64,000 bases of DNA from contig JAOUBJ010000006.1 in assembly GCA_029860345.1 (NCBI GenBank), positions 186,001-250,000 of the forward strand, in the 5' to 3' direction. The notes below the pieces were generated by a model. The model had not been told where the DNA came from and ran no database searches. It saw nothing but the letters and a program-made list of their open reading frames with translations. This document shows, piece by piece, positions 1-64,000 of the stretch. The stretch's first letter is position 1. Each line of letters opens with the position of its first letter. The DNA comes from Candidatus Zixiibacteriota bacterium. Lineage in GTDB: Bacteria; Zixibacteria; MSB-5A5; GN15; FEB-12. The translations under genes were made by a program, and so were the position numbers.

Positions 1-533
1 CCGACGCCTGGGGTACCCAGCCCTACAGCGCCTATGTTGCCACTAATCCGGACTACCTATGGCCCGAAGGCGGATTGGTGGCATCTGAGCTGGACAGCAT
101 GATACACCTACCGGGGTACAAGATAGAGCACGACACCGTCGACCTGCACGCCGTAATGACTTACTTCGTTGACCAGACGCTCATGCCCGGCGATACCGTC
201 ACGGTTTACTCGGCGCTTACAACTGTTCGCGAAGGTTCTCTGCCGATCCTGTTCAACAACGTATCATTGGCGCAATTCTGGTTGTCGGCCTTTGTCACCC
301 AGGACTGTTACTGTTGCCGGGGACTTCGAGGGAATATCGACAACGATCCACTCAACCAGATCGATATTTCGGATTTGGTCGCTTTGGTCGATTACATGTT
401 CACCGGTGGCCCGGGTCCGGAGTGTCCCGAAGAAGCCGACATGAACGCCGATGGTGGCTGGGACATAGCCGATCTGGTATACCTGGTGGACTTTATGTTC
501 AACGGCGGCCCGCCGCCGGTTGCCTGCCCGTAA
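1..533 (+). CDS. Secreted protein with C-terminal dockerin-like repeats (5' end missing)
   Basis: The frame is open to the left edge, so only the C-terminal part (about 177 residues) is present. The last 70 residues hold two dockerin type I-like repeats, each with an acidic Ca-loop (IDNDPLNQIDISDL and MNADGGWDIADL), a helix (VALVDYMF, VYLVDFMF) and a terminal GGPGP or GGPPP motif. A Cys-rich linker (CYCCRG) precedes them. The same arrangement ends the protein at 57072-58715, so the two are probably members of one secreted family. The upstream portion is beta-rich with no recognised catalytic motif. No terminator is evident. In anaerobic cellulolytic bacteria dockerins bind cohesins, but no cohesin is visible here and the partner is unknown. 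Confidence 0.8.
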   Translation, partial: DAWGTQPYSAYVATNPDYLWPEGGLVASELDSMIHLPGYKIEHDTVDLHAVMTYFVDQTLMPGDTVTVYSALTTVREGSLPILFNNVSLAQFWLSAFVTQDCYCCRGLRGNIDNDPLNQIDISDLVALVDYMFTGGPGPECPEEADMNADGGWDIADLVYLVDFMFNGGPPPVACP

Positions 534-669
534 TCGTGAGATCGCGCCGACTTGTACCGTGGCGTCCACCGATTGCGTCGTGTACCGTGAGGTACACCTC
601 CACAGCGCAGTCTTCCGAGACGCCGATAACACAACCCCGAATGAGGTAACCAGTTAACTTAAGCCGCCC

Positions 670-692
670 GTTTTGGCACGCTTTCTGTTTGT
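670..692 (+). promoter_or_regulatory. Possible sigma-54-like promoter and hairpin upstream of the 29-residue-repeat lipoprotein
   Basis: TTGGCACG near 672-679 matches the sigma-54 -24 element. The -12 element is poor (CTGT for TTGC). An imperfect inverted repeat (GTTTGTCTCTG / CAGAAACAAAC, about 687-717) follows and precedes the AAGGAGAG ribosome-binding site at 731. This is a weak call. Confidence 0.25.
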
Positions 693-745
693 CTCTGTGT
701 AAGAAACAGAAACAAACGGCACCCCTTGATAAGGAGAGACAAAAG

Positions 746-1843
746 GTGTTGAAAAAACTACTTACAATCTCAATGCTAACTGCGCTGCTGGTCTGGGCGG
801 TCGGCTGTTCGGAGAGTCCCACCGAAACAAACAATCTGACTGAGAACCTTAACCTCAATGACGCCACCGGCGGCTACCGGGCCACCGATGAGGCGCCCGG
901 TTTTGGCGATTCCGACCTGATGGCCGACAGCGACGAATCAGAAGAGTATGACGACCCCATCCTGTTGAGCGGCGCGCTCGATTCGATCATCGAGGACCCA
1001 GCTTCGGGCTACTACCATCTGCGCATCCTCTGGGGTCAGATGGAGTTGGATACCAGTGTTACGGAACTAACTGACTGGACAGGGTCGCTGACGGTGACAC
1101 GAGGCGGATTGGCTATACGGCAGGTGATCAGGTTCGAACGAGGCCAGGACGCAATTCTGGAGCGCACCGACCGTAATCTGATCGAATGGGAGTCGTTCAC
1201 CAATGTCCACCACGACGGTATCGGCGTAGACATTTTTGTCCCACCGGCTGCGACTGATTCAACAGACTCCGCCACGGTGGACGAACTGGTTTCGGTAACA
1301 TTCGAGACCGGTCCCTACAGCCGCACCTTTGACATGGCCGAACTGATGGCGCTGGATACCGTGGTCTACCTGGACGACGCCGATTCGAACGCCGTGGCCT
1401 TTCATGCCTTCCGGCTCGATAAAGTCCCTTGCGCGCGTGGATTCCTGGCCGGTCGCTGGGGTTACAACGATGAGGGCCACGGTATCTTCCGTGGTTTCTG
1501 GATATCCAAGAAGGGTCGGATCTCCGGGTTCCTTCGCGGGCATTTCGGTGTCAACGATGAGGGCAAAAACGTATTCTTCGGAAAGTGGATCGGCGAAAGA
1601 GGTCGCTTCCGTGGATTTATCCGCGGCCATTGGAAGCAGCATCCCAACCACCACGCCAACCCCAACGCCGTGCGCCACGCCGGCGGCCGCTTCGAAGGTG
1701 AGATCATCGATGCCAACCGCCGGAAGATAGGCGTCATGGGTGGCAAGTACAAATCTCACCCACAGTTCAAAAGAGGCTTCTTCCAGGGTCGCTGGAAACT
1801 GGATTGCGATGAAGAAGAAGAGTCCCGCGACGAAGGACTGTAG
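746..1843 (+). CDS. Lipoprotein with tandem 29-residue glycine/aromatic repeats
   Basis: GTG at 746 is chosen as start because AGGAGA lies 8 nt upstream and the product then begins with a signal peptide ending in the lipobox AVGC. The mature N-terminus is acidic and low-complexity (many D/E/S), followed by a beta-rich domain. Near residue 235 two exactly 29-residue tandem repeats begin (GFLAGRWGYNDEGHGIF and GFLRGHFGVNDEGKNVF), followed by degenerate units with His/Asn-rich insertions. The pattern G-F-x-x-G-x-(W/F) suggests short beta-hairpins, superficially like MORN repeats. The C-terminus is acidic (DEEEESRDEGL). I do not recognise the family. It stands alone and is followed by a strong terminator. 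It is probably anchored in the outer or inner membrane by lipid. Confidence 0.8.
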   Translation: MLKKLLTISMLTALLVWAVGCSESPTETNNLTENLNLNDATGGYRATDEAPGFGDSDLMADSDESEEYDDPILLSGALDSIIEDPASGYYHLRILWGQMELDTSVTELTDWTGSLTVTRGGLAIRQVIRFERGQDAILERTDRNLIEWESFTNVHHDGIGVDIFVPPAATDSTDSATVDELVSVTFETGPYSRTFDMAELMALDTVVYLDDADSNAVAFHAFRLDKVPCARGFLAGRWGYNDEGHGIFRGFWISKKGRISGFLRGHFGVNDEGKNVFFGKWIGERGRFRGFIRGHWKQHPNHHANPNAVRHAGGRFEGEIIDANRRKIGVMGGKYKSHPQFKRGFFQGRWKLDCDEEEESRDEGL

Positions 1844-2077
1844 GTCAAACAGTGGCAAAATGCAACGAAATGTCATCTGAGTGTCATAGAATTAACCAGG
1901 ACGTGCCGATCGTTTCCAAACGGTCGGGCGTCCGCTCAAATACACCTGAAATAGGACGAAAAGCGCAACCTTTGCGGCAACTTTTTTAGGAATAACCTGA
2001 ACAAAACAGTCTGTTTATACGTTAAATAGGCAGGACAAAAAAACCCCCTCTGTCTCTCCTAGAGACAGCCCTGCGTT

Positions 2078-2112
2078 GGGCAGGATTAGCAATAATCCTG
2101 CCCTCCTTTTTT
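2078..2112 (+). terminator. Rho-independent terminator
   Basis: A GGGCAGGATTA stem pairs with TAATCCTGCCC across a short loop and is followed by CCTTTTTT. It lies 235 bases beyond the repeat lipoprotein. A smaller palindrome (TGTCTCTCCTAGAGACA, 2051-2067) lies just before it, so the stretch 1990-2112 could also be the 3' end of a small transcript. Confidence 0.75.
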
Positions 2113-2204
2113 GTGGTCAATAATCCGACTGTTCGTTCACGTTAGGTCGACATCATGTTTGGGTGGCGTATGGACGCTTAGGTTGGGATTCATCGGTCCC
2201 GCCA

Positions 2205-2426
2205 TAAACGGTGGACCACCCGCAACCCTATCACCCTGAAGACACAGACTGTGTCCTAATAGGGTTTCGCGGGGTCCTGACCACGCCCTAGGCGTGGTGG
2301 TGACCCTGTGATTCTCGGCATTGTGTTGTGACAGAGCAACCTCAAGAACACCGGTTCACACGCTCGCCTTCGGCGAACGCAGGAACCGGTGTAAACGCTG
2401 GACCACCCGCAACCCTGTCACCCTGA
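2205..2426. repeat. 35-bp direct repeat, copies at 2205-2239 and 2392-2426
   Basis: The two copies share 33 of 35 bases and contain GGACCACCCGCAACCCT. They bracket the 89-bp repeat and a 10-bp perfect inverted repeat (ACACCGGTTC at 2348-2357, GAACCGGTGT at 2383-2392). Confidence 0.75.
2261..2349. repeat. 89-bp dispersed repeat, copy A
   Basis: This matches 3549-3637 at 82 of 89 positions with no gaps. Both copies contain a CCACGCC/GGCGTGG-type palindrome. Shorter fragments occur at 9899-9915 and, inverted, at 25561-25580. Confidence 0.8.
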
Positions 2427-2468
2427 GCGCAGTCGAAGGGTGAGCGCAGTCGAAGGGTGAGCACAGTC
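2425..2468. repeat. 17-bp tandem repeat
   Basis: GAGCGCAGTCGAAGGGT occurs twice head to tail, followed by a partial third unit. The same word occurs inverted near 34478-34496, so it belongs to a dispersed family. Confidence 0.7.
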
Positions 2469-2480
2469 CGAGACTGCCTG

Positions 2481-3335
2481 TTACTCGCCGGGCACCCCGA
2501 CCTCCGATTCGAGCACGTCAATCAGAGAATCCAATTGTGCATCGGGGCCAACGGCGTTGCGGACCATGCGGAAGATTTGGAGAGCTTCGCGTTTTTTCTG
2601 TGGCTTGTCTTGAGAGGCCAGGGCCGAAGCCAGGTTGATGCGATAGGCAATTGCGGTGCTGTCGGCCAGAATAAGGGAACGAAATATCTCTTCCGATTTT
2701 GTGTACTGGTGCAGCACGGCGTAGTAGATACCTTTGTTGGCCAGAAACGATTCGTTGGGACCAAATTTGGCAATGGCCGAGTCAACCAGATCAATAGCGA
2801 CATAGAGCGAACCCATGTCTGCCGCCGTGTTGGCTGTCTGCACCCAACGGTTGGGGTTATCCGGTTCGCTCTGCATCAGTTGTCCAAAGTAGTAGTGCGC
2901 CCACGAAAGGTCTTCCATCTGAATGCTCAGTTCGGCCAGTTCCTCCAGATGGCTCTGGATAGGATCGCCGGTTTCTACCATTACCCGCAGGGCCGCCCTG
3001 GCCGCCTCCCAGTCCTCGACCTTGAGCGCCGCCTCGTACAGAACCAGATTGATTTCACGGTCATCGGAGTACAGTGTGTTGGCCCGGCCCAAATAAAACA
3101 GGGCCGAATCATGCATCAGCTCGCGTGAGTAAGTAACCCCAAGCAGATACAGGAGGTCGCGGTCGGATGGTTTTTCCTTGAGCGCCTCCAGAAGGTAGCC
3201 GCGAGCTTTGAAGTACTCACCGCTTACGAAAGCCTGTTCGCCCGCTTTGAGTCGTTCGTCGAAGGTCTCCGGTTCGGATGCGCAGGCCATTGTCAGTATG
3301 GCGGCACTCAGGAGCAGATGGATCAATCTGTGCAT
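2481..3335 (-). CDS. TPR-repeat lipoprotein
   Basis: The 284-residue product starts with a short signal peptide and a lipobox ending TMAC. Its body is helical, with tetratricopeptide-like units (for example FVSGEYFKARGYLLEALKEKPSDRDLLYLLG, residues about 36-66, and further degenerate repeats to about residue 260). TPR lipoproteins usually act as scaffolds in envelope complexes such as assembly or secretion machines, and here no specific partner is visible. It is divergent from the dprA-like operon and has its own promoter at 3368-3396. Confidence 0.85.
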   Translation of the reverse strand: MHRLIHLLLSAAILTMACASEPETFDERLKAGEQAFVSGEYFKARGYLLEALKEKPSDRDLLYLLGVTYSRELMHDSALFYLGRANTLYSDDREINLVLYEAALKVEDWEAARAALRVMVETGDPIQSHLEELAELSIQMEDLSWAHYYFGQLMQSEPDNPNRWVQTANTAADMGSLYVAIDLVDSAIAKFGPNESFLANKGIYYAVLHQYTKSEEIFRSLILADSTAIAYRINLASALASQDKPQKKREALQIFRMVRNAVGPDAQLDSLIDVLESEVGVPGE

Positions 3336-3367
3336 TCATTCCTCTTTGGTCATCGGTTCAACGCTTC

Positions 3368-3396
3368 ATAATAGGAGAAAACTACATACAATTCAA
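3368..3396 (-). promoter_or_regulatory. Sigma-70-type promoter of the TPR lipoprotein
   Basis: On the minus strand TTGAAT (3396-3391) and TATTAT (3373-3368) are separated by 17 bases, 32 bases upstream of the ATG at 3335. Confidence 0.6.
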
Positions 3397-3499
3397 GTTT
3401 GTCCACCAGGGAATTATAGTACGATTCTTCTTTATTGCAGGCCGGTCCGCCGCGGCCGATTGTGGTCCTCACACGGTCAAGCCGTGTTGCTCCGGATTT

Positions 3500-3531
3500 G
3501 GCGGGTCCGAAGACGGACCCACCCTACAAAA
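3500..3531. repeat. Dispersed hairpin with CCCTAC tail
   Basis: The arms GCGGGTCCG and CGGACCCACC form an imperfect hairpin ending in CCCTACAAAA. Related hairpins lie at about 25751, 48601, 63222 and 63431. Confidence 0.55.
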
Positions 3532-3548
3532 GTTCAGGCTTCGACCAT

Positions 3549-3637
3549 AGGGTTTCGCAGGGTCCTGACCACGCCCTAAGCGTGGTTGTGAACCTGTGAT
3601 TCTCGGCATCGTGTTGTGAAGGAGCAACCTCAAGAAC
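3549..3637. repeat. 89-bp dispersed repeat, copy B
   Basis: This has the same length as copy A at 2261-2349 and seven mismatches. It lies in the 355-base gap between the divergent TPR lipoprotein and dprA-like genes, which otherwise holds a promoter and a hairpin repeat. Confidence 0.8.
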
Positions 3638-3690
3638 CACCGGCCCTCAATAGCTGTTGACAAAATCGGATCGGCGCAGGACATTACCTT

Positions 3691-4596
3691 ATGACCCGGG
3701 ATCATCAAAACAGTTCTGCCGTTATCATGGTCGCCCTGACAAAGTTCTGTGGATTCGGCCCCCGGATGATCAGCGCCCTCTTGCAGCGCTTTGGTGAACC
3801 TGCCGAGATTCTGAACGCGTCTGAAGACGCATTAATGAAAATCGACGGTCTGACAACCGAGCAGGCCGATCAGATATGTACGGCCGGAGACGTTATCGAT
3901 CAGGCCACGGAGTATTGCCAAAGTCTCAAACAACGGGATGTAATCATCTCCACCCGGCTTGATGACGGTTACCCCGAGGGGCTTTATGAGTTGAACGACC
4001 CACCACCGCTTTTGTTTGTGCGGGGTCGCCTTCCCGACGGCGCCAACAAGTCTGTCGCCGTGGTCGGAGCCGATGAAGCAACCGGCGAGGGGATTGATCT
4101 CACCGTCACACTGGCCCAACGGTGCGCCGAGGCAGGCGTGCAAATAGTATCATCACTCAGACGAGGTATCGATGCCGCCGCCCATCTTGGCGCCAAGGCG
4201 GGCGAAGGTGTATCGTTCGCCGTGCTGGACGGTGGGCTGGACCACATTGATCTGGTCGAACAGATGCCTCTGGCTATCGATATCACCAGAGCAGGTGGAG
4301 TCCTCAGCGAGTTCCCCCCCGAAACCGAGCCGACCGACAAAGCCTTCTCTGTCTCCAATCGAGTCCTGGTCGGCTTGGCGCAGGCGGTTGTGGTCACGGA
4401 AGTCTATGGTAATTCGAAGGCAACTCTGGACTTGTTGACGTTTTGCAACGAGACCGGGAAACTGGCTTTTGTACTAATCGATCCCAAGAACGGCGCACTG
4501 TCCGATGAGACCAGCCTCTCCGAAGCTGTACGTTTTGGCGCCATCCCGATGGTCGGATTGGATAAAATCGAGGACATAATCAAATCGCTGGTTTGA
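3691..4596 (+). CDS. dprA: Divergent DprA-like (SMF family) protein
   Basis: DprA loads RecA on incoming single-stranded DNA. The 301-residue product has an N-terminal helix-hairpin-helix-like region (KFCGFGPRMISALLQRFGEP) and a Rossmann-type DprA core. Recognisable family motifs are RRGIDAAAHLGA (about residue 157) and LSEFPPETEP (about 208), but others are eroded: the usual SGxARGID is SSLRRGID, the GSGLDxxYP motif is LDGGLDHID, and the FPxRNR motif is FSVSNR. There is no C-terminal winged helix. It may be a functional variant or a relaxed paralogue. It heads a tightly packed plus-strand operon. The start has AGGA 10 nt upstream. A run of seven C (4314-4320) lies in the FPP codons. Confidence 0.8.
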   Translation: MTRDHQNSSAVIMVALTKFCGFGPRMISALLQRFGEPAEILNASEDALMKIDGLTTEQADQICTAGDVIDQATEYCQSLKQRDVIISTRLDDGYPEGLYELNDPPPLLFVRGRLPDGANKSVAVVGADEATGEGIDLTVTLAQRCAEAGVQIVSSLRRGIDAAAHLGAKAGEGVSFAVLDGGLDHIDLVEQMPLAIDITRAGGVLSEFPPETEPTDKAFSVSNRVLVGLAQAVVVTEVYGNSKATLDLLTFCNETGKLAFVLIDPKNGALSDETSLSEAVRFGAIPMVGLDKIEDIIKSLV

Positions 4597-4605
4597 AACC
4601 AATCG

Positions 4606-5217
4606 ATGGATGACGTCTACTACACCATTCAGCAGTCGGCCAAGACCGAAATTAAACGCAAGGGCTCGCGGTTCATTGGAGAAGCGCTGCTGGTAGAGGG
4701 CGTGGCCCAGGCAACCGAAAAACTGGAGCAAATCCGCAAACGTGAGCATGCCGCCACCCACCACTGCTACGCCTGGCGAGTCGGGCTTGAAAGCGAGGTC
4801 AGGTTCAAGTATTCTGATGACGGCGAACCAGGCGGCAGCGCAGGGCGTCCCATCTACGATGTTGTTTGTGGTCACCAGTTGACCAACTCTCTACTGGTCG
4901 TTACGCGCTACTATGGCGGCACCAAACTGGGTACGGGCGGTTTAGTACGGGCTTACGGAGACGCTGCCACGGCAACCCTGGATAAGGCCGGTCGACTTGA
5001 ACGATTCGTACTGTGTGGCATAAAAGTCCGGATCGACTTCGGGCTTTACGACCGTCTGGCCAAACTGATACACAGCCACGACGCCAGGCAGAGCAGTGCG
5101 GATTTTTCGGATCGGGTGACGTTGGAACTTCAGGTACGACAATCTCGCGTTGATGTCCTCATCAATGACATCGTGCAGCTAAGTTCAGGAAAGGCAACAA
5201 TTGAAAAACTCTCCTGA
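4606..5217 (+). CDS. yigZ: YigZ/IMPACT family protein (UPF0029)
   Basis: The 203-residue product has the full family architecture. The N-terminal UPF0029 domain shows the KGSRFIGEA and ATHHCYAWRVG segments, SDDGEPGGSAGRPI, and VVTRYYGGTKLGTGGLVRAY. It is followed by a DUF1949-type C-terminal ferredoxin-like domain (residues about 138-200). The family is linked to translation regulation in eukaryotes, and the bacterial role is unsettled. It lies 9 bases after dprA-like and overlaps the kinase start by 17 bases, suggesting translational coupling. Confidence 0.93.
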   Translation: MDDVYYTIQQSAKTEIKRKGSRFIGEALLVEGVAQATEKLEQIRKREHAATHHCYAWRVGLESEVRFKYSDDGEPGGSAGRPIYDVVCGHQLTNSLLVVTRYYGGTKLGTGGLVRAYGDAATATLDKAGRLERFVLCGIKVRIDFGLYDRLAKLIHSHDARQSSADFSDRVTLELQVRQSRVDVLINDIVQLSSGKATIEKLS

Positions 5218-6127
5218 ACGACGGCAACTCGACTGTCTCGGATTGGGCATCATCCCGCTGGACTTTCTATACACTGTCAAGCGCTTGCCCGAGGCCGGAG
5301 AAAAAATCGATTCTGTTGATATATGCATGCAGGGTGGCGGACCTGTACCGAATGCTTTGGTGGGGCTGTCCCGGTTGGGGATGAATTGTGCCGTTATTGG
5401 GGCGGTGGGAAATGACCACTTCGGAGAGCTGTTGATTAGTGAACTCACCAACGAGGGAGTCGATTGTCGACACATCCTCCGCAAGAAGCGGCCGTCGGCA
5501 GCGGCCGTCGGGCTGATTGAACAAGGAAGTGGTCGACGCACGATTGTGCTCAATCGCGTCATCGAGATAGTGCCACGCGATCTGAAAGTTTCGACCTTGC
5601 AACATCCGCGCATAGTGCATCTTGACGGACGGGATATTGAAGCATCGTTGAAACTGGCCCGCTGGGCCAGGAAAATCGGCGCTATGGTATCATTCGACAT
5701 CGGTTCGATACGCAACGATGTCTCTGCGCTGTTACCGCTGGTTGACCATCTGGTAGTGGCCGACGAGTTCGCCTTCCCATTCACTCGAACCGGTAAGGCC
5801 ACCGACGCTCTACGGAAACTATCAGGCCATTGTGCCGGGAGTATTGTTGTCACCGAGGGAACGAAAGGGTCCACCGGATTGGAAGAGCGAAGGGTAATCC
5901 GCCAGCCCGCGTTTCGGGTCGAGGCGGTAGACGCCACCGGCGCGGGTGACAGCTTTCATGCCGGGTATCTATGGAGTCTGTTAAACGGCTTCGACATGGC
6001 TGAGCGGCTGGAGTTCGGCGCGGCGACGGCAGCCATCAAGTGTACGCGACCCGGAGCCCGTACAGGCGCTCCCACCATGAGGCAGGTAAGACAGTTCCTA
6101 AGGGAGGACCCAGGGACCTATGCTTGA
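5201..6127 (+). CDS. PfkB-family carbohydrate/nucleoside kinase
   Basis: The start is TTG at 5201, with AGGAAAGG 6 nt upstream, inside the end of yigZ. The 308-residue protein has the ribokinase fold signatures: the N-terminal QGGGPVPNALVGLSRLG substrate segment (residues about 45-61), GNDHFGELL, and the C-terminal ATP/anion-hole motif DATGAGDSFHAGYL with the catalytic Asp near residue 251. Members phosphorylate sugars, nucleosides or vitamins. The substrate cannot be named from sequence. The 3' end overlaps the PAP2 gene by 8 bases. Confidence 0.9.
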   Translation: MKNSPERRQLDCLGLGIIPLDFLYTVKRLPEAGEKIDSVDICMQGGGPVPNALVGLSRLGMNCAVIGAVGNDHFGELLISELTNEGVDCRHILRKKRPSAAAVGLIEQGSGRRTIVLNRVIEIVPRDLKVSTLQHPRIVHLDGRDIEASLKLARWARKIGAMVSFDIGSIRNDVSALLPLVDHLVVADEFAFPFTRTGKATDALRKLSGHCAGSIVVTEGTKGSTGLEERRVIRQPAFRVEAVDATGAGDSFHAGYLWSLLNGFDMAERLEFGAATAAIKCTRPGARTGAPTMRQVRQFLREDPGTYA

Positions 6128-6677
6128 GTATCTGAACGGCATTGACCGGGCTCTGTTCTCATTCGTGAACGGCCAGTTGGCCAATCCGGTCACGGATTTC
6201 CTGATGCCGGTTATAACCGATGATATGGTTTTGCGCGTGCTCTACGGCGCCGCCATGGTCATCCTGTTGTGGCGCGGCAAAGCCCGCTTGCGATGGCTGG
6301 TCTTGTTTTCAGCGCTGACTCTGGCCGCCACCGACCAGATAGCGGCCCACCTGCTCAAGCCGCTGATCGAGCGAGTGCGACCCTGCCATGTCTTGCCGGA
6401 GGTCCATCTCCTGGTTGGTTGCGGCGGCGGCTGGGCTATGCCGTCGGCCCATGCGGCCAATGCCTTTGGACAGGCTTTGCTCTTTGCCGTCATTGAACCT
6501 AAGAGTCGATGGTATGTCCTGGTCTTTGCCACCATGGTAGCTTTCAGTCGCGTCTTTGTCGGAGTTCATTATCCGGGTGACATACTTGTCGGCGCCTCAG
6601 TCGGTGCGGCCCTTGGATTCATGGGTGCCAAGGTCTTTGGTATCTTCGATGGTAGATTCATCAAAGCAGCGAGGTAA
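6120..6677 (+). CDS. PAP2-family membrane phosphatase (undecaprenyl-diphosphatase-like)
   Basis: The 185-residue integral membrane protein carries all three PAP2 motifs: KPLIERVRP (KxxxxxxRP), PSAHAAN (PSGH variant with Ala for Gly) and SRVFVGVHYPGD (SRxxxxxHxxxD), which supply the phosphate-binding and catalytic His residues. Several hydrophobic segments flank them. Relatives dephosphorylate undecaprenyl diphosphate or other lipid phosphates in the cytoplasmic membrane. It sits between a PfkB kinase and a macrodomain protein in the operon. Confidence 0.9.
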   Translation: MLEYLNGIDRALFSFVNGQLANPVTDFLMPVITDDMVLRVLYGAAMVILLWRGKARLRWLVLFSALTLAATDQIAAHLLKPLIERVRPCHVLPEVHLLVGCGGGWAMPSAHAANAFGQALLFAVIEPKSRWYVLVFATMVAFSRVFVGVHYPGDILVGASVGAALGFMGAKVFGIFDGRFIKAAR

Positions 6678-6680
6678 CCG

Positions 6681-7190
6681 GTGCCGTACAGAGTTGAAAT
6701 CGTCAAAGGTGACATAACCCAAGTTGATGTCGATGCAATCGTCAACGCAGCCAACAACGAACTATGGATGGGAGCCGGGGTGGCCGGGGCCATCAAGAGC
6801 ACCGGTGGGGAGATTATCGAGCGTGAAGCAATGGCCAAAGGGCCGATCATGCCCGGTGAAGCTGTATTCACTACAGCCGGTAAACTACCTCATAAAGCCG
6901 TGATCCACGCCGCGGTCATGGGCCAGGATTTGCGTACAACCGACAAGTTGATTCGCCAGGCAACTATCGCAACCCTTAATACGGCCGAGAATCTGAAACT
7001 ATCCTCACTGGCCTTGCCCGCCTTTGGAACCGGGGTAGGTGGTTTCCCCATGAAAGCGTGTGCCTATATTATGACTCGGGCCGTGAACGGCTACCAACCG
7101 CTGGCCAAACACCTGGAGCGAGTTCTATTCTGTCTGTTTGACGAATACGCATTCCAGACTTTCAAGGATGCTCTGGTGGACGAATCGTAA
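6681..7190 (+). CDS. Macrodomain protein (O-acetyl-ADP-ribose deacetylase-like)
   Basis: The start is GTG at 6681, three bases after the PAP2 stop. The 169-residue single-domain protein shows GDITQVDVDAIVNAANN at the N-terminus, the GAGVAGAIKSTGG loop and ALPAFGTGVGGFP, all standard for MacroD/YmdB-like ADP-ribose-binding folds. Such proteins hydrolyse O-acetyl-ADP-ribose or remove ADP-ribose from proteins. It is the last gene of the dprA-like operon and converges on the lipoprotein at 7215-7769 with a 24-base gap. Confidence 0.92.
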   Translation: MPYRVEIVKGDITQVDVDAIVNAANNELWMGAGVAGAIKSTGGEIIEREAMAKGPIMPGEAVFTTAGKLPHKAVIHAAVMGQDLRTTDKLIRQATIATLNTAENLKLSSLALPAFGTGVGGFPMKACAYIMTRAVNGYQPLAKHLERVLFCLFDEYAFQTFKDALVDES

Positions 7191-7214
7191 CCGGCAGGCC
7201 ATTAAGACCCCTTG

Positions 7215-7769
7215 TCACTGCTTATCAACTCTGACTTTACCATCGAACTTGAGCTGTTCACCGCCCTTGTTGGCAAAGGTTCCGTCGACACTGAAATACA
7301 GTGACTGGTCGGCAATCGAATCCAACAGGTAGAAACCCTCTTTCGGCAGGAAAACTCGTTCTTCGGTAGACAGTTCATAGCGCCCCAACAGATGGACCAG
7401 CGTGTTGCCTGCCAAAACCGTGGAATCGGGGTCAGCCTTCGATGGAACCTGCATGTAAAACTGACACCGCATGTATTCGTCGGAAGAGAAACCATGCCAG
7501 GAACTCTTTTTCCCCTTCGACTGGCGTGTGCCTATCGTAACCACGGCCACATGACCGTTTCCCTCGTCCAGTTTGTTGTCGCCATACGGATTGCCCAGTA
7601 CGGCGCCCCACACATACTGAGTCGATTCAACCTGAATGTGTCGACGGTCCTCCTCGACGGTCAAATACAGATCGAGACGATATCGACTGGCGCAGCCCAA
7701 AAAGAGCAGCAGCAAGACCGGCGCGATTACAGCCAAACGAAAACGGGGGAATTCGGGGCGTTGTTTCAT
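7215..7769 (-). CDS. Small lipoprotein of unknown function
   Basis: The 184-residue product has a basic N-terminus, a hydrophobic stretch and the lipobox LFLGC. The mature part is beta-rich with alternating hydrophobic residues (RYRLDLYLTVEEDRRHIQVES) and a Lys-rich C-terminus. No family is recognised. A promoter lies so close to the ATG that the mRNA may be leaderless (see 7775-7803). Confidence 0.75.
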   Translation of the reverse strand: MKQRPEFPRFRLAVIAPVLLLLFLGCASRYRLDLYLTVEEDRRHIQVESTQYVWGAVLGNPYGDNKLDEGNGHVAVVTIGTRQSKGKKSSWHGFSSDEYMRCQFYMQVPSKADPDSTVLAGNTLVHLLGRYELSTEERVFLPKEGFYLLDSIADQSLYFSVDGTFANKGGEQLKFDGKVRVDKQ

Positions 7770-7774
7770 TGTGC

Positions 7775-7803
7775 AATATAACAGTTCGTTTTGCCTCGGT
7801 CAA
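7775..7803 (-). promoter_or_regulatory. Sigma-70-type promoter abutting the start codon
   Basis: On the minus strand TTGACC (7803-7798) and TATATT (7780-7775) have a 17-base spacer. The ATG begins only six bases after the -10 element, so transcription would start at or next to the A of the ATG. No Shine-Dalgarno sequence is present. Confidence 0.55.
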
Positions 7804-8032
7804 CTTGGGCTTCGACAGTCGAGCTTAATAGTCGCAACGGTTGAGTGAGCGGGTGCAGCGCGCAAGACACCGTGTAGAGTACGGCCTTGTGACGCCCCAA
7901 CAAAGCCCGCCTCGAATGCGCTTGGGGTGACAGACGACGGCCCAAACCAACGCCGCTACGCGACAAGAAGTACGCCTTTAGGAACATCCCCCAATCGTCT
8001 GTGTCCACAGCAAGAGCGAATAACATATCGGG

Positions 8033-9421
8033 CTAATACGAGTATTTCACCACTATGGCCGGTCGCAGCTCGCGGATGGGTGCCTCGCTTGACCAGAAAC
8101 TCAACCTCTGGGCAGGATCGGCCTCCCCTATTTCCTCCTTTTGCAGCATGACCGACATGCCTTCCGGATCGAAGTCACGGTAGACCTGCTTCAGATCGAA
8201 AGACAGGGGCTGACCGGGCTGAACTTGTTCTGCTGCGATAGGGAGCAAAGAAGGTCGAGGGCCGTCAGCCCAGGTGACACTGTTTTCCTCCCAGGCAGCG
8301 CTTCCCAGGGCCATCGCACGCATCGATACCCACTCGACACGCTGGTACTCCTCGGTCGGATGGAGCAGAAGGCTCAGGCCAGTCATGTTCAACCGTCCGG
8401 CGCCCTCGGGCAGTGGAGGCAACGTGAGCAAGATTCGAGTTTGTGCTACAAAACTCCGGCGCGGCGGTCCGGGATCAGCCCTGAAAAAGTACTCCAGTTT
8501 CAGTTGTTCCGCGCTGCCGTAATTACGGTCGCTACCCCCCCAGTCCGGGCAGTCGGCACAGTCCTCAAATTGAGAAAGGCTTATCGAGGCGTCCTGCTCC
8601 ACAAGCACGGTGTCACAGATCGACCTGGTCAGAATCATGTCATGCCAACTTCCGCTTGCCCCGATCGTGACCTGTTGTCTGGTCGAATCGTAGTCAGGAT
8701 GGCTGACCGTGATCTGATGCGTCCCCTGAGGAGCAGTGAGCAAGTCGTAAGAACCATCACTTCCGGTTAAGGTTGCGGCCTCGCCGACTTGTACTTTGGC
8801 GCCTTGGACCGGACCATAAAGACGGTGCTCCACGGTCCCGATCAGTCGGGCGCTGGCCAGGTGAATTGGGATGGTCGTATCCTTTTCCAGCATGACCCGG
8901 GTCTCAAACGATATATAGTGATTCTTCAACGCGAACAGCTTGTGTGTTTGGGCCGTGACATCCTTGAGGAAGTAGGAACCCTCGGCGCCGGTAGTATCGT
9001 ACACGTCGCCGCAGATCACCACAACGTCCGGGACCGGTATGCTGCTGCCATCGAGATAAACATTTCCGGTGATATCTCGGTACTCAATCATCTTGGACAT
9101 GTAAACATTGTGAACGGTATTGTCGACGACACGGATCAAGATGCGATAAGGATGAAAGCCGGTTTTGGCGGCTTCAAGCATGTGGTATCCTTCGGGAACA
9201 GCCTTGAACATGTAGATTCCTGATCGGGAGACCTGGTAAGATTGGTCGGCCATGGTCACGGTGGCGCCGTCGATTGCTTTTTGTGTATCACTGCCCCTGA
9301 CATAACCGGAAATGTCGCCGTACTGAGGAATGGGATCAACCGGACCGCGTGTGCATGACAGCGAAACGGCCATCATGATCACCACAACCGTCCAAATTGA
9401 ATCATGTTTAAGCGCCGACAT
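8033..9421 (-). CDS. Lipoprotein with carboxypeptidase-regulatory-like repeats and a DNRLRE-like C-terminal domain
   Basis: The 462-residue protein begins with a signal peptide and lipobox SLSC. Three or four carboxypeptidase-regulatory-like (CarboxypepD_reg) beta-sandwich units follow, marked by DISGYVRGSDTQKAIDGATV, ITGNVYLDGSSIPVPDVVV and LIGTVEHRLYGPVQGAKVQ with the SGIYMFKAVPEG / DGSYDLLTAPQG turn. The C-terminal half (from about residue 270) contains DASISLSQ and YGSAEQLKLEYF, like the beta-sandwich DNRLRE domains of secreted proteins. Such domains act in adhesion or carbohydrate binding on the cell surface. It is monocistronic. Confidence 0.82.
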   Translation of the reverse strand: MSALKHDSIWTVVVIMMAVSLSCTRGPVDPIPQYGDISGYVRGSDTQKAIDGATVTMADQSYQVSRSGIYMFKAVPEGYHMLEAAKTGFHPYRILIRVVDNTVHNVYMSKMIEYRDITGNVYLDGSSIPVPDVVVICGDVYDTTGAEGSYFLKDVTAQTHKLFALKNHYISFETRVMLEKDTTIPIHLASARLIGTVEHRLYGPVQGAKVQVGEAATLTGSDGSYDLLTAPQGTHQITVSHPDYDSTRQQVTIGASGSWHDMILTRSICDTVLVEQDASISLSQFEDCADCPDWGGSDRNYGSAEQLKLEYFFRADPGPPRRSFVAQTRILLTLPPLPEGAGRLNMTGLSLLLHPTEEYQRVEWVSMRAMALGSAAWEENSVTWADGPRPSLLPIAAEQVQPGQPLSFDLKQVYRDFDPEGMSVMLQKEEIGEADPAQRLSFWSSEAPIRELRPAIVVKYSY

Positions 9422-9570
9422 AGCTCACCTTCCGTCCCAGCAAGAACCCGCAATATATACAACGTCCAAAACGACGTTTTTGTGCAAACGAAATAGTCGG
9501 GATCTGTGGGTGATAAAGTGCCGGCAGCATGCCGGACAGCCACACCGAGCAAATCCAGACCACATTTTCA

Positions 9571-9650
9571 CACCATCAAGTGGTGCATGACACCAACAAG
9601 TGGTGCCTGTCACCAGCAAGCGGCAGTTTACACCGACCAGCGGTGCTTGG
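9571..9650. repeat. Four 20-bp tandem units, each an inverted repeat
   Basis: Units start at 9571, 9591, 9611 and 9631. The first two read CACCATCAAGTGGTGCATGA and CACCAACAAGTGGTGCCTGT, and the others are degenerate. Each begins with CACC and most contain an internal CACC(N)GGTG dyad. The exact 20-base period is near two helical turns. The array lies 150-230 bases upstream of the lipoprotein start at 9421. Confidence 0.75.
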
Positions 9651-9954
9651 GCTCTCAGACCAAACCGTGCCACAAGGCGGCAAACAGTCTATGGCGGCGG
9701 GGCATTCAGTTTGCTGGTAATAAGTTAACTTTGGAAGGCGTTTGTGTCAACCGAAAAATGGACCAAGGAGCCGGGCTGGTGGCTGCTCGGCACACGGGAG
9801 TCGTGGTGGGTCATCCCACCCGACACGGACAAGCCCGTCTTTCGCGCCTCGCGCGTTTCCAGGTGGCACCCTCAAACCCTCAGGCTGTCTCACAATGTGG
9901 TTTCGCAGGGTCCTGCCATTGCGACACAGCCTCACAGTCGAAGGGTGATGCCAC

Positions 9955-9974
9955 GGCAGATGTGAACATCTGCC
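9955..9974. repeat. Perfect hairpin
   Basis: GGCAGATG, a four-base loop and CATCTGCC. There is no T-run on either side, so it is unlikely to be an intrinsic terminator. Confidence 0.5.
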
Positions 9975-10011
9975 GGGCACGGGAGCCTGGCACGGGATGA
10001 TGCGCAGTGTC

Positions 10012-11595
10012 TCAGAACTTCAACTCATCCCGGTAATACATCAGACGACCATCCAGCATGGTGGCCAGAACCTCAACGCCCGCTATTTTCGAAGCTGCCA
10101 CCCGTGTGATATCGTCAGATAGTACAACCAAGTCAGCCGGATAGCCCGGCAGCAGGTAACCCCGGCAGTATTCCTGGCCGACAGCAAAAGCCGGCCCGGC
10201 AGTGAAACCGTGAAGTGCCGCCTCAGCCGTTATGCGCTCTTCGGGGTAAAAGACGTTGCGCTTACCGGGACGTGATCTTTGTACGGCAGCAGCTATCCCG
10301 GCTAATGGATTCAGCGGCTCGATAGGCGCATCGGAACCAAAGGCCAACGGGACGCCGCGTTCTAACAGTGTTCGGAAGATGTATGCATTGCGACCTCGGG
10401 TTGACCAATACCTGGCCACCAGGTCAATATCGGACGGGCAGTGTGACGGTTGCATCGAACCAACCACACCAAGCTCTTTCAAACGAGCGATATCTTTGCG
10501 GCGGACCAGTTGCAGATGTTCGATGCGATGCCGACCGCCCGATTTCAGCCGGGGCGCTGCCTCGAAGGCGTCAAGAACGTTAGACACGGCCAGGTCTCCG
10601 ATGGCGTGGATGGCACAAGGCAAGCCAAGCCGAGCGGCCGCTTTTGCCAGTTTTTTGAGTTTCTCCGTTGAAGTCACTTCGATGCCGCGGCTGTCGCTGC
10701 CGGGATACTTGTTGAAACATAGCGCGGTCTGACTGCCCAGCGAACCATCAGAGAAAATCTTCACCCCGGCCACTCTAAGAAACTCGTCGCCGACACCGTA
10801 TCGCACGCCGCTTCGCCGCAACTGTTCAATCATCAGCGCCGGAGGATAATAATTGATGCGCAATCCCAGCCGACCTTTCTCGGCCAGTTGGGCGAAGTAC
10901 TCAAAACCCTCGGGGCCGTCGAAAGAATGTACGCCGGTAACACCGGCCCGGTAGGCCGTATCCAGGGCGCGCCGGTAGAATCGGTCGATTTGGCGGCTCG
11001 AAGGTGATCCGATAAGATCGAAGACAGGCCCGGCCGCCGGTCCTTCATACAGCAGTCCGTTGGGTTGGCCGTCTGAGCCAAGGCCGATTCTGCCACCGGA
11101 TGGCTGCCGGGTGCGCGAGGTGATACCGGCCAGCTTAAGAGCACGACTGTTCACCCAGACGGTGTGCTGATCTTTGGACAGTATCACGGCCGGGCGACCG
11201 GCGGTGACACTGTCGAGCATCTGTCGGGTCAACTCGACCCGCTTTGTGAAACGATCAAGTTCAAAACCTTCCCCGACCACCCATTCATTCTTGCCAAGGC
11301 CGGAAGTGTGCCCGCGAATCTGCTCAAGACAGGCCTCGGCCGAAGTCAATCCCTGAAGCCAAACGCGGCCGTATGACAAGGCCATGTAGAAGAAATGTGT
11401 ATGGGCGTCGACCAACCCGGGTGTGATTGTCAGACCGCTCATGTCTATCTGAGGGTAGCTTGCGAAATCCGGATCGCGCTGCAGGTTGCTCCCCACGGCC
11501 ACGATCCGATTTTTGCTCAGTACCAACGAATCAACGACCAACCCACCCGCCTGGGTATGGACCCGCGCATTGAAAAGTAGCCGCTTAGTTGTCAA
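10012..11595 (-). CDS. Amidohydrolase, YtcJ-like
   Basis: TTG at 11595 is preferred as start because AAGGAGA lies 5 nt upstream. A longer ORF opens at 11625 but has no ribosome site. The product (about 527 residues) has the YtcJ/amidohydrolase-3 layout: an N-terminal beta-sandwich, the metal-binding PGLVDAHTHFF segment, the ILSKDQHTVWVNSRAL segment, FSDGSLGSQTALCF, RIEHLQLV and the late AFGSDAPIEPLNPLAGI metal site. The family hydrolyses N-formyl or N-acyl substrates of mostly unknown identity. It overlaps the selB stop by 11 bases and is the last gene of the selA-selB operon, although nothing links it to selenium. Confidence 0.9.
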   Translation of the reverse strand: MTTKRLLFNARVHTQAGGLVVDSLVLSKNRIVAVGSNLQRDPDFASYPQIDMSGLTITPGLVDAHTHFFYMALSYGRVWLQGLTSAEACLEQIRGHTSGLGKNEWVVGEGFELDRFTKRVELTRQMLDSVTAGRPAVILSKDQHTVWVNSRALKLAGITSRTRQPSGGRIGLGSDGQPNGLLYEGPAAGPVFDLIGSPSSRQIDRFYRRALDTAYRAGVTGVHSFDGPEGFEYFAQLAEKGRLGLRINYYPPALMIEQLRRSGVRYGVGDEFLRVAGVKIFSDGSLGSQTALCFNKYPGSDSRGIEVTSTEKLKKLAKAAARLGLPCAIHAIGDLAVSNVLDAFEAAPRLKSGGRHRIEHLQLVRRKDIARLKELGVVGSMQPSHCPSDIDLVARYWSTRGRNAYIFRTLLERGVPLAFGSDAPIEPLNPLAGIAAAVQRSRPGKRNVFYPEERITAEAALHGFTAGPAFAVGQEYCRGYLLPGYPADLVVLSDDITRVAASKIAGVEVLATMLDGRLMYYRDELKF

Positions 11596-13474
11596 ATCGA
11601 TCTCCTTTGACGCGAATGTCACCATCGCGGTCGGTCAGTTTGAGACGGTCGGTTTCCTCAAGAATGGGAATTGCAAACTTGCGCGACATGCCGAACTTCT
11701 CTTTGAGGTCACTCACGATCAACTGCCCGGTCGCGCCGAGCGTCGTCTTGATATAGGTGACAATCTCCTGCCATGCGTCGGATAGAAACAAAAACTCCGA
11801 GCCGCACTTGTACCCTTCGCCGGACTCTATGATGAACTTGATTGCTTCGCGATGATCCTTGCCCTCCTTGGCCAGCACGGCCAGCCGAGGTGGCGTGTGT
11901 GGCTGGTCTTTCAATTGGGCGATTATCTCATCGTGGGCCGTTTTGATGTTTCCCTTCAGACTCATACCGCGCCCCACCAGATTGTAACGATCTCCGAGTT
12001 TCACCAATTTGCCGATATGGATCAGCCAGTCGACCAGGTCGGCTGTTTGCTGCCGATCGGTGCCGGAGAACTCGCCAACCTGATCTCTGGTCAACCCTTT
12101 CAGGTGTGGTTTGCTTTTAAGGAAGGCTTTGCTATTCTCTTCAAAAGTCGCCATGACACCGTTTAGATGTTCGACATGGAATAGCTTGTCCTCGAAACTG
12201 TCGACCAGGCTGTCTTTGGTCAGCGCTTTAACCGCTGCGGAGATCTGACCGGATGACAGCGTTGAGTGCTCCAATAGTGTTTTCGAATCAGCCATGATTG
12301 TCTTGGTCAACTCGGTGAGCACCAGATCAACGCCTGAGCCCGACAGGCGTGTTTTGAGATAGTCGTACCGATCCGACTCACGCCGGTATGGGAAGCGGGT
12401 CAGATGATCCAGAACCAAGCCACCGCCAAGGGTCACCATGGGCGTCGGCAGGCGAATAACAAATCGATCACCGACCAGCGTGTACACAGGTTGGTCGGGA
12501 CGAAAGAATACGATGGCCGACTCGGCCGGCTTGATCTCCTTGGAACCGAGAATCCTGATCTCCCCTTCAAGTTCCGTGGTGCCGGTGATGAAGAGGATTC
12601 TTCGACGGTCGGCCAGCGAGACCATAGCTTCCGGTAAGAGTTCCACAGACAAGGCCAACACCGGTCGCCGAGTGAAGTATGCGTGGTCAAGCCGGTCGGT
12701 GATGACACCACCTCGCGTGAGGTTCTCTTTGTCGACCCCGGTCAGGGTCAGGGCGGTGCGTTGCCCGGGTTCGGCGGTCGAGACGTCACTGTTATTGGCG
12801 TGCAACGAACGCACCTTGCCGCTAACACCCGAAGGCCATACGCCCACCGTCTGGCCGACCGAAAAACCACCGCCGCGAAGGGTGCCGGTCACCACGCCGC
12901 CGATACCGGTGAGCACGAATGATCGATCTATGTAAAGCCGGGCCTTTCCGATGTCGCGCCGTGCCGTTAATTGGCCGGCCAGTCCGTCGAGGTAGACACC
13001 CAACTGCTCAAATCCCGCGCCGGTCTGCGCGCTGACCCGAAACATAGGCGCCTCGGCCAGAAAAGTGCCGGATACTTTCTCGCGTACATCTTCTTCCAGC
13101 ATGTCCAGCCAATCGGCCTCGGCCAGATCGATTTTGTTGATTACAATGAGGCCGTTCTTGATACCCAGGAGTCGGACGATCTGAAAGTGCTCCTGACTCT
13201 GCGGCATCCAGCCATCGTCGGCGGCAATCACCAGCATAACAACATCGATACCGCCCACCCCGGCAATCATGTTTTTGACAAAGCGCTCATGGCCGGGTAC
13301 ATCAACGAAAGCTATGGTCTGATTATCTTCGTCGCCACGGAAGGCAAAGCCGAGATCAATGGTCATACCGCGCAGTTTTTCTTCGGGCAGGCGGTCGGGG
13401 TCGGAGCCGGTGAGCTGTTTGACAATGGCCGACTTGCCGTGGTCGATATGCCCGGCTGTGCCAACGACCAGCAT
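11585..13474 (-). CDS. selB: Selenocysteine-specific elongation factor SelB
   Basis: SelB is a GTPase that delivers Sec-tRNA to in-frame UGA codons. The 629-residue protein has the EF-Tu-like G domain ([12 protein letters not shown]-loop, [23 protein letters not shown]), SelB-type domains 2-3 ([13 protein letters not shown], about residue 185) and a C-terminal half of about 270 residues with winged-helix modules that bind the SECIS RNA. The length is typical. It follows selA by only three bases. Confidence 0.97.
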
Positions 13475-13477
13475 AGA

Positions 13478-14854
13478 TTAACCGGTCACCTTGCGTATTG
13501 CCCGAATGAGTGCGGTCATCTCGTTTTCGCCAACCGCTTTCAGGTCGAGGATATACCGGTCATCTTCTATGCGCCCGATTACGGGCGGCTCCAAAGCCCG
13601 AAAGTCGCGCATCATGGCGGTAGGTCGATACTTCGAATCAAAGACGATACCTACCGACGGCAGCCTCGTTTCCGGCAGGGCGCCGCCACCGACATAAGCA
13701 GAGGTTGCGCTCACCGACAGACCGTCAGGTTGGCCGAGCTCGTCGAGGATTTGTCGGCCCCGTTCGTACAAGGTCGCCTCGGGCACGGCCAGAATTTGCC
13801 AAAGCCTGACATGGTCGCACGGATCGCCGTCCAAATAGACCCGAAGCAAACGCTCAAGAAAGGCCACCATGATTTTATCCAGCCGCATGGTTCTGAAGAT
13901 TGGATTGCGTTTCAGTTTTTCGACCACTGCCTTGCGACCGACGATCAACCCGGATTGCACACCTCCGAGCATCTTGTCGCCGGAAAAGCAGGTCAGGTCG
14001 GCGCCACTTTTGACCGATTGCTGCACGGTCGGCTCGACATGACCGAGAATCTTTTTGGTCGGGATGAACACACCGCTGCCAAGATCGTTCACTACCGGGA
14101 CATCAAACTTGCGGCCAAGTTCGACCAGCGGTCCCACGGCCACCTCCTCGGTAAACCCGGCTTGCATGAAATTGCTTTTGTGGACTTTCAGAATCATGCC
14201 GGTGCGCTCGGTGACGTTGTCCTGGTAGTCCTCAAGGGTGGTGATGTTGGTACTGCCGACCTCGCGCAGGCGGGCGCCGGATTTCTTGAGAATGTCGGGG
14301 ATGCGGAAACCACCGCCGATCTGGACCAACTCGCCGCGAGAGATGATAACTTCCTTGCGGTTGGCCAGGCTGTTCAGAATCAGCAGCAGAGCGGCGGCGT
14401 TGTTGTTGACCACGACACCGCTTTCGGCTTGAGACAACAACGCCAGATACCTCTCACAAGCCGCGCCCCGACCGCCGCGGGCGCCACCAGCCAGATCGTA
14501 TTCGATGTTGCCGAAACCCGCGACGGCATCCCTGACTTGATCGAACAGTTCCGCAGCCAGGGGCGCCCGTCCCAGGTTGGTGTGGATGACGATCCCGGTG
14601 GCGTTGATTACGGGTGTTATCTCCTGCCTTCGGGACCCTACGATAGCTCGGGTGATATCTCTTTCTATCGAGGCTTCGGTGATCTTCACCTTTTTGGTTT
14701 TCAGACTGGCCTTGGCTTGGGCGATTACCTCTTTGACAAGCGCCGCGGCCAGGGGACGCGGGACCAAAACTATAGTGGCAGCCAACGAGGTACGCTGGAG
14801 AAGTTCTTCGACGGCGGGGAAATCGCGTAGTTTGGTGATTAGTTTTTCGGCCAT
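13478..14854 (-). CDS. selA: L-seryl-tRNA(Sec) selenium transferase SelA
   Basis: SelA is a PLP enzyme that converts seryl-tRNA(Sec) to selenocysteyl-tRNA using selenophosphate. The 458-residue product has the N-terminal SelA segment ([12 protein letters not shown]-like), [28 protein letters not shown] and the PLP lysine in [12 protein letters not shown] (Lys294). Its start overlaps the end of the glutaminyl cyclase gene by 16 bases, and selB follows directly. No selD or tRNA-Sec gene was found in the window. Confidence 0.97.
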
Positions 14855-15774
14855 AATGATGAATTATAAATGATATTAGTAGTTAGCTTGCCGACGTTCT
14901 CAAGCGACTCGGCCGAACACTTATCAGGTGTGTCCAGTTCGGTGTGCCAATAAGGATAGTCGAAGTCAATCAGATTAATGGCCGGTACGCCGCCGCCGTT
15001 GAGGGGCAGGTGATCGTCGAGCACATGATGTTTGACCGAATCGTGAAAGGTGGTAATGTTAAGTTCTTTGGCCAGATCAAAAACCATGTCGTTCAACTCG
15101 GGATGATACTCCTCGGAATACCCTTCCCGATATATCTGCTGGTCTTTGTCGCCAACCATGTCAAGCACGATTGCAAAGCGGTACTTGCCCCGAATGCCGC
15201 GCCGGGCAAACTCGCGAGAACCCAATAAGTAGTAATCCACATGGCCTGCCCGCCCCCAGTCTTCACCATCCAACAAGAGCAGTTCAACCTTTACCGGAGG
15301 CGGTTGAGCGGCCAGTAGTCCGGCCAGTTCCATGAGTACGGCTACCCCCGAAGCGCCGTCGTTGGCGCCGTCAATCGGCAAAGCGGCCAATGATCTGTCT
15401 ACTGCCAGGTCGGTGCGGGGTCGGCTGTCCCAGTGGGCGGCCAGCAGCAAACCGGGCTGGTGTGGGTCCTGGCCTTCAATGATGACTCTGAGATTAACAA
15501 GCGGAATCGTCGCACCAGAATATGGGTCAACGAAGTCAAATGCCTGAGAATCGACGGACAAACCGAGACTGTCGAAGTACGTTGTATAGTACTCTCGACA
15601 TTGCCGCCAGGCCTCACTGCCGGGGACACGGGGGCCGAACGACACCTGCCGATTGAGACATTGCAAAGCACGGTGACCGTCGAACGTTGGAGGGACGACT
15701 GAGTCCGTTAGGCAGGCGAAGCCCAAAGCGGCCAGCGCCAACGCCGTCACACACGCTTGAGGGTATTGACACAT
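14839..15774 (-). CDS. Glutaminyl-peptide cyclotransferase (M28 family)
   Basis: The 311-residue protein has a signal peptide (a Cys at residue 21 could be a lipidation site) and the zinc-peptidase-like QC fold. Diagnostic segments are AHWDSRP, DGANDGASGVAVLMELA, LLLDGEDWG, LLGSREFA, VLDMVGDKDQ, VLDDHLPLNGGGVPAINLI and YWHTELDTPDK, which match animal and bacterial glutaminyl cyclases (zinc Asp/Glu/His) better than aminopeptidases. QC turns N-terminal Gln into pyroglutamate on exported proteins. It is placed 46 bases after sprA on the same strand, in keeping with processing of secreted proteins. Confidence 0.88.
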   Translation of the reverse strand: MCQYPQACVTALALAALGFACLTDSVVPPTFDGHRALQCLNRQVSFGPRVPGSEAWRQCREYYTTYFDSLGLSVDSQAFDFVDPYSGATIPLVNLRVIIEGQDPHQPGLLLAAHWDSRPRTDLAVDRSLAALPIDGANDGASGVAVLMELAGLLAAQPPPVKVELLLLDGEDWGRAGHVDYYLLGSREFARRGIRGKYRFAIVLDMVGDKDQQIYREGYSEEYHPELNDMVFDLAKELNITTFHDSVKHHVLDDHLPLNGGGVPAINLIDFDYPYWHTELDTPDKCSAESLENVGKLTTNIIYNSSLWPKN

Positions 15775-15820
15775 GCAGCCAATGTCATCGAATTTGCAGG
15801 TTATGTCAACGGAAAAGCAT

Positions 15821-18800
15821 TTAGAAGCGAATCTCTGTCCAGATGGAAACTTCGCGCATGTGTCGTTTTTGGTTGCGATAGTTGTCGTTGGAATCCTGCC
15901 AGCGTGTGGACAGGCCGCCTTTGATCTGTCGGCTGAAGGAGTAACCTACCACCGCGCTCCAGGAGAAATCGGATTTGTCAGAAGATGCCACCCACGGTCT
16001 TCCGCCCGAAGAGGTTTCGGCTTTGCTGGCGTTTATCTTGACGGTCAGGGTGATCGACACCTGTGACTGGAATTTCAGGCGACCGAGTAATGGGATGCCT
16101 ATTCCCCCCGGCGCTCGGAAGGAGTACTTGGTATCGAAAGCCAATGAGCGGGTGCTTGATCGCGACTTTGACTGTGGGCTGCCGTCGGAGAGGTTGTATT
16201 TCTCGCTCTCATCGCGGGACATGGCGGCACTACCGTTAAGACTGAGGTCCTTGAACACTTTGAAGTTCACCGACAACAACGGGTTGTACTTGGTGGACAC
16301 GCTCTTCTGAGTTGTGAAGCCGCCGTCCAGATCGACCGTCTCCTTGGTCGACCGCGAAAAACCGGTCCGGGGTGCGAAAACGTCGATCAGACGATTTACG
16401 ATCGGCTTCAACAGCGGTAGTGTTTTGAAGGTCTGTATCCTGATTTTCAACTCGGGCCAGGAGGTGGAGATACTTTCTTTGCGCGAACCCTGCTTGACAA
16501 CATCTCGTGTTATCGACCGCTTAAAGGCCACATCGCAGGAGATACCGCCGAGAAAACTGAAACCTGAGGAGGCGTCATAGTTGATTCCTTCACCGGCTGA
16601 GACCGAACGACTCTGGTTGACGACGGCAACGTCGGTGGTGCGTTCCAGCCCGAATCGATATCGCCACAAAGGTCGTTCCAGCGTCCCCGGCACCGAACTG
16701 TTGAAGGACTGTCCATAGCTGTAGGTCGGCGGCTTGATCCACCCGGTTAGGAATCGCATGAGGGACAAGGGATAGTCATAAATGGGGCGCCCCTTGGTCT
16801 TTTTGTCTTCCTCCTCTTTCTCTCCGTCCTTGTCTTTCTTTTGGCCGCGGGGGGTGGTGCGACGTCGTCCGGCAAACTTACGCTCGCCACCGGTTGACTT
16901 TCCTCCAAACAGGCCGAGGTGATCAAAGCGACCTTTGACGTTCCAGGAGCGAGACATTTTGGTGTGACGTGCCTCGATGGTTCGATCCCAGGAGTCTGAG
17001 TATCCGGCCTGATAACCGAAAGAGGTGGTGAACCAACTCAGCAGCTTCGGATCGAAACTACTTTTGAACGATTGTGAGAAACTTGTCTCCAAACCGAGTC
17101 GGAAGTCATTCAGCGAGACATTGACCAGATCGTGATCAGAGAGATCGCGCTTTGTAGAAAGGTTGAAACTGGATTTCAGATTGTCGAACAGGTTGTAGCC
17201 CAGGTCCATCCGTCCGCCGAAGTCTCGCTTGTATGTGGAGCGACGGTTATCGTTGGGGTCGTCGGTTACACTGATATTACGATTGAAATTACCTGAGAAT
17301 TTCCAATTGGTGGGATATATACCGATAGTGGTCTCCGAGAACCGTTTCAACACCGGAATCGACTTTGTCCAAAAGAGAATCGGCGGTCTGGGAATACCCT
17401 TGATATTCATATCCAGACTGGAGGAGACACCGAAGTTTTCATTGAACCCGTATGGCTGCGTTACACGCCTTGAGACCTTTCGTCCATAGGTCACGTTGTT
17501 ACTGACTCGGTTAAGCAGTATGTCAAACAGCAGGTTCTTACCCTTGTGCCTGAACGACTCACGAATGGTGAAGCTACGGCTTTCTTCGAGGTCCTGTTCC
17601 AGCTGGCGGACCTCCTCGGGCAGAACAATGTCTGTACCCGTGCGCAGAAGCGGCGTGGTGGTTCGCTTGGAATAAGTGTAGCCGATTGGAATGTTGGCGC
17701 CCCATGACGGCGGCAGGAAGCGATGGGCCTGAAGAGTCAGACTGTATCGATACGAAGTAGTGGTTTTGCCGCTGCCGAGATTGTTCTGCCCGCCGCCTCG
17801 AGTTGCCGATGAAATGGGGCGAAAGAAGGGGTCTCGGGAATCGAAATTGAAACTATAGGTGAGCAAGTCGGCCAGGGAACCGCTAACCGACAACCGGCCG
17901 GCCGTACCGACATCCTTGCGCACACCGGTGACCCGTAACTCATCCAGCCAGACGAATCCGTTCAAGGTCGTATCCGAAGTTGCGGTGTTGACAATTCCGG
18001 CCGCGAAGTAGCGAACCTCGTTTAGATTCGGTTTCCCCTTGATTCGATAAACGGAGTTGCTGTCATCAATATTCTGCTGCTGCCCCTTGGGACTATTCCG
18101 GATCAATGAATCTTTGAACCCGGTCAACTCATCAAAATTGAATTTGACATGATTGCCGTTACTCCAGCCAGTGTCTATGAAAGTCCGATACTCATAAAAA
18201 TTGGCGGCATTTGATCCGATGCGAAAGAAGAACCGAATGTCCGGACTAATACCCATCGAGGGATCGCCGTAAACAAACATCTCCATGCCGCGGTAGCCTG
18301 AATACTGATCCACGGCGATCATCTCTTTTACCGCCAGACAGGTATCGATGTTGTTCAGATTCTGGAATTGCAAAAGCAGACCACGCTGAGCTTCAGTGAC
18401 ATTTGTAGTCGGGTCCTCGTAGGCCTCAACGCCGCTGGGAGGACTGAAAGTGCCGTCCTCGGTACTGACCGAGGCGACCACAAATCGTGTCAACGGTTCT
18501 TCCTCAGGCGAAATCACCGAGTCTTGCCAGTTCGACTGAACGAAGTACCAAGCCGCAACTTCCACCGTGTCCCAACTGTCGTCGTCCATGGAATCGTCTT
18601 CAAACCACACTCTGACATGTTGCACATCCTCCCACCGAGGCATACCGCTGGCATCAACGATGGTGTCGAGCGCCGTCGAGTCCTGAATGGGAATACGATA
18701 GGTCCACCATTGCCGATCTTCGCCAACGCCGGGCGGCCAGTTGGATTCCGGCACCTTGAAGGAATCAGCTTCGAAATCCAAAACGAATGAGAAATACGAA

Positions 18801-21800
18801 TTGGCCGTTTTTAGTCCACTGGACAGAACTTCCTGGTCCGGCCTGCCCTGCACCGATGGATCATTGATGTTGCCTTCCGTGCCGTTGAGCCACTCATACC
18901 GAGTGGCTTCGTTTTCCCAGTCGATGGTGTCGCAGTTCGGTATGGGGCACTTGCCGTCGTCCAAAAAGTACCAGTTGTCACCGGCCGGATCGGGATATAC
19001 GTGTTTGATCTGGTCGTAGATTTCTGATTCATCCGCGTCGATGAGCCCGTCCAGACCAACATCTTCGTCCTCTTCAACGGCGCCGTTTTGGGCGCCACCG
19101 GAGGTGATGCCGTCCTCCGACTCGGCGAAGCCGTTGCCGTTCACATCTTCGCTTATTCGCCCAAAGTCGAAATGGAGTTTTCCGCTTTTGGCCCGAGCCC
19201 GGACTTCAAGCAACTGTGCACGTTTGGGATCGACGCCACCGGGGAGAGAACGCATGATCCCGGCCCAGGAAGACAGCCCGGTAGCCACGGTGTCGACCAG
19301 GACTTGATCCTGATCGTCTACTATGATTTCCGTCTCGACGTGGCGCGGTCGGAAAATCATGCGGAAGGTTCGCACCGTTCCCTGACCCTGAGCCGCTTCA
19401 CGATCCCAAACGTCATCGACGCTAACCAGGTCCCGTGGCGTGTGCCACAACATCTGGCCGCGAATCCAGCCATCACCCAAGGTCACCGGCTGCGATGATT
19501 TGGTCCATGAGGTCCGGCTCGTTCGCAGGGATAGCTGGTCAAGCGCCGATTCAAAATCATCGACGTATGCGACTCCATCGATGTTGGGGTTGGGATGCGA
19601 CTGGGCTATCTCGCCTGAGATAGTAAAATTCGAGGGCGACTCGGTCTCGACCAAAGGGAGGGCATCAACCATCTTGGTGATAAAGCTCGGCCTGAGAGTC
19701 AGGCTGGCATCGAGATCATATACCAGGGCCTTGGCTGTTTCCTGCCCGACGCGCGGTTTGCGATCCTGAGCTTTGTCCGACTTATAGAGAACTGTCGTGC
19801 CGAACTTGAAGTCCTTGCTGTACTCATATTCGGATCGCAGTCCCAGCAGGGTCTTCTTTTGTATGGCCAAAAACGGCGCATACTCGAAGTCCACGGCCAA
19901 CTCGGAGTTCGGGTCCAGCGCTTCCTGACTGATCAGGTTGATCTGGCCGAAACTGTAGTCGATGGTGTAATCTGTGCCTTTGGTGAGGGCTTTGCCGTTG
20001 GCCGTAACCCGTTCGGAACCTTCGATAATATTGGCTCGGTTGAGACGAATGATCGATCCGCGTGATTTGGTAGAGATGCGCAGGAAGTACTGGCTGTTGT
20101 CCCGTTGGGCGCTACTGGTGTTGGTGGACACGTAGATCTCGGGAACGGTGTCCTGGAGAAACTGGGTTTCATTTCCAGAGACATCGAAGAAAGTCGATCT
20201 GGTTCTGAACGGTTCACGGTTAGGGAATATTATCAGACCCCAGTCGGGTCGGTAAATATCCGGACGATCATCCACACGTCCGTCCGGGACTTTCTGATTA
20301 GCCGAGTTATACTGATCCAGCCCGAGGATTTCGATGTAGTTCTGGGTAAGACCACCCACATCCTGATAGTCCAGAACATTGGTGGTCAGTTCGCTTCCGG
20401 CCAGGCCCTTGAGAACTTTGAGATTCAGGTCCTCCAGTTCGACCCCGCGTGATATGTTGTAGCAGTTTCGCCACATGAGTTTCCAGGACTGATAATCCGG
20501 AATGGGATCGTGGGGTCTTAGAATTCGCAGGGCCAGAGAGTCCCCGGTGGTGCCATAGGTCAGGTCCCCTATGGTGATCGTGTCATTTCCTTTCTGTACC
20601 TGTATATACGCGCCCAACCATAAGTTCCGGCCCTTTTCCGAGTTGAAAACTACGTAGTGCAGGTTACGTTCCGGATCATCCTCCCAGGTGTAGGATTCGG
20701 AGGATACCTCCTTGACATAAATTCCACCCTGACCTTCGGTTGCATAGAGGCTCGGATCGCGGGGATCGACCATGAACTCGGCAACACCGTCGGCCTCGGT
20801 GATATCCTTGGCACTTCGCATTTCCTCATAGATAATCAGGTTGACAATCTTATCGTCGGCTTCGAACTCCCCGGGGTAGCCCAGATCAAAAACACGTCCT
20901 TTGGCGAATTCGTAATCGCGAATGACCGTTGCATTCTCCTCGCCGCCCGGGGTGATAGCAATCCGGTCGGCCGAACCTTTTTCCTGCGAGGCGATAGCGG
21001 TCATTTTGAGACTGCCCACCTGAGCCGCCGCTTTGATACCAAACAGCCCGTTCACTCTGGCCGAGTACCCCACCAGGGCGGTGCGCGGTAGACTGAGATT
21101 GGTGTTACCGGCCTCGATCACTTTGAGAATGTCGTCTTCATCACCTTTGTAGCGGAGTTGAATCCTGTTGGCCAGTGGGATGTCGGTCTGGCTGTTCTGG
21201 GACACTTTCACGGAGATCTTGGAACCTATGGTACCGGTGATATCGAACTGGTAAACCTGCTCCATGTTCAAGGATGGAAACTTGCTTTGACGATGGGTGT
21301 CTGAATTGGCCGCATCGGTCCAGTTGGAGCGACCCGAAAAAGTGATTTTGCGAAAACCGGTCACTTTCAGTCCGGCGCCGCCTTCACCAAACACTCGATC
21401 GAGACGCCTGGGCAGTGCTACCGTGATTCCCAGTCCGGCATCTTGTTTCTTTCGGTTAGGATTGGTGATTGCCCGCGTCGTTACTCTGCGAAACTGTTCG
21501 CGGGTGCTCTTGTCCAACCGGTAGTTCATGAACCTCTGAGCATCGGCTGAAATCGGCACCAGCGACTGCGAGTTTTTTCCGCGTTTGTAGAACTCGGTGT
21601 TAAAAGTAAGCGAGGAGGTGGCCGAACTTGCCCGGACCAATACAGGCTGGCGTTTCATCCTCTGAGAAATCAAGGGGAAGGACAGTGGATACAGAGCTGC
21701 CGAAAAACTGTAGTCCGGCTCACGGTATTGAGATACAGCCCCGGGTGGGTCGTCGAATTCTGCTACAAAAAGGCCATCCGCCAGTGCCGGACATGCCGAC

Positions 21801-21874
21801 AATATGGCAAGGGCCACGGCAACGGCAAGAATGAGGAGTTTTCGATGGAGCGTAGTAATCACACTCAGGCACAA
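15821..21874 (-). CDS. sprA: SprA/Sov-type translocon of the type IX secretion system
   Basis: SprA is the giant outer-membrane barrel through which T9SS cargo leaves the cell. The 2017-residue product has an N-terminal hydrophobic export signal and long stretches conserved in SprA, including YQFDITGTIGSKISVKVSQN, IEAGNTNLSLP, GYSARVNGLFGIKA and LTAIASQEKGSADR (residues about 200-340), then alternating beta-strands to a C-terminal aromatic residue (IWTEIRF), as expected of a barrel. A Lys/Glu-rich low-complexity insert lies around residues 1675-1700. Flavobacterium SprA is about 2400 residues, so this is a slightly shorter version. The start is uncertain: TTG at 21874 or GTG at 21862, neither with a clear ribosome site. 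Confidence 0.93.
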   Translation of the reverse strand: MCLSVITTLHRKLLILAVAVALAILSACPALADGLFVAEFDDPPGAVSQYREPDYSFSAALYPLSFPLISQRMKRQPVLVRASSATSSLTFNTEFYKRGKNSQSLVPISADAQRFMNYRLDKSTREQFRRVTTRAITNPNRKKQDAGLGITVALPRRLDRVFGEGGAGLKVTGFRKITFSGRSNWTDAANSDTHRQSKFPSLNMEQVYQFDITGTIGSKISVKVSQNSQTDIPLANRIQLRYKGDEDDILKVIEAGNTNLSLPRTALVGYSARVNGLFGIKAAAQVGSLKMTAIASQEKGSADRIAITPGGEENATVIRDYEFAKGRVFDLGYPGEFEADDKIVNLIIYEEMRSAKDITEADGVAEFMVDPRDPSLYATEGQGGIYVKEVSSESYTWEDDPERNLHYVVFNSEKGRNLWLGAYIQVQKGNDTITIGDLTYGTTGDSLALRILRPHDPIPDYQSWKLMWRNCYNISRGVELEDLNLKVLKGLAGSELTTNVLDYQDVGGLTQNYIEILGLDQYNSANQKVPDGRVDDRPDIYRPDWGLIIFPNREPFRTRSTFFDVSGNETQFLQDTVPEIYVSTNTSSAQRDNSQYFLRISTKSRGSIIRLNRANIIEGSERVTANGKALTKGTDYTIDYSFGQINLISQEALDPNSELAVDFEYAPFLAIQKKTLLGLRSEYEYSKDFKFGTTVLYKSDKAQDRKPRVGQETAKALVYDLDASLTLRPSFITKMVDALPLVETESPSNFTISGEIAQSHPNPNIDGVAYVDDFESALDQLSLRTSRTSWTKSSQPVTLGDGWIRGQMLWHTPRDLVSVDDVWDREAAQGQGTVRTFRMIFRPRHVETEIIVDDQDQVLVDTVATGLSSWAGIMRSLPGGVDPKRAQLLEVRARAKSGKLHFDFGRISEDVNGNGFAESEDGITSGGAQNGAVEEDEDVGLDGLIDADESEIYDQIKHVYPDPAGDNWYFLDDGKCPIPNCDTIDWENEATRYEWLNGTEGNINDPSVQGRPDQEVLSSGLKTANSYFSFVLDFEADSFKVPESNWPPGVGEDRQWWTYRIPIQDSTALDTIVDASGMPRWEDVQHVRVWFEDDSMDDDSWDTVEVAAWYFVQSNWQDSVISPEEEPLTRFVVASVSTEDGTFSPPSGVEAYEDPTTNVTEAQRGLLLQFQNLNNIDTCLAVKEMIAVDQYSGYRGMEMFVYGDPSMGISPDIRFFFRIGSNAANFYEYRTFIDTGWSNGNHVKFNFDELTGFKDSLIRNSPKGQQQNIDDSNSVYRIKGKPNLNEVRYFAAGIVNTATSDTTLNGFVWLDELRVTGVRKDVGTAGRLSVSGSLADLLTYSFNFDSRDPFFRPISSATRGGGQNNLGSGKTTTSYRYSLTLQAHRFLPPSWGANIPIGYTYSKRTTTPLLRTGTDIVLPEEVRQLEQDLEESRSFTIRESFRHKGKNLLFDILLNRVSNNVTYGRKVSRRVTQPYGFNENFGVSSSLDMNIKGIPRPPILFWTKSIPVLKRFSETTIGIYPTNWKFSGNFNRNISVTDDPNDNRRSTYKRDFGGRMDLGYNLFDNLKSSFNLSTKRDLSDHDLVNVSLNDFRLGLETSFSQSFKSSFDPKLLSWFTTSFGYQAGYSDSWDRTIEARHTKMSRSWNVKGRFDHLGLFGGKSTGGERKFAGRRRTTPRGQKKDKDGEKEEEDKKTKGRPIYDYPLSLMRFLTGWIKPPTYSYGQSFNSSVPGTLERPLWRYRFGLERTTDVAVVNQSRSVSAGEGINYDASSGFSFLGGISCDVAFKRSITRDVVKQGSRKESISTSWPELKIRIQTFKTLPLLKPIVNRLIDVFAPRTGFSRSTKETVDLDGGFTTQKSVSTKYNPLLSVNFKVFKDLSLNGSAAMSRDESEKYNLSDGSPQSKSRSSTRSLAFDTKYSFRAPGGIGIPLLGRLKFQSQVSITLTVKINASKAETSSGGRPWVASSDKSDFSWSAVVGYSFSRQIKGGLSTRWQDSNDNYRNQKRHMREVSIWTEIRF

Positions 21875-21927
21875 TAATCACGTTCAGTTTACTTCGTTAA
21901 TAAGGGCTCGATAATCCTCCTGTAAAG

Positions 21928-22875
21928 TTAGAACTGGCCAACCTGAATAACTTCTTCCTGCAACATTATACCATATTTCTCAAAGACTTTCTCTTTTAAT
22001 TTGTCGGCTAACCGCCGGATATCCTTTGAGGTCGCCTTCCCTGAGTTAACTATGATATTGGCGTGTCTTTCACTTACTCTGGCATCGCCAACCGACATGC
22101 TCTTGGCGCCCACTTCTTCGAGCAGCCGACCGGCCGGAATCTTGCCGTGTTCGCTGTCGGCATCCGGAATATTCTTGAAAATACATCCGGCACATCTGTC
22201 GGTCGGCGGAAACTTGGCCTCTCGTTCTTTGAGTATCGAGTTTACTTTGTCGCGGATTTGTTTCTCGTCGCTCTTTTGCAACCGAAAACGAGCCTCTACC
22301 ACTATCTCCTGGGTTGACTTCAGGCGTGAATCACGGTATCCGAAACGCAGATACTCTGAACCGACAGTCTTAACCTGACCTTTGGTGTCTACCAGAGTAG
22401 CTTCGGCCAGAACTTGCGAGATATCTCCGCCGTAAGCGCCGGCGTTGCCGAAAACAGCGCCACCCACCGAGCCCCAGATACCGGCGGCGAATTCAAGCCC
22501 GGACAATGAGTGGCCGGCCGCAAAATCGACCAGCGACATCAGGTCCTCACCGGCGCCGCAGACAATCTCGGTTTCCTTCAAGAGTTTCAACCCGCCGATT
22601 CCTGCTCGGATCACCAGCCCGTCATATCCGGAATCGGCCACCAGAAGGTTGGACCCGCCGCCTATAACAAGATAATCCAGTTTCAGTCGGTTGGCTGCGG
22701 CCACAGCCTGAGTCATCGCCTCGATTGACTTCGCTTCCAAAAAGAGCCGGGCGGGTCCGCCGGTGCCAAAGGTAGTGAACTCCGCCAGAGGGCGGTCGAA
22801 TTCGAGTTGTTCACCCAGTTCAGCGATCAGCTTGTCTTGGGAGACCGTCTGCTCGGCTTTGGGTTTTGACACCAT
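21928..22875 (-). CDS. murB: UDP-N-acetylenolpyruvoylglucosamine reductase MurB
   Basis: MurB is an FAD enzyme of peptidoglycan precursor synthesis. ATG at 22875 is chosen because GGAGAG lies 8 nt upstream, which trims 14 residues from the longest ORF. The 315-residue product has TTFGTGGPA, GGGSNLLVADSGYDGLVI, GIWGSVGGAVFGNAGAYGG and the C-terminal VSERHANIIVN motif. The catalytic Ser of the usual G-S-x-F-K-N is Cys here (AGCIFKN), a substitution also seen in other MurB proteins. It lies between a DUF1844 gene and sprA. Confidence 0.96.
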   Translation of the reverse strand: MVSKPKAEQTVSQDKLIAELGEQLEFDRPLAEFTTFGTGGPARLFLEAKSIEAMTQAVAAANRLKLDYLVIGGGSNLLVADSGYDGLVIRAGIGGLKLLKETEIVCGAGEDLMSLVDFAAGHSLSGLEFAAGIWGSVGGAVFGNAGAYGGDISQVLAEATLVDTKGQVKTVGSEYLRFGYRDSRLKSTQEIVVEARFRLQKSDEKQIRDKVNSILKEREAKFPPTDRCAGCIFKNIPDADSEHGKIPAGRLLEEVGAKSMSVGDARVSERHANIIVNSGKATSKDIRRLADKLKEKVFEKYGIMLQEEVIQVGQF

Positions 22876-22956
22876 CTTAACCACTCTCCAATATACCGAT
22901 AGGCCACGCCAATACAAGCTAAAAGCAGGGCAGGTCGGGCCACTCGGACCGGTGGT

Positions 22957-23343
22957 TCAGTCTTTATCCGTTTCAGTTTCCGCCTCGGAATCGGCACCGG
23001 CTTCTGCCTGATCCGACTCGGGCTCTTCGGCCGATGCCGCCTGATCGGTTTCCCGGCTCTCCGTCGACGGTTCGCCCGGCTTTTTCAGTTCATCGACATA
23101 ATTGAGGCGCAGTTCATAAAGAACATGCTCGATCAGTTTCTTCTCTTCGTCGCTGAGATTTCCTTCTGTTTTCTCTTTCACCATACCCAACATGTCGATT
23201 GAGCTCTTGGCCATGTCGAGACTACGTTCCACCTTGCCGGTCAGGGGTGAGGCAATCTTGCCCATCTGCTGCATAGCCCCGCCCTGTAGTGAAACGACCA
23301 GTTGAAAAAAGTACGGGTCCATCTTTTCGTCGAATTGATTCAT
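22957..23343 (-). CDS. DUF1844 family protein with acidic tail
   Basis: The 128-residue product has the DUF1844 domain (FFQLVVSLQGGAMQQMGK to LIEHVLYELRLNYVDELKK, residues about 12-88). It is followed by a roughly 40-residue low-complexity tail of Glu, Asp, Ser and Ala. The function of the domain is not established. It is frequently a small soluble helical protein encoded near housekeeping genes. GAGGAAG lies 5 nt before the ATG. The acidic tail contrasts with the basic tails on SucD and the COG2403-like protein in this window. Confidence 0.88.
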   Translation of the reverse strand: MNQFDEKMDPYFFQLVVSLQGGAMQQMGKIASPLTGKVERSLDMAKSSIDMLGMVKEKTEGNLSDEEKKLIEHVLYELRLNYVDELKKPGEPSTESRETDQAASAEEPESDQAEAGADSEAETETDKD

Positions 23344-23387
23344 CGGTCTTCCTCGATACTTGAGTGAATAACGGCCATAGTTTCAGT

Positions 23388-25490
23388 TTAGCCGCCGCCA
23401 AGTTCAGTTGGCTTAACTTCGGCGGCTTGCACCAGATAAGCCAGCAAACGACGATGAGCGCCGTCAAGGCTGTTCGGTTTGTCGTGCAACCTGCCCAGCA
23501 GACTGCGGGCCGAGTCTATCAAGTCGCGGTCCATCGACAAACGCGCCGCCTTCAGTTGGGGGATTCCGGACTGCTTGAGACCGAACATCTCCCCCGGTCC
23601 GCGCAATTCCATATCGGCCTCAGCGATGGCGAAACCATCGGCAGTCGAACTGAAATACTGCAAGCGTTTACGTGCGATCTCCGAAAGGGGCGGGTGCGCC
23701 AGCGCCACCAATGTAGCCTGCTTGTCGGAACGACCTATGCGCCCCCGCAATTGATGCAACTGGGCCAGACCGAATCGTTCGGCGTGCACGATTACCATCA
23801 GGGTGGCGTTGGGATTATCGATACCGACTTCGATCACGGTTGTGGCCATCAGCACCTGCAGATCACCGTCATGAAACTGCCTGAGTATCTTATCGCGTTC
23901 TTTCGGTTTGACACGACCATGAACCACACCTACTTTCAAATCGGAAAACATTCCCGAGGTCAGTTCGGCAAAGGCGTCCTCCACATTCTCCAACTCGATC
24001 TGCTCAGATTTTTCTATCAACGGATAGATGATGTACACCTGTCCACCCTTTTGTACTTCGTCGATCACAAATCGATGCACTTTTTCGCGGGCATCGTGCG
24101 AACGCCAGACCGTTCTGATCGGCTTGCGTCCGGGCGGGAGCCCTTCAATAGTGGAGATATCCAGATCTCCGTAAAGAGTCAGCGCCAGGGTGCGCGGGAT
24201 AGGCGTCGCGGTCATAATCAATAGGTCGGGGTTGTCACCTTTGGCGTGCAGTTTGGATCGTTGCTGGACACCGAAGCGGTGTTGTTCGTCAATGATAACC
24301 AATCCGAGTTTCTCAAACGCCACATAGTCATAGATCAAGGCATGGGTACCAAAGAGGACATGGATGTCGTTCTGCGCGCAAGCGCGCGCTATCTCCTTCT
24401 TGTAGGTCGGCTTTGCGCTGGACGTCAACAGATCACACCTGATGCCCAGCTCATCCAGGAACGGTCCCCAGGTTCGAGCATGCTGCTCGGCCAGGATTTC
24501 AGTCGGCGCCATGAAAGCCACCTGCAAACCGTTCTCGGCTACGTAAGCTGCCGCAGCAATGGCCACAACTGTTTTGCCACAGCCGACATCACCCTGAAGC
24601 ATGCGCGTCATCGGCTGGTCGCGCTGCAAGTCCTCGAATATCTCTCGAGTCACCTTCTTCTGGCCGCTGGTCAACTCAAACGGCAGGTTCTTTTTGAAAG
24701 CGGTGAGTTTCGCATCCGGCGGCTTGTACTGGTGTTGTTTGATCGCCTGCTCCTTGGCCGAGCGCCGCTTGAAAGCGAGATACAAAAAGCCCAGCAGTTC
24801 ATCAAAAGCGATACGACGCCGACAAGCTTCCAGTTGCTCGCGGTCATCGGGGAAATGTAACTTCCGGATGGCTGTATGCAGGTCGACCAACTGCGACTGT
24901 TGGCGCACTTCGGCCGGCAAAAGGTCGCTAACCTGTTCCGACAGGTTCTCAAAGATGAACGATGTCACCCTGCGGATAGACTTGCTGCCCAAACCGACAC
25001 TGGACAGCTCAGCCGTCTGCGGATAGACCGGAATGATCCGCCCGGCGTGCACCATCTGCGAGGAGTCATCTTCCAGACGCTCAAGGTCGGGGTGGACGAT
25101 CTGATAACCCATAAAATAGGACACCGTGCCGGTGGCTGAGAAAATCTGGCCTTTCTTGAACAGACGTTGCCAATACCTGACGCCGGCGAACCACATTAGC
25201 GATATCGCCCCGGTGTCGTCTTCGAGAATCACTTCGTAACGACGTTTGCGTCCGTGCAAAATACCGTGCGCCTTGACCGTGCCGATTATCGTCGCTGACT
25301 GATCCACTTGCAGTTGATTGATTGGGACGACGTTTGTCCTATCCAGATACTGCCGAGGAAAGTAAAACAAAAGATCACGCACCGTGCGTAGGTCGTGCTT
25401 GGTGAGCACCTCGGCTTTGCGCGGTCCGACACCTTTGACGTACTGCAACGGTGAATCGAGTCTTAGTTCAGCCACAGGCAAACCTGTCAT
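23388..25490 (-). CDS. recG: ATP-dependent DNA helicase RecG
   Basis: RecG remodels stalled forks and Holliday junctions. The 700-residue protein has the N-terminal wedge/OB domain (LQYVKGVGPRKAEVL at the start), Walker A GDVGCGKTVVA, DEQHRFG, TATPIPRTLALT and the motif V-VI region MATTVIEVGIDNPNA / HQLRGRIGRSD. The length matches the family. GAGG lies 6 nt before the ATG. Confidence 0.97.
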   Translation of the reverse strand: MTGLPVAELRLDSPLQYVKGVGPRKAEVLTKHDLRTVRDLLFYFPRQYLDRTNVVPINQLQVDQSATIIGTVKAHGILHGRKRRYEVILEDDTGAISLMWFAGVRYWQRLFKKGQIFSATGTVSYFMGYQIVHPDLERLEDDSSQMVHAGRIIPVYPQTAELSSVGLGSKSIRRVTSFIFENLSEQVSDLLPAEVRQQSQLVDLHTAIRKLHFPDDREQLEACRRRIAFDELLGFLYLAFKRRSAKEQAIKQHQYKPPDAKLTAFKKNLPFELTSGQKKVTREIFEDLQRDQPMTRMLQGDVGCGKTVVAIAAAAYVAENGLQVAFMAPTEILAEQHARTWGPFLDELGIRCDLLTSSAKPTYKKEIARACAQNDIHVLFGTHALIYDYVAFEKLGLVIIDEQHRFGVQQRSKLHAKGDNPDLLIMTATPIPRTLALTLYGDLDISTIEGLPPGRKPIRTVWRSHDAREKVHRFVIDEVQKGGQVYIIYPLIEKSEQIELENVEDAFAELTSGMFSDLKVGVVHGRVKPKERDKILRQFHDGDLQVLMATTVIEVGIDNPNATLMVIVHAERFGLAQLHQLRGRIGRSDKQATLVALAHPPLSEIARKRLQYFSSTADGFAIAEADMELRGPGEMFGLKQSGIPQLKAARLSMDRDLIDSARSLLGRLHDKPNSLDGAHRRLLAYLVQAAEVKPTELGGG

Positions 25491-26396
25491 TGCGCCTCGC
25501 GGTGATAAATCACTTCTTTGCCCTTCGCGCCTTTCCTATCTAACAGTCCTCTTAACCGTAGGTCAGGACCCCTGCGGTTTCGACATCACGCACCTTAAAA
25601 GCCATTTATGGCCGCGTGATTCTTCTCCGATCACCTGTCCATTGTGTCGTATTGGGGGCCGGTAGTCAAGGGGAAATGGCAGGCAAGCCGACAAGTCGGT
25701 TCCTCGCACTTCGCGCCTTTTCTATCCGGCAAACTGCGTTAAGTTAGCGGGGCGGGTCCGTCTTCGCCTGCGCGCCGCGGCGTGAACCCGCCAGTGTGTC
25801 AGGTCTGAGTCCGCACCTGAGTCTGTTGATGCGCCTGCGGGGCGCGAAGCGCCTGAGACCCATTCATGGGTCCCCTCTAGAGACGGGTGGCCCGCCTTTG
25901 GCGGGACGGGGTGTGTTCCGGACTGTTCCGCCACCCACGAGAAAATCACCAACTCACGCCAAAATGCGATGACGCAACTGTATATAAAGGAGAAGCCTAT
26001 GTACATCAGAACAAAACAGAACACGCCCAACTCTGTGTGCCTTAGCAATCACCATCGATCCTGTCAGGTAACTGTGTTATTGCAACCGATCAAACCCATT
26101 TTACAACGCTCATGACGCGACTGCACTTGGCAAGACATAGGCTTGCCCCCGTTGACCTTATGGCCGAGTTGACGGTCACCCATCAGAAGAGCAGGTCAGA
26201 AAAAACGTTTTTCCGCAAAACAAACCCATTTTCCTTGGCCGGGTGGCCGTCTCAAACCTTGTTTGGGACGGTAGGCATATCTGGTAGGCCAGTCCGGCGC
26301 GGCGGACGCCCTTCTCTCCACCACTGTAACAAGTCACCGCCTCATCGGTCTGACAAATGAACGCAGATTGACACAACTTGCAGCCAAAGGCAGGAC
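25491..26396. other. Intergenic region with repeats and a possible transposase remnant
   Basis: This 906-base gap holds an inverted fragment of the 89-bp dispersed repeat (25561-25580), a hairpin repeat at about 25751-25792, a GGCCCGCC/GGCGGGAC palindrome near 25888-25907 and a short ORF with a strong ribosome site (25999-26115). Confidence 0.55.
25999..26115 (+). pseudogene. Possible N-terminal remnant of an IS1634-like transposase
   Basis: A 38-residue ORF follows AAAGGAGAAGCCT. Its first 12 residues, MYIRTKQNTPNS, look like the conserved start of some IS4/IS1634-group transposases, but the remainder does not continue that family in any frame. It may be a short unrelated ORF. Confidence 0.25.
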
Positions 26397-27137
26397 ATGA
26401 ATTCTTCGTGTGAATCAACTTTGACCGATACGACCGACAGCCATGACCGACCGGTCGCTCTTTTGGTCATGGCATACACTGCTGTCTACCTAATCTATCT
26501 TTGGTTATTTGTGGAACTTGAGAACGAAGGCATGCACTGGATAACCCTGGTGTTAATTCCTGCGTTATTGCTTTGGCTGACCAATCGATCGGTTCACGGC
26601 AAGTTTTCGTTTGGCGACCTGATGCGATCAGTCGGTTTCAATCGTCGGCATCTCAAGCGCGGAATACTCTGGGGAATGGCCTGCGGTATCCCGCTGGCGG
26701 TAGTTCAAACGCAACTGTCGCGCAAGGGCGACGAAATCTGGGAAGTGATTATGTCCGGCGACGTGTTCATCCGTCTGCCGATGGCCTTTGTGTTGATGCT
26801 CATTACCGCCGGATTCACCGAAGAGTTTTTCTTTCGCGGCGTGTTGCAAACTACGCTGGTGCGCAGGATCGGCAATAGGTGGTTGGCTATCGGTATCTCG
26901 GCTGTTCTGTTTGGCTTCTATCACCTGCCCTATGCTTACCTGAATGAAAACTGGTCGACCCACGGTGACTTCTGGGGCGCGATGCAAGAAGGCGTGTTGA
27001 TGGCGAGTGTCATGGGGATCATTTTGGGGATCATATATGACCGCAGCAAGAATCTGATCGCACCGATAGTATGTCACTCGTTGTTCAACGCTGTTTTTGC
27101 GATGACCATGTGGAACCTGAGCTTGAAGTTTGGGTGA
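26397..27137 (+). CDS. CPBP family intramembrane metalloprotease (CAAX protease-like)
   Basis: The 246-residue multi-pass membrane protein has the family motifs: TEEFFFRG (EExxxR, about residue 141), FGFYH (FxxxH, about 171) and HSLFN (HxxxN/D, about 229), which form the glutamate/histidine metal site. Bacterial CPBP proteins act in prenyl-protein processing, bacteriocin immunity or signalling, and the substrate here is unknown. It is monocistronic and converges on the large T9SS-sorted gene. Confidence 0.9.
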   Translation: MNSSCESTLTDTTDSHDRPVALLVMAYTAVYLIYLWLFVELENEGMHWITLVLIPALLLWLTNRSVHGKFSFGDLMRSVGFNRRHLKRGILWGMACGIPLAVVQTQLSRKGDEIWEVIMSGDVFIRLPMAFVLMLITAGFTEEFFFRGVLQTTLVRRIGNRWLAIGISAVLFGFYHLPYAYLNENWSTHGDFWGAMQEGVLMASVMGIILGIIYDRSKNLIAPIVCHSLFNAVFAMTMWNLSLKFG

Positions 27138-27151
27138 AGCATTCGTCCGGG

Positions 27152-27186
27152 AATAAAATACAGGGCAGGCCCAGTGGACCTGCCCT
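27152..27186 (-). terminator. Terminator between convergent genes
   Basis: AGGGCAGG(N)CCA pairs with TGG(N)CCTGCCCT. The T-rich tract (TGTATTTTATT) follows on the minus strand, so it mainly ends the 862-residue protein's transcript and may act in both directions. Confidence 0.7.
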
Positions 27187-27209
27187 CTCGAATCCTCAGC
27201 GACATTGGT

Positions 27210-29798
27210 CTATTTCATCAGTACCATTTTCCTGGATGCCGAATACTCGTCGGCCTGAAAACGGTAGAGATACACACCGCTGGCGGCTGCGCTGCCGTCC
27301 CAAACAAAACGGTGCACGCCCTGTTCAAGGCGGCTGTCGACCAGGGTGGCCACCTTTTGGCCCATAACGTTGAAGATTTCCAGCGTGACTTGCGAAACCG
27401 CCGGAAGAGTGAAACTGATCTCGGTTATGGGATTGAACGGGTTCGGATAGTTCTGCGAGAGACTGTAGGCATCGGGCATGTTCGCGTTCTTCTGCAGTGG
27501 TTCGACACTGAGAGAAACCGTGCGACCGTTTTCATCAATGCCTATGGCTGAAGTCGGTTGCGCTTCACCGGCCACGGTCAGTAATGAGGTTATGCCTGAT
27601 GCAATGCGTTGGTCTCCCTCCATGTCCAGCAGTCCAATCCGGGCCAGACCTTCGAAGTGACCGGAAAACGACTCTATGTCCGCGGGGAGGCCGACGATGT
27701 CGGCTTCGTCGTCACACTCCACTTCGAGCTGAACCGCCAACAGATCGACAGCCGAGTTGACCTCGATTATCGTGTTGACACCGTCAAAGAGGCTGGTGAG
27801 TTTGCCAACGGCAGGTGCACCACTGAGCGCTTGACCGGGCAGATCGAGTCGGGGAGCGCCACCACCGCAGCCGTTAAGCGGAGCCGGGCCGCTTTGGAAA
27901 ATATAGGCTATGATATAGGTAATGTCGCCGACATTAACGGAAGAATCGGCGTTAACATCACCGGCAAGAAGGAAAGGCAATGGCGCTGCACCGCTTTGGA
28001 AAACGTAGTTAACCAGGTATGTGGCATCGCCCACATTGCAGTCGTCACTCTCGTTGACATCACCGGCGACACGATCGGGCCAGCCTTCTTCACAGCACTG
28101 GTAGAAACTCTCGGAGCAAACGTCACAATCGTCGCCTATGTCGTCTTCGTCGCTGTCGGCCTGGTCGTTGTTGGTGTCATCGGGACAATTGTCGCAGACA
28201 TCGCCCAAGCTGTCGGCATCGCTGTTTGTCTGGCCGGCGTTAGAAACCAACCAGCAATTGTCGCAGACGTCGCCGACGCCGTCGCTGTCATCATCGGCCT
28301 GATTACTGTTAGCGTCGGTGGGACAGTTGTCACACACGGTGCCGACATCGTCACTGTCGCCGTCGGCTTGATCGTTGTTGGTATCATTGGGACAATTGTC
28401 GCAGGCATCGCCCAAACTGTCGGCATCGCTGTTTGTCTGGCTGGCGTTGGCGATTTCCCAGCAGTTGTCGCAGACATCGCCGACGTCGTCGCTGTCTTCA
28501 TCGTCCTGATTGGCGTTGGCGTCCGACGGACAATTGTCCTCAAGGTCGAACACGCCGTCGCCGTCACCATCGGTGCAGGAGTACAGATAGACATGGTAGC
28601 TGGACGGTTTACCGACTAAGATATTGTCCACACCGTCGCCATCGGTATCCCCATCGCCGGCCAGTCCATCGCCGTAACTGTCCCCGCCGATTGTGCCAAA
28701 CTGACTGAAAAGCAACGACCCGTCGTCACCACTGAAGGCATGAACCGCAGTGCTTCTGAAGGGATACGAGAAGCCAACTTCAGTGACCAGGATATCCGGC
28801 ACGGCGTCGTCATCAATGAAACCACCGCCTGCCACCTGGTCGCCGAGATAGTAGCTGCTGGCCACGGTCAAGGTGTACAATGTATCGGCTGACTGGCCTG
28901 AATAGCTTGACTCGTAACCTGAAAAGACAACGGCGTTGTTGTTGCTGATGTACCCGATCACAAAATCGGCGTTGCCGTCGCCATTGACATCACCGGCCCC
29001 GGCCACCTCTTTGGTTCCCGGTGCGACCAGAAGCGTATCATACCAGTCGTCACCGGAGTAGATAATGACATTCCCGGAACCGCTGGATACCGAAAGGTCA
29101 GGTGTGCCGTCTTCATCTACATCACCGACACCGGCAACGTGAGTTCCGAACTTCTGATTGTTCGAGGTTCCCTCGATCCAGGCAGACGGACCACCACCTT
29201 GCGTCGTGCCGCCTTCAAAGATGAGAATCCTGCCGCAGTTGGTGTATGTTCCATTGTCATACTCCGGACAGCCGACGATTATTTCGTCGTCACCATCACT
29301 ATCGTAGTCACCGAGAACGGCCACACTGTAACCGCACCTCTCAGTTGAAGCGCCGGCTCTGGTAAACAACGAACTCCCGTTGGCTCCCGACCAGACCGTG
29401 ACTCTGCCGTCATGGTTCGCACCTTCGTAGTATGATCCGCCCACGTAATCGGTCCAGCCATCGTTGTCCCAATCTCCGGCACTGGACACGCTGAAACCAA
29501 GACGGGAATTACTCTGGCCACCGGCGTGATTTCGAATCGCAGCACCATCGACACCGGAATACACATAGACTTTCCCGTAGTAGCTGCCGTCGTAAGATGC
29601 TCCCACGATGAAATCGTCATACCCGTCCTTCACACTGTCGGCATCCGTGCCGATGTCACCGATAAAGGCCACGCTACGGCCAAACAGACTACCACTTGGG
29701 CCGGTGATGTCGTCTGATCCCGGGCATTCGTCTACTGCCAACAACGCAGGTGTTGCTACCAGTACTGTGGCAAGTAATGTAAGTACCACGTTCCTCAT
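27210..29798 (-). CDS. T9SS-sorted surface protein: FG-GAP propeller, thrombospondin-3 repeats, dockerin-like pair
   Basis: The 862-residue product has a signal peptide (about residues 1-21), then FG-GAP/integrin-alpha-like repeats with Ca-binding loops (for example DYDSDGDDEIIVG) to about residue 405. About six thrombospondin type 3 repeats follow (DNCPxDxNxxQxDxDxDxxGDxCD, residues about 411-563), then a dockerin-like pair (AGDVNESDDCNVGDATYLV and AGDVNADSSVNVGDITYII, residues about 574-643). It ends in a T9SS type A sorting domain (YPNPFNPITEISF at about 783 to SASRKMVLMK). It is probably exported through SprA and displayed on the cell surface, with Ca-dependent structure. AGGAGGAG lies 9 nt before the ATG, and a good promoter lies upstream. 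Confidence 0.93.
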   Translation of the reverse strand: MRNVVLTLLATVLVATPALLAVDECPGSDDITGPSGSLFGRSVAFIGDIGTDADSVKDGYDDFIVGASYDGSYYGKVYVYSGVDGAAIRNHAGGQSNSRLGFSVSSAGDWDNDGWTDYVGGSYYEGANHDGRVTVWSGANGSSLFTRAGASTERCGYSVAVLGDYDSDGDDEIIVGCPEYDNGTYTNCGRILIFEGGTTQGGGPSAWIEGTSNNQKFGTHVAGVGDVDEDGTPDLSVSSGSGNVIIYSGDDWYDTLLVAPGTKEVAGAGDVNGDGNADFVIGYISNNNAVVFSGYESSYSGQSADTLYTLTVASSYYLGDQVAGGGFIDDDAVPDILVTEVGFSYPFRSTAVHAFSGDDGSLLFSQFGTIGGDSYGDGLAGDGDTDGDGVDNILVGKPSSYHVYLYSCTDGDGDGVFDLEDNCPSDANANQDDEDSDDVGDVCDNCWEIANASQTNSDADSLGDACDNCPNDTNNDQADGDSDDVGTVCDNCPTDANSNQADDDSDGVGDVCDNCWLVSNAGQTNSDADSLGDVCDNCPDDTNNDQADSDEDDIGDDCDVCSESFYQCCEEGWPDRVAGDVNESDDCNVGDATYLVNYVFQSGAAPLPFLLAGDVNADSSVNVGDITYIIAYIFQSGPAPLNGCGGGAPRLDLPGQALSGAPAVGKLTSLFDGVNTIIEVNSAVDLLAVQLEVECDDEADIVGLPADIESFSGHFEGLARIGLLDMEGDQRIASGITSLLTVAGEAQPTSAIGIDENGRTVSLSVEPLQKNANMPDAYSLSQNYPNPFNPITEISFTLPAVSQVTLEIFNVMGQKVATLVDSRLEQGVHRFVWDGSAAASGVYLYRFQADEYSASRKMVLMK

Positions 29799-29891
29799 TA
29801 GAGGCTCCTCCTGGAAAGAGTTTTGGGTTATGGGTTATGAATGCGACTTGCATTCAGGCCGATTGATCGGACTCGGCCGTCATGCAGAGTT

Positions 29892-29920
29892 ACGATACAG
29901 GCCGTGGATTCAAGTGTCAA
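29892..29920 (-). promoter_or_regulatory. Sigma-70-type promoter of the T9SS-sorted protein
   Basis: TTGACA (29920-29915) and TATCGT (29897-29892) are separated by 17 bases, 94 bases upstream of the ATG. Confidence 0.65.
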
Positions 29921-29995
29921 GTTTGTTTGAACAGAAACCCATGCTATAACTATATACCAAACCGATTCAGTCTTGTGGCCATCAAAGGCCCACGC

Positions 29996-30025
29996 AGAAG
30001 AAAGGGAAGGCACAAAGCCTTCCCT
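29996..30025 (-). terminator. Terminator of the 217-residue protein gene
   Basis: On the minus strand AGGGAAGGC, a short loop and GCCTTCCCT are followed by TTCTTC. It lies 31 bases after the stop at 30057. A close relative ends the icd transcript at 30924-30957. Confidence 0.7.
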
Positions 30026-30056
30026 GTGTCATGCTTTTGGATTGCTCCAGGGGCTC

Positions 30057-30710
30057 TTATTTGGGTACATTGGCCTTGTTGAATTCCGGCGGGACCTCGC
30101 CCGGAGAATATGCATCAATCTCCTGTAGCGTAGCATACGCCTTATCTCTGAGGTGGGAGTTATCCCCTTGAGTCATGGCAACTAGATACGCGATCACCCC
30201 ATCGCCGCCAATGACCTCCCGTACTTGCACTGCATTACTGTTATCTTGAAGTTCTCCAGGAAGGTATCGAATCCATTCATCACCCCCATCCGTCAGGGAC
30301 TCGATGATATAGGCAGCACGCCAAACGGGCCGCCAACCAGGGCGACCATCAAGTAGTGTGATAACGTCTGACAGGACTCGCTCGGAAGGAATACCCCTTG
30401 GCATCCAATCGCCCCATAGCCCATGCACGATTGAGCAGACAAACATGAATAGCTGCTCCCCCTCGGGGAGTACCGCCATCTGGTCCCTGTGCAAAGCTAC
30501 CTTTTTGAAATCATCATAGGACAGAAGATGTAGGTACTTGGATGCAAAGTCCGCATCCCGCCAACTACTATAGCCGTAAGCAAGACTGGCTGTTGCCTCA
30601 CTGAACGCCTTGGCCCGCTTCGCTTTCTCAGGCCGAAAGTGCCTTATCATTGCCCAAATGAATCCGCCAATAGCAATCAGGGCAGCGATTACGCTCAATG
30701 CTTCGACCAT
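30057..30710 (-). CDS. Membrane-anchored protein of unknown function
   Basis: The 217-residue product begins with one transmembrane helix (IAALIAIGGFIWAMI, about residues 8-22) and a Lys/Arg-rich cytoplasmic-side segment (RHFRPEKAKRAKAF), which predicts an N-out single-pass protein with a soluble helical domain. No family motif is recognised. AAGGAGG lies 7 nt before the ATG, and a near-consensus promoter lies at 30837-30865. It is a stand-alone transcription unit with its own terminator. Confidence 0.8.
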   Translation of the reverse strand: MVEALSVIAALIAIGGFIWAMIRHFRPEKAKRAKAFSEATASLAYGYSSWRDADFASKYLHLLSYDDFKKVALHRDQMAVLPEGEQLFMFVCSIVHGLWGDWMPRGIPSERVLSDVITLLDGRPGWRPVWRAAYIIESLTDGGDEWIRYLPGELQDNSNAVQVREVIGGDGVIAYLVAMTQGDNSHLRDKAYATLQEIDAYSPGEVPPEFNKANVPK

Positions 30711-30836
30711 AAAACGTCCTCCTTGTTGAATCCGGACCTAAGCCCAATCTTGATGTACACACGATTCTGCAATCGACTCAGTGTCCCCTTGGTAGGGAGT
30801 ACTGCCGTAATATTGAGTCAAACCCTCTACCACGGA

Positions 30837-30865
30837 TTTATACAAAAGGCCACTGGCTATGTCAA
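30837..30865 (-). promoter_or_regulatory. Near-consensus sigma-70 promoter
   Basis: On the minus strand TTGACA (30865-30860), a 17-base spacer and TATAAA (30842-30837) serve the gene at 30057-30710. The untranslated leader is about 120 bases. Confidence 0.7.
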
Positions 30866-30923
30866 GTCACAATACTTACGCATGCGGAAGCACGATCTAA
30901 CTGTCGACGGTCCATCAGCGCCC

Positions 30924-30957
30924 AACAAAAGAAAGGGAAGACCACAAGGCCTTCCCT
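30924..30957 (-). terminator. Terminator of the larA-mdh-icd transcript
   Basis: On the minus strand AGGGAAGGCC and GGTCTTCCCT pair across a short loop and run into TTTCTTTTGTT. It lies 32 bases after the icd stop. Confidence 0.75.
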
Positions 30958-30988
30958 AAATCGAAACCAGAATGAGCCGCTTGCGGCT

Positions 30989-32233
30989 TTACATGTTCTT
31001 GATCATCTGGGTGGCGAACTCGGAAGTACCGACTTTCTTGGCACCCTTCATCTGACGATGAAGATCGTAGGTGACCGTCTTCTTGTCGATAGTCTTCTGA
31101 ATAGACTTCTCGATCATCTGGGCCGCTTTGTCCCAACCCATGTAGTCGAGCATCATCACCGCCGACAGAATCACCGACCCGGGGTTGATGACATCCTTGT
31201 CGGCATATTTCGGCGCGGTACCGTGGGTGGCCTCGAAAAGACCGATGTAGTCACCTATGTTAGCGCCCGGAGCCATACCCAGTCCACCCACCTGCGCGGC
31301 GCAGGCATCGGAAAGATAATCACCGTTGAGATTCGGCGTGGCCAGTATCTCGTATTCATCGGGGCGGGTCAGCACCTGCTGGAAGATCGAATCGGCGATG
31401 CGATCCTTGATGAGGATCTTGCCTTTCGGCATCTTTCCTTTGTACTTGTCCCACAGTTCGTCCTCGGTAACCACTTTGTTTCTGAATTCACTGGTGGCCA
31501 GTTTGTATCCCCAGTCACGAAAGGCGCCCTCGGTGTATTTCATGATGTTGCCTTTGTGCACCAGAGTAACAGAGGAACGCTTCTTGTCGATGGCGTGCTG
31601 GATTGCCTTGCGCACCAGACGTTTGGTACCAGTCACCGAGATCGGCTTGACTCCGACGCCCGAATCGGCGCGGATGTTGGTCTTCATGGTTTTGTTCATC
31701 CAGGCGATGACCTTCTTGGCCTCTTTGGAACCCTTCTGCCATTCTATCCCGGAGTAGACATCTTCGGTGTTCTCACGAAATATGACCACGTTCAGCTTTT
31801 CCGGATGCACGACCGGCGAGCCGACACCCTTGAACCATTTCACCGGGCGGACACAGGCATACAGGTTGAGCACCTGGCGCAGTGTCACATTCAACGAACG
31901 GAAACCGCCGCCGACCGGCGTGGTTAACGGACCCTTGAGAGCGACGATGTATTTCTTGATAGCATCGAAGGTCTCTTGCGGCATCCACTCGCCGTAAAGC
32001 TCGTTGGCCTTTTCACCGGCGTAGACATCCATCCAGACGATCCGCTTTTTGCCTTTATAGGCTTTCTCGACCGCGGCATCGACCACGCGACGGGTCGCTT
32101 TCATGATGTCGCGACCAATGCCGTCCCCCTCGATCACCGGAATGATCGGATTGGCGGGGATTTTGAGCTTCTTGTTTTTGACTTCAATCGGCTTGCCGCC
32201 AGAGGGCACGACGATATGCTTGTACTTAGCCAT
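30989..32233 (-). CDS. icd: NADP-type isocitrate dehydrogenase
   Basis: Icd converts isocitrate to 2-oxoglutarate and CO2. The 414-residue product has [35 protein letters not shown] (with the Ser that binds substrate and is phosphorylated in E. coli), [14 protein letters not shown] and [25 protein letters not shown] lies 4 nt before the ATG. It is last in larA-mdh-icd. With Kor and Suc encoded downstream in this region it supplies a TCA segment. Coenzyme preference is inferred from overall similarity, not tested. Confidence 0.95.
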
Positions 32234-32250
32234 TATTTCTCCTTGAGGTA

Positions 32251-33180
32251 TTACTTGTACCCCAGAGCTTTCAGGTGGCTCTTATATGTCTTGGCCGAAC
32301 CCTGAAGCGCTGTGAGTTCGCTTTTGTTCAATTTCAATTCGATGATCTTCTCCACACCCTTGGCGCCAAGAACGACCGGTACGCCGATGTAGATATCTTT
32401 GATACCATATTGACCGGTGAGATAGGCCGAAGCCGAAAGCAGTCTTTTTTCATCATTGAAGACAGCGCGGCACATGTCGACCGATGCCGCCGCCGGAGCA
32501 TAGAATGCAGAGCCGGTCTTGAGCAGTTTGACGATCTCGCCGCCACCGGTTCGAGTACGGTCGGCGATGGCTTTGATGCGATCTTTGGAGATCAACTCAG
32601 AGATGGGGACACCTGCTACCGTGGTGTAGCGCGGCAGGGGCACCATTGTGTCACCGTGCCCGCCCAGCACCATGGCCTGCGTGTCGGTCATGGCAACACC
32701 CAACTCCATCGAGATGAATGCCCGCATACGGATCGAATCCAGCACCCCGGCCTGACCAAAGACGCGGTTTTTCGGGAAGCCGGTGGCCTTCTGCATGTGG
32801 AAGGTCATCAAGTCAAGCGGGTTGGAAACAACGATGACAAAACTCTTGGGGGCGTACTTTTTGATGTTCTTGCCGACCGATGCGACGATGTTGGCGTTGG
32901 TCTTCAACAGATCCTCGCGTGACATTCCCGGCTTGCGGGGCAGACCGGCCGTCATGATTACAATGTCGGCACCTTTGATATCTGAAAACTTGTTGGTCCC
33001 TTTGACCGTGGCGTTGTAACCACGGACCGGACCGGCCTGCGTCAGGTCGAGTCCCTTGCCCTGCGGCACGCCGTCGATAATGTCTACCAAAACTACATCG
33101 GCAAAATTGGCCTCGGCCAGATACATGGCACACGAGGCGCCCACGTTGCCGGCACCGATTACTGCAATCTTTTTATTCAT
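32251..33180 (-). CDS. mdh: Malate dehydrogenase (LDH-like type)
   Basis: Mdh interconverts malate and oxaloacetate. ATG at 33180 has GGAGG 5 nt upstream (a GTG one codon earlier is possible). The 309-residue product has the NAD motif [11 protein letters not shown], the mobile-loop [13 protein letters not shown] (substrate Arg), VSNPLDLMT and the catalytic His in [12 protein letters not shown]. It is the [LDH-like] form common in FCB bacteria. It follows the LarA-type gene by 37 bases. Confidence 0.96.
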
Positions 33181-33217
33181 CACATCCTCCGTTGGACAAT
33201 TACGGCTTACACTCTGT

Positions 33218-34441
33218 CTAGACCGTCAGAACCGAATTGCCGGCGTCGCGAACGACAGCCAAGCGAAACAGCTCTCGCTGGTCAGAGCGTAAGAATAGGA
33301 ATTTTTTCACAAAGTCAAGCGGTTCGTAAAAGACCTGTCGAACCGGTTGCGGGGGCAGCGTGGAATGGAGGTAAACTTCGATTCTCTGGCTATGAGCAGC
33401 TACTCGTGAAAGCTTGTGCGATCCAAAGCGCCATTTCCCATCGGCCGGTTCGTTCTTGGTGCAGTCCCATTTTTGGGCCAGTTGCATGAAATGTTCTGAG
33501 CCGATCCCCTCCCGGCAGGCCGAAACCAGAATAATGGCGCCACCATTGCGGACACCGGCGTGACAATGCTCAAGCGCTTTCTGCACCTGATACAGGTTCT
33601 TGTCCAGAGGGGACCGCAACTCGCAAATGACGACATCGTACTGCTGTTCGATTCTATGCGCGAAGATATCCTCGGCCCTCTTCCTACCACGTCCAAAAGA
33701 CTCATTCAAGCCGCCGCAAAACAACGATGCAATCGCACCGTCGGCATCCAGTACCGCCTGGATTCCCAACAAACGCGATTGGTCGACAAAACCGGCGAGT
33801 TCTTCAAGATGCTCTGCCACCGGGTTGCCTTCAAGAGCCAGCGGCTCAGCCAACATCGAATTGGCCAGGTTGTGGTTACGTTCTATCGTGGCCAGGTCGG
33901 TCAGGCCCGGGAACAACGACTTGCGACCTCCGGAGAGACCGGCGAAGTAGTGCGGTTCGACGGAACTGATCAGAAGCAAGCGCTGATGATTGTCCAAAGC
34001 GTTGTTGAGCCAAACTTCACCACCCATGCTGTCGACACCCAGCTGAGTCATGCTGTCATAATCAACGGCGTTGTGAACGAGCAAGTGTCTTCGGACGCGC
34101 TCAAGATGCGGTCCGAAGATGCTGACCAGTTGCGACTCCGTCGGCGGATCGTGAGTCCCTGTAGCCACGATGAAATCGGCCGTGTCGAGCAGGTCATCTT
34201 TGATCCGGTCCAACCATCCCAGAATCTCCGGCGTAGGTGTATTGCGGTATGCATCGTTGACGACGATTAGCGGTGGATTATCGGAGACAAACTCAACGCC
34301 CCCGGATTTCCTGAACTCATCAGAAAAGTGATCGAAGGTCACCGGCTGGGCGACCCGAACCGGAGCGAACTCGTCGACCTCGACACCGTCGGGTATCTCA
34401 ATGGGGATGGTTCCGTCGCCGTATGTGAGTTCGAGTATCAT
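33218..34441 (-). CDS. LarA-family nickel-pincer racemase, candidate malate racemase
   Basis: LarA enzymes racemise or epimerise 2-hydroxyacids with a Ni pincer nucleotide held by a lysine and histidines. In this 407-residue protein NDAYRNTPT supplies the substrate Arg (Arg66), ATGTHDPP the catalytic His (His97), and HYFAGLSGGRKSLFPG plus ATIERNH supply His164, Lys174 and His190, with the same 10- and 16-residue spacings as His174/Lys184/His200 of lactate racemase. The family includes malate racemases, and the next gene is mdh, so D/L-malate is the favoured substrate by inference. The cofactor genes larB, larC and larE are not in the window. Confidence 0.85.
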   Translation of the reverse strand: MILELTYGDGTIPIEIPDGVEVDEFAPVRVAQPVTFDHFSDEFRKSGGVEFVSDNPPLIVVNDAYRNTPTPEILGWLDRIKDDLLDTADFIVATGTHDPPTESQLVSIFGPHLERVRRHLLVHNAVDYDSMTQLGVDSMGGEVWLNNALDNHQRLLLISSVEPHYFAGLSGGRKSLFPGLTDLATIERNHNLANSMLAEPLALEGNPVAEHLEELAGFVDQSRLLGIQAVLDADGAIASLFCGGLNESFGRGRKRAEDIFAHRIEQQYDVVICELRSPLDKNLYQVQKALEHCHAGVRNGGAIILVSACREGIGSEHFMQLAQKWDCTKNEPADGKWRFGSHKLSRVAAHSQRIEVYLHSTLPPQPVRQVFYEPLDFVKKFLFLRSDQRELFRLAVVRDAGNSVLTV

Positions 34442-34540
34442 GGTTTATTAATCCCTCGCCTCAGATGCTAAACTCACCCTTCGACTGCGCTCAGCCGCGG
34501 GTGGCCCAGGGCTTGGGCCTAGTTGATAGACCCACCGGCT

Positions 34541-34640
34541 CGTCATCGCGAGGTACGCCTTGCGTGCCATGGCAATCTCAATCTGCTGTGCAGCATGGAG
34601 AATGAGATTGCCGCGCTCCCGCTGGTCGCTCGCAATGACG
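34541..34640. repeat. About 100-bp imperfect palindromic repeat
   Basis: The ends CGTCATCGCGAGG and CGCAATGACG face each other, with inner arms GGCAATCTCA and TGAGATTGCC. This is the widespread CGTCATTGCGAGG-type intergenic element. It fills most of the 271-base gap between ndk and the LarA gene and makes several spurious short ORFs. An inverted copy of the GCGCAGTCGAAGGG word lies beside it (34478-34496). Confidence 0.7.
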
Positions 34641-34712
34641 CCAAGCGGGACCTTGCCAACGCTCCCCGAGCCCACGGGCCACCCAACCTCACTTCAGTTG
34701 CCTGTCAATCGT

Positions 34713-35114
34713 TCAACCCTCGAAGAAAAAGGCAATCTCCTTGGCCGCGTTTTCATCGGAATCGGAAGCATGCACCGAGTTACACTGAACATCGAGCGCA
34801 ATCTCCTGGCGGATCGTGCCACAGGCGGCATTCTCCGGATTGGTTGCGCCAATCAATGTGCGCAGGTCTTGGACGGCGTTCTCTTTTTCGAGCACCATGG
34901 GCACCACTCGGTCGGAGGTCATAAACTTCACCAGGTCATCGAGGAACGGCTTGCCCTCATGCACGGCGTAAAACTGGCGCGCCTGTTCGGGTGTCAAGGC
35001 CGTCATAAGCATGGCGGCGATCCTGAAACCCGCTTTTTCCAGACGTGCTATGATATGTCCGATCAGATTACGTCCGGTGGCATCGGGCTTGATGATGAGC
35101 AGGGTCTGATTCAT
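34713..35114 (-). CDS. ndk: Nucleoside diphosphate kinase
   Basis: Ndk balances NTP pools by phosphate transfer through a histidine. The 133-residue product has LLIIKPDATGRNLIGHII, the GATNPENAACGTIR segment and the catalytic His in NSVHASDSDENAAKEI. The length is typical. Its ATG overlaps the korC stop by four bases, making it the last gene of the kor-suc operon. Confidence 0.97.
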   Translation of the reverse strand: MNQTLLIIKPDATGRNLIGHIIARLEKAGFRIAAMLMTALTPEQARQFYAVHEGKPFLDDLVKFMTSDRVVPMVLEKENAVQDLRTLIGATNPENAACGTIRQEIALDVQCNSVHASDSDENAAKEIAFFFEG

Positions 35115-35719
35115 ACGTCTCCATTCCCCTCTCTTCGGCCAGGGGTTTTCTTGACTTTCATTGCATCTGAAAAACCGATGTCCACCGCGGTGCGGTTTTT
35201 GTCTTCGGTTCCGCGCGGGGCTCGTTTGAGCACGGCGCCGATTAAGTCCTCTTTGGCAACGACACCGGTGAAGGCGGCGATAGCACCCAGAGCGACAACG
35301 TTGGCGACCATAATGTGCCCGGCCTGCTCACGCGCTATCTGAGTGAAAGGCAGGCCATAGTACGTCTCGGTAGGGATGTTCTTGACCAGACCGCTATCGA
35401 CAATCAGGACACCCTCTTTGTGCAGGTCGGGGTAGTATTTGTCCAGCGACTCCTGAGTCATACACAGAAGCATGTCGAGTTGCATGGCCTTGGGATAGTA
35501 TATCTCATTGCTGGACACCACGACGTCCGCTTTGGAAGCGCCACCGCGCGCCTCTGGTCCGTATGACTGCGATTGCACGACGTTCTTGCGATAGTCGACG
35601 CCAATTGCTTCGGCCAAAATCACCGCAGCCAGAATCATCCCCTGACCGCCGGAGCCGGAGAGGCGGATCTCGAAACGATCGTGAGGAATTTCTATTTTAT
35701 CCAGGAGCTTGTGGGCCAT
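35111..35719 (-). CDS. korC: 2-oxoacid:ferredoxin oxidoreductase, gamma subunit
   Basis: The 202-residue gamma subunit shows the family signature LSGSGGQGMILAAVILAEA and QSYGPEARGGASKADVV. With the alpha, beta and delta subunits upstream and sucCD in the same run, it most likely belongs to 2-oxoglutarate:ferredoxin oxidoreductase, which interconverts 2-oxoglutarate and succinyl-CoA. GGGAGAG lies 8 nt before the ATG. Confidence 0.93.
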   Translation of the reverse strand: MAHKLLDKIEIPHDRFEIRLSGSGGQGMILAAVILAEAIGVDYRKNVVQSQSYGPEARGGASKADVVVSSNEIYYPKAMQLDMLLCMTQESLDKYYPDLHKEGVLIVDSGLVKNIPTETYYGLPFTQIAREQAGHIMVANVVALGAIAAFTGVVAKEDLIGAVLKRAPRGTEDKNRTAVDIGFSDAMKVKKTPGRREGNGDV

Positions 35720-35721
35720 CG

Positions 35722-36582
35722 TTATTTCTCTCCCAGGTGGGCATCGACCACCTTTTGGTATTCATCGCAGAATTCGGTTTTGTCATCTTCGTACAAAGTG
35801 CCGATGACGTGCTTACCGTCAAGCTCTTCCGGGACCATTTTCGCGGCCTTAGCGGTCGTGACCGAATTTTCCTTGAAGTTATTCAACATCGACACGGCAT
35901 CGCCACGCCGGTTAAGCCGGCCGTAGTAGGTGTGACAGTTCGAAATCACCTCGACCAGGCTGAATCCGCGATGGTTCAGAGCGTTCATGATTGTTTTTTC
36001 CATCTGCGGTGTGTGGTAGACGGTGGCCCGGGCAACGAACGACGCCCCGGCCGCTTGAGCCAGTTCGCACGGTTCGAAATGTTTCTCGACATTGCCATAC
36101 GGCGTCGTAGTCGAAAACGCATCGGTCGGTGTCGTTGGCGAACCCTGTCCGCCGGTCATCCCGTAGATGTGGTTGTTAATCAGAATCGCCGTGATGTCAA
36201 TGTTGCGACGGCAGGCGTGGATAAAGTGATTGCCACCGATAGCCAAACAGTCACCGTCGCCGGTAATTACAATCACCTTCATTTTGGGTTTGGCGAACTT
36301 AACGCCGGTGGCGAAAGCCAGGGCGCGACCGTGAGTGGTATGCAGGGCGCTGAAATCGAGATAGATAGGCATGCGACTGGTACAGCCGATGCCGGAAACC
36401 AAGGCCACCTCATCTTTGGAATAGCCCAGCTTGTCGATGGCCCGAACGAGCGCACTTTGCACCAGTCCATTTCCGCACCCGGCGCACCAAACGGAGGGCA
36501 TGCCTTTTTTTGGTCTCAGGTAGTTAAGGACTACATCCGATTTCTGTTTCTCAACCGGCTTCGACTTTTCTACGGTAGCCAT
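35722..36582 (-). CDS. korB: 2-oxoglutarate:ferredoxin oxidoreductase, beta subunit
   Basis: The beta subunit binds thiamine diphosphate and one Fe-S cluster. The 286-residue product has VWCAGCGNGLVQSAL (cluster Cys residues) and the TPP motif GDGDCLAIGGNH...ILINNHIYGMTGGQ. Its ATG shares a base with the korA stop (TAATG), a coupling signal. Confidence 0.94.
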   Translation of the reverse strand: MATVEKSKPVEKQKSDVVLNYLRPKKGMPSVWCAGCGNGLVQSALVRAIDKLGYSKDEVALVSGIGCTSRMPIYLDFSALHTTHGRALAFATGVKFAKPKMKVIVITGDGDCLAIGGNHFIHACRRNIDITAILINNHIYGMTGGQGSPTTPTDAFSTTTPYGNVEKHFEPCELAQAAGASFVARATVYHTPQMEKTIMNALNHRGFSLVEVISNCHTYYGRLNRRGDAVSMLNNFKENSVTTAKAAKMVPEELDGKHVIGTLYEDDKTEFCDEYQKVVDAHLGEK

Positions 36583-37718
36583 TATATAACCTCTTCCAGT
36601 TTCTCGAGTAACTGCATGGGGGTGAGAATCTCACCGTCATAGCGCTGCAACGAGTGTATTTCAGTATCAGGTGGCATGACGCGCGCGACCTCCTGCACGA
36701 TCTGTCCCATATTGAGTTCGGGGACGATGATCTTTTTGGCCTTGCCGCAATAGTCACGCAGTTTGTTGTCAGGGAACGGCCACAATGTATAGAGCTGGAC
36801 CATTCCCACTTTCACGCCTGCCTGACGAGCCAGAGCAACGGCCAAAAGAGCAGCGCGCGAAACCGAACCGTAGGAAACAAACGCGATCTCGGCATCGTCC
36901 ATCATCTCGATGCGCAGCTTGGTGATCTCGTTCTTGTAGTTCATGATTTTGTCACGCAGCTTGTCATTCTTGACTGATATCTCCGTCGCCGTGTTCGTAG
37001 AGAAGCCCATCGGGTCATGAGTCAAGCCGGTAGCAATCGTGCGATAACCTTCACCATAGCCTGCCATCGGTGAGACTCCGTTGGCCGTTAGTTGAAACGG
37101 CTCGAAATCTTTCGGCTCAACGGTTGGCTTGACACGATCGATGACCTGATGCTCACCCGGTTTGGGCAGCGAGATGAGTTCGCGCTGGTGACCAATCACT
37201 TCATCCATGAGAACAATGACCGGCGTTCGAAAACGTTCTGACAGGTTGAAGGCTCGGATCGTCTCGGTAACGGTGTCGCCGACCGTTGACGGCGCCACGG
37301 CTATAGCCGTGTAGTCACCATGGGTTCCCCAACGGGCTTGCATGGTATCGGACTGACTGACTTTGGTCGGGAGTCCGGTCGAGGGGCCGCCACGCTGGAC
37401 ATTGACAATCACGCAAGGTGTCTCGGTAATGAAAGCATAGCCGATGTTTTCCTGCATGAGTGAGAAGCCGGGTCCGGAGGTGGCCGTCATCGCTTTCATC
37501 CCGGAAGTCGAGGCACCCACGACGGCGGCGATGGACGATATCTCGTCTTCCATCTGGATGAACCGCCCGCCGATTTTCGGCAGGTCACGGGCGCAACCTT
37601 CGGCGATTTCGGTCGATGGTGTAATCGGGTACCCGGCGTAGAACCGCATACCGGCGTAGAGAGCGCCTTGCACACAGGCCAGGTTACCCATCAAGAGAGT
37701 TCTTTGTGTGTCAACCAT
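36582..37718 (-). CDS. korA: 2-oxoglutarate:ferredoxin oxidoreductase, alpha subunit
   Basis: The 378-residue alpha subunit includes GYPITPSTEIAEGCA, MEDEISSIAAVVGAS and TATSGPGFSLMQENIGYA, and a C-terminal domain ending in a MQLLEKLEEVI helix. It binds CoA and 2-oxoacid together with beta. Because the gamma subunit is separate, the total architecture is the four-subunit alpha/beta/gamma/delta type. Confidence 0.94.
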   Translation of the reverse strand: MVDTQRTLLMGNLACVQGALYAGMRFYAGYPITPSTEIAEGCARDLPKIGGRFIQMEDEISSIAAVVGASTSGMKAMTATSGPGFSLMQENIGYAFITETPCVIVNVQRGGPSTGLPTKVSQSDTMQARWGTHGDYTAIAVAPSTVGDTVTETIRAFNLSERFRTPVIVLMDEVIGHQRELISLPKPGEHQVIDRVKPTVEPKDFEPFQLTANGVSPMAGYGEGYRTIATGLTHDPMGFSTNTATEISVKNDKLRDKIMNYKNEITKLRIEMMDDAEIAFVSYGSVSRAALLAVALARQAGVKVGMVQLYTLWPFPDNKLRDYCGKAKKIIVPELNMGQIVQEVARVMPPDTEIHSLQRYDGEILTPMQLLEKLEEVI

Positions 37719-37733
37719 AGTGGTACAGTCAAT

Positions 37734-37994
37734 CTACTTGTAATTCGATGTTATGGCAAAATCGGGACAGTGCGTCCAGCAGACAGTACACTGGGTACAG
37801 TCTTCCATGCGCGCCATGACCGGTTTGCCGTCAGCATTTGGTTCGAACACCTGGGTCGGGCACAGAGCGATACAAATATTGCACGCTTTGCACCAGGCCA
37901 TGTTGATTTCCAGAGCGGGCGGGCCGTTGGAATAATCGTACTTGCTTTTGCCCTTCTTCTCAGTCGAGGGCTTGGCTGTTTGTGGCTCAGTCAT
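37734..37994 (-). CDS. korD: 2-oxoglutarate:ferredoxin oxidoreductase, delta (ferredoxin) subunit
   Basis: The 86-residue protein has two 4Fe-4S motifs, CKACNICIALCP and CTQCTVCWTHCP, after a short Lys-rich N-terminal tail. It passes electrons between the TPP centre and soluble ferredoxin. GAGGAAA lies 6 nt before the ATG. The order delta-alpha-beta-gamma matches known kor operons. Confidence 0.95.
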   Translation of the reverse strand: MTEPQTAKPSTEKKGKSKYDYSNGPPALEINMAWCKACNICIALCPTQVFEPNADGKPVMARMEDCTQCTVCWTHCPDFAITSNYK

Positions 37995-38044
37995 GGAGTT
38001 TCCTCAGCAACTTGTGTTGCATGTCTATCTATGCCAACTGGTGG

Positions 38045-39052
38045 TTATTTCTTTGCCTTTCGCGATTTGGTCGGGGCCGCGGCTTTTTTCAATTTGGGCG
38101 CCTTGGCTGAGTCTGTCTTTTTGGCGCTGACCTTTTTAGTGGCGGCTTTTTTGGTCTGGGCTTTGGCCGTGGTTTTCTTGCCACCCTTGATGAGTTCTTT
38201 CAGCACCGCCGGGATCTCGGTGGGTGATCCGGCTACGGGCACGCCGACTTTGTTGAGGGCAGCGATCTTGTCGGCCGCCGTGCCGCTGCCGCCGGCAATG
38301 ATGGCCCCGGCGTGACCCATACGTTTACCGGGAGGAGCTGTCTGACCGGCAATGAACGAGACGACCGGTTTGGTGACGTTCTTCTTGATAAACTGCGCGG
38401 CCATCTCTTCATCGGAGCCGCCTATTTCACCGATCATGACGATTGACTTGGTCGATGGATCGGCCTGGAAGGCTTCCAGGCAATCGATGAAGTTGGTGCC
38501 GATCACTTGATCGCCGCCGATACCTATGCAGGTAGTCTGACCCATACCGGCTTCGGTGAGGGCCCATATTGCTTCATAGGTGAGGGTGCCGGAGCGCGAG
38601 ACCACGCCGACTGACCCCTTCTTAACGATATTGGATGGCATGATGCCGACTTTGGCCTGGCCGACCGAGATGAGGCCTGGACAATTGGGGCCGATCAGAC
38701 GAGCACCGTTCTGTTGAACGAAGGGATAGACTTTCATCATATCGTTGGCGGGCACACCTTCGGTGATACAGACGACAAGTTTGATCCCGGCGGCCACAGC
38801 CTCAAAGATAGCATCTACGGCAAACGGCGGAGGCACATAGATCACCGAGCTGTTGGCCTTTGTTTTGGCCACCGCTTCTTCGACCGTATCAAACACCGGT
38901 ATGCCGGCCACTTTCGTTCCGCCTTTGCCCGGAGTGACACCCCCAACCACTTTGGTGCCGTACTTTTTCATTTGTTCAGCGTGAAAGGATCCATCCCTTC
39001 CGGTGATCCCCTGAACAATCAGTCTCGTTTTCCTATTAATGAATATCGACAT
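38045..39052 (-). CDS. sucD: Succinyl-CoA synthetase alpha subunit with a basic C-terminal tail
   Basis: SucD forms the phosphohistidine intermediate that couples succinyl-CoA to NTP. Residues 1-290 are a standard alpha subunit: [28 protein letters not shown]-like and the phosphohistidine in [11 protein letters not shown]. After about residue 290 there is an unusual tail of roughly 45 residues made of Lys, Ala, Thr and Ser ([20 protein letters not shown]), like histone H1 tails. The COG2403-like protein at 42637-44010 has a shorter similar tail. GAGAGG lies 9 nt before the ATG. Confidence 0.95.
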
Positions 39053-39077
39053 TTTTGTTACCTCTCACAGTGCCTTT

Positions 39078-40214
39078 TTATTCCAACCCGGCCAGTTCGA
39101 TGGCCTTTTTGACCACTTTGTCCAGCGTGTCAGCCGAGGGGAGCTTGACCGAACGCAGGATTTTCTGCGCTGCTTCTTCATTGGTGCCGGTAAGTCTGAC
39201 CACCACCGGTACGGTCGGGTTCAACTCTTTGAAAGCGGCGACAATGCCGGTGGCGACATCGTCACAGCGGGTGATACCGCCAAAGATATTAATCAATATA
39301 GCGCGGACGTTGGGGTCGGAAAGAATGATACGCATGGCCGCGACCACTTTCTCAGGATTGGATGATCCGCCGATATCGAGAAAGTTGGCCGGTTCGCCGC
39401 CATAGCGCTTCACCAGGTCCATGGTGGCCATAGCCAGACCGGCGCCATTGACCATGCATCCAATGTTTCCTTCGAGTTTGACATATGACAGGTCCGCCTC
39501 GCGCGCCTGGACTTCTTCCGGTACTTCGGCGTCAAGGTCACGCATGGACTCTATGTTTTTCTGTCGATAGAGACCGTTATCGTCGATGTTGATTTTGGCA
39601 TCAAGGGCAATCACTTTGGTGTCGGTGTTGCTGATCAGCGGATTGATCTCTACCAGCGAAGCATCACAGGCCCAGAACACTTTGTAGAGTTTCAAGATGA
39701 TGTCGGTAGCTTCGCGCACTTGTTTGATGTCGCGAAAGAGCTTGAGGGCAAGGTTGCGAGCCTGATAGGTTTTCAAGCCGAGGACAGGATCGACGGTCAG
39801 CTTGAATATCTTCTGCGGAGTTTTTCTGGCCACTTCTTCGATGTCGATACCGCCGGCCGGGGATACCATAATGACCGGGCGTTTGGTAACCCGATCGAGA
39901 ATTATCCCGACATAGGACTCTGATATTATGTCCTCGGCCTCGGTGACCAGTACCTTTTTGACGGTGAGGCCCTTGATATCCATACCCAGGATACTGTGGG
40001 CGAGTATTTTCGTAGCCTCGGCATTTTCGGCGTATTTGATCCCACCGGCCTTGCCGCGACCGCCGACATGCACCTGCGATTTGACCATCACCGGTCGGTT
40101 AATCTCCTCGGCGATCCGGACGGCTTCGGCAGGCTCAGAGGCTACCTGGCCAAAAGGCACCGGAATCCCGGCATCGGCAAAAATCTGCTTGGCCTGATAC
40201 TCATGAATTTTCAT
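39078..40214 (-). CDS. sucC: Succinyl-CoA synthetase beta subunit
   Basis: The 378-residue ATP-grasp subunit starts MKIHEYQAKQIFADAGIPVP and has SQVHVGGRGKAGGIK, EINPLIS, the GCMVNGAGLAMATMD segment and FGGITRCDDVATGIVAA. It binds nucleotide and CoA with SucD, encoded 25 bases further on. Its ATG overlaps the stop of the CCA-adding enzyme gene by four bases. Confidence 0.97.
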   Translation of the reverse strand: MKIHEYQAKQIFADAGIPVPFGQVASEPAEAVRIAEEINRPVMVKSQVHVGGRGKAGGIKYAENAEATKILAHSILGMDIKGLTVKKVLVTEAEDIISESYVGIILDRVTKRPVIMVSPAGGIDIEEVARKTPQKIFKLTVDPVLGLKTYQARNLALKLFRDIKQVREATDIILKLYKVFWACDASLVEINPLISNTDTKVIALDAKINIDDNGLYRQKNIESMRDLDAEVPEEVQAREADLSYVKLEGNIGCMVNGAGLAMATMDLVKRYGGEPANFLDIGGSSNPEKVVAAMRIILSDPNVRAILINIFGGITRCDDVATGIVAAFKELNPTVPVVVRLTGTNEEAAQKILRSVKLPSADTLDKVVKKAIELAGLE

Positions 40215-41605
40215 TTATCACGTTCCTTGAGATTGTTTTTATCGGACAACGTTTCCTTCTGTTCGATCTGTTCGCGGGCGAGAGTGGTAAGAATCTCGCG
40301 GCTGTTCAAATTGGGGTCGTCGAGCACTCTTTCCAGCAGATAGCTGAGGACCCGGCCGATCGCCGGACCGGGTTCAAGTTGGAATAGTTCCATCATGACT
40401 CTACCGTCAATGGCCAGATCAGTGACGCTGAGTGGCGGCTTGCGTTCAAGCTCCTCACGAATATCAGTCTCAAACTGGTCGACATCCTCGGTGGTTCCAC
40501 CCATGCCCTGAGCGACGACATCGGCCCGACGCAGATCAAGCAGATCATGGATCAAATCCACACCGACGCGACGGACCAGGCGCCTGAGACCTTTTGGGGT
40601 GACCTCGGTGGTAAACATGTGTCGTTCCACCAGTGTGGCCACCTGTTTGATGAAACCGTTGGAGTAGCGCAGCCGCCTCAAGACACTCGCTGCAACTTTG
40701 GCTCCGGTACCTTCATGCCCATAGAATGTGGCGCCACCATCGACTAACCTTCGTGCCTGCGGCTTTGTAACATCGTGAAAGAGCGCCGCCATACGCAGCC
40801 GCAAGCGTGCGTCACAACTGTCGATGATGTGCATGGTGTGTTCGAAGACATCGTATTTATGGTATCCACCCGGCTGATCAACACCGACGCAAGTCTGCAA
40901 CTCCGGCAATATGACCTTAAGCAATCCCAGTGTCTGCATCAGCCGGAAGCCGCTGGACGGTATCTGTGCCAAAGTCAGCAGTTTGTTAAGTTCTTCGGCG
41001 ATCCGTTCGGCTGAGACTGTTTCTATCAGCGCTGCGTTTTTTCGAATAGCTCTAAAGGTCTCCGGCTCGATCATGAAACCGAACCGGGCGGCAAACTGCA
41101 CCGCTCTCAGCATGCGTAAGGGATCGTCCTCGAACGATGTCGGGTAGACCATTCGCAACTGCCGGTTGTCCAGGTCCATGCGACCGTTCAGGGGGTCAAT
41201 CAACTCGTTGTTGTCCAGAGCGACAGCCATGGCGTTAACCGTGAAGTCGCGCCGCACCAAGTCTTCTTCGACCGGCAACGAGGGATCAAATGAAACCGCG
41301 AATTCCTTGTGTCCCCAGCCGGTGGAATGTTCACGCCTGGGTAGGGTGAGGTCGAAAGTGTGCCCCCGGCCACCGGTAAACTGAGTGTACTTGATGACTC
41401 CGAAACTCCGCCCGACCAGATCGACACGACCGTGCTGTTTCAGCAAGCGACTGAGTTCATCGTAGCCAACACCGGTGACAAGATAGTCACAGTCTTTAGT
41501 GGCCTTCGATCCCGACAGCAGGCGGTCACGGACGGCGCCGCCCACTTCGTAGATGCGGCCCCTCTTGAGGATAGCAGCGACGGTTTCTTCAGACAGGTGA
41601 TTCAT
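40211..41605 (-). CDS. cca: CCA-adding tRNA nucleotidyltransferase / poly(A) polymerase family with HD domain
   Basis: This class II nucleotidyltransferase adds or repairs the tRNA 3' CCA end. The 464-residue product has YEVGGAVRDRLL and DCDYLV (metal Asp pair), RRDFTVNAMA, the RNA-binding DDPLRMLRAVQFAARFGF, and a HD phosphohydrolase domain (HTMHIIDSC...LRMAALFHDVTKP, about residues 250-285). It is the sole such gene here, and CCA addition versus only A addition cannot be settled by eye. Confidence 0.92.
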   Translation of the reverse strand: MNHLSEETVAAILKRGRIYEVGGAVRDRLLSGSKATKDCDYLVTGVGYDELSRLLKQHGRVDLVGRSFGVIKYTQFTGGRGHTFDLTLPRREHSTGWGHKEFAVSFDPSLPVEEDLVRRDFTVNAMAVALDNNELIDPLNGRMDLDNRQLRMVYPTSFEDDPLRMLRAVQFAARFGFMIEPETFRAIRKNAALIETVSAERIAEELNKLLTLAQIPSSGFRLMQTLGLLKVILPELQTCVGVDQPGGYHKYDVFEHTMHIIDSCDARLRLRMAALFHDVTKPQARRLVDGGATFYGHEGTGAKVAASVLRRLRYSNGFIKQVATLVERHMFTTEVTPKGLRRLVRRVGVDLIHDLLDLRRADVVAQGMGGTTEDVDQFETDIREELERKPPLSVTDLAIDGRVMMELFQLEPGPAIGRVLSYLLERVLDDPNLNSREILTTLAREQIEQKETLSDKNNLKERDK

Positions 41606-41608
41606 GGC

Positions 41609-42559
41609 TTAGTTGGCTACTATTCTGGTACCGGCCTCGCCGAGGATGGCAAGGCCTGCGTTTTCAAATGAAGTTACGGTTACCATCTCGCCGCCTTTTT
41701 CAAGGAAACGAATGGCCGCGTCTATCTTGGGTCCCATGGAACCGGCTGGGAACTGGCCCTCGGCATGATACTTTTTTATCTGGGCAAGGCTCACTCGACC
41801 GAGCTCCTCCTGGTTTTCCCAACCAAAGTTGATCGCAACTTTGTCAACCGAGGTAAGGATCGACAGGATCTCGGCTCCGATTTCCTCCCCGATCACCGCC
41901 GAGGCAAGGTCTTTGTCTATAACGGCATCGAAACCTTCGTAGTTACCGTGCTTGTCGATAAAGACCGGAATCCCGCCACCGCCACCGGCTACCACTATAG
42001 TTCCGTTTTTTACCAGAGTTCTGATCGTCTCAGCTTCAACCGTGTGAACCGGGATCGGCGATGGCACCACGCGACGCCAGCCACGATCACCGTCGGGCTT
42101 CATGTGCCAGCCGCGACTGGCTGAGTAGCGTTCGGCCTGTTCTTCGGTATAGAATTGTCCGATAAACTTGGTCGGGTTGTTCACGGCCGGGTCATTGGCA
42201 TCGACCAACATCTGAGTGATAATCGTGACCACCGGGCGGTCGATTTTTTCGGCCCGCAACCGGTTCTGCAACGATTGCTCGATCATATACCCCATGCCGC
42301 CTTCGGTGTCGGCCACGCAAACGCCCAACGGCAGAATGGGCGCTCGGTCGCGCGCCAACTCGACCCGGAGAATAGCATTGCCCACCTGCGGTCCGTTACC
42401 GTGACTAATCACCAGATTGTATCCCTCACGAGCCAGTTGGACCACACCGTCTAGCGCCGCTCGGGTGTTGGCGAACTGGTTGGCGATGGTATCCTCTCGG
42501 TCGGGATGAGTGATTGCGTTTCCCCCCAGGGCAACCACCGCCGTCTTGTGACCGGTCAT
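41609..42559 (-). CDS. arcC: Carbamate kinase
   Basis: Carbamate kinase interconverts carbamoyl phosphate plus ADP with carbamate plus ATP. The 316-residue product has VVALGGNAI, ISHGNGPQVGN, VAGGGGGIPVFIDK, the DAVIDKDLASAVIGEEI lysine-containing motif and PAGSMGPKIDAAI. It follows the COG2403-like gene by 77 bases and precedes cca by three. No carbamoyltransferase or deiminase is visible in the window. Confidence 0.95.
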   Translation of the reverse strand: MTGHKTAVVALGGNAITHPDREDTIANQFANTRAALDGVVQLAREGYNLVISHGNGPQVGNAILRVELARDRAPILPLGVCVADTEGGMGYMIEQSLQNRLRAEKIDRPVVTIITQMLVDANDPAVNNPTKFIGQFYTEEQAERYSASRGWHMKPDGDRGWRRVVPSPIPVHTVEAETIRTLVKNGTIVVAGGGGGIPVFIDKHGNYEGFDAVIDKDLASAVIGEEIGAEILSILTSVDKVAINFGWENQEELGRVSLAQIKKYHAEGQFPAGSMGPKIDAAIRFLEKGGEMVTVTSFENAGLAILGEAGTRIVAN

Positions 42560-42590
42560 TTCGTTGTCGGCTCCAGTTTAGTCGGACCGT

Positions 42591-42622
42591 TAGTAGTAAA
42601 GCGGGCCGGCGAGCCGACCCGC
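42591..42622 (-). terminator. Possible terminator or attenuator after the COG2403-like gene
   Basis: GCGGGTCGGC and GCCGGCCCGC pair with one mismatch on the minus strand and run into TTTACTACTAA. The T-run is weak, so read-through into arcC is likely. Confidence 0.45.
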
Positions 42623-42636
42623 TACCGGGTTTGTTT

Positions 42637-44010
42637 CTATTTCTTTGAGCCCTTCTTCGAGCTCTTTTTCGCAGGGCTTTTCTTCAGCCTGCTGGATACA
42701 AACGCATCCAGCACATCGTGCAGGTCCGGCGATCCGATTTCCTGCAAGTTGTACCCAACTCGCACCGTAGGTTTGGTGATTTTAATCAAACGACTCAGGT
42801 CGATCGGTGTGGCGATTACCACGGCGTCGCACTCGGTTCGGTTGATCGTCGTCTCCAGGTCTTTCACCTGCTTGTTGCCATATCCCATAGCCGGCAGAAG
42901 GGTGCCTATGCCTGGGTACTTCTCGAAAGTAGCGCTGATCGACTTGACCGTGAAGGGACGGGGGTCAACCAGTTCGGCTGCACCGTATTTTTCGGCTGCA
43001 ACCACACCGGCGCCATATTCCATCTCACCGTGGGTCAAGGTCGGACCATCTTCGACAACCAGCACCTTCTTGCCACGAATCAACTGCGGCTTGTCGACAT
43101 CAAGAGGAGAAGCGGCATCGACTACGATAGCGCTCGGATTATATGCTGCGATGTTACGACGGAGTTCAGCCACACCTTCGGGATCGGCCGAGTCGATCTT
43201 GTTTATCACGACTACATCAGCCAACAACAGGTTGTTCTGTCCGGGATAGTAAGTCAACTCATGACCGGGGCGGTGCGGATCGACGACGGTTATTTGCAGA
43301 TCGGCGGCATAGAAAGACATGTCGTTGTTGCCGCCGTCCCAGAGGATAACATCCGCTTCCTTTTCGGCTTCGCGGATGATCATTTCATAATCGACACCGG
43401 CGTAAACAACGACGCCGGTCATAATATGCGGTTCGTACTCTTCACGTTCTTCGATGGTGCACTTGTGTTTGTCGAGATCCTTCAGAGTGGCGAATCTTTG
43501 ACAGGCCTGCTTGGCCAGGTCACCATACGGCATAGGGTGCCGGATCGCGACCACTTTCTTGCCCAGAGCCTGCAGCACTTCCGCCACCCGCCGGGTCGTC
43601 TGCGATTTTCCGCAGCCGGTCCGGATGGCGCACACCGACACCACCGGTTTTTTTGACTTGATCATAGTCGGCGTGCCGCCTTCGACGGCGAACCGTGCGC
43701 CGGCCGACATGACATAGGCTGCACGTTCCATCACGTATTGATACGGCACGTCGGAGTACGCAAAAACGACCTCTTCGGCCTCATGCTTCTTGATCAATTC
43801 CAACAGTTCGGACTCATCGTAAATCGGAATCCCCTTGGGGTAGAGCTTACCGGCCAATGAAGCCGGGTAGCGTCGGCCTTCGATATCGGGAATCTGGGTG
43901 GCCGTGAAAGCTACGACCTCGACCGCCTTGTTGTCGCGATAAAGGCAGTTAAAGTTGTGAAAGTCGCGCCCGGCGGCGCCCATGATGATTATTTTTTTGG
44001 CCTTGGCCAT
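42637..44010 (-). CDS. COG2403-like GTPase (cyclic 2,3-diphosphoglycerate synthetase-related)
   Basis: ATG at 44010 has GGAGAA 7 nt upstream, so the TTG-initiated longer ORF is not used. The 457-residue protein has an N-terminal Rossmann-like region (IIIMGAAGRDFHNFN), a central P-loop GTPase (VCAIRTGCGKSQTTRRVAEVL, about residue 123) with VILWDGGNNDMSFY, and a COG2403-type C-terminal half. Archaeal relatives make cyclic 2,3-diphosphoglycerate, but bacterial ones often sit beside carbamate kinase, as here, and their reaction is not established. It ends in a basic tail (KKSPAKKSSKKGSKK). Confidence 0.85.
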   Translation of the reverse strand: MAKAKKIIIMGAAGRDFHNFNCLYRDNKAVEVVAFTATQIPDIEGRRYPASLAGKLYPKGIPIYDESELLELIKKHEAEEVVFAYSDVPYQYVMERAAYVMSAGARFAVEGGTPTMIKSKKPVVSVCAIRTGCGKSQTTRRVAEVLQALGKKVVAIRHPMPYGDLAKQACQRFATLKDLDKHKCTIEEREEYEPHIMTGVVVYAGVDYEMIIREAEKEADVILWDGGNNDMSFYAADLQITVVDPHRPGHELTYYPGQNNLLLADVVVINKIDSADPEGVAELRRNIAAYNPSAIVVDAASPLDVDKPQLIRGKKVLVVEDGPTLTHGEMEYGAGVVAAEKYGAAELVDPRPFTVKSISATFEKYPGIGTLLPAMGYGNKQVKDLETTINRTECDAVVIATPIDLSRLIKITKPTVRVGYNLQEIGSPDLHDVLDAFVSSRLKKSPAKKSSKKGSKK

Positions 44011-44136
44011 GTTGTTCTCCAATCATTCAATTGCAGTAATACTCAGTTAATATTCACATCCGTTATCTTCAGCCATCCTTAGCTAAAGGCTCCATCGTGA
44101 CTTCTGAGTGCGTTTGACATGGTTGGTCCGTTTCCT

Positions 44137-45630
44137 TTACTGGTTGTCGATCTGGGGGCGCTGCAAGCTGCCGGAAAAATCGACGTAGACAGATTTCCAT
44201 TCGCTGAACACATCAAGGCAAGCCGTAGCCGCTTCGCGGTGACCGTTGCCTGTCTCTTTCGTCCCGCCGAACGGCAGGTGGGTCTCGGCGCCGATAGTGG
44301 GAGCGTTGACATAGAAGATGCCGGTGTAGACATCGCGCATGGCGGTGTAAGCGTTGTTGATGTCCTGCGTGAATATCGAAGCAGAAAGTCCATACGGCGT
44401 GTCGTTGGCCATGGCGATTGCCTCATCCAGCGAAGCGCACGAGGCGATACCCAGCACCGGGCCGAAAATCTCTTCCTTCCAGATGGTCATCGACTGGGTG
44501 ATGTCGCCGAATATTGTCGGCTGCACGAAGTATCCTTTGTCGAAGTCGCCCCCGGTCAGGCGTTCGCCGCCGGTGAGCAATTTGCCGCCGTCCTTTTTGC
44601 CGATTTCGATATAGCTGAGAACGGTGTCGAGCTGCGCCTGGCTGACGGCCGGACCCATGTCTACCGATTCATCGAGACCGTTGCCAACTTTCAATTTCGA
44701 GGCGCGTTCTACTATGAGGGCGGTGAACTTGTCCAGCACATCCTGGTGGCAGACTATTCGACTGGTCGCCGTACAGCGTTGGCCGGTGGTGCCGAAGGCG
44801 CCCCAAAGCGCGCCGTCCACGGCCAGCTCCAGGTTGGCATCGTCCATGACGATTTGCACGTTCTTGCCGCCCATCTCCAGGCAGCAATGTTTGAAGTCGG
44901 TGGCGCAGGCTTCAGAGACCTTGCGACCGACCTCTGTCGAACCGGTGAACGACACCACCTTGACGTTGGGGTTTTTAATTATGGGCGCACCAAGGGCCGA
45001 CCCCGAACCGGTGACCATGTTGACTACACCGGGCGGGATACCTTCATCGTGACAGGCTTGTAACAAATTGACCACCGACAACGGCGTATCTGTGGCCGGT
45101 TTGATAACAATGGTGTTGCCGCAAATCAAGGCCGGCATCATTTTCCACGACGGAATGGCCATCGGGAAATTCCAGGGAGTAATAAACGAGCAGACACCAA
45201 GCGGCTGGCGCACCGTCATGTTGAATTTCTTCTCCATCTCCGACGGTGTGGTCATGCCGAACAAACGACGACCCTCGCCGGCCATGTAGAATGTCATGTC
45301 GATAGCTTCCTGCGTGTCGCCACGTGTCTCTTTGATAACCTTACCCATCTCCTTGGTCATGTCCTGTGAGACTTGTTCCTTGTTGTCCAACAATCGCTGG
45401 GCAACTTTGTACAGAATCTCACCGCGTTTGGGGGCCGGCATCAGTCGCCACTTTTTGTATGCTTCGGAGGCGGCATCAATAGCGTTGGCGATATCGTCGG
45501 CGTTCGATTTTTGGAAGATACCTAGAACTTCCTCGGTATCGGCCGGGTTGCGGTTTTCATAGGTTTCACCAGAGGTGGACTCGACCCATTGGCCGTTGAT
45601 GAAGTTCTTGAACTGTTTGGGCTTACTCAC
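44137..45630 (-). CDS. NAD(P)-dependent aldehyde dehydrogenase (ALDH superfamily)
   Basis: GTG at 45630 is preferred because CGGAG lies 6 nt upstream. The 497-residue protein has [28 protein letters not shown], the catalytic Glu in EMGGKN, the catalytic Cys in [17 protein letters not shown] and a C-terminal [15 protein letters not shown]. These patterns resemble ALDH7/semialdehyde dehydrogenases acting on aminoadipate or related semialdehydes, and the exact aldehyde is not known. It probably starts the transcript running through the COG2403-like gene, arcC, cca, sucCD and kor, with a 126-base gap after it. Confidence 0.9.
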
Positions 45631-45730
45631 GATCATCTCCGTGTCATCATCTGTTTTTCCGCTACAGGCGCGCCAACAGAGGCGCTACGACTTTTGTGAA
45701 TCTATTCACCTTGGTCGCAAACAAGCGGTT

Positions 45731-45758
45731 AATATAGTTCTTATATGTATCTTGTCAA
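45731..45758 (-). promoter_or_regulatory. Sigma-70 promoter framed by an inverted repeat
   Basis: On the minus strand TTGACA (45758-45753) and TATATT (45736-45731) are 16-17 bases apart, about 100 bases before the aldehyde dehydrogenase start. GCGGTT (45725-45730) and AACCGC (45757-45762) form an inverted repeat around the promoter, possibly an operator. The rest of the 355-base gap up to 45991 shows nothing else. Confidence 0.55.
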
Positions 45759-45991
45759 CCGCTTTCGCCTCCGTCGACCAAGTTTTTGACGTTGCGCGAC
45801 AACAGGTTACGGCAGCCCGCAAGAGACGGTTTGGGGGCTCTACAATTGCTTATTGGCGGACATTGGTTATTGAGTCATCCAGGTCACTGCGGACTATTTG
45901 TGCTTTGGGCCAAGATTTCCTTGGCTATTTCGTCATCTTGCTCGTTAATACTATAAGAGTCGTTAATCCGCCTGAACTTGCAGGAGAGCCC

Positions 45992-46630
45992 GTGCATGCC
46001 TTGCTGTTGACAACTTTGCTTTCTCTACCATTGTATCCGATCAATCCGGTCAAACAAGATACTCTTGATGTTATGGCCATGCACTTCTCGGTGGGTGTTA
46101 CCGCGCCCAACGGGTTGGTCAAGACCGGTGTGGACATCAGCACGCGCTATGAGTTTCGGGTAACCCATCCGGTGGTACTCAGGACAACATTGGACTACCG
46201 GCTTAGCCGGGTCAGTCATGTACGCTATCCTACCGGAACCATATTCGGTCCGCTGTTCTCTTTGGAAGCATTATACTATCGGGGTACTAATCGGATGACC
46301 GGATACGTTGGCGGGGGGGTGGTACTGGCCATGTACGATCATGCCACCAGTCAATCGGAGTCTGACTCGTTGAGAAACTACCATGGCGTTACCGATGTCG
46401 GTCTGAAGCCAACCAACGGCTACCGTCTTACCTTCGGGCTGCGTTTTCATCGCACGACCTCCTTTGAAGTAAGTATCACCGACGTGCGGCCCAGTTTCGT
46501 GTACACCAGTGATGCCGGTAACGGCAGCTACAGCCGACGATTCTCCCGCGCCCGCTTCAACGACTTTCGCATATCGATCGGTTATGTCATGCCTCTGTGG
46601 GGGGGCCGGCACACCGTCCGCGGACCATAG
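45992..46630 (+). CDS. Predicted outer-membrane beta-barrel-like protein
   Basis: The longest ORF would start at 45575 inside the aldehyde dehydrogenase gene. GTG at 45992 is more likely, with AGGAG 5 nt upstream and a signal peptide (ALLLTTLLSLPL) at the new N-terminus. The mature part has alternating hydrophobic/polar strands ending in aromatic or Gly-rich positions (FSVGVTAPNGLVKTGVDIS, GYVGGGVVLAMYDH, YRLTFGLRFHRTTSFEVSI), typical of an 8-10 strand barrel. No family is recognised. Two seven-G runs (46313-46319 and 46599-46605) lie in the coding part. Confidence 0.65.
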   Translation: MHALLLTTLLSLPLYPINPVKQDTLDVMAMHFSVGVTAPNGLVKTGVDISTRYEFRVTHPVVLRTTLDYRLSRVSHVRYPTGTIFGPLFSLEALYYRGTNRMTGYVGGGVVLAMYDHATSQSESDSLRNYHGVTDVGLKPTNGYRLTFGLRFHRTTSFEVSITDVRPSFVYTSDAGNGSYSRRFSRARFNDFRISIGYVMPLWGGRHTVRGP

Positions 46631-46695
46631 TTGTAGACCACCTATAAACGGCTCTTGTGCGCTTCGCACCCTTCTTGCGAAACACGGACAAACAC

Positions 46696-46723
46696 TGTCA
46701 CCCCGAGCGGAGTCGAGGGGCGA
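46696..46723. repeat. Dispersed TGTCACCCCGAGCGGAGTCGA-type repeat
   Basis: This 28-base word recurs with one change at 48474-48501 and inverted at 48522-48549. It lies between the barrel-like gene and the tgt 3' end. Confidence 0.7.
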
Positions 46724-46735
46724 ATTCATCCCTGA

Positions 46736-47863
46736 TCAGGAACCTTCATACCGATTCAGAAACTCTGCCCTGAAAGATTCGAACCTGTTCTCTTCAATCG
46801 CCTGACGGATCCCCCGCATAAGATTCTGATAGAAGTAGCTTGAGTGATAGGTAGCCAGTACCATGCCGGTAATCTCCGACTGGTTGTACAGATGCCTGAT
46901 GTACGCCCGGCTATACCGCTTGCAAACTCGGCAGTCACAATTGGGATCAAGCGGTGTGCTGTCGTCGGCGTAGCCTGAGTTGCGGTAGACGATCTGGCCT
47001 TCCGATGTGAACACATTACCGGTGCGGGCGTTGCGAGTCGGGAGAACGCAGTCGAACATGTCGATACCGTAGGAGACGGCCATCAGGATATCCTCGGGGT
47101 ATCCGACACCCATCAGGTAGCGCGGTTTGTCCTCAGGCAGGTGTTCAATTGTATGAGCCAGCATCTCTTCCATCTCGACTTTGCTCTCCCCCACCGACAG
47201 ACCACCGATGGCATTGCCCGGAAAGTCAAGCGATACTATCTGCTCTGCCGATTGCGTACGCAGGTCCTTGTATGTGGAACCCTGCACAATCCCAAAGGGG
47301 CAGCAGCCCCCCTCTTTCCCTTCCGAGAGTTCCTGGTAAACTAAGAGACACCGCCGTGCCCAGTCGTGGGTGCGACGGACGCCGGTCTCGGCCAACTCGC
47401 GGTCGGCCGGATATGGAACACATTGATCGAAGGCCATAACTATGTCGGCACCGATACCGTGTTGAATCTCCATGACTCGTTCCGGTGTGAACATGTGGGT
47501 CGAGCCGTCATGGTGCGAACGAAACTGCACGCCATCGTCGGTGATTTTCAAATTGTCGCGCATGGAGAAAACCTGGTAGCCGCCTGAGTCGGTGAGCGTG
47601 GGTTTATTCCATCCGTTGAACGAGGCCAGCCCGCCTTGTGACTTGATAATATCGACACCGGGTCGCAGGTACAAATGGTAGGTGTTACCAAGAATGATTT
47701 CCGCGCCACACTCTTCGAGGTCCTCGGATGTTAGCGCCTTGACCGCACCGGACGTCCCTACCGGCATAAACGCGGGCGTTTGGAATACACCGTGGGCCGT
47801 TGTGACTTCGCCGCGCCGCGCGGGTCCGTCGGTCGTGAGGGGGTTGTAGATTCTATCAGGCAT
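46736..47863 (-). CDS. tgt: Queuine tRNA-ribosyltransferase (tRNA-guanine transglycosylase)
   Basis: Tgt swaps guanine 34 for preQ1 (queuosine pathway) in tRNAs with GUN anticodons. The 375-residue product has FMPVGTSGAVKAL, GNTYHLYLRPG, the nucleophilic Asp region TDSGGYQVFS, FDQCVPYP, FGIVQGSTY and GYPEDILMAVSYG, and zinc ligands CDCRVCKRYSRAYIRHL. It has no obvious strong ribosome site (AGGTGA 9 nt upstream). Queuosine synthesis genes are not in the window. A degraded copy of its first 21 codons lies at 48383-48463. Confidence 0.96.
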   Translation of the reverse strand: MPDRIYNPLTTDGPARRGEVTTAHGVFQTPAFMPVGTSGAVKALTSEDLEECGAEIILGNTYHLYLRPGVDIIKSQGGLASFNGWNKPTLTDSGGYQVFSMRDNLKITDDGVQFRSHHDGSTHMFTPERVMEIQHGIGADIVMAFDQCVPYPADRELAETGVRRTHDWARRCLLVYQELSEGKEGGCCPFGIVQGSTYKDLRTQSAEQIVSLDFPGNAIGGLSVGESKVEMEEMLAHTIEHLPEDKPRYLMGVGYPEDILMAVSYGIDMFDCVLPTRNARTGNVFTSEGQIVYRNSGYADDSTPLDPNCDCRVCKRYSRAYIRHLYNQSEITGMVLATYHSSYFYQNLMRGIRQAIEENRFESFRAEFLNRYEGS

Positions 47864-47872
47864 GCTGAATGT

Positions 47873-48364
47873 TCACCTATCGCATCGACTCGTATGAAGG
47901 ACCACACCAAGCTGAAGAACCGCTTGTGGACTAGTGTATGAACCACTACCCGCGGTCAAACCAATTTCAAGGAACAGTGCTTTCCATCTGATGGACCCCG
48001 CTAATCCAATATACAGCCACGTCTTGGCGCTTCGACCGCGACCGCCGCCGATGCTCGTGTATTCGAGAATAAACGACTCTTCAAGCGAATAATCTCTGCC
48101 ACCCCTAACCGACCGCAGGAGGTTGACCTGAAGCCCGCCGGTCCCCCCCCCTTCGTCATTGGGAATGAAACCTCCGGACACCCGAAAACCGAGACTGGGG
48201 TCGTTAACGTGAGTGTAAAAGAAATTGAATCCGGCCGGCGAACCGAGAGCAAGGCCAAAGGTGGATCGGATACGTTGTTCGGGTTGCGTATCGTTCGAAG
48301 CCGCAGGTTGGGCTGCAAAGACGACAACAAGAATAATCAGAATAGTGCGTCGCATTTTAACCAT
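47873..48364 (-). CDS. Small secreted protein, outer-membrane-like, unknown function
   Basis: The 163-residue product has a classic signal peptide (MVKMRRTILIILVVVFAAQ) and a mature domain with strands typical of small barrels (FGLALGSPAGFNFFYTH, WLYIGLAGSIRWKALFLEIGLTAGSGS). No family is recognised. GGAGGAGG lies just upstream of the ATG. Nine consecutive G codon bases (48143-48151 on the plus strand as C) encode DEGGGTG. It lies between tgt and a broken copy of the tgt 5' end, as if inserted there. Confidence 0.7.
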   Translation of the reverse strand: MVKMRRTILIILVVVFAAQPAASNDTQPEQRIRSTFGLALGSPAGFNFFYTHVNDPSLGFRVSGGFIPNDEGGGTGGLQVNLLRSVRGGRDYSLEESFILEYTSIGGGRGRSAKTWLYIGLAGSIRWKALFLEIGLTAGSGSYTSPQAVLQLGVVLHTSRCDR

Positions 48365-48382
48365 GTCCTCCTCCGATCTTTG

Positions 48383-48463
48383 TCAAACTCTCCGAACTGA
48401 TGTCTCTTCACCGCGCCGCGCGGCTCCGTCGGTCGTGTGCGGTTTGTAGATAGTATCGTTCAT
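48383..48463 (-). pseudogene. Remnant of a second tgt 5' end
   Basis: On the minus strand ATG at 48463 opens a 26-residue ORF, MNDTIYKPHTTDGAARRGEE followed by TSVRRV. The first 21 codons align without gaps to the start of Tgt (MPDRIYNPLTTDGPARRGEV) with 51 of 63 bases identical. After codon 21 similarity stops and a TGA follows. The intact tgt starts 600 bases further on, so the two 5' ends flank the secreted-protein gene. Confidence 0.75.
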
Positions 48464-48473
48464 GTTCTATTCT

Positions 48474-48549
48474 TGTCACCCCGGGCGGAGTCGAGGGGCG
48501 ACCCAATTCGTGCTTTCTGTTTCATGCCTCGACTCCGCTCGGCATGACA
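48474..48549. repeat. 76-bp inverted-repeat element
   Basis: Two copies of the TGTCACCCCG(A/G)GCGGAGTCGA word face each other (48474-48501 and 48522-48549) across a short centre, like a miniature inverted-repeat element. Confidence 0.65.
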
Positions 48550-48559
48550 TTGTTGTCTC

Positions 48560-48665
48560 TTAATCCTGTAGGACAGGTCTGTCTTCAGACCTGCTATCTT
48601 TGGCGGGTTCTAGGAAGGACCCGCCCTACTTGCTCTTGAAACCCGGACCAAGGTCCGGGCCACCC
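48560..48665. repeat. Cluster of dispersed hairpins
   Basis: Three hairpins follow each other: GACAGGTCTG/CAGACCTG (about 48571-48594), GGCGGGT/ACCCGCC with the CCCTAC tail (48602-48630) and CCCGGACC/GGTCCGGG (48641-48661). The rest of the gap to 48705 shows nothing else. Confidence 0.6.
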
Positions 48666-48705
48666 AGTTGGGACGTGCGACGCGCGAGAGACACATTCTG
48701 CTGTG

Positions 48706-50067
48706 TCACCCCACCACCTCAAGCGCCTGCTGCAGGTTCGTAACGCCGGTGAGTTGCAGGGGGCGGTCGGTGAGTTTGTCGAGATTGGCCTGAGGCAAAA
48801 TCATGCGGGTGAAACCCATCCGGGCAGCTTCGTTGATGCGACGGTCGATCATGGCTACCGGACGCACCTCGCCGGACAAACCCACCTCGCCCACCAGTAT
48901 GGTCTTGGGGTCTATTGCACGGTTCAGCAGCGATGACACTATGGCCACCAACAACGGCAGATCAATCCCCGGCTCGGACAGTTTAAGGCCACCTGCGACC
49001 GAGACAAAAACATCGTTGGTGGCCATCGGGTAGTCGCATCGTTTTTCCAGGATGGCCAACAAGAGCGACAGACGTCTGTTGTCGATACCACCGGCTACGC
49101 GCTGTGGGTTAGAGTAACCGGCGGCGGTCACCAGCGCCTGAAGTTCCACGAGAATCGGGCGGTTACCTTCGACGATTCCAGCCACCACCGATCCACTGCG
49201 GGTTTCATTGGAGTGACCGGTCAGAAACAACGACGACGGGTTGGCCACTTCGATCAACCCGCGCTCGGCCATCTCGAACAGACCTATCTCAGCGATAGAC
49301 CCGAACCGATTCTTGGTGGCGCGCAACATTCGATAGAGATGCGCGGAGTCTCCCTCGAAGTAGACCACCGTGTCAACCATGTGTTCAAGCACTTTTGGTC
49401 CGGCCACCAGTCCTTCCTTGGTGACATGGCCGATCAAAAAAAGCGCCCAGCCGCCCGCCTTGGACATGGTGATCAGTTTGTTGGCCGCTTCGCGCACCTG
49501 AGCCACCGTGCCCGGCGGTGAGTCGAACAGTTCGCTGGCCACAGTCTGAATGGAATCGATGATCACCACCTGATGATCGTTTGAGCCGACTCGTTCGATC
49601 ATTTGTTCGAGAGAACTTGAGTTGACAACCGTGATGTTGTCACCCGACACCTGCAACCGGTCGGCCCGTCGTTTGATCTGCGGCAGTGATTCCTCGCCGG
49701 TGATGTATAGCACGTTCAAGCCCTGCTGCGAGTAGGCATCGGCCGCCTGTAGCACCAGTGTCGATTTACCGATCCCCGGTTCGCCGCCGAGCAACACGGT
49801 CATGCCGGGGAGCAACTGCCCTCCCAGTACGCGGTCGAACTCGACGATCCCGCTGGTAAAACCGGATTGCTGTTCGATACCAATCGACGAAAGCAGCGAT
49901 GAATCGGCATTTGAGGTTTGGGTTCTGGGCGATGATTTGGTGGGCATTCGTTCTTCGATCAGGCAATTCCACTGCGCACACTCACGGCACTGGCCCTGCC
50001 ACTTAGAATGTTCCGCCCCGCACTGAGAGCAGTAGAAAGCCGTTTTAGTTTTCCGTGGCGTTACCAT
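48706..50067 (-). CDS. radA: DNA repair protein RadA
   Basis: RadA is a RecA-like ATPase aiding branch migration. ATG at 50067 overlaps the mlaF stop (TGATG). The 453-residue product has the N-terminal zinc finger CSQCG...CRECAQW, Walker A GGEPGIGKST, the RadA motif TKNRFGS and a C-terminal Lon-like domain (SVAGGLKLSEPGIDLPLLVA). It is the last gene of the smg-radA operon. Confidence 0.96.
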   Translation of the reverse strand: MVTPRKTKTAFYCSQCGAEHSKWQGQCRECAQWNCLIEERMPTKSSPRTQTSNADSSLLSSIGIEQQSGFTSGIVEFDRVLGGQLLPGMTVLLGGEPGIGKSTLVLQAADAYSQQGLNVLYITGEESLPQIKRRADRLQVSGDNITVVNSSSLEQMIERVGSNDHQVVIIDSIQTVASELFDSPPGTVAQVREAANKLITMSKAGGWALFLIGHVTKEGLVAGPKVLEHMVDTVVYFEGDSAHLYRMLRATKNRFGSIAEIGLFEMAERGLIEVANPSSLFLTGHSNETRSGSVVAGIVEGNRPILVELQALVTAAGYSNPQRVAGGIDNRRLSLLLAILEKRCDYPMATNDVFVSVAGGLKLSEPGIDLPLLVAIVSSLLNRAIDPKTILVGEVGLSGEVRPVAMIDRRINEAARMGFTRMILPQANLDKLTDRPLQLTGVTNLQQALEVVG

Positions 50068-50831
50068 CAACCCACCTGTATCGGACCGGTCGCACTGCCG
50101 GTGATAAACTGTTTTACAACCTCGTTCGAGCTGTTTCTTATTTCGTCGGGCGTGCCGTCGAACTCGACCCGTCCCTGATAGAGCATGACAATGCGGTCGG
50201 CGATTTTGTAGGCTGATGTCATGTCGTGCGTGACGGCGATTGAGGTGACGTTCAGCTTGGTGTTGAGGTCGACGATCAGGTCGTTGATCATGTCGGCTGT
50301 GATCGGGTCCAGACCGGTGGTCGGTTCGTCGTACAAAAGCACCTCCGGTTCTGCGGCAATCGCGCGGGCCAGACCGACACGTTTGCGCATACCGCCGGAA
50401 AGCTCGTCTGGAAACTTGTCGCCGGAACCGGGCAGGCCTACCATGGAAAGTTTCTCACTGACGATCGCATCTATTTCCGAGCGCGTGTGCACTCGTTCTT
50501 CCTTGAGTCCCAAACCGACATTTTCGGCTACCGTTAGTGAGTCGAATAATGCCGCCGACTGAAACAACATACCATAGCGCCTGCGCATGTCGATCAGTCG
50601 CCTGCCGTGGAGCTTCGAGATGTCTGCATCGTCGAATGTGATTCGGCCTGAGTCCGGTTCCAAAAGCCTGACCAGATGTTTCAGCATGACCGACTTGCCA
50701 CAACCGGACTGACCGATGACTACAATCGACTCACCTTTGTTGACTTTCAGATCGACGCCTGAGAGAACCTCACGATGGTCAAACTGTTTGTGCAGGTTGG
50801 ATATTTGTATCATCGTTCTTTCTACTATCAT
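50067..50831 (-). CDS. mlaF: ABC transporter ATPase, MlaF-like
   Basis: MlaF powers lipid transport between membranes in the Mla system. The 254-residue product has Walker A GQSGCGKS, the signature LSGGMRKRVGLARA and Walker B VLLYDEPTTGLD. The initiation codon may be ATG at 50831 (overlapping the mlaE stop) or ATG at 50813. It is preceded by the permease gene, but no MCE-domain MlaD gene is visible, so it may lie elsewhere. Confidence 0.94.
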   Translation of the reverse strand: MIVERTMIQISNLHKQFDHREVLSGVDLKVNKGESIVVIGQSGCGKSVMLKHLVRLLEPDSGRITFDDADISKLHGRRLIDMRRRYGMLFQSAALFDSLTVAENVGLGLKEERVHTRSEIDAIVSEKLSMVGLPGSGDKFPDELSGGMRKRVGLARAIAAEPEVLLYDEPTTGLDPITADMINDLIVDLNTKLNVTSIAVTHDMTSAYKIADRIVMLYQGRVEFDGTPDEIRNSSNEVVKQFITGSATGPIQVG

Positions 50832-51607
50832 ATCCTAAACAGGATGAGGGCAAAAACAAAGTTGAACACCAGTATCAGTACCGATGAGATCACCACTGAG
50901 TTGGTGGTAGCCAGTCCGACACCCTGGGCGCCGCCACGAGTGTTGAACCCTTCGTAGCATCCGACCACGCCGATGATAAGTCCGAAGACAGCCGCTTTGA
51001 TCATGCCATTGATGAAGTCGCCGATCTGAAAGGAATTGCGAAAGCCGTTGAGAAATGTCTCGGATGACACATCGACCCCGACCACAGACACCACCAGGCC
51101 GCCGATGATGGCGATGAAATTGGCGAACACCACCAAGAACGGCACCATGAACAGGCAGGCCAGCACACGCGGCATGACCAGGTAACGCACCGGATTGATG
51201 CCCATCGATTCGAGGGCATCTATCTGCTCGGTGACGCGCATGGTGCCCAGTTCGGCGGTTATACCGGCACCGACCCGTCCGGCGAAGACGATGGCCGACA
51301 GCACCGGGGCCAACTCAATCACAACCGCTTTGCCGACAGCTTGGCCGAGGTATCTCAAGGGCGCCCCGATGAATTTGAATTGATAGGCCGCCTGCCAGGC
51401 GGATACGGCGCCAACGAATACCGAGATGATTACGATCAATGGTAGTGACTTGACGCCCAGAGTGTACAGTTGTTCAAAGATCAGCCCGACCGAACGATGG
51501 ATCTCTTTGAGTGAGCCGAGAAACCTGGTCAGCATCAGAGTGATGCCGCCCATTTTGCTGACGAAATTGACGCCGCGCCGTCCCAGTGTGGTCAGCCCGG
51601 ATTCCAT
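50828..51607 (-). CDS. mlaE: MlaE-family ABC permease
   Basis: MlaE is the integral membrane permease for phospholipid (or another lipid) transport. The 259-residue product has several long hydrophobic segments and the MlaE signature region (ELAPVLSAIVFAGRVGAGITAELGTMRVTEQIDALESMG, residues about 96-134). AAGGAG lies 5 nt before the ATG. It is followed at once by mlaF. Confidence 0.95.
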   Translation of the reverse strand: MESGLTTLGRRGVNFVSKMGGITLMLTRFLGSLKEIHRSVGLIFEQLYTLGVKSLPLIVIISVFVGAVSAWQAAYQFKFIGAPLRYLGQAVGKAVVIELAPVLSAIVFAGRVGAGITAELGTMRVTEQIDALESMGINPVRYLVMPRVLACLFMVPFLVVFANFIAIIGGLVVSVVGVDVSSETFLNGFRNSFQIGDFINGMIKAAVFGLIIGVVGCYEGFNTRGGAQGVGLATTNSVVISSVLILVFNFVFALILFRI

Positions 51608-51616
51608 GGCTACTCC

Positions 51617-53053
51617 TTAGAACGGAATGTCCTCATCACCGGAGACTGGTTCAACGTCGGCCGGCAACTCCGCCGGTCGATAGGCGAGGTTTTCAAAACA
51701 GGCATAGTCCTTTACAAAGGCGAGATGCACCACACCGGTGGGGCCGTTACGCTGCTTGGACACGATCAACTCAGCTTTGCCCTCGACCTCCTGAAACTCC
51801 GGGGTCGATCTGTCCTTACCGGCAAAGTAATGCTCCTGCCGGTACACAAAGGCGACCACATCGGCATCCTGTTCAATGGCGCCGGACTCGCGCAGATCGG
51901 ACAGTACCGGTCGTTTGTCGCCACCACGCTGCTCAACTTGACGTGAGAGCTGGGAGCAGGCGATGACCGGGATTTCCAGTTCCATAGCCAGTGTTTTCAG
52001 ACCGCGAGAGAGAGCGGCGATTTCCTGTTGACGATTTTCATAGCGGCCCGATCCCTGGACCATCTGGATGTAGTCGATGATTATCAGATCTATTCCGTGC
52101 TGTCCCTTCAGCCGACGTGCCTTGGCTTTCATTTCAAGAGCCGTAAGGCCGGGCGAATCATCGATGAAGATGTTTGATTCGGACAACGGTCCACCGGCGC
52201 GTGAAAGCCTTCCCCATTCTTCATCACGCAGCTTGCCCGCACGGAGTTTCTGTTGTGACACGCGAGCGCGTCCGCAGAGCATACGAAGGGACAACGCTTC
52301 AGCCGACATTTCCACTGAGAAGACACCTACCGACTTGTTCTGGTTAACCGCCATGTTCTCGGCCATGTTCATCACCAGGGCCGATTTGCCCATTGAAGGT
52401 CGTCCCGCGATGATGATCAACTCCCCTTTGTGCAGGCCGTTGGTCAAAACATCAAATTCGGTAAAGCCGGTTTTCAGCCCAACCAAAGAGCTATCGGGTG
52501 ACTGAAGTTCCTCGATCTGATCAAAGGTCGATGGAATCAGCTTGCTGATCGGTACAAAGCCACGACGCAGGCGTTTTTCAGAAAGGCCAAAGATACCTGC
52601 CTCGGCTTGATCCAAGAGGTCGGACACCGGCTGATCGAGATTGTAGCAACTGCGTGAGATTTCGTTGGTGATTTCGATGGTGCGCCTGAGCAGATACTTG
52701 TCGAGCACAATATCGGCGTAATGTTTGGCGTTGGCCGTCGCCGCGACAGATTCGACCAACTCCACCAGAAAGACGCGCCCGCCCAGGCGGGTCAATTTGT
52801 CGTCCTTGAGCAGGGCGTTGGATACGGTGGTAATATCGCACGGTTCGGTCTTTTCGTACAATTCGAGAATGGCCCGATAGACCATTTGATGTTTGGGTGA
52901 ATAAAAGACTGCTTCCTCGGTCAGGATTTCCACAACCTCATGCAGCGCGCCGACGTCTTTCAGGACGCAACCCAGAACGGCCTGTTCGGCTTCCAACGAT
53001 TGTGGCGGCTGCAATCGGTCGATTTGTCTTTCCTGATCCGTTCGGTAGGCCAA
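51617..53053 (-). CDS. dnaB: Replicative DNA helicase DnaB
   Basis: DnaB is the hexameric replication-fork helicase. TTG at 53053 has AGGAG 5 nt upstream. The 478-residue product has the N-terminal collar domain (PPQSLEAEQAVLGCVL), Walker A AGRPSMGKSALV, the IDYIQMVQGSGRYENRQQEI segment and ACSQLSRQVEQRGGDKRPVLSDLRESGAIEQDADVV. No intein is present. Confidence 0.97.
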   Translation of the reverse strand: MAYRTDQERQIDRLQPPQSLEAEQAVLGCVLKDVGALHEVVEILTEEAVFYSPKHQMVYRAILELYEKTEPCDITTVSNALLKDDKLTRLGGRVFLVELVESVAATANAKHYADIVLDKYLLRRTIEITNEISRSCYNLDQPVSDLLDQAEAGIFGLSEKRLRRGFVPISKLIPSTFDQIEELQSPDSSLVGLKTGFTEFDVLTNGLHKGELIIIAGRPSMGKSALVMNMAENMAVNQNKSVGVFSVEMSAEALSLRMLCGRARVSQQKLRAGKLRDEEWGRLSRAGGPLSESNIFIDDSPGLTALEMKAKARRLKGQHGIDLIIIDYIQMVQGSGRYENRQQEIAALSRGLKTLAMELEIPVIACSQLSRQVEQRGGDKRPVLSDLRESGAIEQDADVVAFVYRQEHYFAGKDRSTPEFQEVEGKAELIVSKQRNGPTGVVHLAFVKDYACFENLAYRPAELPADVEPVSGDEDIPF

Positions 53054-53061
53054 GTGATCTC

Positions 53062-53841
53062 CTAACCGATCATCTCATCGTAGCGGGCGCGAAGTAGCTG
53101 CATATCCTCCCAGGTATCTTTCTTATACGAAGCAAACCGTAAGAGCGCTGCCGGGTGGTAGGTCACCAACATGGGGACACTCTCGTATTCATGCCAACGG
53201 CCACGCAGTTTGCCCAGCGGAGTAGTCGTTTTCAAGAGCGCTTGAGCCGCAATCCGCCCAAGGGCGCAAATCAACTTGGGTTGAATGAGAGCAACCTGTT
53301 CCTTTAGTATCGGGAAGCATTGTTCCATCTCAGCCGGTTGCGGGTCGCGGTTGCCGGGCGGGCGGCACTTGAGAATATTGGCAATGTAGACTTCCTGTCG
53401 TGACAGTTTGATGGCCGCTATTATTTTGTCCAAAAGCTGACCGGCGCGGCCAACGAACGGTTCTCCGAGTCGGTCTTCATCGGCGCCGGGCGCTTCGCCG
53501 ATGAACAACAGGTCGGCCTTGGGGTTGCCGACACCATAGACAAACTTGGTGCGAGTTGAACCCAACGAACAGGCCTGACAATCTTTGACCGCATCGAAGT
53601 GAAGATCGAGCGAACCATACTGCGGCGCAACCGCACCGGCCCCTTGTTCGCGTGCGAAAAGTGTACCCATCTCGGTCACCGGCGTGGTTCTCTCATGCCG
53701 GTTGAGCAGTTGCATGTCCGACAACGAATCGATTTCACTTGAAACACGCGGCGGAAGAATAACTTCCCCCATGCCCATCTCCACTTGGGAGGCGAGAGCG
53801 CGGCGTAACATTTCCTGTAAACTCAGCGGTCGATCATCCAT
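53062..53841 (-). CDS. Family 4 uracil-DNA glycosylase (4Fe-4S)
   Basis: Type 4 UDG excises uracil from DNA and carries an Fe-S cluster. The 259-residue product has an N-terminal linker (about residues 1-75) of unknown use, then the UDG domain: cluster Cys residues in [18 protein letters not shown] and QCFPIL, the catalytic region [26 protein letters not shown], and the C-terminal [10 protein letters not shown]. The dnaB gene follows nine bases later. Confidence 0.95.
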
Positions 53842-53868
53842 GTCTAGTTTCCCTGTAAGATACGCAGT

Positions 53869-54522
53869 TTACAACAAAGCGGCTATCATATCAAGTATAC
53901 GCGCGGCAATTTGTGACTTTTTCGCCAGCGGAAGGACTATTGGGTCGCATTCCCTCCTGAGAACCGTCACTTGGTTGGTATCTGAGTCGAAGCCGGTGTC
54001 CTCGCCGACTTGATTCACTACGATCATATCGAGCTTCTTCTCCTTGAGCTTTTTTCGAGCGTTTGCAAGCGGCTGATCGGTCTCCAGGGCGAATCCTACG
54101 GTCAACAACGGCCTCTTCTTGCGGGCAATGACATCTTTCAGAATATCAACGGTCGGCTGCAGGGAGAGTGTCAGGGGCGCAGCATCCTTCTTGATCTTGG
54201 CTGAAGCGGGATCGACCGGCCGGTAATCAGCCGGAGCGGCGGCCATGATAAGACAGTCGGCGGCACCGATGGCGTCCAGAACCGCCTGGTGCAACTGGGC
54301 GGTGGTTTCGATGAGGACCAACTCCGCACCGGGAGGGGGCGCCAGAGAGGTCGGACCTGATATGAGTGTGACTTCGGCGCCACCGGCCAGGGCGGCCTCG
54401 GCCAGCGAAAAGCCCATTTTGCCCGAGGATCGATTACTGATATACCGAACCGGGTCGATCGGTTCGCGGGTAGGCCCGGCGGTAATGACAATCGTCTTGC
54501 CGGTTAGCCCTTCTCTTGACAT
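53869..54522 (-). CDS. coaB: Phosphopantothenate-cysteine ligase domain (CoaB), separate frame
   Basis: CoaB joins cysteine to 4'-phosphopantothenate in CoA synthesis. The 217-residue product from ATG 54522 begins directly at the CoaB domain (TIVITAGPTREPIDPVRYISNRSSGKMG) and ends at the normal CoaBC C-terminus. In most bacteria CoaB is fused to CoaC. Here the CoaC frame stops 19 bases inside and a one-base shift separates them. No ribosome-binding site precedes ATG 54522. If one base were restored near AAGGGC (about 54507-54512), the two would read as one CoaBC. It could be a true split or an indel. Confidence 0.88.
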   Translation of the reverse strand: MSREGLTGKTIVITAGPTREPIDPVRYISNRSSGKMGFSLAEAALAGGAEVTLISGPTSLAPPPGAELVLIETTAQLHQAVLDAIGAADCLIMAAAPADYRPVDPASAKIKKDAAPLTLSLQPTVDILKDVIARKKRPLLTVGFALETDQPLANARKKLKEKKLDMIVVNQVGEDTGFDSDTNQVTVLRRECDPIVLPLAKKSQIAARILDMIAALL

Positions 54523-55061
54523 AGGAAAGCTTCGACAGCGGTATACAATTGCTCCGGCTCCGACATCCGTCCTATTCCGGCATCCTCGCAGGCCATCTCC
54601 CCTTCCTCCGGGCCGACAAACAGATAGCCAAGTTCTTTCAAGTCGGCCACATTGCGTAGAGTGATCGGGTTGGCCCACATCTGAGGATTCATGGCCGGGG
54701 CGATCATCACCGGGCAGGTGGCGGCGCAAACCACGGTTGTCATAAGGTCATCGCAGATACCCGACGACACTTTGGCGATGAAATTGGCCGTGGCTGGAGC
54801 GACAATCATCAGGTCGGCCCACTGAGCCAGATCAATGTGGCGCGTGGCGATATATCGTTCCGGCGGAAACATCTGGTGAGCCACCGGTCTTTGCGATACC
54901 GTCTCCATAGTGAGCGTTGTGATAAACTCAGTGGCCGCATCGGTCATAATCACCTGTGTTTCGGCCCCGGCTTTGGTGAGGGCGCGAACCAGGTAAGGGA
55001 CTTTGTAGCAGGCGATTCCGCCGGTGAGTCCCACCGTGACCTTTTTGCCCGATAGCGTCAT
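54504..55061 (-). CDS. coaC: Phosphopantothenoylcysteine decarboxylase domain (CoaC)
   Basis: CoaC is the FMN-dependent decarboxylase that makes 4'-phosphopantetheine. The 185-residue product has VTVGLTGGIACYKVPYLVRAL, the catalytic His in ATRHIDLAQWAD, PATANFIAKVSSGICDDL and the PAMNPQMWANP loop, then stops just where the linker to CoaB would begin. See coaB for the frame break. The smg gene precedes it by five bases. Confidence 0.93.
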   Translation of the reverse strand: MTLSGKKVTVGLTGGIACYKVPYLVRALTKAGAETQVIMTDAATEFITTLTMETVSQRPVAHQMFPPERYIATRHIDLAQWADLMIVAPATANFIAKVSSGICDDLMTTVVCAATCPVMIAPAMNPQMWANPITLRNVADLKELGYLFVGPEEGEMACEDAGIGRMSEPEQLYTAVEAFLCQEKG

Positions 55062-55066
55062 GGCGC

Positions 55067-55540
55067 TTAGTTCACTAACTTGGAATGGTCGGCTTTGAGG
55101 TCGACAGAGTCGACCGAGCCGAACTCATCGAATTCGAGGAAGACCAGGGCTGAGGCGATGGCCTTGACCTGTTCGACACTTATGGGGTCGCCGCCAAAGA
55201 CAGCCACTCTTTCGAGGATTGTCTCAAACTGCTCGGTGTCGATCAGCGATAGATTCAGAAGCTTCAGCAGGAAGCCGTAAGCTTCGGTGGTAATGCGGAC
55301 TCGTTCAGTGGCAGTGAGTACCCGGTTGGGCAGATGGACCTTGGGGAAATCGGCATAGAGCCACTCGGGCGAATTGTCAAACCGGTTCCAAAGCCAGAAA
55401 TAGGCCGACGATATCTCGTTGTCGGAGTAGCCCATTGTCTTGAGAGTGGTGGAGAAGTCCTCAGACTCGACCAACCGCCCCTGGTTGTCGCGCATGTAGT
55501 CCATGAGGAAGACTACTATCTCAAGAATTCTATCGCTCAT
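55067..55540 (-). CDS. smg: Smg family protein (DUF494)
   Basis: ATG at 55540 is chosen (AGGA 6 nt upstream), so 19 residues of the longest ORF are dropped. The 157-residue product matches the Smg/DUF494 family: SDRILEIVVFLMDYM at the N-terminus and an acidic helical body. Its role is unknown, but it often neighbours dprA/topoisomerase genes. It begins a tight operon with coaC, coaB, udg, dnaB, mlaEF and radA. Confidence 0.87.
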   Translation of the reverse strand: MSDRILEIVVFLMDYMRDNQGRLVESEDFSTTLKTMGYSDNEISSAYFWLWNRFDNSPEWLYADFPKVHLPNRVLTATERVRITTEAYGFLLKLLNLSLIDTEQFETILERVAVFGGDPISVEQVKAIASALVFLEFDEFGSVDSVDLKADHSKLVN

Positions 55541-55573
55541 CAGGTATCCTTCGTAGTTACTCCAGTCATCTAG

Positions 55574-55602
55574 AGTATAGTAAACAGAATCGGCCAACGC
55601 AA
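55574..55602 (-). promoter_or_regulatory. Sigma-70 promoter of the smg-radA operon
   Basis: TTGCGT (55602-55597) and TATACT (55579-55574) have a 17-base spacer, 33 bases before the smg ATG. Confidence 0.55.
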
Positions 55603-55862
55603 GTTCCGATTGAATGTTGGCCCAAGAAAAGATGCCGGGAGGGTTTGCCTGACGATAGGGAGAATCAGGATTGCTCCGCTACAACCGCCTAACCTCTTCG
55701 CCCGTCACAACCTCCCTGAAAACAGACAATCCGCTTGACATTACAGGCTCACGTTCGTCTAGTAGGACAGGGAAAAGAACCACAACAAACCACGCGGCTC
55801 GTTCGCGATGGGAGCAGTGACAAGTCACTTTTGTGCGCGTTGCGCGTGAGTGAGCTGAAGGT

Positions 55863-55888
55863 GCTGTAAGGCGACTCGCCTGACAGCC
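55863..55888. repeat. Dispersed 25-bp palindrome
   Basis: GCTGTAAGGCGACTCGCCTGACAGC is an imperfect palindrome. Similar ones occur at 60533-60558 and 63308-63333. The surrounding 450-base gap holds this repeat and the promoter elements of both divergent operons. Confidence 0.65.
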
Positions 55889-55956
55889 GTCAGACTTTGA
55901 GTGCAACACAGACAGCCCCGCAAGGCTTGAGTTTATGGGAAGTAAACCGTATTGTG

Positions 55957-55978
55957 GTGTGTACAATTGATAACACAC
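55957..55978 (+). promoter_or_regulatory. Dyad before the leader ORF
   Basis: GTGTGT and ACACAC are separated by ten bases around CAATTG, immediately upstream of an AAAGGAGGAG ribosome-binding site. It may be an operator or a hairpin. Confidence 0.35.
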
Positions 55979-55993
55979 AGAAAGGAGGAGTCT

Positions 55994-56035
55994 ATGGCTG
56001 GACATCGTTTCGTGCTAAAAGAAGACAATCATTAA
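55994..56035 (+). CDS. Possible 13-residue leader peptide
   Basis: MAGHRFVLKEDNH follows AAAGGAGGAG, the best Shine-Dalgarno sequence in the area. Its stop overlaps an ATG of the next ORF in TAATG, and the likely start of the metallopeptidase gene (56050) has only GGGAGA. This could couple translation, but it may be coincidental. Confidence 0.3.
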   Translation: MAGHRFVLKEDNH

Positions 56036-56049
56036 TGGGAGAAACCGAA

Positions 56050-57099
56050 ATGAGTTATAGGAAAACATGTTCATCAGTGGCAATCTGGGTAGCCGTTGCG
56101 CTGATTGTCGGACTTAGTTCGTCCATCGCATGGGCATCCCAGCCCACTCCTGCAATTGCAGCGAGCTTGGACCCGAAGGTCAGAACAGTAGAAGCTGGAC
56201 CGCAGGAGTTGGTGCTGACCATTATCACCGCGTTTGATTGTGAGGAACTGAATCTCGATATTTCAATTGAGAAACTAACTCTAAATGGCCTGGCCAATCG
56301 AACTATAAGTGTTCGTGCCAATGAGAAGTCTGAAACTCTTCTGTACGTAGATATTCCTCGCGGTGATACCAGTATGGTAAGAGTAAATATAACGGGGTGC
56401 CGTGAGGGGACGGGCGCCATCCTCTCATTCGTTACGACCGGCGATAGTGTCGAATACCACCACGGTCCACCTATGCCAGACCGGCCTGCGAGGGGTAGAG
56501 GCACTGCGCGTCCATTCGATCAACCAACTGAGCTGCAACTCGACAGTAACCTTTACGAGTACATGCTTGACTTGCGCATCAAGATGATGCGCGATTTTGT
56601 CAAGAGCCTCCCGATTGAGTTGATTCCTACTGAACAGGAGAACATCTTCAAGGTCTGGATGACCCGGGATCAGTTTCGCAAACTGAAGAACGAAGGTGTC
56701 AAAGGGCGTATGATTGAGGGTCAAATGGTGGATACATTGCCCCCCCCCGTTGATCGTATCCGGCCTGATTCATCCACCAGGAAGCAGAAACCACGAGGGG
56801 CGCTGGGTTCGCCAACCGATCCTGCAAGCAGCGGTGATTTCAGTTTGGCCGGGATAGACGGGCTCAGTGGTGGGTTGTTGCAAGCCGAACAGTTGGTCAC
56901 GTTTTATCTGCACATCGACAATAGTACGAACTACGATGTCGACGGCGTGACAAACGGTTTCCGGTTCTATTCCCCCGACGGAGCGACATGGGCGGACACG
57001 GAGGGGGATACCTTAGGGACTTTGGATTGGGGGGCTGAATTCGACCTGCTATTTATTTCATTCCTTACAGTGTGTCGGGCTCGGGTGCTGATACTATAG
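56050..57099 (+). CDS. Secreted metallopeptidase-dockerin protein, 5' part (frame broken)
   Basis: ATG at 56050 has GGGAGA 7 nt upstream and gives a signal peptide (SVAIWVAVALIVGLSSSIAWA). The mature part contains two short beta-rich stretches, a helical linker and a domain with FYLHIDNSTNYDVDGVTNGFRFYSPDG. The reading frame then diverges: after about 57040 it runs into a stop at 57099, while a good continuation lies one frame back from about 57045. A run of nine C (56740-56748) encodes PPP. Together with 57072-58715 this is almost certainly one ancestral gene. Confidence 0.8.
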   Translation: MSYRKTCSSVAIWVAVALIVGLSSSIAWASQPTPAIAASLDPKVRTVEAGPQELVLTIITAFDCEELNLDISIEKLTLNGLANRTISVRANEKSETLLYVDIPRGDTSMVRVNITGCREGTGAILSFVTTGDSVEYHHGPPMPDRPARGRGTARPFDQPTELQLDSNLYEYMLDLRIKMMRDFVKSLPIELIPTEQENIFKVWMTRDQFRKLKNEGVKGRMIEGQMVDTLPPPVDRIRPDSSTRKQKPRGALGSPTDPASSGDFSLAGIDGLSGGLLQAEQLVTFYLHIDNSTNYDVDGVTNGFRFYSPDGATWADTEGDTLGTLDWGAEFDLLFISFLTVCRARVLIL

Positions 57100-58715
57100 G
57101 TTTCGCCGGTTCGAGGCTATTCGACTCCGGGCTTCCCTGGTGGTTCGACGATACCGCTTACTCCCTGACAATCGGACCTATTCCTTTGTCTTCTGTTGGC
57201 AAGACGATTTGTCTGGATTCCGCTTTCTTCCCTCCTTCGGGTGTCTGGGCCTGGTCGGTAGCGCAGGTTGGGACTTTCCATCCTTCCTGGGACGGACCGC
57301 ATTGTTACGAGGTCGGTGCCGATACTACCCTGTTGGTGAGTGGTCAATTGAGCTACCTGAACCCCCGGTATTCCCCTCCAAACGATGAATTTCCGATGAG
57401 AGATATTGAGGTTCAATTATGGGACAAGGATTGGGATTTTGATGATCTATTGGCGGTGACAACGACGAACGATGATGGTGACTTTTCATTCGATACAGTT
57501 TCTAACATCGACTATGGTGGTGCCTACGGCCAAGACATCTATCTCAAGATCTTCGCCCACAATGACGCCGGATTTGTGACGACCAACACCATATTGCTGA
57601 CAAAGTGGTACACAGTCAAAGAACCAGTTATTCAGGATGTAAGTAGTGGTACCTACGATTACGGCACTTTCGTGACGAACCTCGGCACCAGCGGAGCTTT
57701 TCACATTGTAGATCGATTATTGGACGGCTATCGTATGTGGCTCGACAGCACGTTTATTATTAGAGAGGACATCGGAGGTTGCCCTGTCTATCTGGACGAC
57801 AGTTGCGGCAGTTATTATACCAGTCCTCCGCTCACGGCAGATTACCTCGTGATCGACACTTCAGACTACTCTCTATTGAGAGCACCCGATACATATGATG
57901 ATCATGTCATCCTCCATGAGCACGGTCACTGGGTGGGAAGTCATTGCCTTGATGTCTTCGATGAGAGTTCCGGCGGGCCACATACATGGAGCGGAAAATA
58001 CTCACCGGCGCTTGCGGCTTCAGAAGGGTTTGCGCATTTCTGGTCGTCTGTTGTAAGGGGGGATGCTTCCGGTAAGAACTGGTGGCTGAATTTCGCCCTA
58101 TACCGGGAGACAAATGTTGAAAATGGTGAACATGGGTGGGATGGTACTTACAGTAACTCCGCCAACAATTACGGCGATAGTTGCGAAGCGGCGGTTGCCG
58201 GAATTCTCTGGGATATCTGTGATCCTGATAGCGACGACTACGATAGTTTTGGCGATTTCAGCTTCCCCCGTGGTCCGGCCGATGATATCGGGGACAGCCT
58301 GTCGGACGGGTTTCAGAGCATTCTGTCCGCGCTGCTCGATGATGACGTGCTTGGTCATCGCCCGGACAATATGGGTGAATTCTGGGATGTCTGGGTCGGT
58401 CCACCATCGTTGGGTAACAAGCAGAAGGTGGCTGACATATACTATGAACACGGCGATTCGACCCGGAGTTGTTGCTACGGTATTCGTGGCAACGTAGACG
58501 GCGATCTCTGGGATCAAATCGATATTAATGACCTCCTGTATCTTGTCGATTTCATGTTCACGGGCGGCCCGGAAGCGCCGTGCTGGGAGGAGGCTAACCT
58601 GAGGGCTGATGATTCAACCATAGATATCTCGGATCTCGTTTGGTTGGTCGACTATATGTTCACCGGTGGACCGGCGCCGCACTCGTGCTACGACAAGAAA
58701 CTCCAGACTGACTAA
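57072..58715 (+). CDS. Secreted metallopeptidase-dockerin protein, 3' part
   Basis: The 547-residue frame carries a candidate zinc metallopeptidase site, HEHGHW (HExxH, 57915-57932), after a beta-sandwich region, then a long domain with Asp/Gly-rich stretches. It ends with two dockerin-like repeats, VDGDLWDQIDINDLLYLVDF and DDSTIDISDLVWLVDYMFTGG. The third zinc ligand is not clear. It starts at GTG 57072 only formally, as the true start is in the upstream frame. The dockerin pair is very like that of the partial gene at the left edge. Confidence 0.82.
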   Translation: MSGSGADTIGFAGSRLFDSGLPWWFDDTAYSLTIGPIPLSSVGKTICLDSAFFPPSGVWAWSVAQVGTFHPSWDGPHCYEVGADTTLLVSGQLSYLNPRYSPPNDEFPMRDIEVQLWDKDWDFDDLLAVTTTNDDGDFSFDTVSNIDYGGAYGQDIYLKIFAHNDAGFVTTNTILLTKWYTVKEPVIQDVSSGTYDYGTFVTNLGTSGAFHIVDRLLDGYRMWLDSTFIIREDIGGCPVYLDDSCGSYYTSPPLTADYLVIDTSDYSLLRAPDTYDDHVILHEHGHWVGSHCLDVFDESSGGPHTWSGKYSPALAASEGFAHFWSSVVRGDASGKNWWLNFALYRETNVENGEHGWDGTYSNSANNYGDSCEAAVAGILWDICDPDSDDYDSFGDFSFPRGPADDIGDSLSDGFQSILSALLDDDVLGHRPDNMGEFWDVWVGPPSLGNKQKVADIYYEHGDSTRSCCYGIRGNVDGDLWDQIDINDLLYLVDFMFTGGPEAPCWEEANLRADDSTIDISDLVWLVDYMFTGGPAPHSCYDKKLQTD

Positions 58716-59397
58716 CAAAAGTAATTCTCGGGGCTGCGGGGCTCCATTCAAGACAACTTAAGGCCTGACCTAATTCCAAGTGGCGCATGCTACAAGTATG
58801 CCGCACGGCATCGGGTCCAGGCCCCCCGGCGAGCAGTCGCTCACAAAACCCGGTAAAATCGCTCAAAGCGGCCCATAATATCGCTTGACATCGGGGCAGC
58901 CGTCGCACTTATTGCAGCTAAGGGAACAGTCAATTCAACTTCGAATCCCGGTAGCAACCGGGAGAGCATCATGTCCTTTGAGCGTTTCGGGAACATACCT
59001 CCAGCCGGGGTGTCATGCACCTTGTGACTGGCTCTAGTGGTTCATAATCAAATCGACCTTTTAGGTCGATCGGCAGTTGCTCTGGTTATCCGGAAGGGAA
59101 CCATGCCGTTCAAGTCTTTGCCATCGTCGAACCGTCGAAATCACCTGCTTACGGGTTTCCTGTGTCCGGGTGCGTCTTCACATTTCCTGGCATTGGGCAA
59201 TGTGTACGAGACGCTCTGGCTGGTTTCGTTCGTGGCCCTCGTGCTCATAATTCGCAACGATTGGTTTGATTACCCCGACGGCCTGTCACCTCCTCCCGCC
59301 AACTGTGCTTGAATCTTCCGAGCAGGCGGTATAGTCGCCTGGCGAAGACCTTCTTTCATTGAAAAATGGAAGTCACTTAACAATTGGGAGTTTGAAA
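58716..59397 (+). other. Intergenic region with a possible small ORF
   Basis: This 682-base gap holds a TTGACA word at 58885 with a poor -10, a perfect stem ATCGACC/GGTCGAT at about 59049-59068, and a possible 69-residue ORF. No other gene is supported. Confidence 0.4.
59103..59312 (+). CDS. Small membrane protein, doubtful
   Basis: ATG at 59103 follows GGAAGGGAACC. The 69-residue product contains one hydrophobic segment (LWLVSFVALVLII) flanked by polar ends. There is no recognised family and codon usage is not convincing. Confidence 0.3.
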   Translation: MPFKSLPSSNRRNHLLTGFLCPGASSHFLALGNVYETLWLVSFVALVLIIRNDWFDYPDGLSPPPANCA

Positions 59398-60345
59398 GTG
59401 AAAAAACTACTTATAGTTTTTGTGGTGGTGGTACTGGCGACCGGTGGTGTCTTTGCACAGAATTTCCCGACGGACGGACCGACGGACGACGTTACAACCT
59501 CCTTAGGGATGTTTATCATCGAGATTAATCTGCAGTATCGCCACCTGTTCCTAAACAATCCGGCCTATGATCAGGCTACCGGGACGTTGACCAGCCCAGT
59601 TCTGTATGATCCGGCCACCGTTATCGGTCGCAGTGCGGTGCACCTTCACGATCCGAATCTTACCGGCGCTGATTACCTGGGTGTGCCCGTTGGAACAGCC
59701 CAAACAACTGTCGGTGACATAAACTTTACGGTTTGGCCCCCTGGCTTTCAGGGACCGCCCAACACGAGGGAACTCCACACCAAAGTGCACTCGATGAATA
59801 TGACCAGTGGCCGCTCAGCCGTCCGGGCAGGCCTGGCCGCCGAGGGTGCGATCCTGATGAGCCCGGGAGAAGTCGAATCTATGCCAGGAGGTAACGACTT
59901 CCCGGCTGAGAGCTTCTTTGACGTGTTCGTTGAAGTTGTTATCCCCGGGGCACCTGCTGATTCGTGGGGAGATCCGGACTCCATGATTGTGGGTAATGGT
60001 CTGGCCCTCATGGTGGAAGCCGATAGTCTACAGTCCCTGCCACCAAAAGTCGTGTATATTCATAGAAACTCCACTGCCGTCCCGGTCCAATTCCGAAACA
60101 GCCACCCAACATATTGGACGGAAGGACAGGTGCTCGGGTTCTTGATCCTGGCCGGTCACGGAGTCGGGTATGATGACGGTGGAGAGGATACACAGTCATT
60201 TATGAACACCATGGACACGGTAACGCCTATGCCTGTTCCACCGGTACCCACGACGACACCTTACGGCATCCTGATACTGCTGGCCCTGCTAATCCTTTCA
60301 GCCGTTTATGTGCTGTACAAAAAGAGAACGACGGCCAACGTGTAG
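59398..60345 (+). CDS. Secreted protein with IPTL-CTERM-like C-terminal anchor
   Basis: GTG at 59398 has GGGAG 7 nt upstream, trimming a 13-residue extension. The 315-residue product has a signal peptide predicted to be cut before Gln (GVFA/QNFP), a domain with no recognised family, and a C-terminal tail VPTTTPYGILILLALLILSA...YKKR. The tail has the form of IPTL-CTERM or PEP-CTERM sorting signals: a short motif, a hydrophobic helix, then basic residues. Gln at +1 fits cyclisation by the glutaminyl cyclase at 14839-15774. It ends at a good terminator. Confidence 0.72.
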   Translation: MKKLLIVFVVVVLATGGVFAQNFPTDGPTDDVTTSLGMFIIEINLQYRHLFLNNPAYDQATGTLTSPVLYDPATVIGRSAVHLHDPNLTGADYLGVPVGTAQTTVGDINFTVWPPGFQGPPNTRELHTKVHSMNMTSGRSAVRAGLAAEGAILMSPGEVESMPGGNDFPAESFFDVFVEVVIPGAPADSWGDPDSMIVGNGLALMVEADSLQSLPPKVVYIHRNSTAVPVQFRNSHPTYWTEGQVLGFLILAGHGVGYDDGGEDTQSFMNTMDTVTPMPVPPVPTTTPYGILILLALLILSAVYVLYKKRTTANV

Positions 60346-60375
60346 TAATCGCATATCCTGACAGAGTCAATACCT

Positions 60376-60406
60376 GAGCGGAGGTTCTCCTCCGCTCTTC
60401 TCTTTT
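60376..60406 (+). terminator. Rho-independent terminator
   Basis: GAGCGGAGG, TTCT and CCTCCGCTC, followed by TTCTCTTTT. It lies 31 bases beyond the stop at 60345. Confidence 0.8.
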
Positions 60407-60490
60407 CAGGGCAACTGCCCACTCCCCTTTGTGTGCCTGCACAAGCTCCCACAACAAGAGGCTTGTTGATAAAGGCCCAATCCGCGGGTG

Positions 60491-60558
60491 GTGTTGGGCG
60501 ACCCAGCCCGACACCTACCGACCAACCCACAGGCTGTCAGGCGAGTCACCTGACAGCA
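60491..60558. repeat. Dispersed repeats between convergent genes
   Basis: GTGTTGGGCGACCCAGCCCG (60491-60510) matches 63346-63365 with one change. A second hairpin, GCTGTCAGGCGAGTCACCTGACAGC (60533-60558), matches the family at 55863 and 63308. Confidence 0.65.
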
Positions 60559-60573
60559 CCGGCAGAATGCAGT

Positions 60574-61215
60574 TTAGGGCTTGAGTTCCCAATTCGGAAG
60601 CGCGATAGGTGTCGTAAGTTGGCCCGGATGCAAAGTGAAGACAGTGGTGACTTCTATAACTTCAGCCAGCTTGAGAAACAGCGCCCGGGGACGAGGTATC
60701 TCGAAGTCATCCAAGCGAATCTCAAACTCGGCGCGCACGCGAAAGCTGCCCGGCTGGCCGGACTCTGCAAGTGGAGCAATTGAAAGTCGAGCCTCAATTG
60801 CACGTTTTACCCCGTGGATATAAAACAGCCCGACGGCTTCAGCGTGGTAACTGGAATCCACAGCGAACACTTGGGGCATCCCCTCCAGTGAGGTAAGTTC
60901 AAAATAGCAGTGGGGAAACTCATCGGTGTGCAGATGGTTTTGACGCATGTGCTCATCGCGCTTGTCAATCCCGGTCTTAAGCGTCCGCAAGTCGACAGAG
61001 AGCACAGCCGTGGCCGCGGATTGCGGTTGGTTGGGATCAAAGATAAACTGTCCGACAATCGCCTGCGTCTCACCATCAAGAAACTCAAGGCGGGCCGAAG
61101 ATTCTATGTGAACGGTGTCGCTGCCCGATAGCGGATCCAGCCGGTATTCCGTCGCTGATGCGACCGGGGCCGCCAGCAGAGCCAGTGTCAATGCTGCAAT
61201 GGTAAGTCGTGACAT
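60574..61215 (-). CDS. YceI family periplasmic protein
   Basis: YceI proteins are lipocalin-like barrels that bind isoprenoid quinones or related lipids. ATG at 61215 has GAGG 6 nt upstream, dropping 8 residues from the longest ORF. The product begins with a signal peptide cut near ASA/TE, then shows the YceI fold (HIESSARLEFLDGETQAIVGQ, LSVDLRTLKTGIDKRDEHMR, FELTSLEG, LTIHGVKR-like FYIHGVKRAIEAR). It is last of three co-oriented genes with heme-binding partners, so an electron-carrier role is inferred. Confidence 0.9.
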   Translation of the reverse strand: MSRLTIAALTLALLAAPVASATEYRLDPLSGSDTVHIESSARLEFLDGETQAIVGQFIFDPNQPQSAATAVLSVDLRTLKTGIDKRDEHMRQNHLHTDEFPHCYFELTSLEGMPQVFAVDSSYHAEAVGLFYIHGVKRAIEARLSIAPLAESGQPGSFRVRAEFEIRLDDFEIPRPRALFLKLAEVIEVTTVFTLHPGQLTTPIALPNWELKP

Positions 61216-61222
61216 TCGGGCC

Positions 61223-61963
61223 TCAATTGTCCTGTGCATCCTGATCGATCCAATCGCCGATCAATTGAATGTCGGCCGGCGACAAATAGGGACCGTTTCG
61301 CGGCATGCGATCACCAAACGGCGGCGGATCGAGGAGTTTGCGATAGAGATTGCTGGCATCGGCATTGCGCTTGGTCAGCAGAGCACCGTGATCAGCCGAT
61401 CCATTGACGATGCTGTTGTAGTTGGCGTCGGCATTGTTTCGGCTCAGAGTGAAACCACCACTGGAGGTGCCATGGCAACCGCTGGCGGCGCACCAGGTTT
61501 GGATCAAGGGGTTGACATCGGTCGAAAACCTGACACCGTCGTCATCGTAGATGGTCGCCGTCCCGGTAGCATCACCTATCTGACCATTGACCGCTGCGCT
61601 GATAGTCAGGCCAAAGCTCTCAGCAAACTCAACCGCAGCGTTGTTGATAGTGGCAACTGAGACGGCGGTACTCAGGGTACCTGCTGGAATTGTGTCCTTG
61701 CCGTTGGTGACGGCGTAGTCGGATGTCCCGGTGGCGTCGCCGTCGGACGTTGCGTAATCGAAGATAACATCCTGACTTGAGGTAGCATCGATAGAGACGG
61801 TGAACACGACTGTTTGGCCTTCAAGAACCTTGAAGTCACTGACCGACAGCGATGGACCTGTTCCACCACCACCTCCCCCGGTTGGTGAGTCGCCGGAGTC
61901 GGAGCAACCGAGCAAAACTGCCGTGGTCAATAGTATCGTTGCAACGAGGATTCGCTTGTACAT
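61223..61963 (-). CDS. Lipoprotein with Calx-beta domain and cytochrome c-like domain
   Basis: The 246-residue product has a lipobox ending LLGC (Cys20), a Gly-rich linker and a Calx-beta domain (LSVSDFKVLEGQTVVFTVSI to DDDG, residues about 38-143). The C-terminal domain resembles planctomycete-type cytochromes: heme motif C-A-A-S-G-C-H (Cys158, Cys163, His164), a CxxxxCH variant, and a possible axial Met in FGDRM (Met220). It is probably an envelope electron carrier. The YceI gene starts inside its end region, and the heme-barrel gene lies 29 bases upstream. Confidence 0.82.
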   Translation of the reverse strand: MYKRILVATILLTTAVLLGCSDSGDSPTGGGGGGTGPSLSVSDFKVLEGQTVVFTVSIDATSSQDVIFDYATSDGDATGTSDYAVTNGKDTIPAGTLSTAVSVATINNAAVEFAESFGLTISAAVNGQIGDATGTATIYDDDGVRFSTDVNPLIQTWCAASGCHGTSSGGFTLSRNNADANYNSIVNGSADHGALLTKRNADASNLYRKLLDPPPFGDRMPRNGPYLSPADIQLIGDWIDQDAQDN

Positions 61964-61992
61964 GAGGCATCTCCTTTGTTTCAGTATCGCAT

Positions 61993-63027
61993 TCAGTATC
62001 CAAAGTGAACCTGCAAAAACAGGTCGTCCTCATCCTGTCTGATGCCTCTCGTATAGTAGGTATATGATGGCCTGAGTTGCACGAACGGTAGCGGATACAA
62101 CTCAATTGATACTCGCATGAATTCATCCACACCGGACTTGAGCGAACGGTCGCCGTCGAAGAAATTATATTCTGCTATCAGATACAGCCCGTATTCGAGT
62201 CGTGTGGTCAGGTTGGCGTATGTAATTAGTGTATCGTTGGCTTTGCCGGCCAGATCGAGTTCTCCCATCAATGTAAAACGGTCGTATGAGATACCGCCAA
62301 ACAGAGCCCGACTGATTGGGAAACGCCCGGTGCTGCCGCCGGATTCTTCCGGCAGCCGCAAAGAGGCGCCGACAAGATATCCAACCGGGCCGTAGCCGGA
62401 AGCGCGATAAAGATGCGCGCCGTAGATGCCACGTCCGCTTTCATCCATAGCTTCGGCGACGAAATTGATGCCTTTCACCAGGGCGCCAACGGAAAGACCA
62501 TCGAGATAGACATTGGAACCATGCCCCGTGCGCTCCTGCACAAACGCTTTGTGGTCGGAACTGTGCAAACCATAAGCCGGGTAGAATCGTCCTGCCTTGA
62601 TGTAGAATCGATCATCGGCCTGCCGCCACAAGGCATAGTTTTCACTGATCCCCGCTTCACCGAACCGCAACTGATATGAAAACCGTTCAATCGGTTCGGC
62701 GTTGACAAAGGCGTCGGTCTGCATCCGAAACACACGACCGTCATCAAAGATCAGGTGGCGCGAGTCCAGTCCGATTGTCACCGCTTCGGAGAGCCGTGGT
62801 GAACGGTACTTGTCGGCGAGTTTTCTCTTGGTCGAAGGCAAACACAGTTCGTTGAATCCTACCGCGTGGTTGCCGTACTCGTTGCGCATACCGCCACCGT
62901 TGGGGTTGATATGACAATTGCCACAAGCGGCTCCTTGTTCAACAGCCAGTCGGGGAAATGATGTGGCCGATGAGATTATCAGGGCGGCAATGATCAGAAC
63001 GACAGTGGCAAGCGGCAGAATCCTCAT
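61993..63027 (-). CDS. Outer-membrane beta-barrel with N-terminal heme c motif
   Basis: The 344-residue product has a signal peptide, then AACGNCHINPNGGGMRNEYG with a CxxCH site (Cys35, Cys38, His39), followed by about 290 residues of alternating beta-strands with barrel character ending in an aromatic residue (LFLQVHFGY). The motif CHxNPxGGGxRNxYG is shared by other monoheme-barrel proteins. A heme at the mouth or periplasmic side of a barrel suggests electron passage across the outer membrane, as in porin-cytochrome complexes, but this is an inference. GGAG lies 9 nt before the ATG. It is first of the three-gene unit. Confidence 0.82.
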   Translation of the reverse strand: MRILPLATVVLIIAALIISSATSFPRLAVEQGAACGNCHINPNGGGMRNEYGNHAVGFNELCLPSTKRKLADKYRSPRLSEAVTIGLDSRHLIFDDGRVFRMQTDAFVNAEPIERFSYQLRFGEAGISENYALWRQADDRFYIKAGRFYPAYGLHSSDHKAFVQERTGHGSNVYLDGLSVGALVKGINFVAEAMDESGRGIYGAHLYRASGYGPVGYLVGASLRLPEESGGSTGRFPISRALFGGISYDRFTLMGELDLAGKANDTLITYANLTTRLEYGLYLIAEYNFFDGDRSLKSGVDEFMRVSIELYPLPFVQLRPSYTYYTRGIRQDEDDLFLQVHFGY

Positions 63028-63473
63028 CTACAACTCCGTTATATCATTTGTGTCTTCGTGAGTATCAGCATAACGAATACAAGAGGGATTAGTTCCGGCA
63101 TTCGTACATCTCTTTCCATTAACGGTGACGTTCGACTCGGAAGGCCGGCGGGCGGAAACCTCCAAGCGGTTCCGCCAGAGCGCAGTAGTAGGGAAAGATC
63201 CCTGTGCTCTTGGCTTCCTTGGCGGCATCCCTCCTACGGCGGACCTTCTGCGCAGGGATGCCGCCCTACAAAACTTGTGTCCGCGTGATCTTCAGATCGC
63301 GCGGAAGGCTGTCAGGCGAGTCGCCTTACAGCACGTTCGGATGTGGTGTTGGGCGACCCCGCCCGACACCGACCGTTCGGACGAAAGAACCAGAAGCGCT
63401 ACCGCCCCGCGTGTCTACCTGCCGACAGAGGTGGTTCGAAGACGGACCCACCCTACTCTGCTACAAAACACGG
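63028..63473. other. Intergenic region with dispersed repeats
   Basis: This 446-base gap holds hairpin repeats: a GGCGGCATCCC/GGGATGCCGCC pair with a CCCTAC tail (about 63222-63275), the palindrome GCTGTCAGGCGAGTCGCCTT (63308-63327), the GTGTTGGGCGACC repeat (63346-63370) and a hairpin at 63431-63460. No gene is supported. Confidence 0.6.
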
Positions 63474-64000
63474 TTACCTCGAAGCAGCATCATGCACGAT
63501 CTGAGCGTAGCGCGCTGCCAGGGGACCGGAAGCGTAGGTGGCTTGTGCGTATTCGTTTCCGGCAGCCGCCAGTCGGCCACGCAGAGAACTGTCCTGGAGC
63601 AGTCGAGTGATCGCCGCAGCGAGGGAGCCAACACTGTCCGGTGCGGCCAATAAGCCGCGCTGCTCATGTGCGATTATGTCGGTGATCCCGCCGCTGGCCA
63701 CTCCGACCACCGCCGTGCCGCATAACATGGCCTCGGACAAGGCCATGCCAAATCCCTCGCGGTAGGAATTCAGCACCACGATTGAAGCTCGATTGTAGAT
63801 GGTACGCAGTTCAGCCTGGGAGACTGGGGCGTGGATGATCACTTTTCCGGTGAGGTCAAGAGATTGTATCTGCCGTTCGATTTCCCCCTGCAAAGGACCG
63901 CCGCCGTAAAGCTCAAGCCTCGCTTCGGGGACTTCGTGTGTAACCTGCGCGAAGGCGTCGATAAGATAACTCACCCGCTTCTGCTGAGTGAACCGCGTTA
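63474..64000 (-). CDS. Glycosyltransferase family 4 protein (5' end missing)
   Basis: The frame is open to the right edge, so the N-terminal part is missing. The 175 visible residues are the GT-B C-terminal domain: RFTQQKRVSYLIDAFAQV, LELYGGGPLQGEIERQI, VIIHAPVSQAEL and the EGFGMALSEAMLCGTAVV nucleotide-sugar-binding motif with the conserved Glu pair. It transfers sugar from NDP-sugar, probably in surface polysaccharide synthesis, with the acceptor unknown. Confidence 0.92.
   Translation of the reverse strand, partial: TRFTQQKRVSYLIDAFAQVTHEVPEARLELYGGGPLQGEIERQIQSLDLTGKVIIHAPVSQAELRTIYNRASIVVLNSYREGFGMALSEAMLCGTAVVGVASGGITDIIAHEQRGLLAAPDSVGSLAAAITRLLQDSSLRGRLAAAGNEYAQATYASGPLAARYAQIVHDAASR

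Follow-up and report, generated by a model that had tools for sequence, protein, structure and literature searches.

The window analysed here, a 64,000-nucleotide stretch of a Candidatus Zixiibacteriota bacterium genome, carries on its minus strand (63027–60574) three ORFs arranged head to tail, which encode a predicted cytochrome-porin barrel, a lipoprotein with a putative cytochrome c domain, and a YceI-family protein. By analogy with Cyc2, a fused monoheme cytochrome-porin Fe(II) oxidase with 16 strands and CXXCH at the N-terminus (PMC8406198), we lean towards reading this cassette as a single-electron exchange module at the outer membrane. At the sequence level, the barrel family is homologous to Cyc2 and forms a sister family, which is not Cyc2 by the published definition. 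The barrel part of the cassette would thus look like an undescribed sister of a known Cyc2 kind rather than a stand-alone novelty.

Organization of the Cassette

The first gene of the cassette (nt. 61993–63027, minus strand, 344 aa) encodes a signal peptide, a CGNCH-containing plug, and a predicted 16-strand barrel. It is followed by the lipoprotein gene (nt. 61223–61963, minus strand, 246 aa; lipobox, Calx-beta spacer, and a putative C-terminal monoheme cytochrome c domain) and by a gene for a YceI-family periplasmic lipocalin-like protein (nt. 60574–61239, minus strand). While the YceI ORF as listed overlaps the lipoprotein ORF by 17 nt, we noted a second ATG at nt. 61215, preceded by GAGG and at the beginning of a normal signal peptide. 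With this likely start, the lipoprotein–YceI gap becomes ~7 bp, next to 29 bp between the barrel and lipoprotein genes, in agreement with the co-orientation and close spacing described in an earlier note on this DNA. Shine-Dalgarno-like sequences precede all three starts, a glycosyltransferase gene lies upstream on the same strand at a distance of about 446 bp, and the downstream neighbor is a convergent gene. Judging from this layout, the three genes are likely carried on one transcript. A promoter scan, uninformative for the Zixibacteria phylum, returned no sigma-70-like site, and a search against Rfam gave no match.

The Barrel Protein

The barrel protein displays FPRLAVEQGAACGNCHINPNGGGMRNEYG directly after the signal peptide, is strand-rich past the plug, and ends in QVHFGY. 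Nothing convincing was found for it in Pfam, NCBIfam, or PHROGs, and the best PDB match by sequence for the family profile was a weak one to Porin O (E 0.18). An AlphaFold2 model built on an alignment of eight relatives contains exactly 16 beta strands across residues 83–343 (nt. 61999–62781, minus strand) at moderate confidence (pLDDT 63, pTM 0.65). For the plug, which falls within residues 14–79, the pLDDT is <50, leaving its position unplaced by the model. Most strands show the in/out hydrophobic alternation expected for a transmembrane barrel, and Foldseek matched the model to 16-strand porins in the PDB, including OmpU (E 6.8e-11) and OmpF (E of about 5e-9). Structure prediction, proposed earlier as the check on the barrel, has therefore returned one. 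The fusion of heme site and barrel in a single polypeptide is likewise borne out by an ORF that contains both CGNCH and the modeled porin fold. A conduit of the MtrAB type was rejected for this protein, given the single CxxCH and the 16 strands. In MtrAB, PioAB, and MtoAB, electron transfer is also proposed to occur through an outer-membrane barrel, but one of 26 strands around a separate decaheme cytochrome, so that the distinction from multi-heme MtrABC systems drawn in the earlier note stands.

The predicted heme-binding site, CGNCH (residues 35–39; nt. 62911–62925, minus strand), is CxxCH in 73/73 aligned relatives (one sequence, L025, is counted twice in this alignment) and lies in an N-terminal plug with the signature P-R-[LF]-[AS]-x6-C-x2-C-H-x2-P-x-G-G-x2-R (nt. 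62848–62958, minus strand). Besides CxxCH, the residues P25, P42, G44, G86, D88, R90, G146, and G153 are invariant across the alignment, and the site suggests that heme c would be attached there. Within the plug itself, neither a Met nor a second His is fully conserved. Two histidines of the barrel part are nearly invariant. H159 (nt. 62551–62553, minus strand; 69/73) appears to lie in the loop after strand 5, at the position of constriction loop L3 in general porins, this loop assignment being an indirect one. H341, three residues before the C-terminus (nt. 62005–62007, minus strand; 70/73), falls in the register of the last strand that faces the lumen, close to where the plug should sit at the periplasmic end of the barrel, which makes it a candidate distal ligand of the plug heme. 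A counterpart of H341 is absent from all 18 Cyc2-type proteins compared.

The Lipoprotein Cytochrome

The next gene had been called a lipoprotein cytochrome, and we came to the same assignment. The lipobox is LLGC, and residues 41–141 (nt. 61541–61843, minus strand) form a Calx-beta spacer (Pfam PF03160, E 4e-8), a clear domain in the structure model by Foldseek (CBD1). The spacer is dispensable, as it has been lost or swapped for other Ig-like spacers in relatives, and some orthologues are only 135–145 aa long. The C-terminal domain contains CAASGCH (C-x4-C-H; nt. 61472–61492, minus strand), RMP (with the distal MP), and WI, and an orthologue alignment shows the Cys, Cys-His, Met-Pro, and Trp-Ile positions to be conserved. 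Since CxnCH, a distal Met, and a C-terminal WI helix are the features of class I cytochromes c, we have assigned this domain, by its sequence, as a class-I-like cytochrome c with a putative His/Met heme. The small cytochromes c of the PSCyt1 and Cytochrome_CBB3 types likewise have CxnCH, the distal MP, and a C-terminal WI..GA helix; the window protein differs in being part of a spacer-containing lipoprotein of the outer-membrane type, in its variable CxnCH spacing, and in scoring below the Pfam cut-off (17 bits to Cytochrome_CBB3, against 27 bits), while one distant orthologue does pass PSCyt1. No cytochrome was present among the 50 Foldseek matches listed for the lipoprotein model.

The C-x4-C-H spacing, previously described as unusual, is not exotic in this family, as the orthologues use x2, x4, x5, and x6. 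Most have x4, and x2 is seen, for example, in L027, L034, L070, L079, L080, and L083; these ordinary CxxCH members support heme binding by the family as a whole. C-x4-C-H has also long been known from the Desulfovibrio cytochromes c3. We did note two unusual spacings, namely C-x6-C-H at the heme-site position of one orthologue (L019:1174-1578, the same gene as in L029) and C-x5-C-H in the second lipoprotein copy of L028.

The YceI Protein

The third ORF matches PF04264 (E 8e-16; 59.1 bits against a curated cut-off of 23.7), as expected from its earlier naming as a YceI gene, and its profile matches the E. coli YceI structure 1y0g (E 6e-10). The genomes hold 0–3 YceI genes each, from which we estimate the chance of a YceI gene beside the barrel at <~1% per locus. 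In a phylogenetic tree, the cassette YceIs cluster as a single group, separately from the other YceI proteins that these genomes encode (1 change, compared to a shuffled mean of 16), and the branch dividing them has a support of 84/29 and was recovered in 83% of bootstrap trees. The window genome also encodes a second, divergent YceI (L002, G000:C4:251335-251709), whose very long branch adjoins the cassette group.

Several YceI proteins are known to carry isoprenoids such as ubiquinone-8 (PMC9113575) and, by analogy with the family, the cassette YceI may plausibly bind an isoprenoid or quinone as well. In Burkholderia, the YceI lipocalin BcnA is paired with a cytochrome b561 (LcoA) in protection against lipid peroxidation (PMC9113575). 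The cassette resembles this pair in the genetic linkage of a YceI lipocalin to a heme protein, but both of its heme proteins are of the c type and have a predicted outer-membrane location; the cassette contains no cytochrome b561 gene, its other two genes being those of the porin and the c-type cytochrome lipoprotein. With this precedent, a quinone-shuttle and an antioxidant role of the YceI protein are both plausible. Among the papers listed for a limited open-access library, none combined 'cytochrome-porin' and 'YceI'.

Distribution and Gene Linkage

Barrel homologues were detected in 35/132 genomes of the phylum of the window (Zixibacteria) and, in one Bacteroidota class (that of L025, a Bacteroidetes record), in 220/294 genomes at E<=0.001. 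Scoring a CxnCH lipoprotein gene within two genes downstream and on the same strand, in loci with room downstream, we observed linkage to the barrel in 32/33 loci of the phylum. The YceI gene is less constant and adjoins the barrel in 16/16 loci from the family of the window (on contigs long enough), in 2/3 loci of family f5, in 0/3 of f3, and in 3/10 of the more distant loci of the phylum, where the order or strand is changed. The earlier expectation that relatives keep the genes together therefore held for the barrel–lipoprotein pair, and for all three genes within the window's family, whereas YceI is not universal. Given this patchy presence, we regard YceI as an accessory rather than part of a universal core.

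In most relatives of family f1, the cassette is flanked by purH on one side and, on the other, by a conserved small gene and then coaBC. This site is empty in two relatives (G035 and G022), and in another (G015) the lipoprotein gene alone is left. In the window genome, purH has other neighbors and the intact cassette is found on another contig; the purH surroundings of one genus mate are also rearranged, and the barrel is absent from all six genus mates searched. In f3, f5, and more distant families, the barrel–lipoprotein pair occurs in other contexts. The genes are thus kept, lost, and moved together, which argues for a joint function. An origin of the linkage by slow genome rearrangement only is weakened by the cassette located away from purH, by the rearrangement around purH in the genus mate, and by the pair in other contexts.

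We also inspected 41 Bacteroidota neighborhoods (L025 included). A CxxCH or Cx4CH lipoprotein-like gene was present downstream of the barrel in 6/41 loci, and a YceI gene beside it in 0/41. Some loci have a small CSNCH-type protein upstream of the barrel instead, and in Bacteroidota the barrel may have other partners. Just upstream of the barrel in L180 and similar loci, we noted a ~220-aa secreted protein with the sequence 'IPNG..FSCSNCHxxPxGGGxRNxFG', a second monoheme-type protein that carries the plug signature without a barrel.

Relationship to Cyc2

The earlier note overlooked a precedent, as Cyc2 is directly comparable to the barrel protein. In a profile–profile comparison, the barrel family matched the Cyc2-type proteins of the same phylum with 98.3% probability over 281 columns (0.1–3% for reversed controls). 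With the plug removed, the pooled profiles (all members or distant members) still matched all Cyc2-type proteins at 80–92%, whereas near-member profiles, and matches to most single Cyc2-type groups, were weak; much of the signal must accordingly come from the plug. Cyc2 and Cyc572 have in common with the window barrel a single polypeptide with a signal peptide, an N-terminal CxxCH plug, and a 16-strand porin, and the spacing of 15 residues from P to CxxCH is the same in the barrel family and in the Cyc2-type proteins of its phylum. As beside the window barrel, a periplasmic cytochrome gene adjoins that of Cyc2. In Acidithiobacillus, the gene order is cyc2-cyc1-cup (PMC10654088), which resembles the order of cytochrome-porin and cytochrome c seen here, joined in L085 by a gene for a plastocyanin-type copper protein (PF00127, E 7e-9). 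L083 has a gene of the Fe-S respiratory type immediately upstream.

Cyc2 is defined by one motif on each side of CXXCH, AXPXFAR[Q/K][T/Y] upstream and PXL downstream, and by a length of >=365 aa (PMC8406198). The window barrel instead has SFPRLAVEQGAAC upstream of CxxCH, lacking FAR[Q/K][T/Y], and P-x-G-G after it in place of PxL; at 344 aa it is also under the cut-off. With both defining motifs absent and the length too short, plain membership in Cyc2 was rejected. The family is distinguished from Cyc2 by P-x-[FL]-[AS]...CxxCH-x2-P-x-G-G-x2-R plus the C-terminal His, and, unlike Cyc2, the window barrel is partnered by an outer-membrane-type lipoprotein, often with a YceI gene. With a nucleotide pattern representing the Cyc2 motif core (PXFARKY...CXXCH fused cytochrome-porins, L118-L137), we identified Cyc2-type genes in 38 of the 132 genomes of the phylum, where the motif occurs in other proteins (one match for the reversed-pattern control); the window genome has no match to this pattern. 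Eighteen full-length proteins of 389–458 aa made up the Cyc2-type comparison set, and in a tree the barrel family and the Cyc2-type proteins are split by a 100/100 branch. By analogy, the barrel family probably works like Cyc2.

Proposed Function and Alternatives

The fold class, the site conservation, the gene linkage, the distant homology to Cyc2, and the maturation and oxidase genes of the window genome are computed results, from which we infer heme attachment, protein location, the direction of electron flow, the substrate, the role of YceI, and an electron route across the outer membrane. In our preferred reading, the barrel would be a 16-strand porin of the outer membrane, its periplasmic mouth plugged by the short N-terminal segment with one heme c. 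A redox partner that is small and dissolved, Fe(II) being one possibility, would enter the pore and exchange an electron with the plug heme, entry being necessary because a single heme cannot reach across the membrane. The proximal ligand of this heme would be H39, with H341 in the final strand as the candidate distal one. The electron would pass to or from the His/Met heme of the outer-membrane-tethered lipoprotein cytochrome, and from there by way of soluble periplasmic carriers to a heme-copper oxidase, as from Cyc2 to Cyc1. YceI would play an accessory part, with an isoprenoid (plausibly a quinone) as its ligand, and would either be coupled to the redox chain or be served by it. The window genome contains genes for cytochrome c assembly proteins and a heme-copper oxidase, indicating that c-type maturation and a downstream sink exist. 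A bolder version, unlikely as a whole, would have a large unannotated sister family of Cyc2, common in Zixibacteria and one Bacteroidota class, in which the barrel-wall His (−3) extends into the lumen and ligates the plug heme, making the porin part of the redox center, and which in the lineage of the window is wired via the monoheme lipoprotein to a dedicated YceI group ferrying quinone across the periplasm.

A YceI-centered explanation, which we consider unlikely, is that of an envelope antioxidant, where the isoprenoid or quinone of YceI quenches lipid peroxyl radicals of the outer membrane and the two heme proteins recycle or drain the electrons, as proposed for BcnA and LcoA. The Burkholderia linkage of a YceI lipocalin to a heme protein, the ubiquinone-8 bound by some YceIs (PMC9113575), and the separate grouping of the cassette YceIs are all in line with this; but the heme partner here is c-type rather than b561, and YceI is missing beside the barrel in f3, in one f5 locus, in most distant members, and in all Bacteroidota loci examined, so that this cannot be the core function. 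The same architecture is reversible in principle and could instead export electrons to an outside acceptor (an oxidized metal, a humic substance, or a shuttle). Although members of the phylum have been predicted to be iron reducers via other genes (PMC9769843, PMC7005843), the characterized fused monoheme cytochrome-porins are oxidases (PMC8406198) and the window genome contains a heme-copper oxidase, leaving export decidedly unlikely.

We give still less credence to a heme-gated or heme-sensing porin, in which the plug heme would bind a gas or small molecule and control uptake with no net electron conduit. The porin fold, the invariant D88 and R90, the conserved L3-like loop with D158-H159, and the many Bacteroidota members that stand alone would suit such a role, yet a second cytochrome adjoins the barrel near-universally in the phylum of the window. 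That the CxxCH of the barrel is a disulfide or metal site anchoring the plug, with no heme at all, is in line with a plug in which neither a Met nor a second His is fully conserved, but is highly improbable given the invariance of Cys-x-x-Cys-His, His included, in 73/73 members, the adjoining cytochrome gene, and the distant homology to Cyc2, a protein with proven heme.

Cyc2 serves as a marker of microbial iron oxidation, and the published recipe of motif and length would miss the window barrel. If the family has true Cyc2-like chemistry, single-electron exchange at the outer membrane would be far more widespread than annotated, as the count in the Bacteroidota class (220/294 genomes) implies; if it does something else, a fused cytochrome-porin alone would be no evidence of iron oxidation. 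Either outcome matters for the reading of metagenomes, and the tight link to one YceI group offers a concrete handle on what YceI proteins do.

Sequences Flanking the Cassette

A palindromic repeat, GTTGGGCGACCCnGCCCGACAC, occurs on both sides of the cassette (nt. 60488–60520 and 63343–63375), with a second repeat, AGGCTGTCAGGCGAGTC, beside each copy (nt. 60531–60559 and 63306–63334). Allowing <=1 mismatch, we counted 105 occurrences of the palindrome across the genome, as against 0 for its reversed pattern; it is a dispersed REP-like family, which is perhaps involved in the movement of the cassette. Elsewhere in the window, two overlapping ORFs of 400 and 547 aa (nt. 55897–58715, plus strand) resemble one secreted protein split by a frameshift, and the C-terminal end of the 547-aa ORF consists of two dockerin-like repeats (DINDLLYLVDFMFTGGP and DISDLVWLVDYMFTGGP). 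Finally, a secreted 328-aa protein without a Pfam match (nt. 59359–60345, plus strand) has a sorting-signal-like C-terminal tail, TPYGILILLALLILSAVYVLYKKR, and resembles exosortase targets.
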